From Phlegmacium glaucopus (Eukaryota > Basidiomycota > Agaricomycetes > Agaricales > Cortinariaceae): a stretch of DNA of 64,000 nt. The notes below the pieces were generated by a model. It searched no databases. It was given only the letters and a program-made list of their open reading frames with translations, and had not been told where the DNA came from. Numbering within the stretch: the stretch's first letter is position 1; the number at the start of each line of letters is the position of its first letter. The stretch covers positions 124,001 through 188,000 of the forward strand of contig MU130026.1 of assembly GCA_015039465.1 (NCBI GenBank), written 5' to 3'. Shown in pieces: positions 1-64,000 of this stretch. The position numbers and the translations under genes were made by a program.

Positions 1-750
1 GAGAGCCGCCGCAATGGATTTGAGGACACCAACTTCAATGGCATGTTGGGGGTTATGGGGAGGTAAGAGAATGCATGATGGATCTGGAATAATCATTGCA
101 AGTCTGAGTTTTTTTTAGCCAAACGATGAACACCTTGAGATCAATCATTACTCACAAGCCTCATGCGAGAATGAGCCCTGTGGAATGGTGTTACGTGGCA
201 CACACAATGCCAGTTCCTTTGATAGGTTGTAGAAAGACTTGATCTGCGTGAGTTGAGCATCCTCAAGGACATATTGATCAAGTGCTGCAAAGGGAAAACA
301 GTGGCTGCAAATTGCTGGCTTTAGGCGATTACAATAGCGCTCCATTGGGAAAGCCCAGTAGCACCAAACAGGCCCCATAAACTTGATGCTGTCCACAATG
401 TGGAGGAGGGCATGGATTGTAACAGGACAAGTGGACAGTTGAGTCGCATCGTGTTGGTAATATATGCTGTAGATTAACATTCAGTCACCAGGTAAAATTA
501 GACATGGCCAACAGACTTACTCTTTGTATTCCTGTACCCATTTTATAAACCCTTCACGAATAGTTTCAATCTCTTTGTCAGAAATCTCAAACTGAAGGCA
601 CCGGTTCAAGAGAGTGACAAACTTTACAAAATGGTGATAATATTGTTGGCACTGAAAATGATTGCGAAGCAAGACAGGTCCAAGGTAAAGGGTCCAAAAA
701 GACCACATGTCTGTGGTGCATCCAAATTTACTCATCACAATATTGGGCAC

Positions 751-1947
751 GCTATAAATCATTGTTGTTGTTGTTATAAAACACCAACCAGAGAGCAGTG
801 GACCAGTCTTTAGGTCAAGAGACTCTCTGTTGTTTGTTTATGGAAGGTGTAACCTTGACTTGTAACACACAGAGGTAGGGGGTGAGAATAGAGATGAAGG
901 AGGATGAGGATGAATGAGAAAGAGTCTTCAGTAAGACTATAGCAGTTGACAGTTGGTTGACAGTGAGGGACTGAAAAAGCAAACTTAGAGGGATTAAGGA
1001 AGAGGATGAGGAGGAATAAGAGAGAGTCTTCAGCAAGACTATAGCAATTGATAGCAGGGGACAGTAACAGATAAAAGGCTGAAAAAGCGAACTTGAGGGA
1101 GGAATTCACTGGAATTCCACTGAGAGGATGACTGTTGGGGAGTAAGAATGGATTGGGAGAAACTACCTATCCTGGTACAAAAGAGCAGTATTTATACCCT
1201 AAGGATGAGGCTATGTAGAACAATAAAAAAAGAAAGAAGTACACGCTGTCAGAGGAAGAATGATGAAGAGAGGACAGCAGCGAGAAGAACAGAACAATGG
1301 AAAAGAAAAAGGAACAATAAAAGAATCTGTAAAGTGTCAAAGTGCGAGAGAAAAGAAGAGAAGGCAGTGTACATAGTCCAATAGCAAAAATATATCAACT
1401 CCATAGGCGTGTGGTCATGTCAAATATGTGAAAGGTCCTGAGTCAACACTTGTTTTGGCAGTGAATGATAAGATAAGAGGTAGGTAATTGAGGATAGGGG
1501 ACTGAGTGAGATCCAGGAGCGAGGTATGGCAAGATAGATAGCTGAGGCGAAGACTTGTGGGTCCATAGCCACAACAACAATGACAAAGCCTTTGACATAA
1601 TGGGAGATGTAGCTGATGTGTCCATAAACAGGCTGTTCTTGAAATGATGGGCCATAGATGTGATCAAACATGAGCCGATGACTGATGCGAATAGTAGATT
1701 GATCACTTTGTTGTATCACTAGCCAAGGGACAAACAGATGGTAGATGTTAAGGAGCATGTCGATAGTGTAAATGATTGAGAGCATAGTGGAAGACATTGA
1801 GGATATGATGGGTGATGAGGATGTTAACGTTGAACAAATGATTTTGTTGACCAGGAACGCGATTCAGGGCTGCTTCCGCTTATTTTCATGATGGCAACTT
1901 TTAAGCTTTGTTCTCATGCTACCAATCAGTATTGGTGCGCGATAACA
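751..1947 (-). mobile_element. R1 repeat copy A: LTR-like element inserted in the Tnp2 relic
   Basis: About 1.2 kb of repeat interrupts the transposase reading frame, which resumes directly on the far side (AYG before it, VPNIV after it). Read on the minus strand it starts near TGTTATCGCGCACC and ends near CGATTTATAGCG. It holds a TATA-type core promoter (TATAAATA at 1189-1196) and then a pyrimidine-rich stretch. It matches plus-strand copies at 4967-7632 and 11563-12302. The promoter-like core and lack of internal coding suggest a solo LTR. The exact ends and target duplication are not clear, so the class is inferred. Confidence 0.65.
1189..1196 (-). promoter_or_regulatory. TATA box of R1 copy A
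   Basis: TATAAATA, followed downstream by CTGCTCTTTTGTACC. The same core recurs on the plus strand at 6505-6512, 7253-7260 and 11965-11972 in the other R1 copies, always in the same context. This conservation in a non-coding repeat fits an LTR promoter. No transcript evidence is available. Confidence 0.5.
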
Positions 1948-2772
1948 CAACTGCCATATGCTGATGGAATTGTCAACCCTGATGCTGCAGTTCCCTCACC
2001 AATAGCTTCCCAGACAGCTTTTGGTAGTTCATAGGATTCTTCACCATCGTCGAGGCCTCTAAACTCTCCTGTCCAGAGTAGAATGAGGTTCTTCATGCTG
2101 TTTTCCCATATAAGATGCATGAAGTCGTAAGGGAAGGAGCCAGGGAAAGATAGAGAGTTCATATAGGAAAGGAGTGGGGTACCTTTGATACCATATGCTT
2201 TGGCAAGTTCATTAGCACCAGCATTTGTTGTGGCAGCATCTACCTCTGCTGCCTGAGTGAGAAACAAAGAATGGGTTCAGAGGGGTAAATTATTTGGCTG
2301 ATATTTCTGAATGTGGTTTTGGTCCTTGCAAACATCTGGGTGTGGCGCTTGATTAAGTGGTATATAGTGTGTTGTTGCCCGAACTCCTGGAACCCTGAGA
2401 CCTTTAATCTCACACATTCAACATGGGCAAAGGCTGTTGTGACCCTTCATATGCATAATCATTGAGACAGCTGGGATATCCCCAAAAACGACAATAAGGT
2501 ATGCACGTAGGAGGAAGAGGGTTGCTGTGAGAATGTCAAATGCTCACACTCTGTTTGCAAGACGAAACATCTCTTGAAGAAATGGCCACAAAAATGAATT
2601 GCAATCTTGAGGTTTTTTAGGGCTGGGAATAATGCCTAATGCAAGGTTGACATGAAAGCATATATCTGGGGGGAGGTTGTAATTGAAGAGGATCAGAGGC
2701 CACGCTGTGCTCTTCCTCTTGTTGAATGGTGCAAAACCATCCGTTGAAAGACCAAGGGCGACATCGTGGCGA

Positions 2773-4916
2773 TGATAGGATCCATATAGCCTCTAGGTTT
2801 GTAAACTGGTTATTTTTGCGATTTAACAACTTCGCAGTATACGCCGATGCCTCGCAGGTACCAACTTTATTCGCACCTTCGTTCACGGTTCTCGCACATC
2901 CTTTGCACCTCGCACAACATACTATAATCCTCGCATAACCTTCACACATCACTCCTATGACCTTTGTAACTATCCAACGCACCCTCATTCCTCTTCGCAC
3001 TTCATACTTCGACGTATCTTCAGCTTTCTCTATCAATACCGGACTTGACCATGTCTTTCCTTCGCAACCACATCTTCACACAGCTTCTCTTTAATCTCGC
3101 GGTCTTTCATGGCTCGCATACGCATCCCTTTCACTGGTTTGATCATGGTCCATGTTGTTCTCAACTTAATTTCTTTTAACTTTCCATATATATTATTATT
3201 TTATCATCTCCTTCGAAACAGGAGGTCATTCAACTGACCTCCTTACTCATCACTTTTATTTTTATTCTATCCCCTATTCCTTTGTTACCAAACTACTGGG
3301 CTCATGTGACTTTGCATTAGCTCAATTTTTACATTACTGTTTCGCATACCCGCACCTGGCTTAGCTTGTTACTCTTGTATTAAGTACCTGTAGCAAGTAG
3401 GAGGCAAGGCGAACAAGAGACGGCCAGAGTTTTGATCCCATGAACTTTGCAGCAACGTTCTAAGTCAATAGTCTCATCCTTTAAGCTACTTTGCAAACCG
3501 CGTAATCATTCACGAACTTTGCTATCCTCGCGGTCTACTCTTCTTGCGTATTTCAATACCGCTGATAGGACTGAAAATTGAATACCTATGGATTATTCAT
3601 TTTTCATAATATTATTCTTCAATTGAATCAAAAAGATCAATAAACCAACCATGAATTAATCTACAAATTGATAGTGTAAGGGTCAAAAGTGTTGACTACA
3701 CTTGTTGATTAAACTGGAAATTGCAAAGTTTTGAATGTTAACTCAGCAGATAACTATGATCTGAATTGATCTATTTATCATACTGTAAAATAACACTACA
3801 AAAAGTTCAGACTATAACCATACAAAAATCCATAATGGTCTAAATGAACAACTTGCAATCTAAAGTAACTATCAAGTCTACAACTGTGAAGAAATTTGTC
3901 ATACAAGTCCTAGGACGATATCAGTAAACATCAATAAATTTCCTGAAACAGTGAAACACTTTGTGACATTTTGTCACATCACTGTGACACTTGTAACATT
4001 TTTGTGACATTTGTGACATTATGACGTCATGAGACATATGATATCATAGAACAAGGCATGATATCATAGAACAAGGCATGATATCATAGAAAAGGCATGA
4101 CATCAAAAACAACATAGACATGACATCACAGACTCTTACCTAATTTTGTTTCTCATTTATGTATATAAGTAACTAGAAAGCACCAGTAACATTAGTGAAT
4201 TTGCACTCATTCTTTCTTTCCCAAGTTTCACAAACAGTGAATTGGCACAAGTTAGAAAGAACTTACAAGTGGACTTGTCCTACTTCACTCAGTTCAAAGA
4301 ATATTAAATCCTAAAGGGACTTGTCTTTGGAGTTGGAATATTAAAGCCTTTGTCAGAGTCTGAGGAGAAATCCTTGTACTATAAAGCTGTTTCATAGTCT
4401 GCCTCAGGGACTTTAAATCATTTGTTTTTGGAACTGTTCATAGAATATTAAATCCTAAAGGGACTTGTCTATGTTCATCCAAATTGGGTTATCATATAAA
4501 CAAAGAATATTGAACCCCAAAAAGGGAATAATCTTTGTCTATCAAATCACCATCTCATATAGTCTGAGAAATTGGACTTTAAACACTGGTCAAATTAGGA
4601 AAGAAGAGAGAAAAGAGAAAAGACAAGTTGTGAAAGATAGTCTAAAAAGGATTGGACTTTAAACCTGTATTTGGAAGTTCTATTCAAGAGTATACTGGTT
4701 ATACTTTCAAGGAAACCCCAACTTGCTTAATACAGAAATTTGTTATTGGTTGCTGGTTGTTGGATTTGTTTTGAACATTTCCTTAAACAGTAATCTTAGA
4801 AATACAAATTCAACCACATCACCGCGGACTTCTCTTTAAATTCTATCGAGGAAATCTACATTAACCCCTCTGAACTACGTTACTACTTGCGGTCTGATCC
4901 CACCGCAGGTACATCA
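2773..4916 (+). mobile_element. R2 solo LTR copy 1, with an exact 4-base target duplication
   Basis: The element begins TGATAGGATCC and ends GGTACATCA, so it has TGAT...ATCA inverted ends. It is flanked on both sides by GCGA (2769-2772 and 4917-4920), and the transposase coding sequence reads across the site if the element is removed. It contains the R3a LTR at 3563-4821; without that insertion R2 is about 881 bases. A second copy lies on the minus strand at 15694-16549. No internal coding region is present, hence a solo LTR. Confidence 0.85.
3563..4821 (+). mobile_element. R3a solo LTR nested inside R2
   Basis: A 1259-base element with ends TGATAGGACTG and CCACATCA, flanked by CCGC on both sides (3559-3562 and 4822-4825). 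Without it R2 reads continuously and matches R2 copy 2. Its 3' part resembles R3b at 17555-18813, which is exactly as long. Inside are direct repeats: GACATTTTTGTGACATTTG-like units (about 3960-4020), ATGATATCATAGAACAAGGC units (about 4035-4100), and ATATTAAATCCTAAAGGGAC units (4301-4320 and 4444-4463). No protein is encoded. Confidence 0.85.
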
Positions 4917-4966
4917 GCGATCCAAAAAATATGTGTGATCAAGTTGCTTATGGTTGAGCTTCACCT

Positions 4967-6955
4967 CAATCTACTATTCGCATCGGTCATCAGCTCACGT
5001 TTGATCACATCTATGGCCCATCATTTCAAGAACGGCCTGTTTATGGACACATCTCCCATTATGTCAAAGGCTTTGTCATCGTTGTTGTGGCTATGGACCC
5101 ACAAGTCTTCGCCTCAGCTATCTATCTTGCCATACCTCGCTCCTGGATCGCACTCAGTCCCCTATCCTCACTCATCTACCTCTTATCTTATCATTCACTG
5201 CCAAAACCATCATTCACACAATACCTGAAGCCTTCCCCCCCTCTTTCATCAGGAAAAATGACTTCTGCCCTAGGCTGTCCTGAAATGTCCTGGGGTGCCC
5301 CAGGCAGCTCAGGGCGCTCAGGTCAAGAGGTCATTCATGGGGTGCCTGAAGCCTTCCCACCCTCTTTATGACAAGTCTTAGGCCGTCCATTCGAGGATCC
5401 CGGCTAAGCAGGAATTGCCGGTTAAGTTTGCAGCTGAGGATTATTCTCGCAGAGTGTCAAGTGTTGTCAAGGCTGACCGACGTTGTCGCGCACCAATACT
5501 GATTGGTAGCGTGAGAAGAAAGCTTAAAAGTTGCCATCATGAAAATAAGCGGACTTTGAATTTGCTTACCTATTTTGGAAGCGGCCCTGAATCGTGTTCC
5601 TGGTCAACAAATCCATTTGTTCAACGATAACATCCTCATCGCTCATCATATCCTCAATGTCTTCCACTATGTTGTCTATCATTTACACTATCGACATGCT
5701 CCTTAACATCTACCATCCGTTTGTTCCTTGGCTAGTGATCCAGCAAAGTGATCAATCTACTATTCGCATCGGTCATCGGCTCGCGTTTGATCATATCTTT
5801 GGTCCATCATTTCAAGAACGGCCCGTTTATGGATGCATCAGCTACATCTCCCATTATGTCAAAGGCTTTGTCATCGTTGTTGTGGCTATGGACCCACAAG
5901 TCTTTGCTTCAGCTATCTATCTTGCCATACCTCGCTCCTGGATCTCACTCAGTCCCCTATCCTCACTCATCTACCTCTTATCTTATCATTCACTGCCAAA
6001 ACCATCATTCACGTGGTACCTGAAGCCTTCCCTCCCTCTTTATGACAATTTAGGAAGTCCAGGAGGATCACGACTAAGCAGGAATTGCAGATGAATCAGC
6101 AGCAGAGGATTATTCTCGCAGTGTGTCAAGTGTTATCAAGGCTGCGCGACATGGGATCATGGGCACCAGTAGTGTTTTGTAGCGTGAGAAGAAGGCTTAA
6201 AAGTCGCCTTCATGAAGATAAGTTGACTTTGGATTTGCTTTCCTATTTTTGAAGCATGCCCTGAATCGCGTTCCTGGTCAGTCGAATCATTCGTTCAACG
6301 TTAACATGCTCATTGGTCATCATGTCCTCACTGTCCTTCTCTATGTTTTCTCTCGCACTTTGACACTTTGGAGATTCTCTTTAACTGTTCCTTTTTCTTT
6401 TCCATTGTTCTTTTCTTCTCGCAGCTGTCCTCTCTTTATCTTTCTTCCTTTGACAGCGCGTACTTTGTTTCTTTTTATTGTTTTACATAGCCTCATCCTT
6501 AGGGTATAAATACTGCTCTTTTGTACCAGGATAGGTAGTTCAGTTCAATTCATTCTTACCCCCTAACAGTCATCATCTCAGTGGAATTCCAGTGAATTCC
6601 TCCCTCAAGTGCGCTTTTTCAGTCCTTTAACTGTCAATCTATCCCCACTGTCAATTACTATAGTCTTGCTGAAGACTCCCTCTTATTCTTCCTCATCCTC
6701 TTCCTTAACCCCTCTGAGTTCGCTTTTTCAGTCCTTTACTGTCAACCCACTGTCAACTGCTATAGTCTTACTGAAGACTCTTTCTCATTCATCCTCATCC
6801 TCCTCACCTCTACTCTTGCCCCCTACCTCTGTGTGATACAAGTCAAGGTTACACCTTCCCTAAACGAACAACAGGGAGGCTTTTGACTTAAAGACTAGTC
6901 CATTGCTCTCTGGTTGGTGTTTTATAACAACACAAACAACGATTTATAGCGACAT
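4967..6955 (+). repeat. R1 repeat cluster with a tandem duplication of about 660 bases
   Basis: At least two diverged units of about 660 bases lie head to tail, each holding the stretch from CAATCTACTATTCGCATCGG to the CCATCATTCAC region. Each is followed by a segment with AAGCAGGAATTGC and GATTATTCTCGCAG. The last unit runs on through the R1 promoter (TATAAATA at 6505-6512) to the R1 3' end near 6955. The reading frames of 91-166 codons here are discussed under findings. Confidence 0.65.
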
Positions 6956-7632
6956 GGGACCATGGGCAAGTAGTATTTTCTCAGGAACAAGGCTGCACCT
7001 TTCAAGTGTTGACTCAGGACCTTTCATATTTTGACATGACCACACGCCTATGGAGTTGATATATTTTTGCTATTGGACTATGTACACTGCCTTCCTTTCT
7101 TTTCTCTCGCACTTTGACACTTTACAGATTTTTTTATTGTTCCTTCTTCTTTTCCATTGTTCTTTTCTTCTCGCAGCTGTCCTCTCTTTATCTTTCTTCG
7201 ACAGCGCGTACTTTGTTTCTTTTTATTGTTTTACATAGCCTCATCCTTAGGGTATAAATACTGCTCTTTTGTACCAGGATAGGTAGTTCAGTTCAATTCA
7301 TTCTTACCCCCCACTTTCATCATCTCAGTGGAATTCCAGTGAATTCCTCCCTTAGTTCGCTTTTCTTGCCCCTTACTGTCAATCTATCCCCTATCCCTCA
7401 ACCGCTATAGTCTTACTGAAGACTCTCTCTTGCTCATCCTCATCCTCGTCTTATACCTCATTCATCTTCCAAGACCTTCATCCTCCTCCTTCTCTTCTCT
7501 ATTCTTTCCTCTAACCTCTGTGTGTTAAAAGTCAAGGTTATACCTTCCCTAAACGAACGACAGGGAGTCTCTTGACCTAAGGTCTGGTCCACTGCTCTCT
7601 GGTTGGTGTTTATATACAACAACAACAACGAT
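6956..7632 (+). mobile_element. R1 repeat copy C
   Basis: This copy joins directly to the preceding R1 unit at CGATTTATAGCG/ACATGGGACC. It carries the shared core: TTGACTCAGGACCTTTCA, a pyrimidine tract, TATAAATA at 7253-7260, CAGTGGAATTCCAGTGAATT, and the 3' terminal CTCTGGTTGGTGT then CGATTTATA. It abuts the Harbinger element on its left side and may have truncated it. No coding region. Confidence 0.65.
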
Positions 7633-7742
7633 TTATAACGTGACCAGTTTCAATGGGTTTAGTCACAGTCGCTGTAATCGTCGTATATTGATCAGATAAA
7701 GCTTTATTTTCCTTCCTGCTCCTCCTGAACCTACTGTCAAAC

Positions 7743-9202
7743 ATGGTAAATTTGAAACGTCGGCAAGGCAGTGGACCACAGCTCTCCTCACGCCAAATCC
7801 ATGAAGAAAAGCACAAAAAAGCAGCCCTATGCTTGCTTGGGGCAATTTCGGGAATCATTTCTGTGCTTGGACATCTTGAGGTCCACACCAATAAACGACC
7901 CATGCATACTTCAGCCCAGACTGGGCAAAAATGGCTTGATGAGCTCCTTGTTGGTGCATATCTGTCTTTTTTTGTGCTGTATACCCAAACTCATTGGCAT
8001 GCCTTGTTTTTGTATTGGAACAGGTCACCCCCTTCGCTTTCGCAGGCAAATGGGAATAAACCGTTTTGTGTTCCGAAAACTCCTCAGAGAACTGGAGCAG
8101 AAGGCTGGACTGTGTCCAACACGACATGTCTCATCTGAGGAGCAGCTTGCAATCTTTCTTCGTATCACACGGACTGGCCTGTCCAATGCAGAAATGCAAG
8201 AGCGATTCCAGCGGAGTGGAGAAACAATTTCAAAGTAGGTCTGATATACTATTATTAACTCAAATTGCAGATACTTACAACAACCCAGATGTTTTCATCG
8301 CATCCTCAACATGCTCATTTCAAAGGAATTCTACAGTGTTTATGTTCACCTACCAGCCAATGAGGTGCCACCTGAAATTCTAAATAATACAAAGTTCTAT
8401 CCTTTCTTCTCAGGGTGCCGTGGTGCCTTGGATGGCTCCCTCCTCCATGCCTTTGTCTCAAAGTTTGACATGGCAAGGTTCTGCAGTCGAAAAGGCTTTA
8501 TTTCCACCAACCTACTTGCTGCCTGTCTTTTCTCCTTGCGGTTCTGCTATATTCTGGCAGGGTGGGAGGGCAGTGCTGCAGATTCTCGGATTTTTGATAG
8601 TGCTCGACGAACAGACTTTGTGATTGAACCAGGTACATACTACCTTGCAGATGCTGGATTTCCGCTCTGCGATGCTCTTCTTGTGCCTTATCGTGGTGTC
8701 CGATACCATCTCAAGGAGTGGGAGCAAGCTAATTTACAGTAACTCTATTCACTTTTCATTGAATAATTTTTGTTCTCATGGTGTGGTTCTGAACAGGCCT
8801 GCAAACTACAAAGAACTTTTCAACCTTCGACATGCATCCCTTCGAAATGTTATTGAACGGATTTTTGGTGTTTGTAAACGCCGTTTCAAACTAATGGCAG
8901 CAGCAGCTGAATACAGCATACATACTCAAGCAAAAATTCCTGGTGCCATTGCAGCCCTTCACAATTTTGTCCATGTTCATGATCCCGATGATCTTGCAGA
9001 AGAGGATGGTGATAACAGCGATGATTCCGATGATGAGGAGACACCTCACAGGCAGCCACATGAGATACCAATAACACCAGAGAACCTTGGAGGGCATATC
9101 TCACAGGCAGAGAAGGATCGTGCAAGTGCAAAACGGGATGAGATTGCAAAAGCTATGTGGGAGAAGTATGTTGAGGAGCTACGAATTAGGAACATGGTAT
9201 AA
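7743..9202 (+). CDS. PIF/Harbinger-type DDE transposase (HARBI1-like), apparently intact
   Basis: Four exons give a 425-residue protein: 7743-7953, 8024-8234, 8289-8738 and 8797-9202. All three introns are GT-AG and the phase closes exactly. The catalytic triad candidates are the D of GALDGSLL, the D of GSAADSRIF and the E of LRNVIERIFGVCKRRFK, the layout of the DDE_Tnp_4 superfamily. The C-terminus is acidic (about residues 355-375) and then charged. Such transposases cut and paste in the nucleus and need a Myb/SANT partner, which lies convergently 98 bases downstream. I see no stop or frameshift, unlike every neighbouring element, so this is probably a young insertion. The terminal inverted repeats were not identified; the left side runs into R1 copy C. 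Confidence 0.9.
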
Positions 9203-9300
9203 TTATCAGATGATAATAGAGTTGACTAGCAGTTATAAAAAGGAATGATATACAAGTTGAGCAATAAATAACGAGGTAATAGTGAAAAGAGAACTAAACA

Positions 9301-10456
9301 CTACACTCCTGCTGTTGCCAACTCTCTCTGGATGTAACGAGCTCGAGTCTCTTTCTTCTTGATGGCAAGATAAGATTGTGCGATTGTTGAATCCTTGCGG
9401 AAGAGCTGGATTGCATCAATCTTCTCATCCTCAGAAAGGTCTCTGTCTTCTTCGAGCATTTGGATTGCAGTCTTGCATTTGGGAGTAGAAGTGGAACCCA
9501 TGGAACCGACAAATGCTGTGGCCAGGTCTCGCACAGAGGAAGCTACTTCAGTCATGGCATGACCAGCAGTTGGCTTGCGCCCACAGGCACGCTTTGACGA
9601 TGATGCTGACTCAAAGCTGTCATCAGCAGCCACACATTTTCGTCCATTTTCATTTGCTTGCCATGGCGTGACAGGGCCTAAAGGTGTACGTATATCCACA
9701 GCCTTATCATTATCCTAGAATAAAGGTATTGTCAGAGCAGAGATGACATCAGTGAAAGGAGAATTATTACTACCCCCTCCTCATCTTCAGTGCCATCACC
9801 TGGAACAGACGGTGAGAAGCGGCTCGCTATGTCACCGTTTTCGCCTGGCTCAGAAATCGGGGTAAAATCACGACCTGGGCGGAAAGCACCTTCTCCAGTT
9901 GCGACGGTTCCGACAACGAGGTCATGCAGGTCTTCAAAGAGTGGGAAGGCAGTCTTCTTCCACTTGGCAAGCTTCGGGTCAGACTAAAAGTTGCAATTAG
10001 ATTAAGTAGCTTTTACAAGATCCTTCTGAGAATAAAAATATGTACCTTCAAGAGCGCATCCCACACTTCAGCTGTTGCCATGACGCGGGAAAGCCCCTCA
10101 TCCCAGCCAAAACCTGATTTATCACGGAGCTGCTTCACCTGAATGTACTCCTTTTTGAGCTATACAAAAAATAAAATCAGATGAAGGTTTCCGAGAGGAA
10201 ATTGAGTACATACAGCAGCCCAACGGTATTGGCAGCTCACAGCTGTTTTTTTGCCACCACCGCTAGTCTTTTCGGTCCCAGAAAGCTCCTTTTCAGCCTC
10301 CACCCAAGCTGCACTGTGCCAGCTGCTGTTGCTGCCCATCCTCCCATTTTCCTTCTGTTTTTTGAGACACTCGACGAGGATGGAATCACAGCTTGAGTTC
10401 CAGGAGGATCGAGGCACAGAGGGGCCATTTTCCTTGTTTTTGCTGGCCTTTGGCAT
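9301..10456 (-). CDS. Myb/SANT-like DNA-binding protein, partner of the Harbinger transposase
   Basis: Four exons on the minus strand: 10456-10214, 10159-10046, 9983-9774 and 9714-9301. They make 326 residues with clean GT-AG introns of 54-62 bases. The N-terminal half is a Myb/SANT-like domain: a basic start, SWNSSCDSILVECLKKQ, a WVEAEKEL helix, QYRWAA and then LKKEYIQVKQL, with the usual following block KWKKTAFPLFEDL (near residues 125-140). The C-terminal third carries a helical segment ending KETRARYIQREL. In Harbinger elements this protein binds the element ends and helps bring the transposase to DNA. It converges on the transposase gene, the usual two-gene arrangement. The domain call is from remembered family sequences. 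Confidence 0.85.
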
Positions 10457-10584
10457 CGTAGGTATGATGTAATTTGCATTGTAAGATACGATTACAAGAG
10501 AATATTGATAGGTGAAAGAAGACGAGGGACGGAATGATGAGCATGACGGTCCAACAAACCGAGAACAAATCCACCCGAGGGTTA

Positions 10585-10602
10585 CCGAACATGCGTTCGG
10601 TT
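10585..10602. repeat. Perfect short inverted repeat
   Basis: ACCGAAC-ATGC-GTTCGGT, a 7-base stem with a 4-base loop, upstream of the Myb/SANT gene start. It may belong to the Harbinger subterminal region, whose right end I would place near the GGCCCC/TTA junction at about 10690-10700. Function unknown. Confidence 0.45.
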
Positions 10603-10689
10603 AGGTTTACAGACAAAACTGGCCGTTTGGGTTGAGTTTTGATTTTGGCAGGGAAACCGACATCAACCTGGATTGTAACCGGGATACCG

Positions 10690-10810
10690 AATGGGGCCTT
10701 AGGCTGTCCTGGGGCAACCTGAGGCAACCTGAGAGCATCCTGAGGCAACCTGAGAGCATCCTGAGGCAACCTGAGGCCACCTGAGAGCATCCTGAGGCAG
10801 CCTTAGTCCC
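10690..10810. repeat. Minisatellite with CTGAGGCAACCTGAGAGCATC-type units
   Basis: Imperfect direct repeats of about 10 and 21 bases: CCTGAGGCAACC alternating with CCTGAGAGCATC, at least eight half-units. Related CCTGGGGTGTCC strings occur at 11385-11500 and 5265-5300. Read as protein it yields a meaningless repeated peptide. Confidence 0.75.
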
Positions 10811-10870
10811 TTTGGATCTGATGCTAGAAAACATATATAAACCAGATATTTGAGTGGTCTCACACAACAG

Positions 10871-10892
10871 AATAATAATAATAATAATAAAA
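10871..10892. repeat. AAT trinucleotide microsatellite
   Basis: About seven consecutive AAT units followed by A/T-rich sequence. Simple repeat; no function inferred. Confidence 0.85.
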
Positions 10893-11384
10893 TTATATTC
10901 AATTATTCTAAACATCATATATACTAGTAATAAAATAATAATAAAATAGTGATACATAAATATATTAGTATAATACTGGGGAAGTAGGAAATAAGAAAAC
11001 AAAATTGTGGGTGGTTTATATATCTTTTGGATGGCGCACAGACCATTGGTCACATGGTCACAGATAAGCATGATTTCAAGCATATGGTACTGGGTCAGGG
11101 TAGATTACATAAATTCCAAAAAAGGAAATTTTTTAAAGATGGTAGAGAATTGTTTTAGGACCCTGAATATGTTTAAATTATATTAATAGCAGCTCTCCTT
11201 ATTGAGAAAACTGCAAAATACTTTCCTGGACGTGGCGGTTAAAGATTTTCTAGCAAAATTCATAAATTCTAAGGGACTCCCAGGGCCTCCTGATGTGATT
11301 TAATCCAGATGGTCAATGCACCAGGATACACTAAAGGTGTCCTGAGAAAATGGGTGACAGTCAAACCTTTATCTATGCTGTCCT
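10893..11384. other. A/T-rich intergenic stretch, nothing recognised
   Basis: A/T-rich sequence with no reading frame resembling a known family on either strand. The 158-codon minus frame that enters it is largely low-complexity and runs through the minisatellite. Confidence 0.5.
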
Positions 11385-11500
11385 AGGTTGTCCTGAGGTG
11401 TCCTTGGATAAGTTTGTAACACTCAAATTTTACCTGTGCTGCTCTAGGATGTCCTGGGGTGTCCTGGGGTGTCTTGGGGTGTCCTGAGTAGTGATGTGAT
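11385..11500. repeat. GTCCTGGGGTGTCCTG minisatellite
   Basis: Repeats of about 10-13 bases built on GTCCTGGGGT, GTCCTGAGGT and GTCTTGGGGT. The same motif class appears just left of R1 units at about 5270-5300 and in inverted orientation at about 10700-10800. It seems to travel with the R1 neighbourhood. Confidence 0.6.
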
Positions 11501-11562
11501 ACTAACAAATTACCCAAGGCTACCTAGGGCCAAAATCATTTTTCCTGATGTTATGACAATTT

Positions 11563-12302
11563 AGGAAGTCCAGGAGGATCACAACTAAGCAGGAATTGCA
11601 GATGAATCAGCAGCAGAGGATTATTCTCGCAGAGTGTCAAGTGTTATCAAGGCTGCATGACATGGGATCATGGGCAAGTAGTATTTTCTCAGGAACAAGG
11701 CTGCACCTTTCAAGTGTTGACTCAGGACCTTTCACATTTTTGACATGACCACACGCCTATGGAGTTGATATATTTTTGCTATTGGACTATGTACACCGCC
11801 TTCTCTTCTTTTCTCTCGCACTTTGACATTTTACAGATTCTTTTACTGTTCCTTTTTCTTTTTCATTGTTCTTTTCTTCTCACAGCTGTCCTCTCTTCAT
11901 CATTCTTCCTTTGACAGCGCGTACTTCTTTCTTTTTATTGTTCTACATAGCCTCATCCTTAGGGTATAAATACTGCTCTTTTGTACCAGGATAGGTAGTT
12001 CATCTCAATTCATTCTTACTCCCCAACAGTCATCCTCTCAGTGGAATTCCAGTGAATTCCTCCCTCTAAGTTCGCTTTTTCAGTCCTTTACTGTCAACCT
12101 TCTGTCAACTGCTATAGTCTTACTGAAGACTCTTTCTCATTCATCCTCATCCTCCTCATCTCTATTCTCACCCCCTACCTCTGTGTGTTACAAGTCAAGG
12201 TTACACCTTCCCTAAATGAACAACAGGGAGTCTCTTGACCTAAAGACTGGTCCACTGCTCTCTGGTTGGTGTTATATAACAACACAAACAATGATTTATA
12301 CC
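11563..12302 (+). mobile_element. R1 repeat copy D, truncating the Gypsy element
   Basis: It begins with the R1 leader (CAGGAGGATCAC, AAGCAGGAATTGCAGATGAA, GATTATTCTCGCAGAGTG), continues through TATAAATA at 11965-11972, and ends at GATTTATA. Immediately right of it the Gypsy coding sequence starts in mid-protein, so this insertion cut, or followed loss of, the rest of Gypsy pol. No coding capacity of its own. Confidence 0.65.
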
Positions 12303-14280
12303 GGTGGTGAATATTCTGTTGCCATCCTCAAATTCAGGGTTTGGGCTACTTTCCTCCTCATCATCCTCATCACAATCCTCTGCATGAGCCGGAAGTGGGC
12401 CAATCAAACATTTTTCAATTCGGCGTATTTCCACTTTTTGAATTTTTCATTCTTCTCAGATTTCATTCCTGCATTCTGAACAACAACAGGGTGGACAACA
12501 GGACATTTTCACTTCTCTGGTCGTCCAGTCGATCTCCGGGTTGTGCATCTTAAGCCAGGAATGTCCGAGAATCAAGGTTTGTTTTCCTAGTCCAGTGACC
12601 GCGAACAAGGATCTCTCAGAATGTCCTTTATACCTGAGTATCAGATCAACCACTTCCATGATTGATCTGGCTTCATTTGGAGTACTGTCAATGTTAAATA
12701 CCGGAATCAGATTTGACAGGGACTTTGTTGTGAGCCTGTTAGTTTTGACATAGTCTCTGTCAATAAACCTTCCATCGGCTCTGGAGTCTATTAAGGACAG
12801 AAAGGAGTTTACTTCTCCGGTGTTGGTCGTTTCAATGCTGACTTTGAGTTCCAGTGATTTAGAGTCAGCATCGAGGGAGCCAATAGTGAACTGTTTTGGG
12901 AGGGTTCTTTCCCATTGGGGTCGGAACACTTGGATTTTTTTTGGAATTTCTGATTTTTGTATGACTTGAATGTTTTCAACCGTCTTGTTTATTTCATCAA
13001 CACTATCTACATGTAAAACGGAGAACCGGTTGGTCATTGACAGTGAGAGCATACAGTTTACTTGCTGTTTTGGCAAAAATCCTTTAAATCATCGGTCTGA
13101 CTTTCGTGTTCAGTGTCCTCCAAAGGTTCCATTGGATCTGGATCAACTACTTTGTCAAATTGGGTCAGCCAGTGCTCCAAGATGGTCTGGAGTTCATCAT
13201 TAGTCATTGCTCAGATGTCGAAACATTTCTCACATTGTCTCCCAATGTGTCCAATGTCCATAGGTACTGGGTTTCCCGGAGTTGGTACGAGGTGTGTGTT
13301 CCTCTGTGGCGGAACTGACAGATTGAATTGGAGTGTGGTGGTACCAGTTGGTTGAGAAGTGGTTGCTGCTGGACTTTTGTAAGCTGACTGGAAAGCCTCA
13401 TTAGTGGCTTGGTTTTCGTCTATTGTCTGGGCCATTCTGTACCATCCCGTCGGATCTGTATCGGATGGTCTTCCGGAAGCCATTGTAGCAATGGAGTTCT
13501 GAATCTGTGCATTCAGGCCTCTTCGGAACTTTACTACAATAGTTTTCAGATCAGTGTATCCCAAATCCGTAATTAGGTCTTGGAATTCATCCACATACCC
13601 TTCCAAGGACTGGTTTTTCTGGAAATATCCAGTCAACTCTAGTTGGTTGATGGCAACTGAGTCTGCATTTGTGGGACAGAACTCCTTTTTGAAGTTGTCT
13701 CAGAAATCGGACCAATCCAGGAACTGGGTTGACTGAGGGTTGTCCGTTTCCCATCAGAAAACCCTAGCTGCCCACTTTGATGCTCTTCCAGATTTCATGT
13801 AGGACATGGCCCAAATAATTTTTGTTTGCTCGTCCGAGAATTTGTTGGGACAGAGCCGGATGTATGTTTGGCACGAGTGAAGGAACACTGTTCCTTTGGA
13901 TTGTTCTCCGTCAAACTCCAATGGGAATGCCAGCCTTGCAGAACAAGTCCAGGGTATGTTTTCAGTTTGTGGGGGAACCTCTTGTTGTGGTACAGGTGAT
14001 TGTACATTTGGAACGAGTCGGTGGAGCGTCTCCATGATTTGGTTGAATCTGTTTTGGTATTCAATGTCCTGAGCTAGCAGTAGGACGACTTCTCTTTCCA
14101 GCTAGGCAGTGCGTTCATCATCCATAGCTGATAGGAAGGAGCTGCCCGGAGATGCGTGCTGTGAAGACAAGGAGGGAGCCATGGTCTGGGAGTGTACGGA
14201 GTCTGATTGGCCCAAATCAGGGGCTGTGAATCGGACTATTGTTCCACTGTGCGGACTGGACTCGGTCTGTTAAGGGAAGA
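12303..14280 (-). pseudogene. Ty3/Gypsy gag and aspartic protease remnant
   Basis: On the minus strand, gag fragments (14035-13754, then 13636-13211 with LEGYVDEFQDLITDLGY and a zinc-knuckle remnant near the end) lead into a retroviral-type aspartic protease (13076-12456). Its active-site region reads LIDSRADGRFIDRDYV where families usually have DSGA, so the key glycine is lost. Frames change several times and stops intervene. The chain is cut at 12302 by R1 copy D, so reverse transcriptase, RNase H and integrase are absent here. Its 5' LTR is adjacent (14292-14704). Confidence 0.8.
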
Positions 14281-14291
14281 TCCTTTCCTAA

Positions 14292-14704
14292 TGTTAGGGC
14301 AACTGCGACACTGACTTAGTCAAGCTAGCAGGGGATCCAAAGTTAATAATATTTCAGAAAAGATATCTACAAGTGACTTACCTAGCAGGGGATCCAAAGA
14401 GGAAAGGATGAGGATCCCTGCTAGGCTGAGGGTATTTAAGTACTAATATGGACATAATGGAGATATGGGATAAATAAAGGAATGATATGATAATAATTAA
14501 TTAATTAAATAAGAAGTGGTGTGATGTGAAAAATAGAAATAAAAGACGGAGCAAACCAGAGGATCGGAGTCAGAACGGAGTTACGGGGTTCTGGAGTAAA
14601 CCGGTGATGGAAGCAGAGTTGGACAGAAGGTCGGAGGTTGTTGGAAAGGTGGAATGTATGATTCTGAGGTTGAGGTTTGGGTTGAAATCGGGTGTCCCCT
14701 AACA
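14292..14704 (-). mobile_element. 5' LTR of the Gypsy element
   Basis: A 413-base element with perfect terminal inverted ends (TGTTAGGG...CCCTAACA), immediately upstream of gag on the minus strand. A solo copy at 17491-19166 has the same ends and, once its R3b insertion is removed, exactly the same length. It lies inside the Copia reverse transcriptase frame, so Gypsy inserted after Copia. Confidence 0.85.
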
Positions 14705-15693
14705 GGCACGGCAAAGGCACCAAACCTTTGTTTCTTGACCTTTAGTCTTGAAACCTTCAGGTTGTTCCATGTAGATCTCTTTGTCTAATTTGCCATAAAG
14801 GAAGGCAGTTTTGATGTTGAGGGCAGATATGTGCCAATCATTCAATGCTGCTAATGAAAGCATGAGACACACTGTCTGAAAGTGTACGACTGGTGAGAAA
14901 ATCTCATTAAAGTCTATGCCTTCTACTTGGCTAAAGCCTTTGGCTACCAATCAAGCCTTTTTATGGCCATCAGTTTTGATGTTGAAGACCCAATGGTTCC
15001 TAATTGTTTTACAACCTGTAGGTAGGTCAACAAGTTCAAAGACATTGCAGTGTCAAAGGGACTCTAATTCTTCAACACACACATACTTCCATTCCTCTTT
15101 ATCCTGCAAATTCATATGCAAGATGTCTGAGTATTGCCATTCTCGTACTGGCTTTTGAAGTGAGCTCCCACTTGGTGAAACCGCTTGGGCAAGCAGTAGA
15201 TTTATGAGAGCTACTCCCCCTTCCTGGGATAGATGGTCCAGCATGTAATTTCTAGTGTAGCTATGAGAGGCAGATGGGCCAGATGAATCAGGATTGTTCA
15301 TCAAATCTTGCCAATCTCGACTAGTCAGACGTTCAGTTTGTGAGGGATTGTGATTCCTGTAGGCACTGTCAGGCCTTGTGGCTGGCTGTCTATGGTGACC
15401 ACTGCACCTAGGTGCAATTTCCTGTTGTGGTGCCAGACCAGAAGATGACTGTGGACTCTGTGGAGGCAGTATAGGTGCTGGTTTATGTCGTCGTCCACTA
15501 GTACCACCTCCTAAACTTCCTTGAGTAGGAGTAGTCGGAGGGGAGCCAGCTGATGGTAAGTCAGCATGAACTCTTCTATGGCTTGGAGTCTCAGGTAGAG
15601 CTCCAGAGCCACCAGACAGAGGTGTCTGTGGTAGAGGTACTGGCTGTGGCCAAGGGATTTTTAGCTTTTCAAGCTCTGCCCCAAGCATGCCGT

Positions 15694-16549
15694 TGATGTA
15701 CCTGTGGTGGTGTCAGACCACAAGTAGTACCATAGTTCATGGGGTTAATGTAGATTTCCTCGATAGAGTTAAAGAGAAGTTCGTGGTATTGAAATATGCA
15801 AGAAGAGTAGACTGTGAAGATAGCAAAGTATGCAAAGTAGTTTAAAGAATGAGACTATTGACTTAGAACATTGCTGCAAAGTTTATGGGATCAAAACTCT
15901 GGCTGTCTCTTGTTCACCTCACCTCCTACTTGCTACAGGTACTTAATACAAGAGTAATAAACTAACCAGGTGCGGATATGCGAAACAGTAATGTAAAAAT
16001 TGAGCTAATGCGAAGTCACATGGGCCCAGTAGTTTGGTAACGAAGGAATAGGAGATAAAGTAAAAATAAAGGTGATGAGTAAGGAGGTCAGTTGAATGAC
16101 CTCCTGTTTTGAAGGAAATAATAAATATATATATATGGAAAGTTAAAAGAAAGTAAGTTGAAAACAAAATGGACCATAATAAAACCAGTGAAAGGGATGT
16201 GTATGTAAGCTGTGAAAGACCGCGAGATTAAAGAGTGGCTGTGCAAAGGTGTGGTTGTGAAGGGATCAAATGGTTAAGTCCAACATTGACTGAGAGAAGT
16301 GAAGATATGTTGAAGTGTGAAGTGTGAAGAGGAATGAGGGTGCTTTGGATAGTTATGAAGGTCGTAGAAGTGATGTGTGAAGGTCATGTGAGGACTATAT
16401 CATGTTGTGTGAGGTGCGAAGGATGTGCGAGAACCACAAATGAGAGTGTGAATGAAGTTGGTACCCGCGAGGCATCCACATATACTGTGAAGTTGTTAAA
16501 TCACAAAAATAACTAGTTTATGAACCTAGAGGCTATATGGATCCTATCA
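15694..16549 (-). mobile_element. R2 solo LTR copy 2 inside the Copia linker
   Basis: On the minus strand it runs from TGATAGGATCC to GGTACATCA, matching R2 copy 1. The flanks CCGT (15690-15693) and CCAT (16550-16553) are a 4-base target duplication with one mismatch. The copy is 856 bases and uninterrupted, so it shows what R2 looked like before the R3a insertion in copy 1. Confidence 0.8.
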
Positions 16550-17490
16550 CCATCATCATCAGAGTCGTCATCATTAGACTCTGCTGGTCTTGAAGGTTTA
16601 GAGGGTCAGAAATCAGGAACATAAAAGTCATCATCCTGATCTTTGTCTTCATAAGGAATGTTAGACTCATTGTCGTTGTCATCATCACTAGAGACAACTT
16701 CTGGTCCCTCAAGGGGATCATTTGCCAGACATTTTTGACTGTCTGGGCAGCGTGGAAATACTTTTTCATCAAATAAAGCAGTTGACACTGTGAAAACAGT
16801 ATTACTGTCTCGCATAAACAGATAACGCTTGGTTTCTTCTGAGAAGCCAATATAGGTCATATATTCTGATTTAGGAGATAGTTTGTTAACACACCTCTCA
16901 GGAGGTATGAAAACATATGCGCCGCAACCAAAGACTCGAAACAATGAAACATCAGGCTTGTTTCCATACAATGTCTCAAAGGGTGTTCACCATCTGAGGC
17001 ATGCCATAGGAGTATGGTTGTAGAGGCGGATAGCATGTAGTACGCTGAATTCCCACCATGATTGTGGTAAACATGTGTCGAGACACATAGCCTGTGCTTG
17101 ATCCATTATTGTCCTATTAAAACATTCAGCGTGGCCATTTTGCTGCGGTGTGTGGGGTACACTCTGAAACATTTTTATCCCAAGGTCCCTGAGCTCATCA
17201 AGTATCACAATGGACTTATACTCTCCCCCTGCATCTGACATAAATGATTTAATGGTGACACCAAATTGGGTCTTTACCATTGCAATAAATTGTTTTATCC
17301 CAGTAATGGTGTCTGATTTTGCTTGTAAGAGCATAAGCCAACCATAGGAGGTATAATCATCATAAAAAGTGATTAAATACTTGTATTTGTGGTATGAAGC
17401 CACAGGGAAACTCTTGAGATCAGTGTGAACCTTCTTGAAGGGCTTCTGAGCTCGAGTCTCTGATAAAGGATAAGACTTGGAAGGCATTTT

Positions 17491-19166
17491 TGTTAGGGGA
17501 CACCTGATTTCAATCCAAACCTCAACCTCAGAACCATACATCCCGCCTTTCCGATGATATGATTTAAATCTGCATAAGCATGGTTTTTGCAATTTTATCT
17601 ATTATTTCAGCATAAATATTAATTAATGCACCAATAACTGGCTAATACAACTGATAATAGACAAGGGAATCAGAGTTGTTTACCCTACAACTGCTGATTA
17701 GACCTATTACTGTGTGACTTAAATGCATATAGTTAATAAGTGTGGTCAATAGACTATCATTTGTTACACTACAAATTGCATGTCTGGATTAAAACCAATA
17801 AATCCATGAATATCCTTATAGACTTGGCACAGGAAAAGTTAAATAAACAATATTGGGTTAGCAAATGTCATGGGGTGTGATTTTGGAGCAACAGAATATT
17901 ATTAATAAATATTCAGGGGAAGTTGGTGCCCTAGCAACAGTGGAAGCAGAATAACCAAGATAGTGGAACCATGTGATTGTGTGGGAATCATGATGATTAA
18001 GGATAGGGGAAGTGCTGAACAATCATAAAGATTGTTTCCAGGCACAATAGGCACAGTTCCCACCAAGAGGGGTGGAAACTACCTAAAATTAGTAACATGG
18101 GGCTAAAAATAGACAACCCCTATATTTTCAGGAACAATGAGTGCACATGGTGCCAGAACCAAAGTAAGGGAACCAGGAACCAGTATATCTATTTTTGGAC
18201 ATTATCTATTTTTAAGTATCTCAAATGTATAAAATACCTCCCAGGGTTTGTAAATAGTCAGAAAATTGGATTCTTTCTTTCCCCCCCTCAATTGCAACCT
18301 AGTACAGCTCACTGTCTTAGACATTGAGCAAGAACACTTGTCTTTGAGTAGTGGACTTGAAAATAAATCAGTTTCTCAGAGTTGTTTGACTTGTTGCAAT
18401 AATTGTTGAATTGTTGTAAAAGTTGTTGTTGTGTTTAAAGTCATAGCAGAAGCAAGAGGGCTTCTTGTGTATGCAATTGTGTTAAAGTTGTAACAAAGTC
18501 TTGGACTTTTGTGTACACAAATTGTAAATCAATCAGAGAAGTCTTAGGAATTCTTCTGCTGATTGTTGGTGCAAGCCATAAATTGCAAAACCACTTTACA
18601 AGTTTGATCATCCTTTAATTGATCCAAATTATTATTGTTGTTGTGTGTGTTTAATTGAAGTGAATTCAAATATTGGAAAGGTTATACTTTCTAGAAAACC
18701 CAACTTGCATTATTAAGATTGTATAAAGTATTGATTGAGTGATTGTTTTGAGTAGAGATTTTATAATCTTGAAAATACACCTTTTTCTCAACAACACCTG
18801 TGCAGTTACATCACCAACGACCTCCAACCTTCCATCCAACTCCACTTCCGTCACCAGTTCACTCCAGAACTCCGTAACTCCAATCTGACTCCAATCCTCC
18901 GGTTCATTCCATCTTTTATTTTTATTTTTCACATCACACCACTTCTTAATTAATTAATTAATTATTATTGTATCATTCATTTATTTATTTTATATCTCTG
19001 TTATGTCCATATTAGTACTTAAATACCCCCAGCCTAGCAGGGATCCCCATCCTTTCCTCTTTGGATCCCCTGCTAGGTGAGTCACTTGTAGATATCTTTT
19101 CTGAAATATTATTAACTTTGGATCCCCTGCTAGCTTGACTAAGTCAGTGTCGCAGTTGCCCTAACA
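17491..19166 (+). mobile_element. Solo LTR of the Gypsy family inside the Copia polyprotein
   Basis: Ends TGTTAGGGG and CCCTAACA. The flanks ATTTT and ATTTC match in four of five positions, a 5-base target duplication with one change. Copia coding reads CAEG on one side and KMPSKSYP on the other. Subtracting the R3b insertion and its 4-base duplication leaves 413 bases, identical to the Gypsy 5' LTR. Opposite orientation to the Copia. Confidence 0.85.
17555..18813 (+). mobile_element. R3b solo LTR nested in the Gypsy solo LTR
   Basis: A 1259-base element from TGATATGATTT to GTTACATCA, with flanks CCGA (17551-17554) and CCAA (18814-18817), a 4-base duplication with one mismatch. A close copy starts at 60733. 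The A/T-rich body has TTGTTG-rich stretches and no protein. It is a diverged relative of R3a at 3563-4821. Confidence 0.85.
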
Positions 19167-20699
19167 ATTTCGCCCTCAGCACATCCTTTACAGATATCGG
19201 ACATCTTAGAAAAGACTATGCCTTTAGGGGCATTAATGGTATTGTTTGACAGTTGTTTCAAGACGTCTTTGGAAGCATGTCCAAAACATTCGTGAAGAAT
19301 GTCATAGTCCAATGAGTTAACAATGGACTTGGCCATAATATTGTTAGCGGATGCAATGCTGCAATGTAACCAATAGATGGTTTGGCCAGGCAAATGTGGG
19401 TGCAGCACCATAGTAGGTGTTTTGTCGCCAGGTGCTTTCCAAAAGCAGATATTATGCTTAGTCCCAGTCATTGAATAACCCTGCTGTAACAAACTTCCCA
19501 ATGACAGGAGTCTGCAAGTTATACCAGGAACATGGTAGACAGGGTATAATTGAGTAGTTATACTGGTTATCTGTCCAGTATGAGAAGGTACTTTGTGATT
19601 AACAACAACTGCACCTTGACCTTTGATGGTCAGTTCAGCACCCTTCTTAGTGGTGGCCACAGAGGTGACTTTGCTTATTTCACTATATTGTGTGAAATTG
19701 CTCATATTGGGTGTAAAGCTAATTGAAGCTCCACTGTCTCCCATGAAATTGCTGTTTCCTGATGTCATTCCCTTACATTTGGCACATTCAGCAGCATGAA
19801 TATTGTATTTATCTATGCTATAATACAAATGTTCATATGCTAACCGAAGTAAGCGCTGTGAAACATTGTAAGCATTGCTGCTTGTCAATGTGGAAAGTGG
19901 GACTTGCCTTGTTGGCTTGTAGTGTGCCTCCGTCGTCAAGCCCAGCCACAAAGGCTAGTTCTCTATCAAGCACGTAGTCAGATTCTCCATCTGAGAGCTC
20001 AGTGTTTAGACTTGCTGCTCTGGGATAGTGTATCCTAGGTGCTATTTCATCTAGGTGGAGTGAGTAATAGATGTGGTATGCATATAAAAACTTCTTACCA
20101 GTTTCAGACCCCCAGTCAAGCAGTTCTTCAGGCTCTGAGACAGTCTCTTGATGAGCGAGTGGTACACTCATGATGACTGCCTTGCGCTGGGAGCGCTGTA
20201 CACCTTTGCATTTACAATGATCTCGTTTCAGTATAATTCTGACCACCCAGAAAATGTTGAAAAACAGACCTCTTTTTCCCTTGATATTTTTAGGGAAAAT
20301 TTCATTGATGCTGGCCTTAGCCCTGAAAGCATCATGTTCCTCAACTATCGCTTCTAAGCATTGTTGAGGGAGGTTTTTCTGGTGATGGTTATATGCAAAG
20401 GGTAAGTGACCAAGCTCAATCACAGTGAATGGGAATTCACTCACTGTGGTTGAAGTAGATGCTGCCTTAGCATCAACTTCCACTTTTAAAGTGTCACAAT
20501 AGGCTGTGGATGCCACCACAAATTCCAAGTGTTTGTGGAGGGACTCCAGCGCTTTCAGGTTCAGGGGGTTTTTAGTCACCCCAATCCTGTTGGCTAGCGC
20601 GTGGGTCTCTCCAATCACTGGGAAGTGACAGGCATCTGGGTTGACTGGTAGGCCGGTGAAGGCCATTCCGGCTATTCTGGGCTTACTCACATAAGTGAT

Positions 20700-21180
20700 G
20701 CCTTATGAGCCAAAGGAAGCCACCATAGGTGATGATGGTGTGAGGAATAATTTCCAGGGGTGCAAGTATATAGGGGGGAGTTGACTCCATCAACTCTAGT
20801 GGTCCAAATTTGTTGTTTTATTATTTGAGTACTTGGTTATTGAATTTCTTAGTGTTCATGTTATTGAGTTATTTCTTTGTTATATGTTATTATACTACAA
20901 TATAAGTACAGGTTTTTATACCTTTGGTTTGTAGTACTATGTCGTGAAAATGGATAAAAGGGAATCTTAGATCTGAGAATAAAAACAGAGAGGTAACAAA
21001 TTTGTATGTAAGAATGGAATGTGTAATTTTGGAGTAATTTCCAAAGGGGAATGGATTTGAAATTGATAAAATAGGAAACATACAAATTTGGAAAATGTAA
21101 CATGTGATATAATGAATTTGAAATTATTAAAATAGTAGTTTTCAAGGTAGGGAGAATCCCTCCTCACAATGGTCCAGCTC
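20700..21180. other. A/T-rich segment between Copia gag and protease parts
   Basis: About 480 bases rich in A and T, with short minus-strand frames that resemble nothing known. It separates the gag end (cysteine-rich remnant near 21250) from the frame at 20690-19833, which itself is only partly recognisable as Copia. It may be a further insertion, but I could not define ends or a target duplication. Confidence 0.4.
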
Positions 21181-22287
21181 TTGAGGGCTGGATAGTGACC
21201 ATTGGTTGCTGTTCTACCTCCTCTATCCTTTCAGAAAGGGACATTGAAGCCATATGGCTGTGGGCTTGGTAGCACTTGCATGCTGCTTTGACCTTTTTCC
21301 CAGCACATTTGTGCTTTTTCCTGGGTTCATTGGTCTCCTGTGGTGCTTTATTAACAGGCTTAGCAGGTGGTTGCTGTTGCTGTTTAAAAGCAGGAGACTT
21401 ACCCTTTCACTTAACAGCCGAAAGCTTGTTGGCTTCGGCAGCAGATGAGGTAGGCTTTGCAGCCCTTTTGAACTCACTCACTACAGCATTCCTGACTGCT
21501 TGTATAGTCAGTGTGTCAAAGGAAGTGCTAAGGAGCACATGAGATGCAGCAGCATCCCATTTGTGGGGAATAGTGTTGATGATAATCAACACTCGTACTG
21601 GTTCTGATAGATCTACCTTGTTCAACTTGAGTTGCTCAAGGAGAGCTACCAGCTGGTCAATCTCTTTGGCAGGATTATTGCCTGAGAGATGAAACCCAAT
21701 GGCCTGCTTGAAATCAGCATGTATGACTAAAGGACTAGTCTTGGAATAAGCATCTTTGAGATGTTTCCAAGCCGTGCTGCTAAAGTTTGTATCTTTGATA
21801 TGGACTTGGCAGCTGTCAGCAATTCAGAGATGTATTATCCCCAATGCTTGTTGGTCCTTTATAGTCCATTCCAGCATGATGGGCGCATTTGCTGCTTTTT
21901 CAGCAGCAGCAGTGCTATCAGCCTAGTTTAGGATAAGGAATTGTGGCTGAGGGATAAACCCAAAGCCCTTGGGAGTGCAGATAGTGTGTCATCTGCTCAG
22001 CCCATTTAGGGTAGTTGTTTCCATCAAGGAGACACACAAGGCGGTCAATTTGTCCAGACATGATGTTGAGGTTGGTTTCTGAAAGAAACACCTCATCAGT
22101 CTTGGTTGCTAATGAAAGCAAACGACATTTATCAGGTTGGTCTTATCGCCATCAGCAACAGTGTCCAGAGGGTACAGCAGCTACCTGGTGCTTATGCTTG
22201 TGAAAGCAAACAGCATAGGTTTAAGCTATTCTGTAAGACAACCATGGTCACTGCTAAGTGTTACCACTGCTATTAGGGCCCATAACC

Positions 22288-22803
22288 TGTTGCGCAGCAA
22301 ACAAGTTGCTATGTGCGCAGAGCTGGTCATGGTTATCTTACTAGCTTACCTTTGAGTATGTAGAGTATGCTACTAACTAGGTACTTTAGATGAATGTCCA
22401 AGTGAAGTATATTAGTGGTATACAGACTGCTTATATACTAGTTGTAGATGGTCTGTGCACACTATTAGCACAGCCCCTAGAAGCTACCTGGGGTAGCATG
22501 TGCATGATAAGGATCGTACATGTGTGATGGCTATCACACATTGGTCCAGTAGTACAGACATCTACACTATGAGTATCTACTGTAATCTAATCTAATAGTA
22601 GATAAGATAAACTACTCGTTTAACAATAACTTGGGTCAATCCGATGAGGAAGAGCCTCATCATCTACCTAGCTATATACATTGCCCTTATCTACTTATCT
22701 ACCTAAAGGGGTAGATAACTATTATTAGAACAATTGGCTACTCAGGTCTGACTTCTATCTAATCATTCTCCTATCAATGCATGTAGGATTCAATATTCCA
22801 ACA
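22288..22803 (-). mobile_element. 5' LTR of the Copia element
   Basis: On the minus strand this 516-base piece starts TGTTGGAATATTGAATCC and ends GCGCAACA, giving TGTTG...CAACA ends. Directly after it comes GGTTATGGGCCC (22287 downward), close to the half-tRNA(iMet) primer site used by many Copia elements. Gag begins about 150 bases further on. The 3' LTR is not seen in the window. Confidence 0.75.
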
Positions 22804-23448
22804 AATCTGATGTGCCTCACACATGATGAATTTATGGAAACTTAAATTTCATTGCAATCATGTGATTATAGAAAATTAGCCATTCCTGCAGACAATTGTG
22901 ATTGACAATGCTCTCTGACATCTAGAAGTGGGATAAAAAGTGTAATATTTTAAAAATTCCAGCTAACTTTTTACAGTATCTCTGTAATTCTTTTTTTAGC
23001 AATTTTGCAAAGATAAGAAAAGAAAAAGAAATAGAGAAGAATTGATATTTATAACTATTTTATTTTTTGTTTTGACCCTCCTTGGAGTTTTGTGACCAAA
23101 TGAAATGGTTGGCACCCATGACACTCTGGAGTCACAACTCACAAGTAACCATATAACTTTCAGCTTGCAGCACATAACCAACTGGAAGCATGTCTAACTA
23201 TTATTAAGTAGGTCATGGCCTGAATGTTTATTGCATCTTGAGATATTCATTTTTAGTCTTTAGTTGAATTCCAGCATTCAAAGGAAGACTAAGTTCTGTT
23301 TCTATTAAAAACTGCACATTTCTTTGATTTTCTGCTAAAATTGAAGGTTAAACACTTTCTGTTTTAAAATTGAAAGTAAATAAGATAGAGTACAAATACT
23401 TGTATACTTCAATGATTGGGACACTTCAGTCTCTTCCTATGTTCTTCT
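22804..23448. other. A/T-rich intergenic region, nothing recognised
   Basis: No gene seen on either strand. It lies between the Copia 5' LTR and the 3' end of the NLR-like gene, so it probably includes the 3' flank and terminator of that gene. Confidence 0.5.
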
Positions 23449-26416
23449 TTATATCATGACTTCAAGCTTCAGCTGCTCTGCCTCATTCCACCTTCCCTGA
23501 TTCCTGTACATGCTTGCTAGATTTTCCATACTGTTGAGGGTGTTTGGATGCTCTGCACCAAGCACCTTCTTCATTATGTCCATGACTTGGACCTGCAGCT
23601 GCTCTGCCTCATTCCATCTTCCCTGATCCCAGTATGTACTTGCTAAATTTGCTATACTGTTGAGGGTGTCTGGATGCTCTTCACCAAGCACCTTCTTGCT
23701 CATGTCCATGACTTGAACACCCAGCTGCTCTGCATCATTCCACCTTCCTTGATCCCTGTATGTGGTTGCTAGATTTGCCATACTGTTGAGGCTGACTGGA
23801 TGTTCTACACCATGCAGCTTCTTGCTCATGTCCATAACTTGAACCTGCAGCTGCTCTGCCTCATTCCACCTTCCCTGATTCCTGTATGTGCTTGCTAGAT
23901 TTGCCATACTGATGAGGGTGTCTGGATGTTCTGCACCATGCAGCTTCTTCCTCATGTCCATTGCTTGAACCTGCAGTGCAGCTGCTCTGCCTCATTCCAT
24001 CTTCCCTGATCCCTGTATGTGCTTGCTAGATTTACCATACTGTTGAGGGTGCCTGGATGCTCTGCACCAAACAGCTTCTTCCTCATGTCCATGACTTGAA
24101 CATCCAGCTGCTCTGCTTCATTCCACCTTCCCTGATTCCAGTATGTGCTTGCTAGACTTGCCATGCTTGTGAGAGTGTCTGGATGTTCTGCACCAAGCAG
24201 CTTCTTCCTCATGGACATGACTTGAATATTCAGCTGCTCTGCACTGTTCCAGTCTCCATTCTCCATCATGACTTGTGCAAAATTGGTCCATTTATCATCA
24301 TAGTACTTCTTGAGTCCTATCTGCCTTCTATGTAATTCATTTGCCTTAATATGTGGGAAAATTAACCGTCGCAGTGCATAATCCTGACTTTCAAATCTCC
24401 ATGAAATTGCACAGGACAAGATTATGCTTCCCATCTCACACATTATTTTCTGCTCAGATTTTAACATTCTCTCCTGACTCCAGTAGTGCACCAGAGGATG
24501 AACAGATAACATTTTAGATGATTGTCCTCTTTTCATCAAGGAGAAAGAAAGAAGAACACTAACTCCCTGTCCAAAGATGAAGTCATCCCAGTGACCATTG
24601 TTGTCCAAGTCAAGCAGGGTATGATCCAGTAAAGTGACTGCCTGAGGCATCTTTTCAGCTATGTCACCATCAACAACAGCTTTCATGGCCTCCTCAGCAG
24701 CAGATTGGAATATCTCTTTAGAAATATTGCTATGATGATAGAAAGCACATATTTGAAGGATTAGGATTGCTGCCTGTGCAGCTTGTGCATCTCCAGCAGT
24801 GGAATGTCCACCAGCTCTCTTCTCTATTTCTTTGAAAGAAAGATCCCAAGTCCCATACACTGTTTTATCATACTTTGATGCTCCTGTGAATGTAGCATCT
24901 GACATAAGAGCATGACGATGTACTGAGAATTGCCTCAGATATTTATCAATATCACATTTCCCAGCCTCAATGTATGCCCCAGCATGATTAATAGCAAGAG
25001 GAATGCAGCCAAGTTCAGTCACAATATTTTTGGCAGCTTCTACATGCTCAGGCAATGGATCCAAACAACTAGCCTTCAGCAGCAGAGTTATAGCATCTAG
25101 CTCCTCCATTTCATGGATCTCAATGCTGTTCTCAAATAATACAATCCTTCCCATGGATCGATTTCTGCTAGTAATGAGAATATTACCTCTGTTACCTGAG
25201 GGAAAGAACTTGGCCACCTCCTCAGGAAGAGGATCATCAGCATTATCAAACACCATCAACCATTCCTCATGAATGTAAGATATCCACTGGAGGACGGACT
25301 CAACTGAGCCATCCACCCCAGAATCTTGTGCAGCAGGAAGGCTAGATATCCCCTTGAGAGATGTTCCCATGCTCTCCTGAGAGGAGGCATCAATCCAGAA
25401 CACATGTGAAAAACTAACAAGAAATGAATCCAGTGTTGTGAAAGGGAAGTAAGAACCCTTACTTGTCAAACATTTTTTCTATGAACTTGAGACAAATCTG
25501 GGTCTTTCCAATCCCTCCCAATCCCCAGAGGAGACAAGAGCACCTTGACATCAGTCTACTAGTAGCATGATGAACAAAAATCTTCTCAAGTTTATCAAGT
25601 ACATCTTGCCGTCCAGTAAAAATTGGACTGGAGTTGGGTTTTTGAGTTACATGGATATTTATCTGCCCTTCACCACTATTGGTAGGGAGAATATTGACAT
25701 TGTTCTGTATGTACAATTATTGCTAAATCACACACACAACTTACAAGAAAGACTTACAACAAAAGTGCCGCCAGTGATGAGGGTATTCTGAGCATTCGCA
25801 AAGAGACCCAAGGCAGATTGTTGAGCCTACTGATCATTAGCGAAAGCCGAGAACATATGGCGTAAGCAACTCACGGAGGGGTTTTGTTCTGATTTAGTGG
25901 ATCTCAAGTTAGCTTGCATTATGGCATCAGGCGAGGAGAGTGAATTTCCTTCCGGATGGGCTACAGGTGTAACCGCCAAAGCAGAGACCGAGGCGGAGAT
26001 TTGGAGTTCATGGGTAGTCTGATCGACGATGATGATTGAGTGATTATGGATGTGATGAACTAAGTTGAACACTCACATGAACGCCAGTGTCTGGAACGCT
26101 TATAAGAGCAAGATCATTGAGTGCCAGAGCGGAAACCGAGGTAGAGACTGGGAGGTCATGGGCAGCCTGATGGATGACGATGATTAAATACTTGAGGATA
26201 CGATGGGCGAAGTTGAACGCTCACAGTAATGCCAGCGACTTGAATAACCCGCGCGCTTGCAGGTGCAGCACTAGCGGGAACGGATGGCATGGGGTCAGCG
26301 GGGCTTGTTATGATTGTCGATGCCGAAGTTGCTGGTTCAGGGCTTGCATCGTTGATGGTCAGAGGGGAATATTTGGGTTTCTTGTACTTGACAACTTTCT
26401 TAAAAATGCGCTTCAT
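23449..26416 (-). CDS. NB-ARC/TPR NLR-like protein, frameshifted in the TPR region
   Basis: Six exons on the minus strand: 26416-26225, 26166-26077, 26018-25875, 25826-25758, 25704-25463 and 25413 onward. The phase closes across all five introns. The N-terminus carries the FANAQNTLITGGTF signature seen upstream of fungal STAND ATPases. The Walker A motif is GLGGIGKTQ at the end of exon 5; the Walker B-like block is EWLMVFDNADD, and HPLVHYW ends the NB-ARC part. Then come TPR units of 42 residues (LGAEHPDTLTSMASLASTYWN-type), seven if the frame were continuous. A 5-base tandem duplication (CTGCA twice, about 23975) shifts the frame after the third unit, so the encoded product stops at 23952 (732 residues) and four units to 23449 are out of frame. 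Such proteins are thought to sense non-self or trigger cell death. The shift may be inactivation, an allele or a sequencing error. Confidence 0.8.
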
Positions 26417-26839
26417 ATGGTTGAATAGGTTGAATAGTGAGCGGTGGTGAGTGGTGAATGTGGTGATGACAGTCGATAAGAAAGATGCGCCCGATTACAT
26501 AAGCAGGGATCTCAGCTATATACAATTTAATACAAACAGCGCAGTACAAATGGACTTGTTTGAGTCGTCTCCTATGTTTCAAACGCATATCTAGTCCAGC
26601 ACTCACATCACTTATTCTGGCCGACAGCGCTTGGGCCAATCTTCTATCTAGTGCTTCCTCACCATCGAGCGCCTTGGCCATCGGACGAAACTCGAGTTTG
26701 TCGCCTCGACACCTCCCAGTGTAAACCTCCCTCCCGTTGTCCCTCATCTCTCCCATTGGTACATGGGTTAATGAAAGATTTATCCTCGATTGAGTACCTC
26801 TATTGTGCAATTTCGCAGCTTGGACACGATGATCAATGC
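26417..26839. other. Promoter-side region of the NLR-like gene
   Basis: About 420 bases between the NLR-like start codon and the plus-strand relic. A minus-strand frame (26843-26400) covers it, but it resembles nothing known and overlaps the NLR start. I see no clear TATA box. Confidence 0.35.
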
Positions 26840-27900
26840 GCAAAAGTCCGAAGCCGACCTGTAGACCACGCGAAACTCACGCGAGACCTTGAAAGTTGAA
26901 GAACGTCGCGCTGAATTGCAATACCTCCTTCCCAAGCTTCAACCTGGACAACTCCAGGACGAGCTCACTGGTGCAAATCGCAAGCAACCAAATCCAACTG
27001 TCACAACTCGTCTTGTTGACGCATTAAAACAATTGGAAATGGCCGCGTTAGATAAGAAAGTTGCCGGAGAGAGGGCAAGAGGTAGTTGGGGCAGAATTGA
27101 AAATAAATTAAGGAGAAATTGTCTGTTACGAGAAACAACGTGATCGACTCAAGGAGGCTCTCATGGTATGGCATTTCCCATATCGATCGTTATCCCAGTG
27201 TATAACATTTTTTAGTTGTCAGGTTGCGAGACACGACGCAAGAAATGCACCAAGAACATCGTAAACGGATATCCGGAATGGAAAAAGGATCTTGCCACTA
27301 TCGAGAAACTTGAAGGTATGTTTTCAATATCCCGAGTCCCTCCTGATTCATTGAAGGTGTAAACTGATGCCTCGCATCATCAAAAGCATCTTACGAAGAG
27401 ACTCTTATTCACTTTGCTAATGCATGACTGAAGGACTGACTGGATGATGTACTTGGTTCCGAAGACATGGTCATACGATTGACGGAATGTAACTTCATGC
27501 CTGGCAAGGTATATTTCTATTTATTACTTATTATTCTTGCGTATAGAACGTGAATTACCATTGAAGACTTTGAAGCTCTCAAGGAACTCTCCGATGAGAA
27601 TCATGTAGAAACAGAGAAGCAACTCTACGAAAACCCTGGTATTCAGGACCAACTTCCGAAGAGTGAATGAAGCTCTCGAAGAGTCCTTCATGTCAAGATT
27701 TGGACCACATTATCAACCAATTCCATCGTTATGCAGTTACAGATGTAAGTTTTCTTCTACCTCAGCCATTACCAATGCTTCAGCGACATCTCAAACTGCT
27801 GCGATGATGTCCCTCGATCTCAAACTACAATCTTCCGCCATGAAGGATCTGGCCTCCGCGAAATACTGATATTGAGCTGAGCTTGGAGGCAAGGGAGTCA
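26840..27900 (+). pseudogene. Decayed coiled-coil-type gene, family not recognised
   Basis: Several plus-strand stretches look coding and are separated by plausible introns (for example GTATGGCATTTCCC...TTTTTTAG near 27167-27220). They are rich in E, K, R, L and Q, as in a coiled coil: VEERRAELQYLLPKLQ (about 26892-26940), TRRKKCTKNI (about 27240) and ALKELSDENHVETEKQLYE (about 27575-27640). In-frame stops occur, as in an alanine-TGA-leucine run near 27424, and no full reading frame can be assembled. I think it is a gene in decay, but I cannot name it. Confidence 0.4.
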
Positions 27901-28276
27901 AAAGAGCTGCTAATCGTTATCCAGGTTTGTGTGCCTTCTCGTATCCCGATGTCCTATCTGTAGATAGTAGCGATGTCATAGGCAGCTACCTACTCTTCAG
28001 CCACTCGGCATCTAGTTGATTAACCAACATAGTAGCTCTGCATGTCTCCGATCTGCTCATTGGATTTTGCAAGGTCTAGTTTAGACTCGAACTAATTTAC
28101 TCGGGTCACCAAACAAAAAAAAATGGAATGTGTTGAAAAAAGGATAGCAATCATGAAGGTCTGCAATATCTGAGATGTACCTAATCCACTTCTTTAAACA
28201 TCTATTGTCCAGTTGAAACAGTCTCACCAAGATCTAATGTTCAAAACTCAGGGAGCAAGGTACAAGTCCGAGGTTC

Positions 28277-30444
28277 TCAATTTGAGAATTCTTGTTTAAG
28301 ACCATCAAGTTCATCAGCACTCAACTCCTTAAGCATCTCACTAAACTGAAGATGTTCCTTCACACAGTGGTCGCTAAGCTCTTCTAATGGGACATCCATG
28401 GAGAAAATATGGACATCCGACGATCCAATTCCGCTATTAAACCAAATGTTTTAAAGTCAGTGCAAACATTATCAAAAAATCAAAAATAAAGTATCTTTTT
28501 AGAGGACAATAAAATAAAATAAACTTACAGACATAATCTGCATATCATTTCCGAATTTCTTGAGACGTGAAAGATGATCTCCTTGAGTGCGCAATTTAAT
28601 CTAAAGTCTGCTGAACCCAGAACTTTCAAGTCAGCTAACAATAATTAAATAGTCAAAGATTGAAAAATGACAACCCACGTTCGTTAGAGACAGCTGGAGT
28701 CACGTCCTTCATGACAACGTCGTCAGGCGTTGTTGGAAGAGGGTCCGTTCGCTGAGGAAAAGGCTGACTAGAAATCATGTGCGATTTTTTGGCTGGATCG
28801 CTGGTAATGGCCATTGCTTCAGGTACTTTGTCAGAATGAAGGTCAAGGCAACACGCTTCGGTCGTAACATGACTGGTGCCTTCAATGGGGATTCCTCCGA
28901 CCTGCAGCTGGTTACCGGCTCTGGTATTAAGATATCATTCAAACTTTTCGAAATGAATAATACGTGAATCAATTACTTACGATTGCTGTTTTGAAGATAT
29001 GTTCTCTTCCCGTTCCAATGGTTCACGTTCAGGTGAAAGGTACCTACTCGCCGCACTTTCGACAGGATTGCCTGTATCAATATCACGGTGGTCGTCGTCA
29101 AGTTCGTCGGTGGTAATACAATCCACGTCAATTGAAAGTGGGTCAATCTTTCTCTCTTGCCCCGCCGATGAATCGTGTTGGTATGTGTCTAGAGCGTCCA
29201 TCTTGGGAGAGTCATCTGCCATAACAGGCTCTTGAAATGTATGATTGATCGCGTTTGTAGCGGTAACCGGAGATGACGCCTTATCATTTGGCTCTTCCTC
29301 GGGATCCAATGTGGTGAGAACTATGTCCGTGGACTCGGAACTGTCAACGGCAGTATTCGCCGAACTATTTCTGAGGTTACGGTCGCCCTCATTATGAAAG
29401 TCAGGTGTGTATCGAGGTGACGGGCTAAGTGGGACATCCAACTTCGATGGCTTTGGAGAGCTTGAATCAAGGGCGGGTCTAGAAGTGGTAATTGTGCCAT
29501 CTGGAATTGAGGAATGAAGTAACTGTCTCCGCATTATTAATAACACACCGACCAAAGTTTACACAGCACGTACCGGACTAGCTAGTAGATTCGATATGCT
29601 TTGTTGCGAGCTGATGGAGCTTTCAGCAGCCGGCGAAGGTATCCAATACGGGTTTGCTACAAGTTCCTGCAGAACGGTGTCGATATTTTTGGGTCTTATC
29701 ACTTCCTTCTCGAGGCGAGCAATCTCTTCCAGCGAAGTTGGGTTGACTGAAATTGTTGGAGACGTCGAATATTCAGTAATAACCACCTGAGAATCATTGT
29801 GTAGCGTCTCAGTCGTCCGCTTGAATAATTTTCGGGGTGTTACTTCGTGACCATCTGACGGATAGTCTTTCCTCTTCGCCGATTGCTTATTTCGAGTGGG
29901 TACATTACCCCCTGCCTCTCCGCGTTTCTCGAGTACCGCAGAGATAAGATTATGGGCACTTTCACTAACTAAATTAAAAATAAATCATTGATAAACAATA
30001 GAAAGAGTTGGTCAACTCACATATGGGTTTAGTGACCTGAAGGACCAAGAACCAACCAATAGACCTGATCGATGGATCGCACCACAAGACGTAGCGGTGA
30101 TACAGCGGGTGACGGAGGAAGTTGGTACTACGTCTACGTCGTGGTCCAGGCCATTTCTTCCATTCCGTTGCCGAAGTCTTTGCATAAAGTACATGCCTTC
30201 CTGGAGTTGTGTCGATATAGATATCACCTATATTTCCTCCTCGTAGATGTCGCATGACCAAGGCTTTCGTAGGAGCTCCTATACTTTGATATTCATCGTA
30301 TTGAATACGCCGGGCTACTTTGCCAAATGATCGGGGCCTGGATATTGAAGGCTTGTTGATGTCGTTCAAGAGCGCTTGCAGTAACTGACGTTTGGATTCG
30401 CATTTACAAATGCAATCTAGAAAATGGGGCTGCCGGTAAGTCAT
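28277..30444 (-). CDS. Hypothetical 615-residue protein, divergent from ADE2
   Basis: Six exons trace cleanly: 30444-30021, 29968-29570, 29500-28981, 28920-28679, 28634-28529 and 28433-28277. The phase closes to a TGA. The N-terminal 140 residues look folded and basic (WKKWPGPRRRRSTNF, then HRYVLWCDPSIRSIGWFLVLQ). The middle 300 residues are low-complexity, rich in S, P, E and D, so probably disordered. The C-terminal 90 residues look folded again (ADFRLNCALKEIIFHVS, VHIFSMDVPLEELSDHC). Exon 2 uses a weak donor (GTGCTG) because the stronger GTACGT four bases upstream would break the frame. I do not recognise the family. The layout, basic folded head and acidic disordered middle, could suit a nuclear protein, but that is inference. 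Confidence 0.75.
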
Positions 30445-30543
30445 GTATGAACCAAGTATGAACCACACCTGCTGACTAATTAGCAAATGAGCAGGTTTGA
30501 CCCTAAGGTGGGGTTAGGTCTCCACAACCCTCCTGCACCCAAA
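30445..30543. promoter_or_regulatory. Short divergent promoter region between the 615-residue gene and ADE2
   Basis: Only 99 bases separate the two start codons, if the ATG at 30444 is right. Both 5' untranslated regions and promoters must overlap here, which suggests shared regulation. No clear TATA box is visible. Confidence 0.5.
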
Positions 30544-32523
30544 ATGTCCCAGAAAATTGTCGGAATCCTCGGTGGGCGTAAGTTAGAAACGTATAAACCT
30601 TTTTTTACAGTAGCTAACGTTATTGTTTTTTTAAAAACAGATTTTCGCTACCTTTTTTCTTCAATATGAAACCAACTTTTTTTACTTTCAGGAGGCGGCC
30701 AACTGGGTCGGATGCTTGCGGCATCTGCATCGCTTTTGAATGTCAAAATTGTCATACTTGACGCTGGTGAAAATGGTCCAGCTAAACAGGTTGCTGCACC
30801 TGTAGTACCTCATCTTTCTCATATCGATGGATCTTTCACCGATCCCGAAAAAATTAGAGAGCTAGCAGGCAAAGTAGACGTCCTCACAATAGAGATCGAA
30901 CATGTCGATGCTACCACTCTGGAACAAGTCCAAAAGTCTTATGAAGGAAAGGACTTTTCAGTTCATCCAAGTCCTTCTACTATTCAAATCATCCAAGATA
31001 AATTTCGCCAAAAACAACACCTTTCCTCTCACGCCCTACCTGTCCCCTACTTTCTTCAAGTAGACTCCTCAATTTCCGCCATTCATGCGGCCGCAAACAC
31101 CCTTGGGTTGCCGTTGATGCTGAAAAGTCGTACTCTGGCATACGACGGACGTGGTAATTTCGCATTACGTGACTTGGCCCAGGCCGAAGAAGCGATTGCA
31201 GCGCTCGGAAATCGTCCCCTTTATGCCGAGAAGTGGGTCCCATTTTTCAAGGAAATTGCGGTGATGGTTGTGAGAACCACAGATGGCGAAATTCGGTCTT
31301 ATCCAGTCGTGGAAACAGTTCACAAGAATAACATCTGCCATCTCGTTTTTGCTCCCTTGCGAACTAGAGATCCCCTACTTTCCCTCAAAGCCCGATCAAT
31401 AGCAGAAGCAGCTGTCAAATCGTTTTCTGGTGCTGGTGTTTTTGGCGTGGAAATGTTTCTCATGCAAAACGGTACGTGTTCATAACTTGTATAGATATAA
31501 TCGCTCATACGCGAGACTGGAAAGGAAATATTTTCGTGAACGAGATTGCCCCCCGACCTCATAATTCAGGCCATTACACTATTGAAGCGTGTGAAACGTC
31601 CCAATATGAAAACCATCTACGCGCAATACTCTCACTGCCACTAGGATCCACGGCCATGAAAGTTCCTTCTGCAGCCATGCTCAATCTGATCGGACATTCT
31701 TCATCTATGGCGGAGGTAACAACCACGGTAAACATCGCCCTGGGTATTCCAGGCGCTTCTGTCCATCTTTACGGGAAATCAGAATGTCGGAGCGGCCGGA
31801 AAATGGGACATATCACCATTGTTGCCGATTCTGATGCTCAACTAAGAGCACGGCTACGTCCTCTCTTGGAAAGTCTTCCCTCTAACTCACCAGAAGAAAC
31901 CGTTCTGTATGCGCCCTTGCCCGCCACGCCTGGATCTGGATTTTCAGATTCTAATCCGTTGGTAGGTGTGATTATGGGGTCAGACTCGGACTTGCCCGTG
32001 ATGCTACCCGCGGCGCGAATCCTAGACCAATTCAAGATTCCATATGAACTAACGATAGTCTCAGCTCACCGCACCCCTGATCGTCTCGTAGAATACGCAC
32101 GGTCAGCGTCTGTGAGGGGCCTACGAACGATTATAGCCGGCGCAGGAGGTGCAGCTCATTTACCAGGCATGGTCGCTGCGATGACTGCGCTTCCTGTCAT
32201 TGGTGTTCCTGTTAAAGGAAGCACGCTAGATGGCGTGGACTCGTTACACAGTATAGTTCAAATGCCCGTGAGTCCCATCCATCATTATGCGAAGATTCTT
32301 TCCTTGCTCATACGTAGTTCAGCGTGGCATACCTGTGGCGACAGTTGCTATTAATAATGGCACTAATGCAGGCTTGTTGGCCGTCCGGATATTATCGGCG
32401 GGTATTCCTACCCTTATTGACAGTATGGAGAAGTACATGAAGAACATGGAAAGTGAGGTTCTGGATAAAGTAGACAAACTGAAGGAAGTGGGATGGGAAA
32501 GCTATCAAGTGAAACGACCTTGA
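30544..32523 (+). CDS. ADE2: Phosphoribosylaminoimidazole carboxylase (AIR carboxylase), bifunctional
   Basis: Four exons (30544-30571, 30692-31471, 31525-32267, 32323-32523) give 583 residues, the usual length for fungal Ade2. The N-terminal half is the PurK ATP-grasp part: [13 protein letters not shown] at the start, [26 protein letters not shown] and [18 protein letters not shown]. The C-terminal part is Pur[38 protein letters not shown] and [14 protein letters not shown]. It makes carboxyaminoimidazole ribotide in de novo purine synthesis, in the cytosol. Intron 1 starts at the weaker donor GTGGGC, because that restores the conserved GGGQLGRM loop. A stronger GTAAGT lies six bases downstream and would add two residues in frame. 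All key motifs are present. Confidence 0.97.
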
Positions 32524-32706
32524 TTTTAACTATGCCTGGGTATTTGTAGAGCCAGTGTAGAGCAGCAATTAAAAATTTTGCGGTGCTTACATAATTCGTA
32601 GCATTGGATTCGAGCCGAAGCGCTCTGAACTTATATAATAGTGATCGATTGTCATCACATTATCATTAGGTCTGTTTTAGGAGACTAGCTCTGAACGTTT
32701 GATAAC

Positions 32707-33402
32707 ATGCCGCCTGCTACAACAAAGCCTCCTACGCAGAGGAAAAGGAATAGAAAACGCAAAAGAAGGGCCGCATCCACGAGCTCATCCTCGTCAGATT
32801 CTTCTTCATCAGACTCTACCGAAGATGAAGTACCCAAAATAACGACCAAAGTTGTGGTGCCTGTACCTTCACTACCTCAACCAGAGTCAGACTCATCATC
32901 GGACTCAGATTCTTCAGAGTCAAGTTCGTCGGATGATGATGAAGAAGACGCGGCAGCTGAGATTCCCAGAGGAAGGCAGCCTCAAAACGTTACTACCACC
33001 CCGAAGACTCGACAAATTTCTCCGTCCCCGCCTCCACCTTCAGCAGCCTTACCATCTTTCCTACCATCAGAAAATGCGGAGAACGATGCTGGATCTAAAG
33101 AAAAAGAACTCAAGGATCGATTCCGTCAATTTTGGATGACATCGGTCGCAGACGGTTTCAAAGATGACTTGGAAGAAATTCGAAAAAAGGTTTCTCATTG
33201 TTTCTTTTTTTTCTTTTTTCGCCTATGAAAGAAAACGTTATACTATGTTTGCTGATGTGTCAACAATTTTTTTTAGGAACCTAACCTTGGAACCTCGCGT
33301 TTAGCCTTGTTGATTGACTCTTTGGCCGCTGGCGCTGATGTTTTTTCATCCTCGTCGAACGGGAAGGATAGTCTCAATGAAATGGATGTTATTCTCAATT
33401 GA
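32707..33402 (+). CDS. RSA3: Ribosome assembly protein 3-like (Rsa3)
   Basis: Two exons (32707-33189, 33277-33402) give 202 residues. The first two thirds are low-complexity: a basic start (RKRNRKRKRR), serine/acid runs (SSSDSSSSDSTEDE, DSDSSESSSSDDDEED), then proline-rich sequence. The last 65 residues fit the Rsa3 domain: RFRQFWMTSVADGFKDDLEE, then LGTSRLALLIDSLAAGAD across the intron. Rsa3 acts in the nucleolus in early 60S subunit assembly. The basic and acidic tracts suit a nucleolar protein. The domain is short, so the call rests mainly on its shape and position at the C-terminus. Confidence 0.8.
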
Positions 33403-33438
33403 TGCAAGTTCATCCCGAAGAATCATGATTGTGTTCGT

Positions 33439-34147
33439 CTAGTACATAACAACACTTGAACTGAATACAATGAGGCTGCCTAATACTGGTCGGCTTTTGC
33501 GTCGATGTGGTTGAAGACCATGCTCTACTTCATTCCTATTCTGACTTTGTCTTCCACCACCTCTTCCAATCGAATCGACGCGCCGTTCTCCATGTACAAA
33601 ACTTTCAGCAAGATTTGGGTTAATTCTGAAAAGCCCAGCTCGTGGTTGAGCCATCGACGTCACAAACCAACACTAATGCGAGGCTGTAATCGACAATCAC
33701 GAGGCGTGGAAGCCCCCGACTTCACCGCGATATGAAGTGGCTATTGTAATGTGTCAATTTATCGTTTTTCGTGTCTAGCAAATAGATTCTTAAGCCGATT
33801 CTTGGATAACCCTCAGAATGGTAAAACTTTCGAATGAATTGCTTGGACTTGGTCGACTGGCGTCAAACAAGGCAAGACTGGCCCTCCACATTGTTCCCGT
33901 CGGTCAGCTGTGAAAGAGATCACTAGGTAAAAATGGCTATAGCGGGGGCGCCGCCTTTCCTTCCGTCGGCACTGGCATTGTCTAAATGACGTGTTTTTCT
34001 GGTCCGTGACCGTCCGTCGCGAACAACTTTTGCAACTCTGCCTCTTGATGGAGCGAAGGTTGTAAAGAGATGCGCCTGGACCAGGTGGACCATTGGTAAA
34101 ATTGCAATACGCGCTATGAAGCCTTCAATTTCAGCAGTAGGTTGCAT
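33439..34147 (-). other. Possible small minus-strand gene, unresolved
   Basis: Two minus-strand frames of 74 codons (34147-33923 and 33663-33439) and a third possible start at 33882 (MWRASLALFDASRPSP) are open here. None resembles a family I know and I could not join them with confidence. A small intron-containing gene is possible. Equally, this may be only the shared 3' region of RSA3 and the NACHT gene. Confidence 0.25.
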
Positions 34148-34300
34148 TGTTCAAGTGGGTGATGATGGATAGAAAGACTACATCGACATCTCCGAGTCAT
34201 ATTAGCCAACCCTAACAGTACCACCTACTCAAATTGTGATCTGATCACATTCTATTTGATCTATCACAGATTACTTAAATAAACGGCCTAGATTTAAATT

Positions 34301-36239
34301 CTACACACCGATATCCCTGGATTCGGTGAAGAATCGATCAAGCATCTTTTGATACTCATGATATACTCTTATGAATTTGACATCAGTGGTTCCAAGGTCG
34401 GTTGCCTCCACGTCCTTTTGGAAGTTTTTTATCAGCAAATTTGTCGAGGGTACTCGCAAACTTAAAATAATATCTGAACACACTTTCAAAATCCACATTA
34501 GACAAAGCATTGCAGTCAAAAATACGTCAACTGCTCCACTACTTGAGATTTTGCAGAATTCTTGCATCAATTCATCAATGTCCGTCATGATTGCGTCTTT
34601 GACTAGTTTTGGAGACTTGATGAAACGCGGTGGAAGATGAAATTTAACATAATCCCAAGTTGCGCTGTGTGGCAGCCGTGTGGAGTGGATCCTGTCGTAC
34701 TATTTGTGAATCTAATGAGTGGAGATGAATAAACCGCTTACCTCCAAGACCTTCCAATCCATTTAGTAATCAAGGCAAAGCTCCGTATAGTAGCCTGATT
34801 CTTATGTTCCTGTTCATTGACATGGAATGGGCCCGAGCGACTTGAATCCACCAAGTAATCGCGAAATGAGGCATGTATGAAGTAAACACTTCCCAACTTT
34901 CTGAAGTAAACAAAACCGACATCTAAGTCATAGTGCCATTCAGTCGAGTACTCCCCGTCGTCATCTCCCACAAATGAAATTAAGGACGACAGACCCCGTA
35001 GCACATGCTTCACTTCACCTTCCTCCATCTCGAAAATATCTTCAATCACCTTAGGTGTCAAAGTCCCAGCATCAAATGCCAAAATGATTCCAAGAACTTG
35101 GACAATGGTCGCTGTGCTTGGATAAACAGACAAGATTTGGGTGTACAATTGGTCAAGGTCTGAGAACGCCTTGGGATCAGGCATCAATACAAGCTCAAGC
35201 TGTTTCGTTGGATTACAGAAATCGGCACCAACAAATTTAAGGACAGTCGCTGCGTAGATGAACTGGCCGGACGACCGTTGGACAAGGAGATTGATAATGC
35301 CTTTAGCGGGCCACGGTTGTTTCATATGGGATAGAATATCGGCATGCTTGGCACAGATCTCAGCAAAGCCATCTCGCAGAAGCACCTGAATATCCTGTCT
35401 GGGATTGAATGTTTCGTCGAGGACGACTCGCTCGGTGATTGTGCACAGAGCTTCTTGATCGAAACTAGCGCGGATATGTGATTCAGGGCGACTCCCAATT
35501 AGAAATCTGAGTGGTAATTTGTGAGCGGTGATCGTTTCGCACAGGAGATGGAGAATGTGCTGTTGAGTCGCCTTGTCCTGGCATTCATCCAATCCATCTA
35601 TGATCACAAGATAGGATCGTTGTGGAAGAGGTGATAAAGATTGGAGCGCATCGACAATGAGAGTTTGTAGTTGTACTGCAATTGACTTTGTATGGACTGT
35701 CGGCTTTGCTTCCATGATACGGTTGATGTGATGACGTAGTCCAGGTATCTTCAGTGCGAGTTGATATGCGATTGTTGAGAACAGAAAATGGCCTTCATCG
35801 CTGCCATTCTTTCCTCTGGAAAAGAAAAAGCTACCTCCAAAATTCTCGTCGTGTCTGGATGAACTACACAGAAACTCTGCGATTGCCTGGAGGATCGCTG
35901 TCTTCCCGGCCCCAGCGGGCCCATAAAGCCAAAAGAATGGAAGCGCCGAACTTTCGTTATGGATCCGGTCCAAAATAATCTGTCGAACGGCCATGCGAGT
36001 ATCTGGATGACACTTTGGTGCTGGGTAGCGTTCAGCAGAGTCATGAATCGCTCCATGAGAAACAGCTTGGCTCAAGGCTTGAAGTCCTTGATTTGTTTGG
36101 TCATTGATAAGGATTGGACAAGAAGGATTGGAAATCGTGACTTACCAAATTCCCGATCATTAATATGAATGTCGCCCTTGGCTGAATTGAACATACCCCC
36201 TCGGATGATAATATTTCTCGCCTTTTTAAATAGAGACAT
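34301..36239 (-). CDS. NACHT-domain NLR-like protein
   Basis: Three exons (36239-36146, 36086-34742, 34691-34301) give 609 residues with exact phase. The N-terminus is a short basic exon with the RGGMFNSAKGDIHIND signature, then GLQALSQAVSHGAIHDSAER, which leads into NACHT in many basidiomycete proteins. Walker A is GPAGAGKTA (about residue 80) and Walker B is YLVIIDGLDEC (about residue 165). RFLIGSRPE follows as a sensor block, and FIHASFRDYL ends the winged-helix part. The C-terminus is helical, with no WD40, TPR or ankyrin repeats. NACHT proteins are NTP-driven switches of innate-type responses. The third exon joins only through the acceptor at 34692 (phase 2). A relic of the same first exon lies upstream at 36380-36458. 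Confidence 0.9.
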
Positions 36240-36379
36240 CTAAGGTGAGGTGGTAGGATGAGAACTCTATACTCATGTTCTAATAGTTCTGCCATGGGTA
36301 TTAATTATAGCGGGTTACAGCCACAAACCTGTGTACAGGTTGCAGAGCTTCAAAGAAAGTTGTGTAGGGCATGTAGGGG

Positions 36380-36458
36380 TACCAGATTCCTGATCGTTAA
36401 TATGGATGTCGCCATTCGCTGAATTGAATACACCCCCTTGGATGACAATAGTGGCTCC
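36380..36458 (-). pseudogene. Orphan first exon of a second NACHT gene
   Basis: A minus-strand stretch reads ATIVIQGGVFNSANGDIHIN followed by DQESG, the same signature as the first exon of the NACHT gene 140 bases downstream (RGGMFNSAKGDIHIND). No NACHT body follows. It is best read as the remnant of a tandem duplicate whose remainder was lost, or an unused alternative first exon. Confidence 0.6.
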
Positions 36459-36871
36459 GAGTCAATCTATGGTATAATTATATAAATAAGCATAGCGCTA
36501 GCAGGGTACAGCCACAAACGTCCACCCCACATTATTCCGGCCACAGGTTGCTCGTATTTACTAATCATTCTATCTCTAAGGTGCCATCGTGTACAAGGAA
36601 CAGCGTGTCAATTGATCTGAGTATGATTACCATACTCAACGGGTTAAAAATCATCATTTCAAATTGAGCTACCCATCCTCTTCGGAATTCAAAATCAAAT
36701 TATGGTCACTAAAGAATTAGCAACATAGATACGATACCAACAAAGCCAGTACGAATACGTCGACAAGAAAAAGCAAGTGTCAAAAAAACTAAAAAGCACC
36801 GACAGCAGATCTTCGAATGTAAGTATCGAGCAGCTAGAAAGCCATTGAAGATCAGTGAGCTATCCTGTTTA
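36459..36871. other. Intergenic, nothing recognised
   Basis: Short, A/T-rich and without a credible frame. It holds the 3' flank of the SH3/RA gene. Confidence 0.4.
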
Positions 36872-39800
36872 TCAAGAGGTAAAACGCACTTTATCCATTT
36901 CCTCAAGTTGTTTGAATCCACTCGCGTAAATCTCCCGAACCAGTGGGTGCAAGGAATCCAAATCCAGGGGAGCTCCAAACAACAATTCATCAACAGGGTC
37001 TAAAGGTACAGTCGGTTGTTTGGGCCTCAAACCCTTGTATTCAATTATAGCCATCATGTGTGCATGTCCAAAGTCGTCCTTAGGTATCACGGGCCATCTT
37101 TGCTGGCTCCTTGGGGTAACCATGCGAGCATTGTCCTTAACCCTCTCCTCCTCAACACGGTGCAGGTTAGGTTGAGAGTGAACCGGAGTGTTGCGGCCTG
37201 AGTTGTCGGATATGACAGAGGTAACGGATAGGTTACGACGGCTGCTAGGAACTGGCACCGACCTGGTGTTACCCGTTGGCGTCGTCGTCCCAGGGCGTGA
37301 GCTTCGATCATCACTAGTCAACCCCTTCGTGCTTGGTAAAGGACGAATATAAACTGCAGGCGCAGGAGCCGCCTCAACCTGGACATTTCCACTTGGCATC
37401 CTCGATGTGAGGGCGGCCGATCCTGGTGTGATTGATCGCGAATGTACTTCTGCATCATTTGTAGAGTATTCGGAAGGCGAAAGAGATCGGAAGGAAAGTT
37501 GATGACTATCTGCACTCGACACAGATAATAAATCCTTCTCCTTGCCTTTACCCTTCCTGATTTTGTGAAGGAAACGGTCAAGTTTCTCGCTAATGCCATC
37601 TTTATTTCGATTGAACACTCCTTCAAGCAAATCATGCTTATTCGTGGTATTCAGATCGCGCCACTCTTGTTCAACGACATCGCTGATATCGTAGCTTTCG
37701 CCATCAGGCTCGACGTACGAATATCGCATTCTATCCCCGACATTGTAGCGAGAGCTGCGAAGCATAGAATTGCCTGGCAGAAGGACATCCATCCCACGAA
37801 CCGAATTATATTGGGCTGACACAATGGCGCGTTGAGTTGCCCTAGTAGCAGCACGTTGCGCAGCTATGATCTCTTGACGAGAAGGTTGCTTCAACTTGCC
37901 TTCGTCGATGGGAGCCTGTGCATCAGAATTGTAACTGGATGTTGATTCACGATGCATGTGCAGGTGCTGTAGCGCAATTTCATCGAGTGGGGCAGAAGAA
38001 CGACGGCGAGAGGTGGAATTACGATAGGCAGTCGCACGACGAAGGACAAACACGGGATCATCCGGTCGAACGTCGTCAATCGATCCCAAGAGTTGGCCAG
38101 CGTCGAGAGAACGGCGTTTGTTAATGGAAGCTTGCCGGTCTGGAGTTCTATACTGAGGTGGGCGTGGGAAGGCGTCGATAATTTTGCTCGAAGGCGATAA
38201 CTCTCGTTCTAGCGGATAAATAAGCTTTAGGTTAGATCGTGATACCTAAATTCATCAAAAAGAACAGACCTTGTCCATCAACACTAATCATCAACCCATA
38301 CCTAACGCGAGAGACGCTACGTCTCTTTGTCATTTTATCCTCCACTTCGTCCCCACCATCAATTACTCCATCTTGTATACCAAATCTTTCCAGCCCAAGT
38401 TCTGTAACTTCCGCAACGGTAACGTTCTTGGGATACATGAAAACCTTGCGTCTCAAATTGGGCGAAACCACCACCGGTGCCGAAGGATCTGGCAGAGCAT
38501 TTTTATATACAATGGCTTCGGTCGTAGGATGGAATTGCATGTCTTCTGGAAGATCTTCTGCATAAATGACAAGTTGCAGTGGAAATCTGATCGAAGGCGA
38601 GGTAAATCGCTCGGGTGTCACATTGGGACCCTGAGGAGATATCGAAGGATATTGCTGAGGTCTGGATGCCTGAATCTCTAAAGAATCATCAAGGGATGCA
38701 GCGATTAACGTGTCATCGCCTTCATGGCCGTTCATACTGTCGTCAGGATTACCATCACCTCTCCGATTGAGATAGAATTTGACCGCAGAGTCATCAGTGA
38801 AATCGTTCATCGATAACTTCTTTATCGCAGGGAGCATGGAAAGGTTGCTCGAGACAGAACTTATACTCCCGACACTACTTCTTTTCACCTTCGGTAGTTC
38901 TGTGGCCTCGACGACCAAGTTGTCAAAAACCACAAGAGGATGTTCCTTGGGATCTAAGACGGCGAAAGCTCCACCTTCAACCTGTTTGATAGTCAAGTAA
39001 TAGTCGCTCTCGACCTCCGCCGAAGGAAGTCTGAACCTCTGAATAGCCTGACGGACCAAGTCAGAGGCAGTTGTAGACGGATTCAATAAAACCGTCTTGA
39101 AGGTTGCCTCCGTCTGCAAATTTCTTCCAGCAAAGACCCGAATGACACTGAGGTTTTGGGCTTCGCTGGATTGAGGGCTAGTAAGAATCAAAGATCCTGG
39201 ACGAGGTCGCGAGGCGGGTGGACCCAAAGCAGAGCTTGATGGGGGAGAGCTGAGCATAACAGCCGACACTGATTGTAAGCCATACGACGGTTGTGTTTCA
39301 GGCGGTGAAGAAGGCGAACGGTTGAGATACTGCTGATACAAAGCCTGCTGTTGTTGATCCCGCTGGCGGAGTTGGCTGGCATGTTGCGAAACTTGTGGAG
39401 TGGTCGACCTTTCAGGTGTGGATGGCGCAAGCTGGTCTACTTGCTGTGTAGCGGCGCGATTCTCAGGGGGAGGAGGGCTTCTTGAACCAAGTGCTTGCTG
39501 TTGCTGCTGGGCCACTGTGGTGGTTGGGGAAGTAGTACCATCCGAAGGCGGGGGCCGTGGGCCGGATTTGCCCGAATCCTCCGAGTCGCGAGCAGTGTAC
39601 TCACTCTCCACCGACGTAATGGAGGCAGATCCAGCGCCCTTCGCTTCTTTCGACCCTTTCTCTTTCCTACGTCCAAACAGCCCACCGAACATAGAACCCT
39701 TCTTCTTCTTATCCTTGCCCTCATCATCGGTAGTTTCTTTCGAGTCTTTAGACGGTACTTTTCGCAGTTTCGCAGTCGTTGGCTTGTTATACATAGTCGA

Positions 39801-41149
39801 ACTTACGGGGGCAGCCATTTTCTCTTTTCCTTTAGCCTTCTTCAGAGACTCGTCGGGGGGCTCGTCATCACGCATCCGTTTCGTCCTTTCATCGTCTTGT
39901 TGTTTCTCGATAACGATTCTGGGTGGGTATGGCTGTTGACCAACTACCGGTCGTTCGTCGTATTCGCGAGCGATGGACGGTGTGACAGTCACCTTGAGTG
40001 TTTCGGTAGCTTCAGCGGGATCGGCCCGCCTTGGGCTGGAAGACTCTTCGGATAGTACCTCGCGAGAGCTAGAGGTAGGGAGAGCCTGGCGCTGCTGTTG
40101 CTGCAAAACTTGTTGTTGTGCCTGAATTGCTAGCTGGGTAGCTTGTTCTGGTGAAATTACCTGCTCTAGTGCAATTGCTTGTTGCTGTGGTTGCCTTTCT
40201 TGAGCAGCTAGTTCTTTCTGTTGCAGTTGCAGTTGCAGTTGTTGTTGTTGTTGGACACGGAGGTTCTGTTGTTCCTTGAGTTCACGTAGTGAACCAGGCT
40301 GCAGGGCATCAGGAATAGGTGTGGCGGAGACATCTTCGTCCCATTGCATACCATCATCTTCCTCCATACTCTGCATGTACATCTGCTCTGCTGCAAGTTC
40401 GAGATCTTCGTCTTCGAATCCATGCACATCCCATTCATCGTCTTCTTCTTCTATTTCACCCTCACGAAGAGGGGGGATATAACGATATTGAGAGCGAATG
40501 GAGGTAAAATGAACGTTACGAGTTTGATTCTCACGACTCCCTGTCGTGTTCGGAGGATGAGGGGAAGGAGTTTGATGGCCCGTCCGAGAAGTCGTATTCC
40601 CGCGAGGTGTATTCGGGTTGTCCTGTTCCTCTTGGGTAGGTAACGCAAGCTTGGGATAGTTTAATGACGAAGTATGAAGACGGTGAATGCTATAATGCTT
40701 ACATCAATGTTACGATGTTTGTTAAGTCGTGCTAGACGCTCGAAAGGCGTTTCGATGTTTTCAGCAGGTATGTACCCGACTTCCTGGGTTTTAAGGACAC
40801 GAACAAGCCACCAGTAGCTATTCGTATCATCCATAAGGTATAAACTATCGCCTTTAACGACGTTGGCCTGACCCTCTACTGTTGCAGCGAAGCTATGGAA
40901 GGCGTACACCATGTCAAAGTCGATAGATTCATTGGGTATGGACAGAGTAGACGACATGTCGTCCTCTTCAATATAGTCTTCGCCATCCTCTGCTTCTGAA
41001 TCGTCTTCAAGAACCGAATGCTCGTCGTCGGTGCCATAGTTCATGGTAGCTTCGACGTGTGCTTGTATGTTTTGGTGGTCATCAGAGTGGATCTGGTCAC
41101 GGAGGTCGAAAGTGTCCAGGGGCTGAGGCCTTCTCTGGTCTGCTTGCAT
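36872..41149 (-). CDS. SH3 and Ras-association domain polarity protein (Bud14/Tea4-like)
   Basis: Three exons (41149-40703, 40649-38270, 38208-36872) give 1387 residues with exact phase. An acidic N-terminus is followed by an SH3 domain near residues 80-145: VYAFHSFAATVEGQANVVKG, then SYWWLVRV and GYIPAENIETPFERLARLNK. That last block closely resembles the one after SH3 in Bud14/Tea4-type proteins. Then come a glutamine-rich tract (about 250-340), disordered K/S/P-rich sequence, and a Ras-association-like domain (about 600-690: LSVIRVFAGRNLQTEATFKT, then DYYLTIKQVEGGAFAVLD). The C-terminal 440 residues are largely disordered, with a conserved end (DSLHPLVREIYASGFKQLEE). Such proteins act at growth sites, linking polarity, actin and phosphatase control. 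The exact orthology is uncertain. Confidence 0.88.
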
Positions 41150-41831
41150 AGTACACAATCAACCCCAAAGAGGCTGTGGTATAGCCTCCGAATATGCCAG
41201 TTCCAAGTCTGAGAGGCCTTTGAGGACGTTGCAAGCAGCGGACTGGTTGTTGGCTGGTTACCGGGTTAGATAAGTCATAACTTTCAAAGAATTATCTAAT
41301 TATTTTATAATTATTATTACAAATTAATATTGATTAGCAAAGTGAAGAACCATTAAGTTGTCCAATATTTAAAAACCATTTTATATCGTTCTATTTAACC
41401 TATTTAATTCACTGCAGGACAGAAGTTAAAAACAGACTGTAATCTTGACTGTTACAATTGAGGTTCGTGTGCTTTTTCATAATTTTTCTGTATATCTGAG
41501 TTGGAAGATTCGCTCTTGTAAGTTGTATGCCGGCGACCCGAAGACAGTCAGTCACATCTAACTTTTAGTAAGTCACACGAGGCACGGTCAAGCGATACGA
41601 TTCGTACGAACGGGGCAAGTAATTTGAGGATCCAGGCGTATATTCAGATAATCGTAGAGGAATTTGAATGAGGTAGAGCTATTTCCCACCTGACGAAACA
41701 AAGGCTATTGCTCCCCACGGCATTCCGCTGCTTTCGTGAAATTTAGCGGGAGGAAAGAGCGACTAAATCTATGAATTGCGGTGAATTAATAATGATATAT
41801 AAAAGATGATAGTACAGAGCAGCAGCAGAAT
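41150..41831. other. Intergenic region between convergent/upstream ends, nothing recognised
   Basis: About 680 bases holding the promoter of the SH3/RA gene on the left and the 3' flank of the cis-prenyltransferase gene on the right. No credible coding frame. Confidence 0.45.
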
Positions 41832-42968
41832 TTAAACAGTTACTCGACTGTTCCATACTTTTCGCTGATAGTCCAAGATGATAGGAACGAAGTCAAAGAG
41901 ACCAAATTCCGGCCAGAAAGTAGGTGTAAACTGCAACTGTGTTTCTTCGCAGCACTTGTGATGAAAAGGAAACCGATGAGTTGTTAGAAAATGGGCAGTA
42001 TTTAGATTACCCCTACCTGCCACAGAAGAAAGTCGCTTAGACGGTGTACGCCACTTGTTCGAACGAAAACGTCTAGGGGTGGACTTCCTCCCAGCGATGT
42101 CATAAGGTGATTGTCAATGTCCTTCTCCGTGATGGGTCTTGCAATGAGAATGAAGTTGGGTTCCTTAATGTCAGAGAAGAGGAGTTATAGCGTACCGTTC
42201 ATTACAACCGTTTGCTATGGAGTCTCTAACGCAAGCTTGAACAGCGGTTGTTATCTCATCGCGCGATGTGTAGGGCATGCAGAGGTTAAAAATGGACCTT
42301 TGATACAGCAAATTATGAGAAAATAGAGCAGCAGTTCCAATGTACAGACTTACCGATTATTGTGTCGTGTCATTTTCTCTGCTTTCCGTATTGCCCTCTG
42401 CACAGATTGAGGTAGGAGTTCGATCTTGCCAACGACATTCAATCGAACACCATGCTCGTCCAGGAGATCTCTATGACCATATAAGAGACAGAATAGGGAA
42501 GATGCAACGAGCAACTTCACCCATGTTGACATAGTTCAAGGAGTTTTTCTTCTGCTAACTTCATGAGAGCGGCGACTTCTTCTTCTGGCCGTTTGAAGTT
42601 CTCAATGGAGAACGCGTAAGCGGAGACACATCGTATGTTTAATCTCAGGCAAACTTCTAACACCTGAGCAACTATAATCGATTCAATAACAAATCAGATT
42701 GGTTCAAGCAACTCACGCGTCTCAAGGCAATAAAACCATCACTGTGACCTTGTTGGATTTCTTTATGGTTCTTTCGGGCATAGCGCCTGTTACCGTCCAT
42801 GATAAAAGCAACGTGCTTAGGTATGGGTCCCGCCGCTAGAATTCTGAGTATAAGATTTTGAGCTTTACTAGCAAGCGTGTTTTGTAGCCATTGCCAGCCA
42901 CGTAGAAGCAACATGGGAGAGGGAATGAAGTGGCGAAGGAATGAATGACTAGCGAATCGAGTCTTCAA
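41832..42968 (-). CDS. RER2: Dehydrodolichyl diphosphate synthase (cis-prenyltransferase, Rer2-type)
   Basis: Six exons (42968-42717, 42663-42521, 42470-42354, 42297-42196, 42137-42017, 41954-41832) give 285 residues with exact phase. The catalytic-loop motif is [14 protein letters not shown], where the D binds magnesium. [17 protein letters not shown] follows, then [11 protein letters not shown], and [16 protein letters not shown], the diphosphate-binding signature. [18 protein letters not shown] ends it. The N-terminus (about 50 residues) is hydrophobic and basic, suiting attachment to the ER membrane. The enzyme adds isoprene units to make dolichol precursors for protein glycosylation. The length is typical of the family. 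All recognised motifs are intact. Confidence 0.95.
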
Positions 42969-43261
42969 TCGACGATAGGACTCCGGAGCGCCACGTTGTG
43001 AAAGAACATCACGTGACTGACTTAGCCTTAAGCCTATACTACTACAAGAGTCGGCTATAAACTTCTCGAAATCAGTTGGCAGTTATACATTGATTCGGTC
43101 TCCCCAAACCGCTCAGCTTTCACGGGTTTACGCACCATTGGAATTGTTTTTTTTTGATATCAGAGAAGTTATCCTGACGGGGTGAATGATCAGATGAATC
43201 ATGAATCACCAGCGCTTAAAAGTTACATTGAAAACAGGTCTTATTATTTTGATAGTGGATT

Positions 43262-43740
43262 GATCATGTCGTTCGAGTACTAGGTCAGGTGAGTTCGCTT
43301 CCTCTCGGTGACGGTCACTTCTAATTCTGATTGCTTTCCCTTCCAAAAATCCAGGAAATACGCTGCAAGGTGCTTTTACCTTGAGAACTTTGCAGACGCT
43401 GAGGCTGAAAGATCATCATTAAGAACTAACACCTACCTCATAGGCTCACAGCGGCCATACATCCTGATTGACTCTGCGGAGGATAGATTCTAATGCTCCC
43501 GTCCTCACTTCGGCTCTTCAAGGTGGTTCCGCTGTCATTAGTAACACATCAGCAGTGATATTATCATCTCGCACTGTCACCATGACCACGTTGGAGGGCT
43601 ACCTTCTGTCTTATCTCTCCTCCAGAATTTATGGGTTGGACGTAACCGCGGCAGAGAAGCAGAATACCAAGGCCCAAAGCCACATAAATATCCTTGTGAT
43701 GAAATGAAGGCAGGAGAGCACCACCATGATGACTCTCACA
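43262..43740 (+). pseudogene. Metallo-beta-lactamase relic (LACTB2-like endoribonuclease)
   Basis: The pieces VVRVLGQ, NP-GNTLQG, TNTYLIGSQRPYILID, SNAPVLTSAL and SHCHHDHVGGLPSVL appear in the LACTB2 order, in differing frames. The zinc-binding HxHxDH motif reads HCHHDH (43572-43589). The start codon, the downstream metal ligands and the C-terminal half are missing, and the phase between LQG and TNTYLIG is off by one. Both possible intron joins were tried without success. It looks like a truncated duplicate. It diverges from the RER2 gene. Confidence 0.65.
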
Positions 43741-43865
43741 GCGTACCTTCCAAACATTAAGAAAACAATGGATAAGGCGTTGTATACAGCCGCTCTTGAA
43801 GGCTCGGTTTTCCACATGATGGGCAGACGTTCGTAGGTCCAAGGAATGACTTTGTTGAAGGTTCT

Positions 43866-44312
43866 TCATACGCCTGGCCAGGCCTGGTCATACAGTTGAT
43901 TCCATCTGCCTATATTTGCCACTTGATCGAGCGCTGTATACTGTCGATGCGGTATTGGGTCATGGAACGGCTGTGTTTGAGGATCTGGCAGCGTATATGG
44001 CGAGTTTGAGTAAGATGTTGCAGTACAAAGGTTCTGCCTCGGCGTTGCCTTCCGCTTTATCGTTGTCATCTCATTTTTAGGAGAACCAGGGTGAAACTGG
44101 GGTGAACTCGGAATATGATATTCTCCATCCGGGACATGGAGCGGCTCCGAGTCATTGGAGCCGTTTTCAAATTGATGAACGGTCAAGAGATAATCACTAC
44201 CAATATAAAGCATCAGTTGGAGGGAGAAGCGCAGATCGTGGAAGTGTTGCAGTTGCCCGTCCTGTTGAACTCCAATTGGAGACGCAGGATACGGATAGAT
44301 GACAGTGGACAA
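43866..44312 (-). other. Open frame of 148 codons without a clear start, unrecognised
   Basis: A minus-strand frame stays open from 44312 to 43866. Its first codon is TTG and the first ATG lies inside, so it would need an upstream exon. It is rich in P, H, S and Q (for example HIPSSPQFHPGSPKNE) and resembles nothing I know. It could be the 3' exon of a small gene, or chance. Confidence 0.25.
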
Positions 44313-44653
44313 TATGGAAGCTAGTCCGGAATATTTACAAATCCTATCCGGAGAATCTGTGGCTACCTGCTACCCGAAGCGTTCATTTTCATTTGAAAAA
44401 ATTGGAAGGCGAGGAACTTGTTAGGTGTCTTTAAGGGAAAGGGGAGGACACGGTGTGGGAGTTGGTTGCGATCCCACCAAGTTCAACAACTATATCCGAC
44501 CTTGGATTTAATTTTGCTAGCTGGTGATAGTAGTATGGGGCATCTAACGCTAGTAGTATAAGGGTAAAGCAGAGTCTCGGAATACATTAAATAAAGTATG
44601 TTTACGAATGACTGTCTTGGAGATACGTAGTTGATATATTCCTTCAATGCCCG

Positions 44654-45250
44654 TTATATCCATTTATGCAACGCTATGAGGAAATATACTAGACAAAACA
44701 AAACGGCGGATGAAAATAACACGATGTGGTGCATGGGGATCGATATATGTAATATGGAAGTACTAGGAAGCACGAGACCAGAATTTGGTGAGGGGGGTGA
44801 CGGTTGCTCAGAGTTGCGAATGCCGAAGAAAAGTGAACGAGTCGGGGGACCGTCACTCGTGCTACGCCTGGTATTTGGGATCGATATATCCGATGGGACG
44901 AGTGGACCACTGAATGCTTCGTCAGGTTGTGGGTATGGGCGTTCATCGACATCGTTACTCGCATGGTCAATAACTGTAGTACGTCGATCTGATCACTTAG
45001 TAAGATGCAATTGATGCGCAAGAGCAGAGACTCAACTATTATAGTTATCACAGTTTCGCCTCTGGAACTTGTGATTATTGAATGAGTTCGTATAGTAATT
45101 TTGGATGTAGTATATCTTCTGGGCTCGACGATTGTCCTCACCACGGTCCATTTCTTGTAGGTCATTGTTCGGAGAATCCGCACTAGTAGTCCGGTCGGCA
45201 GGTACCTCCTCGATGATATTTGCTTTCACTGAAGTGTTTGAGTTGGCCAT
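44654..45250 (-). CDS. Small probable tail-anchored membrane protein
   Basis: Two exons (45250-45052 and 44988-44654) give 177 residues, with exact phase through a 63-base GT-AG intron. The N-terminus is polar and acidic, the middle is S/P-rich (PPTRSLFFGIRNSEQ, SPPSPNSGLVLPST), and the last 25 residues form one hydrophobic segment (HIVLFSSAVLFCLVYFLIAL) ending HKWI. No signal peptide is seen. That layout predicts a tail-anchored protein with its body in the cytosol. A TATA box lies 75-83 bases upstream. The family is unknown. Support comes from the matched splice phase, the promoter and the membrane tail; expression is untested. Confidence 0.55.
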
Positions 45251-45324
45251 ATGTATATCAGTGGCGGCGTAGAGTTGCGGTGTAGATGCAGATGAGGGAT
45301 TGAACGATTGAAAGGTATGGAAAG

Positions 45325-45333
45325 ATTTATATA
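45325..45333 (-). promoter_or_regulatory. TATA box of the tail-anchored protein gene
   Basis: TATATAAAT on the minus strand, 75-83 bases before the ATG at 45250, a typical distance for a TATA promoter with a short leader. A few pyrimidine-rich bases follow. Confidence 0.5.
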
Positions 45334-47686
45334 GGAGAACATATTTGCGGAGAGGACCGAGTCTTTGACGTCTGGCTTATCCTAATGGGTGACTGTCCAA
45401 TAGGCTTTTAATCGAGGGAATAAGTGGTGATGCATTTACAATTGAGTGAAACAGCCTCTAAACAGCCTTGGCTTGACAGACTCTTGACGGAGCAGCAGGG
45501 AGCAGCTAATGATGTTCTTAAATGAACAACCGAGGTTTGCCGATCACGTGCCATCGCTATATTCCCGCTATATCCATATATCACGTCGTGAACAACTACG
45601 TATTTCCGATCATTGTAACCTAATAGGCAAAGACTTCAAGTTGATCACATGTTACTTTTCCTCTGTCGACTCTAATGTACCATTTCGATCAATTCGGCCG
45701 TGGGGGGAGGGGACACAATGAAATTTTACTTCCGGCTACCAGCCGGGACCGGGGACAATTACTGACAATTACTGAAAAGTCAGCCAGGGTCAAATTCGGC
45801 CAGGGTCATATTTGGCCAGCTAGAAATAGTTTTCACCCCCAGGCTCCCCCAGGGTTGCCAGGGGTTGCCCCAGGGACAGCTAGGGACAGGGAACAGTAAC
45901 CGATTTCGGCCGCGTCCAGCCGCGTCCACGAGGCCGGGGACAGGGACGGCCGAATTGATCGAAATGAGTAGTATAGAATTTGGAACAGCGAAACCACTGG
46001 TGGCCAAATCGGGACGGAGATCAAGGGATAACCATAAATTTGATTACTATGTACCAGCTTCTCTCTGACATAGAAACTGTGGAATATCACTATCAGTCAA
46101 CTTTGGAGAAGGCAGAGTTCGGCCACGCCCTTGACAAGCCTTGACACCTTTAACACTTTCAGATTCATTCTGACAAGAAAACTCGAGCGGTCCTGCGAAA
46201 AAAAGATCCCGTCGTTGGCGGATGTCTGGTTATTTCTGAAATTCTGATATCCCATTCTCTATAGTTGTCTCCTGCCAAGAGGGGGAAATTTGAGAATGTC
46301 TAGCATATGGTCAACCCTGAAACATAAAATGGTTCAGTTGGACCGCCTGACCTTTTAGACCATTCGAAATTTATGGGAAAATGCACAGTTGATATCATCT
46401 CTCGTCCATTTATTGCCACCCCCGCGTCCAGTCATTCTAATGCATACATTTACAGCTATTTACAGTTGCTCCAATATTCATCGAGATTACTTTCAGGTCG
46501 ATTCGGTCACTTGCCAACGCATCCATTCTGTTTGTTGTTAAATGCATGACACCCTGACATTTGTTGCGTACGCAATTCTTGGAAGGTCTCTGCCCTTCCA
46601 GAGAAAGTCAATTCTTAAAGTGCTTCAGCACATCAGTTCCCTTTTATTTCATTTGAATGATCCCTTTCAAAAACAGGTTTGACACAGATACATAATTTCT
46701 CGATCGGAACGCGGTTAAAACGTAGGCACAATAAGGTTCTCTCTTGTGCTAGGTCCAATGACAGGGGGGTGAAGTGGAAACTTGAAAGAATGCCCGCCAA
46801 TTGGATATTTTTATTTTGTGTTCAGTATTGATCAAGGATGGTGGCGTGCCTTATCGATAAAACTTCAAAAGCTTACATAAGCACATGTCGTAAACTACAT
46901 AGCCGCTATCCCAAGGATCTCGTGTGAAAAAATCGTTTGGTGGGCCATATGGGTAAGTTTATGTTCCGCAATGAGCAAGCGCGAGGAACGAGCGCATGCT
47001 CATTATTGGATAAGATAACGTAAAGCGTCAGAATCAGACCCACTTGGTTTGTACATTACAAGTACAAACACAAAATAATAATACGCGTCACAACGAGGAA
47101 TTCTCCCTTATCTCAGATCTGATTCTGACACGGAAAAAAAGGGTCCCCTCAGTCTCTACTGAGTTTTTCGACCCACCCACCATCCCCTTCAGCGTCCGGC
47201 ACAGCAGTTTGGTCTCGGCACATGCTTTGCCACAACCGAGCTTCCCAGACGCTCAGGTCTGCAATGCCTGGCTCTCTTCGCATCAACTTCAGATTGAAAG
47301 CATTTGGATCACGTGATTGGGCCCAGAATTCTGGCCAGTCTCATCAGTGCGATTGGGCCCGGGCAAGCCCTAGGCACAAACACAGAATTCATACCCATGA
47401 ATTCTTTGTCACCAAAAATTTGATTACTTCAGTATTCAAATACCACTACCCTATCTCAACGTCTAACTAACGCACTAGTTATCTCATCCAGGATATGGCC
47501 CCCTGCTGATGAGGTCTACCCTGAGGACCTCCGATTTTCTTCGGCATGCCTGATGATGCCTCCCAGGGAGAAATAACCTCATCTCACCGGAATACCTTAA
47601 TCCAACGGTTTCTGCCCTTTTCTCACTAGTCATCACTCCACAATCTCTCTTTCTTCATCTTCTGCTTGTCTTCTTCGGCTCTTGTC
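45334..47686. other. Intergenic region with G/C-rich short repeats, no gene recognised
   Basis: No frame here resembles a known family. Between 45690 and 45960 the sequence turns G/C-rich and repeats CCAGGG, GGGACAGGG and TCGGCCA-type words; the word GATCAATTCGGCCG near 45685 recurs inverted near 45950, so these ends face each other. The remainder (46100-47680) is unremarkable, with a few short open frames. Confidence 0.5.
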
Positions 47687-47961
47687 TCAGTCCTCTGGCA
47701 CTAAAGTCGCGATAGGTGTTCCGTCTACTTTTTTCAAGTGTGTACATTTGGGAAGTAGTTTTCGGTCCGCTTTAAAGAGATCGCTTCTGATTTGAACAAC
47801 TTGACCTTTATGAAATACAACTTTACCTGGTGTGTGTGGCAAGACTTCTTTATCAAAGACTGCCTTCTGCTTGATAGCATGTGCGACCATTTCTGCGTGT
47901 CCATTGACTTTTTTTCTGCTAGGGCTGCACACTGTACCATCTTACGGCTGCGGCCATACAA
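47687..47961 (-). pseudogene. Retroelement integrase C-terminal fragment
   Basis: The minus-strand frame contains FDKEVLPHTPGKVVFHKGQV then IRSDLFKADRKLLPK, the block that follows the integrase core in several fungal LTR elements (charged, with GQLVQV and RKLLPKW-like words). It lacks the core domain, and nothing recognisable continues on either side. A stranded fragment. Confidence 0.5.
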
Positions 47962-48106
47962 TTAACGGTGAGATGACACTGTCTGTCAAGTCTGGTTGAC
48001 AGAACCCTGATGGCTGCGGGACGGGTACAGAGACGGCCATTGTACGGATGCCAAATACCTCCCATTGATCCATTGGATGGGTTTATATAAAATAAAAAAC
48101 AAAAAA

Positions 48107-49543
48107 TTATGGCCCCAGGTCGGTAATACCATTTAATTTCCTACCCTCCCTGACGCACCTTGCTATTAATTCATTAAACTCTCTCTCTTTCTGGACATGA
48201 ATTCCATGGCCTGTTCCTTCCCACTGCACCAGTTCGACTTGCCCGCCCTTCCCATCCTTATCCTGTTCGCTTACCATTCCCCTACACAACCTCCTTGACC
48301 CCTCAGGCGCCACTAAGTGATCCTCATCCCCTGTCACAATTATGATTTTCGGTATCTGTGTACTAATAAATGCCAACCGGGAGGGCGAGACATGATGCGT
48401 GAGTGCAGCAGCCATTTGTGAGATGTGCCCCAGGAAACGCTGGGGTTTAGCGGTTGTTACACGGGTCAGGAAGGCCTTGAGTGTATTTATTTTGAGAGGA
48501 GATACAAATTCAGTTTAAAGGGAAGGGAAAGATGAGAGAAATAGGGAACCCAACGTACCTCACCCTGTACTTGTCGATTTGTCCTGCCTTTGTCATCGTT
48601 TTCCGCCTTGGAATCAAGCCATTTGGAAGGAAAGAGCATTTCCAGTACAGTCGGCACTTTTTCTACTGGGTCTGGAGTAAACGTAAGCTTAGCAAGACTG
48701 AAGAGGCCTTTCCACTGAGGTCATATTTAAGTTTCGAGTCATTGGGGACAAAAGGGGGACGCGGGTGCGCACTGGAGGAAAATTTTCCCATATATACCCG
48801 CCTGGAGTTGTCACTGCTAAAAGGAGCGACGAAATGCGATTTGGTATTCGGTATGCGAGTTCTATATATTTGCTCCTCATGAAGCGCGCGCAACATATGT
48901 TAAAATCAAGGATTAACTCACCTTGCGCTATCATTCCACCTAAACTTATGCCAACGATGTTCAGCTCCCTGTCTGCCGTCCAGCCAAGGTAATCAAGCAG
49001 ACAGATGACATCTTCGGCCATAGCACCAGTCCTGTGTAGATAGAATATTGCTAATGAATCAGCTCATTCAATTCTGTAGGTCGCCTCCAGGAAAACTCAC
49101 GTGTAAGGCCCTCTTGGATACCCCGAATTTCCTACACCACGATTATCAAACACAAGAGCTGTATATTCCTCCTCCCCTTCTCCAGAGCCACGGGGTATAC
49201 CACCTCCAAACCAGCGCACCTGGGGACCCCAAGAAAAGCAACTCGAATTCAACCCCATTATGAATACCATTTTATTTTTCAACTTTTTCGGGGATACTTC
49301 AATTTCATTCCTGTCTTTATCACCAGCAATAGCTGCGGCTGTTGCTGGGCTCCCATGGACTTCATAATATAATGAATGACTTTCTAAAAGTTCGGGTCCT
49401 TGAGAGCCTCGGAGGGATGATACAGGGCAGAGACCGCGCTGAAGGCAGGTAAGGGTAGAGAATGCGGTTGGTAGGCCTAGGAGTGGGTCATCCGGGTAAG
49501 CAGGAGAACTGGAGGGGGTATCTAAAGGCGGCATAGATGGCAT
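48107..49543 (-). CDS. Alpha/beta hydrolase-fold protein
   Basis: Five exons (49543-49101, 49031-48922, 48861-48761, 48714-48559, 48475-48107) give 392 residues with exact phase. The fold signs are FIMGLNSSCFSWGPQV (oxyanion-side loop), VFDNRGVGNSGYP, the nucleophile elbow GISLGG (serine near residue 180), VTGDEDHLVAP (acid) and GTGHGIHVQ (histidine). So the Ser-Asp-His set is complete. It is a cytosolic-type hydrolase without a signal peptide. The substrate cannot be told; esterase, lipase and epoxide-type members share these motifs. Intron 3 (46 bases) uses the weak donor GTCCCC, needed to keep the frame. Confidence 0.88.
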
Positions 49544-52048
49544 GAGGTGGTGTGCTATGGACAAGAAATGAAAAAGTGATCCGAGTTGCCGGTGGCACTC
49601 TCCCAATCCAAGTGCAGCCTTCAACTAAGGTCCTGGGTATTTCTCTAATTTCTCTAAAAAAAGGAGTTCAGTCCCTAATGATAGGTCACACTAATCGGCC
49701 GACATTGGCTGTACGTGGCTGGCCCGGGATTTGGTTAACTCGTCGTTATCGTTACGTTCTTCAGGCTGAACTCACGAGTCACCAGTGTTATAGTAAGGAA
49801 AAATTAACATTTTAGGGTGACGATGCCCCTCGAAATTTATCCACCTGAAGACGGATACAAGATCTTCGCGTTCTATCGTTAGTTCCTCGACATTGAAGCT
49901 GGAAGAACTATTACATTGGGTAGGTGGACCATTTGATTTTCTCAACGCAACTTGAGCTACGGAGCTAAATCTGCCAGTGATACTCGTTGCCCCCATGACG
50001 CTGCTGAGGTCTTGACTTGTCACATGCTATACTAGAATCTGATGGAGAAGAAACCCATGTCTACTTCCTGAATAAACCTACTCTCTACTCAAAAAATGAG
50101 TTATTGAGTCGGCTGGTAATCATTTAATTCTTAACATTCCGGCTGGGTTATATCGCAGTATCTGGCAGCCCAATCCATCTGCCGACGTCCTCAAGCCAAG
50201 TAGAAAGGCCGTGGATGTTCGCGCATACATTGAATCAAACCGTTACTGTATGTGAAATCAGTTAAGCACTTCCAATAGCCTCAGACTTGACTTTCTCAGA
50301 CTCGGTCGGCGAAGTTATACTGGTCACATTCCAGGAGGGTGTCGCTTCGTCTCTCAGTCATAATCATTGAGTCATATTGAAGCACTGCGAACAAATCCGT
50401 CTGAGTCGAGTGGTTTGTTTCTTCTTTCGAGCTCACCCCCAGACAAATAACGAATATAGCGAATAAGAAGGGTTCACGAACTCTGAACAATGCTCTCCAA
50501 CCCGAATCCTGCATGCACTACCTTCCGTCTCATTCTTGGTCCTAATTCTACCCCTCCGGGGGAAAATAATCTGCCTGGCATGATGAACTGGCTGCAGTAT
50601 TCGAACTTCACGATACGTAGATATACGCAAGGTATATTTATTCATTCGACCCGCCAGCCAGCTGGATGCGAGTTGAGTAGCAGGGGAGGGAAGGTGCAGT
50701 GTAGTGGAGGAGGGCAGGGAGTGGATGAATGGTAGTAGTACGTAGACATAGAGTGCCTACAATGACAATAAAAGGGATGTAGTCATGTAGCCATGTACAT
50801 GTAGGTTCGAGAACAAATAAATAAATAAATAGAGGGCTGACAATAATGCGGGTCGTTGCGGTATATTGGATGCGCACAAAATCAAAGAGAGGGGAAAATG
50901 AAGGGCGAAAACACAAGAAAAACAGGTCGTGCATTGGAGATCTTTTTTTTCTGCGAGTTGAAGTGCAGATTTGGGCTGGGACTGGGATTAAGCAAGATTC
51001 CCCAAGACCGTTTAGGAATATAACATACGTACCCCCACGCATAATCTCCCTCGGTGCCATGACACGAGGTCGGGACGACTTCGCGGGCCCCTATGTCGAT
51101 GAGAAGATTAGCGTCAGTGAATCTGTTTTTATGGGAAGGTATTTTTTCTTTAACTATATTTTTTCGTTATTTGCTGTCGTGGATACTGCTGGCCATATTA
51201 TTAAAATTTCTTTCTTACTTTCGTTGTGCTTTGGAAGAATTCCGGGACATCGTCTGAGAGCAATCATCATTTATTGCCCATCTTCCTTATCTGTACGCTA
51301 TTTTGACTTCTCGTTCAAAATCGTTTCTTAAGTTGGAGAGTCTCCGGAGAGAGCTGAGATACAACCGAAATTTCAAGTCAAAAATCGAAGGAGAGAAAGA
51401 AGAGACATACATATTTTGATTGTGTCTGGAGACCTAGGTCTATAAATGGACCACGATTGCGGATCAAATGAAAAGGTATAAAAATAAGCTCACTTTGGGC
51501 TGTTGACACCTCTGATACATAGAAAGTTTGTGAAATTTTTTCTGTCATCCATCTATCAATCTATCATCATGATTGAGGCGGATGATGCTCCTTCCTAGTG
51601 CCTCCTATATTACACTCCTCGATTCGCCACTGAACAAAGCTGTGTTGCTGTAAGTCTACCATCCATACAGCCCGCGGAGTGCTCGCTGGCATCGAGGTTA
51701 ATCCACATGTTCGTGGATTCATCCATGGGTTTGTTTCATTCTTGATCTAAGTATTCGTGATTTGAATTCTTACAATGTCTTTTTTCATTTCAGTCCAACT
51801 CCGAACGAAAAAAATACTACCCGATGTGTGATATCTGGATTCTGATGATGACTGCTTCTATATGTTGGCCTCTAAGAAAAATTACACTTGGATAGGGATG
51901 ACCAGATATTCTTGCTGGAAGGATTTAGACAAGTATGTAATTTTAGGATCAAAGCGTATCATTAACCGTGAGTTGCCAAACAGTCACAATGCTGACGCCC
52001 ATTGCGACTCTTATTCTCCCCAGATCATAGCACGCCTGTATAGCCAAC
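49544..52048. other. Long intergenic region, no gene recognised
   Basis: Open frames of 60-160 codons occur on both strands (for example 51060-50638 minus and 50846-51331 plus), but none shows a familiar motif, a membrane pattern worth calling, or a consistent intron structure. The right 600 bases are the leader and promoter of the C2-NACHT-WD40 gene. Confidence 0.5.
51477..51485 (+). promoter_or_regulatory. Candidate TATA box upstream of the C2-NACHT-WD40 gene
   Basis: GGTATAAAAATAAG at about 51475-51488; a second TATAAAT lies at 51441. They are about 570 and 600 bases before the ATG, so a long or spliced leader would be needed. A tiny frame of nine codons begins at 51569 within that leader and could act as an upstream reading frame. 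Confidence 0.35.
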
Positions 52049-55000
52049 ATGGCTAATGAAAGAGATGGAAATCTCGGCCAACTGTGAATGTTATAAGCAT
52101 ATGATGTGTTTTGTTGCTGACCCGTTGTTCCAGCTCTGGTCCCCCAATTACAATAAGGTGCGTCAATCCCGCCATTTTTTTGTAACGGCGGATCTCAAAC
52201 CGTTTCTTCCTCAGCGCTCATATCAGGCCCCAGCCAGACAATTCCTGGTTCGAGGTTACTGGTAAGCGTCTGAATCCTAGCTTGGTGATCCGCTTTCAAA
52301 CATATTTCCTGTCAGTCCTCCGAACGCACAAGCTTCCTCGTCTCGAGACCCTGTGGGGCAAGGAGAGGCGCTTCTATGTTACTGTGACCGATGGAACGAT
52401 AACAAAGAAGACAACAACTGTTCGTAGTGTGGAACAGGCCGTGGAGTGGAACGAGGGGCTCGACGCGTTGTACACGACAACCCTCTTTTTGTAATCCGAT
52501 TCTTCAACTGATAGACTGCTGCAGTGCTGTATTTCCGTCTACCCATATTACATTATCTCTTTATGCCAGGCGAAGCATAGTAGGCAAAGATGTCCTTATC
52601 GGAACCCATGAGATACCTCTTGAATCTCAAAATGGTTCGTCTTTGGTTAGAACTCTTGCTTTTTTAATGAACTGACCATCCATACGTAGAAATTTCTTTC
52701 ACTCTCAGTAACGTCGATACATCGCAGCCGGTAACACTCTACTTAACGACCAACTTGTCAGTAAACTCACGTTCAACCGCGACCCACAACAACCCCATAA
52801 CAACGCAAGTGGGTAATTTTCTTGCCACAGAACTGACTGCAGATACTTCTGTGGCCCCAAACTCCACAGAACCGATGGTCTCCAGTACCACCGAACGTGA
52901 TGACATTTCCATTGGAAATGGTACTCATGATCCACCAATGGCGGAGATGTTGCCTGAAAATGCTCTCCGTGGTGCTGACGATGCTGTGGGGGTGATGAAC
53001 CTTTATACCACCTGGCAAGATGCTGTTGGAAGAATAAAGTGGGTGATGGACACGCTAAGCACAGTTGCAGATGTACGTTTATTATATCACTCTTTTGTGT
53101 CTATTCTTGACTGGGCTGGCTTCCGCTTGTTAGCTCAACCCATACGCGAAGATGGCATGGGGTATACTGTCAATGATTCCCCAGGTGGATCTCATCGCTT
53201 TATTGTCAGATGAAAACACTGATCTTTGGTTCATCCCGATCAGACTTTTTTGAGCCAGGTCCAGCGTGACGAAAACATTCAAGCCCTACTTATCACCATA
53301 CATGATGCGTTTGATTTTGCGGAAGAGGCAGGTCCTTTGAAAAATATCGAATCGCATAGCAAGCAAGCAGATATTCTTAAACTCATGCTGCAGCACGTCT
53401 GCCATTGCAGCGACTTTATCCAGTCGTACGCACAGGACATGCAATTCTGTACGTCGTCGACTTCTCTTTCATCGGCCATTGTAAACATGTGATTTACAGG
53501 GAAGCGATGGTTGAAGAATATCGGTAGCCCATCCGACGATAAGATAGCTAAGCTTTGCGACAAGCTTGTCCAACTCCGAAAGGCTTTTTTGGATCATGCT
53601 ACCGTTGCCACCGAGATCAAAGTGCTTCAAATTCTGGACCATGTGGATACGTTGTCCAAGCAAATCTCGGATCTCGGTATGTAGTCCTGATCGTTTTGAG
53701 GATCATTGATCTGACAACGGGCACGCAGACCTCGATGGAAAAATGAGCGAAATCCCTTATAAACAGTCCGGCATGGAGGCAGATTATCTTTGGGGGACAC
53801 GCACAGACTTCTTGGACTACATCGTTAAGTGGGTGGACGATCCTGGTTCCAAGCGTGCACTGGTTCTCTTCGGGCAGGCGGGTACAGGAAAGTCGTCTAT
53901 TGCCCATGAGATTGCTCGGCGCTTTCGAGTCATGAACCGTCTCAGTTCATACTTCATCTTTCTTCGGGGGGAGCGATCCAAACACGAGGATTATCTCCTC
54001 TTCACAACCATTCTTCACGATCTATCCAACCGCTATCCTTCATTTAAGAACGCTTTGGGAAAGGCAATCAGAGACAATAAGCCTCTTCGAGCTGCGAAAG
54101 ACTATCATACGCTTTTTGAATCCCTACTCCTACAACCGCTCAAGGATATACACACCGTTGGTCCTATTCTTATCATCATCGATGCTTTAGATGAGAGCGG
54201 GGATGCAACTGGCAGAGATGGGCTACACACCTTTCTTGCTAAAAACCTCGCTAAACTCCCACCAAACTTTCGCATTCTTATCACCTCAAGGCCGGAGGTT
54301 GACATTATGCTTCCGTTTGCCAATGCGTCAGGAAAGCCATACGAAATTATACACATGGATGACTCCAAGCTGGCTGCTAGAACAAAGGATGATATTCTCA
54401 TTTATCTTCAGGAAAAGCTCCCCATGGACACGTTTCGGAAGCATGGCAATGAGCTTGCAGAGAAAGCGGAGGGCCTGTTCCAGTGGGCGGCAGTTGCATG
54501 CGGGTACATCAATTATCCTCCACGCGGACTCACCAAGAATGATTGTATACGTGCTCTTTTGAAGCTTTCTGCCGATCATGAAGAGCTGGGTCAAAAACTA
54601 GGCCCGTTATACGACTTGTACAAACAGGTTCTCGAAGGATACTTCGAGTCGCCCATCGTACGACGTCGATTCCAGTCGGTCATGGGACAGCTCTTAGCTG
54701 CATTCGAACCCCTCTCTATCAGCTCTCTGACCGCTTTGCGACAGTATCCTCTTGATGATCCTGATGATGACGATTCCGTCGTTGTGATTGTCCGCCAGCT
54801 TGGCTCTCTACTGAGTAATGTCACTTTAGCTGATCAAACACTACCCATTGTTCCTCTCCACACTTCATTCCGCGACTTCCTGACCGACAAGAAAATGGCT
54901 GATTCCTTTTATCATATCGATCTTGGCCAGGCCCATCGTCAGTTAGCTCATTCGTGCCTTGGCTTAATGCTTCACGATCTTCAATTCAACATCTGCAAGT

Positions 55001-57599
55001 TAGAATCATCACATCTCCCCAACAGCAAGATTCCGGACCTTGACACCCGCATCAATGCATACATCCCGCCTGCTTTGTTCTACGCTTGTTGTTTCTGGGA
55101 TGACCATCTGGAACGCCTCGGATTTGAACAGGATCTTTTGGTCAAACTTCGATCACTCTTCGAGGAAAAGTTCCTCTTTTGGCTAGAAGTCCTTAGCCTC
55201 AAGAATTTTGTGGCTTATGCTACTCCAGCGTTATCGACTTTGCAGAAATGGTTGGCCTCTGATCAGCATCATGAGGTATATCCAACAGTCCAATGTAGTA
55301 ATTACGATACTAACGGACATGATCATAATAGGCTTTCAGCGACGAAGTGAAGACGTTCCAGGAGCTGGTTATTGATGCCTCTGCGTTTCTGCGTTATTTC
55401 GGGATGGTCATAGCAAAGAGTGCTCCGCATATCTATGTATCCGCACTACCCTTTGCGCCACTTTCTTCGCAAGTTTCGAGGCATTATTCTTCCATGTTCA
55501 CCAATACATTGTCTGTGAAACTGGGGCAACTGTCTCATTGGCCGGCAATGGAGATGGTCATTCCTGCGGGAGAGCAAAGGATCTGTTCTGTCGCATTCTC
55601 GCAGGATGGGCAACGGATCGTCTCTGGCTCATCTGATAAATCTGTTTGTATCTGGAATGCCACAACGGGAGTGATGGAAGTAAGATTTACTGGGCATAGT
55701 GATGATGTCTATTCCGTCGCGTTCTCGCAGGATGGGCGGTGGATCGTCTCTGGCTCGTCCGATGGGACCATTCGTGTGTGGAATGCCACTACGGGAGTGA
55801 TGGAGGGAAGCCCATTGATTGGGCATACAGGTCGGGTCCGTTGCGTTGCGTTTTCGCAGGATGGGCAGCGGATTGTCTCTGGCTCATCTGATAAATCTGT
55901 TCGTATCTGGAATGCCACAACGGGAGTGATGGAGGGAAGACCATTTACTGGGCATATCGGTGGTGTCCATTCTGTCGCATTCTCGCAGGATGGGCAATGG
56001 ATCGTCTCTGGCTCGGATGATAGGACAGTTTGTGTATGGAACGCCAGAACGGGAGTGATGGAGGGAAGACCATTGACTGGGCATACAGATTGGGTCCATT
56101 CTGTTACATTCTCGCAGGATGGGCAGCGGATCGTCTCTGGCTCAGCTGATAGTACAATTTGTGTGTGGAATGCCAGAACGGGAGTGATGGAGGGAAGACC
56201 ATTTACTGGGCATACTGAACCCATCAATTCTGTTGCATTCTCGCAGGATGGACAGTGGATCGTCTCTGGCTCGGATGATCAAACTATTCGTGTATGGAAT
56301 GCCAGAACGGGGGTGATGGAGGGAAGACCATTTACTGGGCATACAGATTGGGTCCATTGCGTCGCATTCTCACAGGATGGGCAGCGGATTGTCTCTGGCT
56401 CATCTGATGCAACAATCCGTGTGTGGAATGCCACAACTAGAGTGATGGAGGGAAGCCCATTTTTTGGGTATACTGATGACGTCTATTCTGTTGCATTCTC
56501 ACAGGATGGGCAGCAGATTGTCTCTGGCTCATCTGATGGGGCAATTCGGGTGTGGAATACCGCTACCGGAGTGATGGAAGGAGGCCCATTTACAGGGCAT
56601 ACTCATACTGTTGGTTCTGTCGCATTATCGCAGGATGGGCAGCGGATCGTCTCTGGCTCACATGATTGGACAATTTGTGTGTGGAATGTCACAACGGGAC
56701 TGATGGAGGGAAGACCACTTGCTGGGCATACTCATATGGTCTGTTCTGTTGCATTCTCACAGGATGGGCAGTGGATTGCCTCTGGTTCAGCTGATGGGAC
56801 AATTTGTGTGTGGAATACCACAATGGGAGTGATGGAGGGAAGCCCATTTACTGGGCATACAGATTGGGTCCATTCTGTTGCATTCTCGTGGGATGGGCAG
56901 TGGATTGTCTCTGGCTCAGCCGATAGAACAGTTTGTGTATGGAATGCCAGAACAGGAGTGATGGAGGGAAGCCCATTTACTGGGCATACTGATTCTGTCA
57001 TTTCTGTCACATTCTCACAGGATGGGCAGTGGATTGTCTCTGCCTCAATTGATCGGACAGTTCGTGTATGGAACACTAGAACAGGGGTGATGGAGGGAAG
57101 ACCATTGACTGGGCATACAAATTGGGTCCGTTCTGTTGCATTCTCACAGGATGGGCAGCAGATTGTCTCTGGCTCAGATGATGGGAAAATTTGTGTGTGG
57201 AATTCCAGAACAGGAGTGATGGAGGGAAGACCATTGACTGGGCATACTGGCCACATCTGTTCTGTTGCATTCTTGCAAGATGGGCAGCAGATTATCTCTG
57301 GCTCAAAAGATGGCACAATTTGCTTGTGGAATACCATGAGGGGGAAAATGGCTATTGCTGAACCAACTGGCTTCACTGACCAGTCCAGAATAAATAGTGA
57401 GGGTTGGATCCATGGAAGTGAGGATGAACTTCTAGTATGGATTCCAAACATACATAGAGTCTCTCTTCACCGCCCAAGCACTCTCAGGGTTATTGGTGGA
57501 CATGAAACCTGCCTTGATCTTTCTAAGTTTGTACATGGACCAAAATGGGCTACTTGTTACAATAACCAAAATATTGAACTGGAATTTTCTGACAATTAA
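52049..57599 (+). CDS. C2-NACHT-WD40 NLR-like protein
   Basis: Eleven exons (52049-52083, 52134-52157, 52215-52261, 52316-52469, 52525-52634, 52690-53072, 53134-53184, 53244-53448, 53500-53676, 53729-55275, 55332-57599) give 1666 residues with exact phase. A C2-like domain lies at about 30-125 (FEVTVLRTHKLP, FYVTVTDGT, DVLIGTHEIPLES). A helical linker follows (NPYAKMAWGILSMIPQ, then LSQVQRDENIQALL). NACHT starts near 430: Walker A GQAGTGKSS, Walker B ILIIIDALDES, RILITSRPE and LHTSFRDFL. From about 993 there are 14 WD40 repeats, enough for two seven-bladed propellers. Such proteins are candidate non-self sensors in which the repeats bind the ligand and NACHT transmits the signal. The three tiny first exons are inferred from phase alone. 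Confidence 0.88.
55581..57370 (+). repeat. Tandem WD40 coding repeats, 14 units of about 129 bases
   Basis: Each unit encodes 43 residues on the plan V-x-S-V-A-F-S-Q-D-G-Q-x-I-V-S-G-S-x-D-x-T-I-x-V-W-N-A-x-T-G-V-M-E-G. Most differ at few sites, and the variable positions cluster: the residue before SVAF, the RW/QR/QW/QQ pair, the residue after SD, and the three residues after GHT. DNA is also very similar between units. The first unit is one codon shorter and the last one diverges. Confidence 0.92.
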
Positions 57600-58739
57600 G
57601 ATATAGGTTCCTGAAATTTGTAGGCAGTAGTATTACTGTATTAGAGAGGAATGGCATTCTTAGTTTGGAAAATATTTAACAATTTAGTAAAAATACTATA
57701 TTTTGAAGTTCTCAGTGTCACATCTATGATCTAACCATATTTGTTGTGTTGTGCATAGCCCCATTGAACTTGATTGAAGCCTAAAACACAAAATTATTTA
57801 CTGAAAACATTGATAACATGGACCTGAATGGCAGATTGTGTCAGTGCACACACCCTCATTAAGGTAGAGGACATCCAGTTTACACCAATGTTACATAGTA
57901 CACTTCTGGTACCAGGTGGTGTTTCCCTTGGAAAATTTATTTTTAGACATCTTGTCTTTCCAATGGGTTCTTTTATGGAGGCACAAGAAGTATTTATTGC
58001 ATTTTTTGTCCTGTTACTCCTGTAACCTGGAGTACCTGTGCACATGTGCATAGACATAGGGAATGATGCAGGTAACCCAAGGGGTTTTGCTTTGCCAGGG
58101 ACCTGTACTGTTCATTGTAGGAATGACAGAGCAGTTATACAAGGACTTCAGTTGAAGACTTTCAATTTATTTAGATATTTCTTTCTTTCTTTCTTTCTTT
58201 TTCATTCATTCTTTTTCAGTTCATAATTCCTACTGGACCTATAATAAAGGCATTTGTGACACCATGTGGCCACCTCTACTAAGTGAGGGCCACCCAGCCT
58301 CTTTCCCTATTTATAAACTGGCATAGTGGGCTTCCTTCTCCTTCAGTATACAGACACAATAGCCACTGTGGCATCATTGTCTAAACATGTATATAAACAT
58401 TAGAATTAGAAGAGAATATTATCATCTTTTACTTGGAAATTCATCTTCATTACTCTCACTTAGTCTAAAGCTTCAATAAATTCTAGTATTTCAATTGTAT
58501 GTTTTTCAAACATGTACTTGGCATTGGAATCAATCATTCTGGACTATATGGTAATACAGCTGGGTATTATGGAACAGTTGAATAGCAAGGACAATTGATA
58601 TTACACTTGCACACAGTGTTATGGATTCAAAGTGCTCTTTCACAACAGGAAATTAGAAACAAATTCATAGATAAAGATAGTGAATTCAAGAAAAGCCTCA
58701 AGAATATCTTGAAGGCTGTCAAAAAGGTGAATTTATAAC
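57600..58739. other. Intergenic, with a TTTC microsatellite
   Basis: No recognised gene. A short pyrimidine microsatellite (CTTT units) lies at about 58179-58205. The plus frame 57828-58025 looks hydrophobic but has no known match. Confidence 0.45.
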
Positions 58740-59480
58740 AGGACCAATGGAAATTATGGAATATATACCCACATATACTGTAATTCAATCTGCAGAGACT
58801 GACAGTATTCTTGCCAATGAATGCCATCAATCAATAAAAAAATCATATCAAGATCTGACTCAAACTATTCCTGAAGAACCCCCACACCCTTGTGATTCAA
58901 ATAAACATACAGATTGTGTTGAGACATTGGTGGGTAAAATTTCAGGATGCTGTTGATGATATTTTATTAAAGGTAAATGTACACAGATGCAGTTCTTCTG
59001 AACCAGGAAAACCTAAATTCAAGGCAAAGGTTGCCTGAAGAAAAATGGTCTACGGAAAACATGCTTTCTGCACCTTATTGTACATGAAACAACTGTTAAT
59101 GTTGAGGATGGTTATATTAATATGAAAAAGGAGGAAATAAATACAATATCACCCTGTATAACTTATATATTCAGATGTAACACAGATGTTACAAGTATTC
59201 TTTCTGGTATGCTATCTCATATGTTACTGATTATATCAGTAAACCTATTTTAAAAACACATCAAATTTTTGCAACTGCTTATGATGTTTTTGACAGAAAT
59301 TCCAAAATTAGAAGATGTTTGTGAACTGATGATTCATGCAAACTAATCTTGTTAATGCTTTGTCCTTAAAAATGAAAATTGGAAGTCCTATGGCTGTTAT
59401 GTACTTGTTACAAAATTCTGATCATTATACCTCACATAAATTTATTCCTTTTTGGTCTGTTATTGTATTTTTCATGTGAC
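58740..59480 (+). pseudogene. Helitron-like element remnant (helicase-like/Rep-type protein)
   Basis: Across frames the plus strand reads FRCNTDVTSILSG, then SYVTDYISKPILKTHQIFA with TAYDVFDRNSKI, then NALSLKMKIGSPMA with MYLLQNSDHYTSHKFIPFW. These blocks occur in this order in the N-terminal helicase-like domain of proteins encoded by agaricomycete Helitrons. Frames change at least three times and stops interrupt. The Pif1-type helicase domain is absent. The upstream part (58747-58956) is colinear but weaker. Confidence 0.65.
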
Positions 59481-59711
59481 TTTGCCAATGTCACAATCAC
59501 AATATATTTCACACCCTATATTCAAACAAGTGTTGCTTGCTCAATTCTTAAAGTGAAATTTTGTAGATAATCTTAGATATGCATTTTGTTGGTGCTCAGA
59601 CAAGGCTCCATTTTCATTTTTTTTTATTTTCCAACTTTTTACATCCTGACCACATGTCCCTACCATGGTTCTGTATGAGTTTAAATTAGTGTTACCAAAG
59701 TTCAATTCAGT

Positions 59712-59741
59712 TTGGTTCTTCAACTATTTTTGAAGAACCAA
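59712..59741. repeat. Perfect 12-base inverted repeat with a 6-base loop
   Basis: TTGGTTCTTCAA-CTATTT-TTGAAGAACCAA. The stem continues with mismatches (CAG.../...CTG). It is followed by a stretch (to 59835) dense in GGTTC, AGTTCAG and GAACTG words. Could be a terminator-like hairpin or the core of a small inverted-repeat element. Confidence 0.7.
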
Positions 59742-59835
59742 GAACTGAACTGAAGGGTCCTTCACCAAACTGAACCAGAACCGGTTCAGTCAGTTCAGTC
59801 TGGTTCTAGGACCAGTTCAAACTGTTGAACTGATA

Positions 59836-60418
59836 AAAAGAATTTAAATTATTTTATTTCAATACAATATGGGGGGTACTTTAATGAGCACTACTACTAA
59901 CATTAATGAAATAGACCCCTCATTTGTCCATTGATTTGTTGTTCATTCATTTGTTGTTGTCTGTTTGTGTTTGTTTGTCATTCATTCAGTGCAGTCAATC
60001 TTGGTTTGTCAGCTGAGGGTGTTGTCAAGAATTTCTGCTGTAGGTAATCCTTGAGCAACCTGATAGTAGAAGACTTCTTAGCCAGATACCAGGAATCTAT
60101 TCTTACACCAATCAAAAATGTACCTTGCTTTTGCCTCCTGGGCAGGCAGGTCGATTGCGCCATATTCCTCCTATAGTCAGTGATTGATAGCAGCAAATAC
60201 CTGACTCATTACATACTAGAATTTCATACAAAAAAGGGAGGGAAGATGGTCAGTTGAACAAAGTACAAGACCCTAGGCAAAAGTAACTTTCTCACCTCTA
60301 CAATGGATGGTGCGAGATAACACAATAGCACTTTATGCAACATCGCAGTCTCCTTGACCAGAATTTCCATGTACTTATTAACCTGGTTTTGGCATGGTTT
60401 GCATTCATTCATTCATTT
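59836..60418. other. Intergenic, short frames only
   Basis: Two minus-strand frames (60196-59978 and 60412-60224) look compositionally like transposon protein (WYLAKKSSTIRLLKDYLQQK), but I recognise no family. CATTTGTTG words begin the microsatellite tract to the right. Confidence 0.35.
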
Positions 60419-60605
60419 ACTTGTTTGTCATCTGTTTGTTTGTTTGTCATCTGTTTGTTTGTTTGTCATCTGTTTGTTCATTCATTCATATTTGTTCAGT
60501 CGGCATTTGTTCACATTCATTTGTTGTTTGTTCACTGTTTGTTCATTTGTTCATGTTCATTTGCGGTTGTGTGTTCATGTTTGTTCATGTATCATCGTCA
60601 TTTGT
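60419..60605. repeat. TGTTTGTTTGTCATC satellite-like simple repeat
   Basis: Three near-perfect copies of TGTTTGTTTGTCATC followed by scattered TTTGTTCA words. Open frames of 76-136 codons over it are products of the repeat. Confidence 0.8.
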
Positions 60606-60732
60606 CTGTCCTAGATTACATTAGAATTCATGATGTAGCTATACAATATAAACTCACCTCTGTTAGAGTTGAATACCTGGTTACAACTAGAATCAGAAAA
60701 ATGACAGATTCAATGAATGGTTTAGGTTCCGT

Positions 60733-61215
60733 TGATATGATTTAAATCTGCATAAGCATGGTTTTTGCAATTTTTATCTATTATTTCAGCATAAATATTA
60801 ATTAATGCACCAATAACTGGCTAATACAACTGATAATAGACAAGGGAATCAGAGTTGTCTACCCTACAACTGCTGATTAGACCTATTACTGTGTGACTTA
60901 AATGCATATAGTTAATAAGTGTGGTCAATAGACTATCATTTGTTACACTACAAATTGCATGTCTGGATTAAAACCAATAAATCCATGAATATCCTTATAG
61001 ACTTGGCACAGGAAAAGTTAAATAAACAATATTGGGTTAGCAAATGTCATGGGGGGGGATTTTGGAGCAACAGAATATTATTAATAAATATTCAGGGGAA
61101 GTTGGTGCCCTAGCAACAGTGGAAGCAGAATAACCAAGATAGTGGAACCATGTGATTGTGTGGGAATCATGATGATTAAGGATAGGGGGAGTGCTGAACA
61201 ATCATAAAGATTGTT
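60733..61215 (+). mobile_element. R3b LTR copy 2, left 483 bases in normal orientation
   Basis: From TGATATGATTT onward it matches R3b at 17555-18037 almost base for base, and stops matching abruptly at GATTGTT (61215). The expected continuation (TCCAGGCACAATAGG) is found at 63176 read backwards. CCGT lies just left (60729-60732) and would be the target duplication. Confidence 0.92.
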
Positions 61216-63176
61216 GAACATACTTTTGGGTTAAACCTACTTGTATCTGTTCAGGGAAATCCTAAATTATAAGATACTTGTCAAGGTTTTTGTTTACTAA
61301 ATTTCAGGGTGTCCGTCTGATACTTTGTCGAAATATCATGTTCCTAAAGAGGAGTCTGAGACTGTTTCCGAAATTATAAGGTTGAGGTTTCTGTTCAGGG
61401 AAATCCTAAATTATAAGAAACTTGACTCACTTCATCCTGTTCAGGTGAACATTCAAGAAAGATTGAACACGGTTAAGTGTCACCACTTTAAACCCTTTCT
61501 TTCTTACTCACGTTTAAGTGATTACAATGACCATGAAAGACCGATGGAAATATGTATTTACTCTTTGTTATAATTCATTCTCAGACACTTCCTACTGACT
61601 ACTAAAATACTACAGTACAGAACAAAAACCTACTATTTAGGAACAAAATACTATTTAGTATACAAAGTACTATTTAGTATACAAAGTACTAGTGTATTTT
61701 CGGTGTTTACAGTGTTTTTACAGTGTTTGACAAAGTGACAAAGTCCTTGAAATAACTACAAATGACTATAGAAGGATCCTGAACATACTGTTTAAGGAAG
61801 TGTCAACATCTGAAACTATCAATGAAATCTAACGTTCATCAAGTAAACTGGTAATACCTAAAAACATACCAATCTCAGACTTGAAAAAACATGACAATAA
61901 ATTGTCATACTATTTATCTAGTTAGGTCTAGTATCAATAGACGACTAATTGTAAGTTCTGAAACGTTAAAGGTCAAATTAGTTGTTCACATCAGTTGTGA
62001 AAACTGGGAATGTGATAGTTAAACATCTAATTAAGTACTAACCAAATAACTAGAAAAACTAAGTTAACTTCTTATTATAATACTTTTTACTTATTAGGTA
62101 TCCATAAGTTAAAAGTCAGGATAGTGGTTCAGATCGCAACTAGTCCACAATAAGTTTCGATAGTATCTAAACTGCAACAAGTTTTAGTAACTTATCTCCA
62201 CTCGACTACAACTTTTCTTTTACTTTGCTCGGTTATTGAGTGGCAACAGTAGACACGATGATATAGTTCTTGTCCTAATCCGGAGAAAGTAACATAGTAC
62301 TCCAAGTAGTTCATGTCGTATCCGTAATGAGGATGTTGTCGTAGTTGTTTGCCACTACATTGACGTGTCTCCAACAACTCTTTTCCACATAAAAGTTCTA
62401 ATATTTTTAGAGATGAGTTTTGTTATTGAGTTAGTTATGAAATATGTTAGAATTATTACGTTCAACCCAAAAGATCTTTCATATTGGCAAGGTTCTGAAA
62501 CTTTAAGTGAAGTTGATTATGTGTGTTGTTGTTGTTATTAAACCTAGTTAACTTCCTACTAGTTTGAAAATTCACCAAAACGTTAAATACCGAACGTGGT
62601 TGTTAGTCAGTTTCTTAAGGATTCTGAAATGACTAACTAAATGTTAAACACATGTGTTTTCAGGTTCTGAAACAATGTTGAAGTTGTGTTAACGTATGTG
62701 TTCTTCTGAGTTTGAAGACGATACTGAAATTGTGTTAACGTATGTGTTCTTCGGGAGAACGAAGACGATACTGAAATTGTGTTGTTGTTGAAAATGTTGT
62801 TAAGTTGTTAATAACGTTGTTCAGTTTGTTGAGACTCTTTGACTAAATAAAAGTTCAGGTGATGAGTTTCTGTTCACAAGAACGAGTTACAGATTCTGTC
62901 ACTCGACATGATCCAACGTTAACTCCCCCCCTTTCTTTCTTAGGTTAAAAGACTGATAAATGTTTGGGACCCTCCATAAAATATGTAAACTCTATAAATT
63001 TTTATCTATTACAGGTTTTTATCTATATGACCAAGGACCATGGGAATGAAACCAAGACCGTGGTACACGTGAGTAACAAGGACCTTTGTATCCCCAACAA
63101 GATAAAAATCGGGGTACAAGGATTAAAATCCATCAAAGGTGGGGAGAACCACCCTTGACACGGATAACACGGACCT
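61216..63176. other. Mirror block: 1961 bases reversed but not complemented
   Basis: Read from 63176 down to 61216 without complementing, this block continues R3b copy 2 from its next base (TCCAGGCACAATAGGC...). It runs to the LTR end (GTTACATCA at 62354) and then CCGT, matching the CCGT before 60733. After about 225 bases of other sequence it enters an R3a LTR (TGATAGGACTG at 62125 downward). This R3a matches 3563-4500 for about 910 bases. Normal reading or its reverse complement gives no match to either LTR. Inside is a direct duplication of about 50 bases (about 62690-62790), a feature of this copy. Frames found here are meaningless. Confidence 0.93.
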
Positions 63177-63906
63177 NNNNNNNNNNNNNNNNNNNNNNNN
63201 NNNNNNNNNNNNNNNNNNNNNNNNNNNNNNNNNNNNNNNNNNNNNNNNNNNNNNNNNNNNNNNNNNNNNNNNNNNNNNNNNNNNNNNNNNNNNNNNNNNN
63301 NNNNNNNNNNNNNNNNNNNNNNNNNNNNNNNNNNNNNNNNNNNNNNNNNNNNNNNNNNNNNNNNNNNNNNNNNNNNNNNNNNNNNNNNNNNNNNNNNNNN
63401 NNNNNNNNNNNNNNNNNNNNNNNNNNNNNNNNNNNNNNNNNNNNNNNNNNNNNNNNNNNNNNNNNNNNNNNNNNNNNNNNNNNNNNNNNNNNNNNNNNNN
63501 NNNNNNNNNNNNNNNNNNNNNNNNNNNNNNNNNNNNNNNNNNNNNNNNNNNNNNNNNNNNNNNNNNNNNNNNNNNNNNNNNNNNNNNNNNNNNNNNNNNN
63601 NNNNNNNNNNNNNNNNNNNNNNNNNNNNNNNNNNNNNNNNNNNNNNNNNNNNNNNNNNNNNNNNNNNNNNNNNNNNNNNNNNNNNNNNNNNNNNNNNNNN
63701 NNNNNNNNNNNNNNNNNNNNNNNNNNNNNNNNNNNNNNNNNNNNNNNNNNNNNNNNNNNNNNNNNNNNNNNNNNNNNNNNNNNNNNNNNNNNNNNNNNNN
63801 NNNNNNNNNNNNNNNNNNNNNNNNNNNNNNNNNNNNNNNNNNNNNNNNNNNNNNNNNNNNNNNNNNNNNNNNNNNNNNNNNNNNNNNNNNNNNNNNNNNN
63901 NNNNNN
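63177..63906. other. Assembly gap of 730 Ns
   Basis: A run of unknown bases exactly at the edge of the mirror block. Long reading frames that cross it are artefacts of reading N as open. Confidence 0.99.
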
Positions 63907-64000
63907 TTAGATGTTTAACTATCACATTCCCAGTTTTCACAACTGATGTGAACAACTAATTTGACCTTTAACGTTTCAGAACTTACAATTTAGTCGTCTA
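63907..64000. other. Complement-only fragment of an R3a LTR
   Basis: Complementing these 94 bases without reversing gives R3a from AATCTACAAATTGATAGTG onward, as at 3658-3750. The reverse complement equals the mirrored string at 61937-62031 with one base difference. It is thus a second mirrored piece in the opposite orientation, continuing beyond the window. Confidence 0.88.

Follow-up and report, generated by a model that had tools for sequence, protein, structure and literature searches.

Results

The window, by which we mean the whole stretch of 64,000 nucleotides of Phlegmacium glaucopus DNA that was analysed, lies on contig C21 of an agaricomycete assembly of 60.5 Mb in 259 contigs, and has a GC content of 43%. 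NACHT/NPHP3_N, WD40 (14 stretches) and TPR genes are found at 53743-57599, 34738-36075 and 23952-25469, with repeats internal to the WD40 region and also at the TPR gene's edge, and a phosphoribosylaminoimidazole carboxylase gene (ATP-grasp, PurK_C, AIRC) occupies 30712-32354 as two overlapping ORFs. The features that concern us here are copies of the LTRs R3a and R3b and an N gap near the right end of the window:

3563-4821, forward strand: R3a LTR, reference copy
17549-18815, forward strand: R3b LTR plus a few flanking bases, reference copy
60733-61215, forward strand: opening part of an R3b LTR copy, with CCGT at 60729-60732 immediately upstream
61216-63176, no strand: left gap-side block, written backwards in place and uncomplemented
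61217-62125, no strand: start of an R3a LTR, mirrored (62125 corresponds to 3563, and 61217 to 4499)
62354-63176, no strand: rest of the same R3b LTR copy, mirrored (63176 corresponds to 18037; the LTR ends at 62354)
63177-63906, no strand: N gap of 730 bases
63907-64000, no strand: start of the right gap-side block, mirrored, which continues outside the window as far as about C21:188417 (window 64417)

When the left gap-side block was compared with the window, as written or as its reverse complement, it matched only itself, an internal 38-bp repeat, and the 94-bp piece that follows the gap, which is mirrored too, and an ordinary inversion was therefore rejected. An earlier note on this DNA had claimed that these 1961 bases are the mirror of the expected sequence, and had proposed that the reversed string be aligned to the R3 LTRs. 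In that alignment, made within the window, the reversed, uncomplemented block matched R3a at 3563-4499 over 946 columns (90.2% identity, E 0.0) and R3b at 18037-18815 over 829 columns (91.1% identity, E 0.0), which bears the claim out. The forward text leading up to the block, 60727-61215, is 98.8% identical to forward R3b 17549-18036; the last R3b base of this stretch, 18036, sits at 61215, and its successor, 18037, sits at 63176, so that the join has an offset of 0, with nothing lost or gained. Base 63176 is also the last before the N gap, and the block thus abuts the gap. CCGT stands immediately before the start of this LTR copy (TGATATGA) and, in the reversed block, again at 62353-62350 (read backwards), immediately past the CATCA that ends the LTR. 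The seamless join from 61215 to 63176, the CCGT on both sides of the LTR, the run-on into an R3a LTR (62125-61217) and the ending of the block at the gap were all as the earlier note had described them.

The right side of the gap extends what had been reported, since both flanks of this one C21 gap bear a piece reversed in place. The right block runs from C21 187907 to about 188417, and forward R3a base 95 meets mirrored base 96 with none lost. Both C21 blocks match their homologues in reversed, not reverse-complement, form, and each has one end that continues the contig exactly and another that abuts the gap at offset 0. By coordinates, a rightward R3a LTR ends the left piece, and an R3a LTR of the opposite strand makes up the right one. 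This arrangement has a precedent in the assembly, because C181:196705-199305 (cut as L039 and L040) contains, in forward text, a head-to-head pair of R3a LTRs with 18 bp between them that are 97% alike over 1301 columns. The C181 pair is itself a large near-palindrome.

Matches to the block as written, counting the block itself, numbered at least 27 for 61216-62215 and at least 25 for 62216-63176, and they were spread over 24 contigs besides C21. The loci L001-L033 were compared with forward and mirrored references, and joins were sought in 36 loci (L001-L033 and L064-L066), some of which are overlapping cuts of one place. Exact in-place reversal abutting an N gap was found at nine junctions on eight contigs, with an offset of 0 at C21 left, C21 right, C226, C47, C186 and C171, and an offset of 1, with a single base left unaligned beside the gap, at C144, C198 and C148. 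The junction at C171:1003126 involves a repeat other than R3, which lies at 10738-11553 in the window. Offsets at three further places came close (10 at C171b, -6 at C23 and -8 at C148:89k), and these may be alignment-end effects; the offsets at C148:300k (-2) and C198:82k (-3 or 2) belong to pieces that both end at a run of A. Many of the 36 loci contain no forward and mirrored pair on a common reference, and hence give no offset. Mirrored composition also abuts N gaps at C128:307177, C171:169913, C171:1000969 and C222:214478. At C198:244k, the 130 bases immediately preceding the gap were scored as forward by the composition model described below (21), yet they align as mirror. Mirrored text was thus present at the edges of many gaps and in unrelated content, and a fault limited to the locus of the block was rejected, given its occurrence on many contigs and the exact joins at nine junctions.

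Three other loci deserve mention in their own right. C120:312321-312643 (L032) may be a further mirrored place: at 83-85% it matches, in as-is and thus mirrored form, portions of the block that flank or separate the two mirrored LTRs, yet this locus has no LTR match and its mirror composition is weak. Mirror-like composition outside R3 was also seen in two loci that had been taken as forward copies, at L042:3084-4273 (C55) and L063:2906-4022 (C176), the latter with a run of 25 A at its edge and the former with neither gap nor A-run in the locus.

The far sides of 13 gaps were scored with the composition model, the N run being complete in 6 and cut at the edge of the locus in 7. Among the six complete gaps, C171c was mirrored on both sides, the far side was forward at C171b and C26, the far side next to the gap was forward or unclear at C226 and C184, and the far side at C47 was weakly mirror-like. 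Although the cases are few, it seems that fills were hit singly, as an orientation-dependent bug would do. We think it unlikely that a wrong string operation placed entire small contigs in the scaffolds, as opposed to gap-fill extensions. Such a placement would yield the same text, and some mirrored stretches, for example on C243, C193 and C55, had neither a gap nor an A-run in the bases examined. However, at the nine junctions one end of the mirrored piece joins the contig without loss and the other abuts a gap, as an extension would, whereas a separate contig in a scaffold normally has a gap on each side.

Coding content was also evaluated in the mirrored pieces. The longest ORF was longer in the reversed text for 22 of the 27 segments called as mirrored, two of which overlap (in L023 and L027). 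The five in which the reversed ORF was not longer include L022, which is partly forward coding text. Reversal of L028 revealed a copia Pol ORF of 505 aa (SH3_retrovirus, 3.7e-18; RVT_2, 8.3e-9), compared with 95 aa as written, and reversal of L005 revealed a TPR ORF (TPR_10, 3.1e-7). As a control, the two longest ORFs of L028 and of L005 as written were searched, and none had a Pfam match; four other reversed frames likewise had no Pfam match. The reversed 155-aa ORF of L033, one without a Pfam match, had 48 homologues (best E 1.3e-31), and all of those named by organism are from Phlegmacium glaucopus. These homologues, along with the NACHT, WD40 and TPR genes, indicate an agaricomycete.

Mirrored R3 copies occupy many sites and vary among themselves, as they might if the mirrored text were real DNA, made by some process of parallel-orientation strand copying, with the copies then spreading. 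Kilobases of reversed, uncomplemented DNA would in that case have arisen by parallel-strand copying, and the adjoining gaps would be assembly failures that it caused. Real mirrored DNA would overturn antiparallel copying, and because of this stake gap contact, A-runs and ancestry were each checked. The probability that we give to such a process is vanishingly small. The ends of the blocks fall at N gaps, although an N gap is not DNA, and reversal in place restores the sequence at nine junctions with nothing lost.

Runs of A or T were scanned in all 79 loci and in the window. Runs of at least 14 gave 12 matches, which correspond to 10 distinct places since two places had been cut twice; all were A and never T, and all were in the mirror-bearing loci (n = 34; L001-L033 and L063). 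Their lengths, by distinct place, were 25 (four places), 26 (three places), and 30, 16 and 15 (one place each). The window and the other 45 loci contained no A or T run of at least 14, and none was present in window 1-61215 plus L034-L062, a total of 183,831 bases. Where the join could be placed (C148:300k and C198:82k), the A-run stood at the edge of the mirrored block, and at C23 it stood between two blocks. The length of 25 and the constant letter suggest that the A-runs are placeholder Ns stored as A. Runs that are always A beside other blocks, with lengths of 25-26 at 7 of the 10 places, also stand against mirrored text as real DNA. They bear, too, on the possibility that the mirroring arose in the genome copy that we analysed and not in the public record. 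Our analysis rests on one copy of the assembly, but a copying fault would hardly single out gap edges or set A-runs of 25-26 bases beside the blocks, and we hold this origin to be very improbable.

We scored composition with a model of order 5, symmetric between strands. When its training set was forward loci from other contigs, it gave the block a score of about -666, compared with -46 for the lowest 1961-bp window in 1-60726, although these training loci themselves contain R3a LTRs, which favours the extreme score of the block. When the training set was instead the window minus the LTRs and the block, the score of the block, taken within L001, was -249. The k-mer segmentation also gives short false calls, as many mirror calls were made in the forward part of the window in a held-out test, with scores down to -116 compared with -667 for the block, and isolated short calls were therefore left unused. 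CpG observed/expected is 0.06 in forward R3a and 0.03 in forward R3b, and the block has a GpC observed/expected of 0.11 and a CpG value of 0.69, so that the CpG depletion of the forward LTRs is seen in it as GpC depletion. Decay thus runs in the reversed text of the block and not in the text as written, where a real mirrored family would carry it. GpC was lower than CpG in 26 of the 27 mirror-called segments (the exception is L028), a count that is not fully independent of the model because the segment borders were partly set by it. As a separate observation, the near-absence of CpG in the forward R3 LTRs at 3563-4821 and 17549-18815 is as expected from strong methylation-driven or RIP-like decay.

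The ancestry of the mirrored R3a copies was examined in a tree of 7 mirrored copies, whose text was reversed before alignment, and 30 forward rows that represent 29 copies; the rows F_L039 and F_L040 are one LTR arm entered twice, which leaves the mirror rows unaffected. The mirror label requires 4 changes on the tree, at least 3 of them forced by well-supported branches, and a single mirror clade was rejected (AU p 0.00128). The mirroring of R3a therefore did not arise once and then spread, and the spread of one mirrored copy by transposition was rejected for R3a. Mirrored copies were more clustered than shuffled labels, as only 5 of 500 shuffles gave a count as low. The copies close together on the tree were those on C26, C237 and C243, which are near kin, and the left and right copies of C21, which are two arms at one gap; we put the clustering down to the search having been made by likeness to one block and to the two C21 arms. 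A real mirrored repeat family was accordingly rejected on the gap-abutting joins, the reversed CpG decay, the A-runs and the tree.

Discussion

We consider it virtually certain that the block at 61216-63176 is an assembly artefact, a gap fill that was mirrored in place, rather than a real biological feature, and it contains no new biology. The earlier note had held that a fault in string handling during gap filling or scaffolding was by far the likeliest cause of the block, and this attribution is supported by the many contigs affected, the presence of mirrored text on both sides of a gap, the nine exact gap-abutting junctions, the A-runs, and the normal content and composition of the pieces when read backwards.

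In our model, the sequence extending the left contig into the gap would have been written backwards, in the same place and on the same strand. The simplest cause would be that a fill derived from the opposite strand was complemented but left unreversed, giving the exact reverse of the true text; worded otherwise, the text of the fill would have been reversed without complement during assembly. The right-side fill of the same gap and many fills elsewhere would have been hit likewise, and where two fills did not overlap on meeting, 25 Ns may have been written as a placeholder and afterwards turned into A. The software step and the tool we infer, and filling of the PBJelly type fits.

Mirrored fills are a data quality issue, because they hide repeats and genes from ordinary homology search. 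Close to gaps they can also damage repeat libraries and gene models, and a composition scan may call them foreign. A reverse-and-search test, or a score of GpC against CpG, could detect such blocks in other assemblies. Within the literature that was searched, the mirrored gap-fill artefact may be previously unreported, since gap fills with reversed text were not found among titles and the openings of abstracts, and are not described in the portions available of PMC4580222, PMC6240028 and PMC6191289.

PBJelly puts 25 Ns into an overfilled gap, and the A-runs beside mirrored pieces are 25-26 bases long at 7 of the 10 places, although their letter is A and the placeholder of a PBJelly-type tool is N. 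According to the available part of its description, PBJelly recognises a gap from 25 Ns upwards, lengthens the flanks into it and leaves some gaps "overfilled" (PMC3504050). Overfilled or extended gaps from long-read gap filling are also found in the available part of PMC9635638, and one pipeline for Laccaria strains, as given in the accessible portion of PMC12923307, consisted of AllPathsLG, PBJelly and Quiver. The overfilled gaps of PBJelly resemble the C21 gap in that flanks are extended from both sides with a gap left open between them, and in that 25 Ns is the smallest gap; in contrast, reversed-text fills and the change of N to A are absent from these partial descriptions (PMC3504050; PMC9635638).

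Two other systems invite comparison. An inverted misassembly, like the block, is a segment wrongly oriented in a scaffold. However, the segment in an ordinary inverted misassembly is reverse-complemented and remains valid DNA, whereas the block is reversed without complement. The mirror repeats that form H-DNA motifs are short tracts. In the portion of the literature available to us, such repeats share with the block a symmetry under reversal without complement, but they are polypurine-polypyrimidine tracts (PMC9171763), whereas the mirrored pieces described here are kilobases of LTR and coding text.
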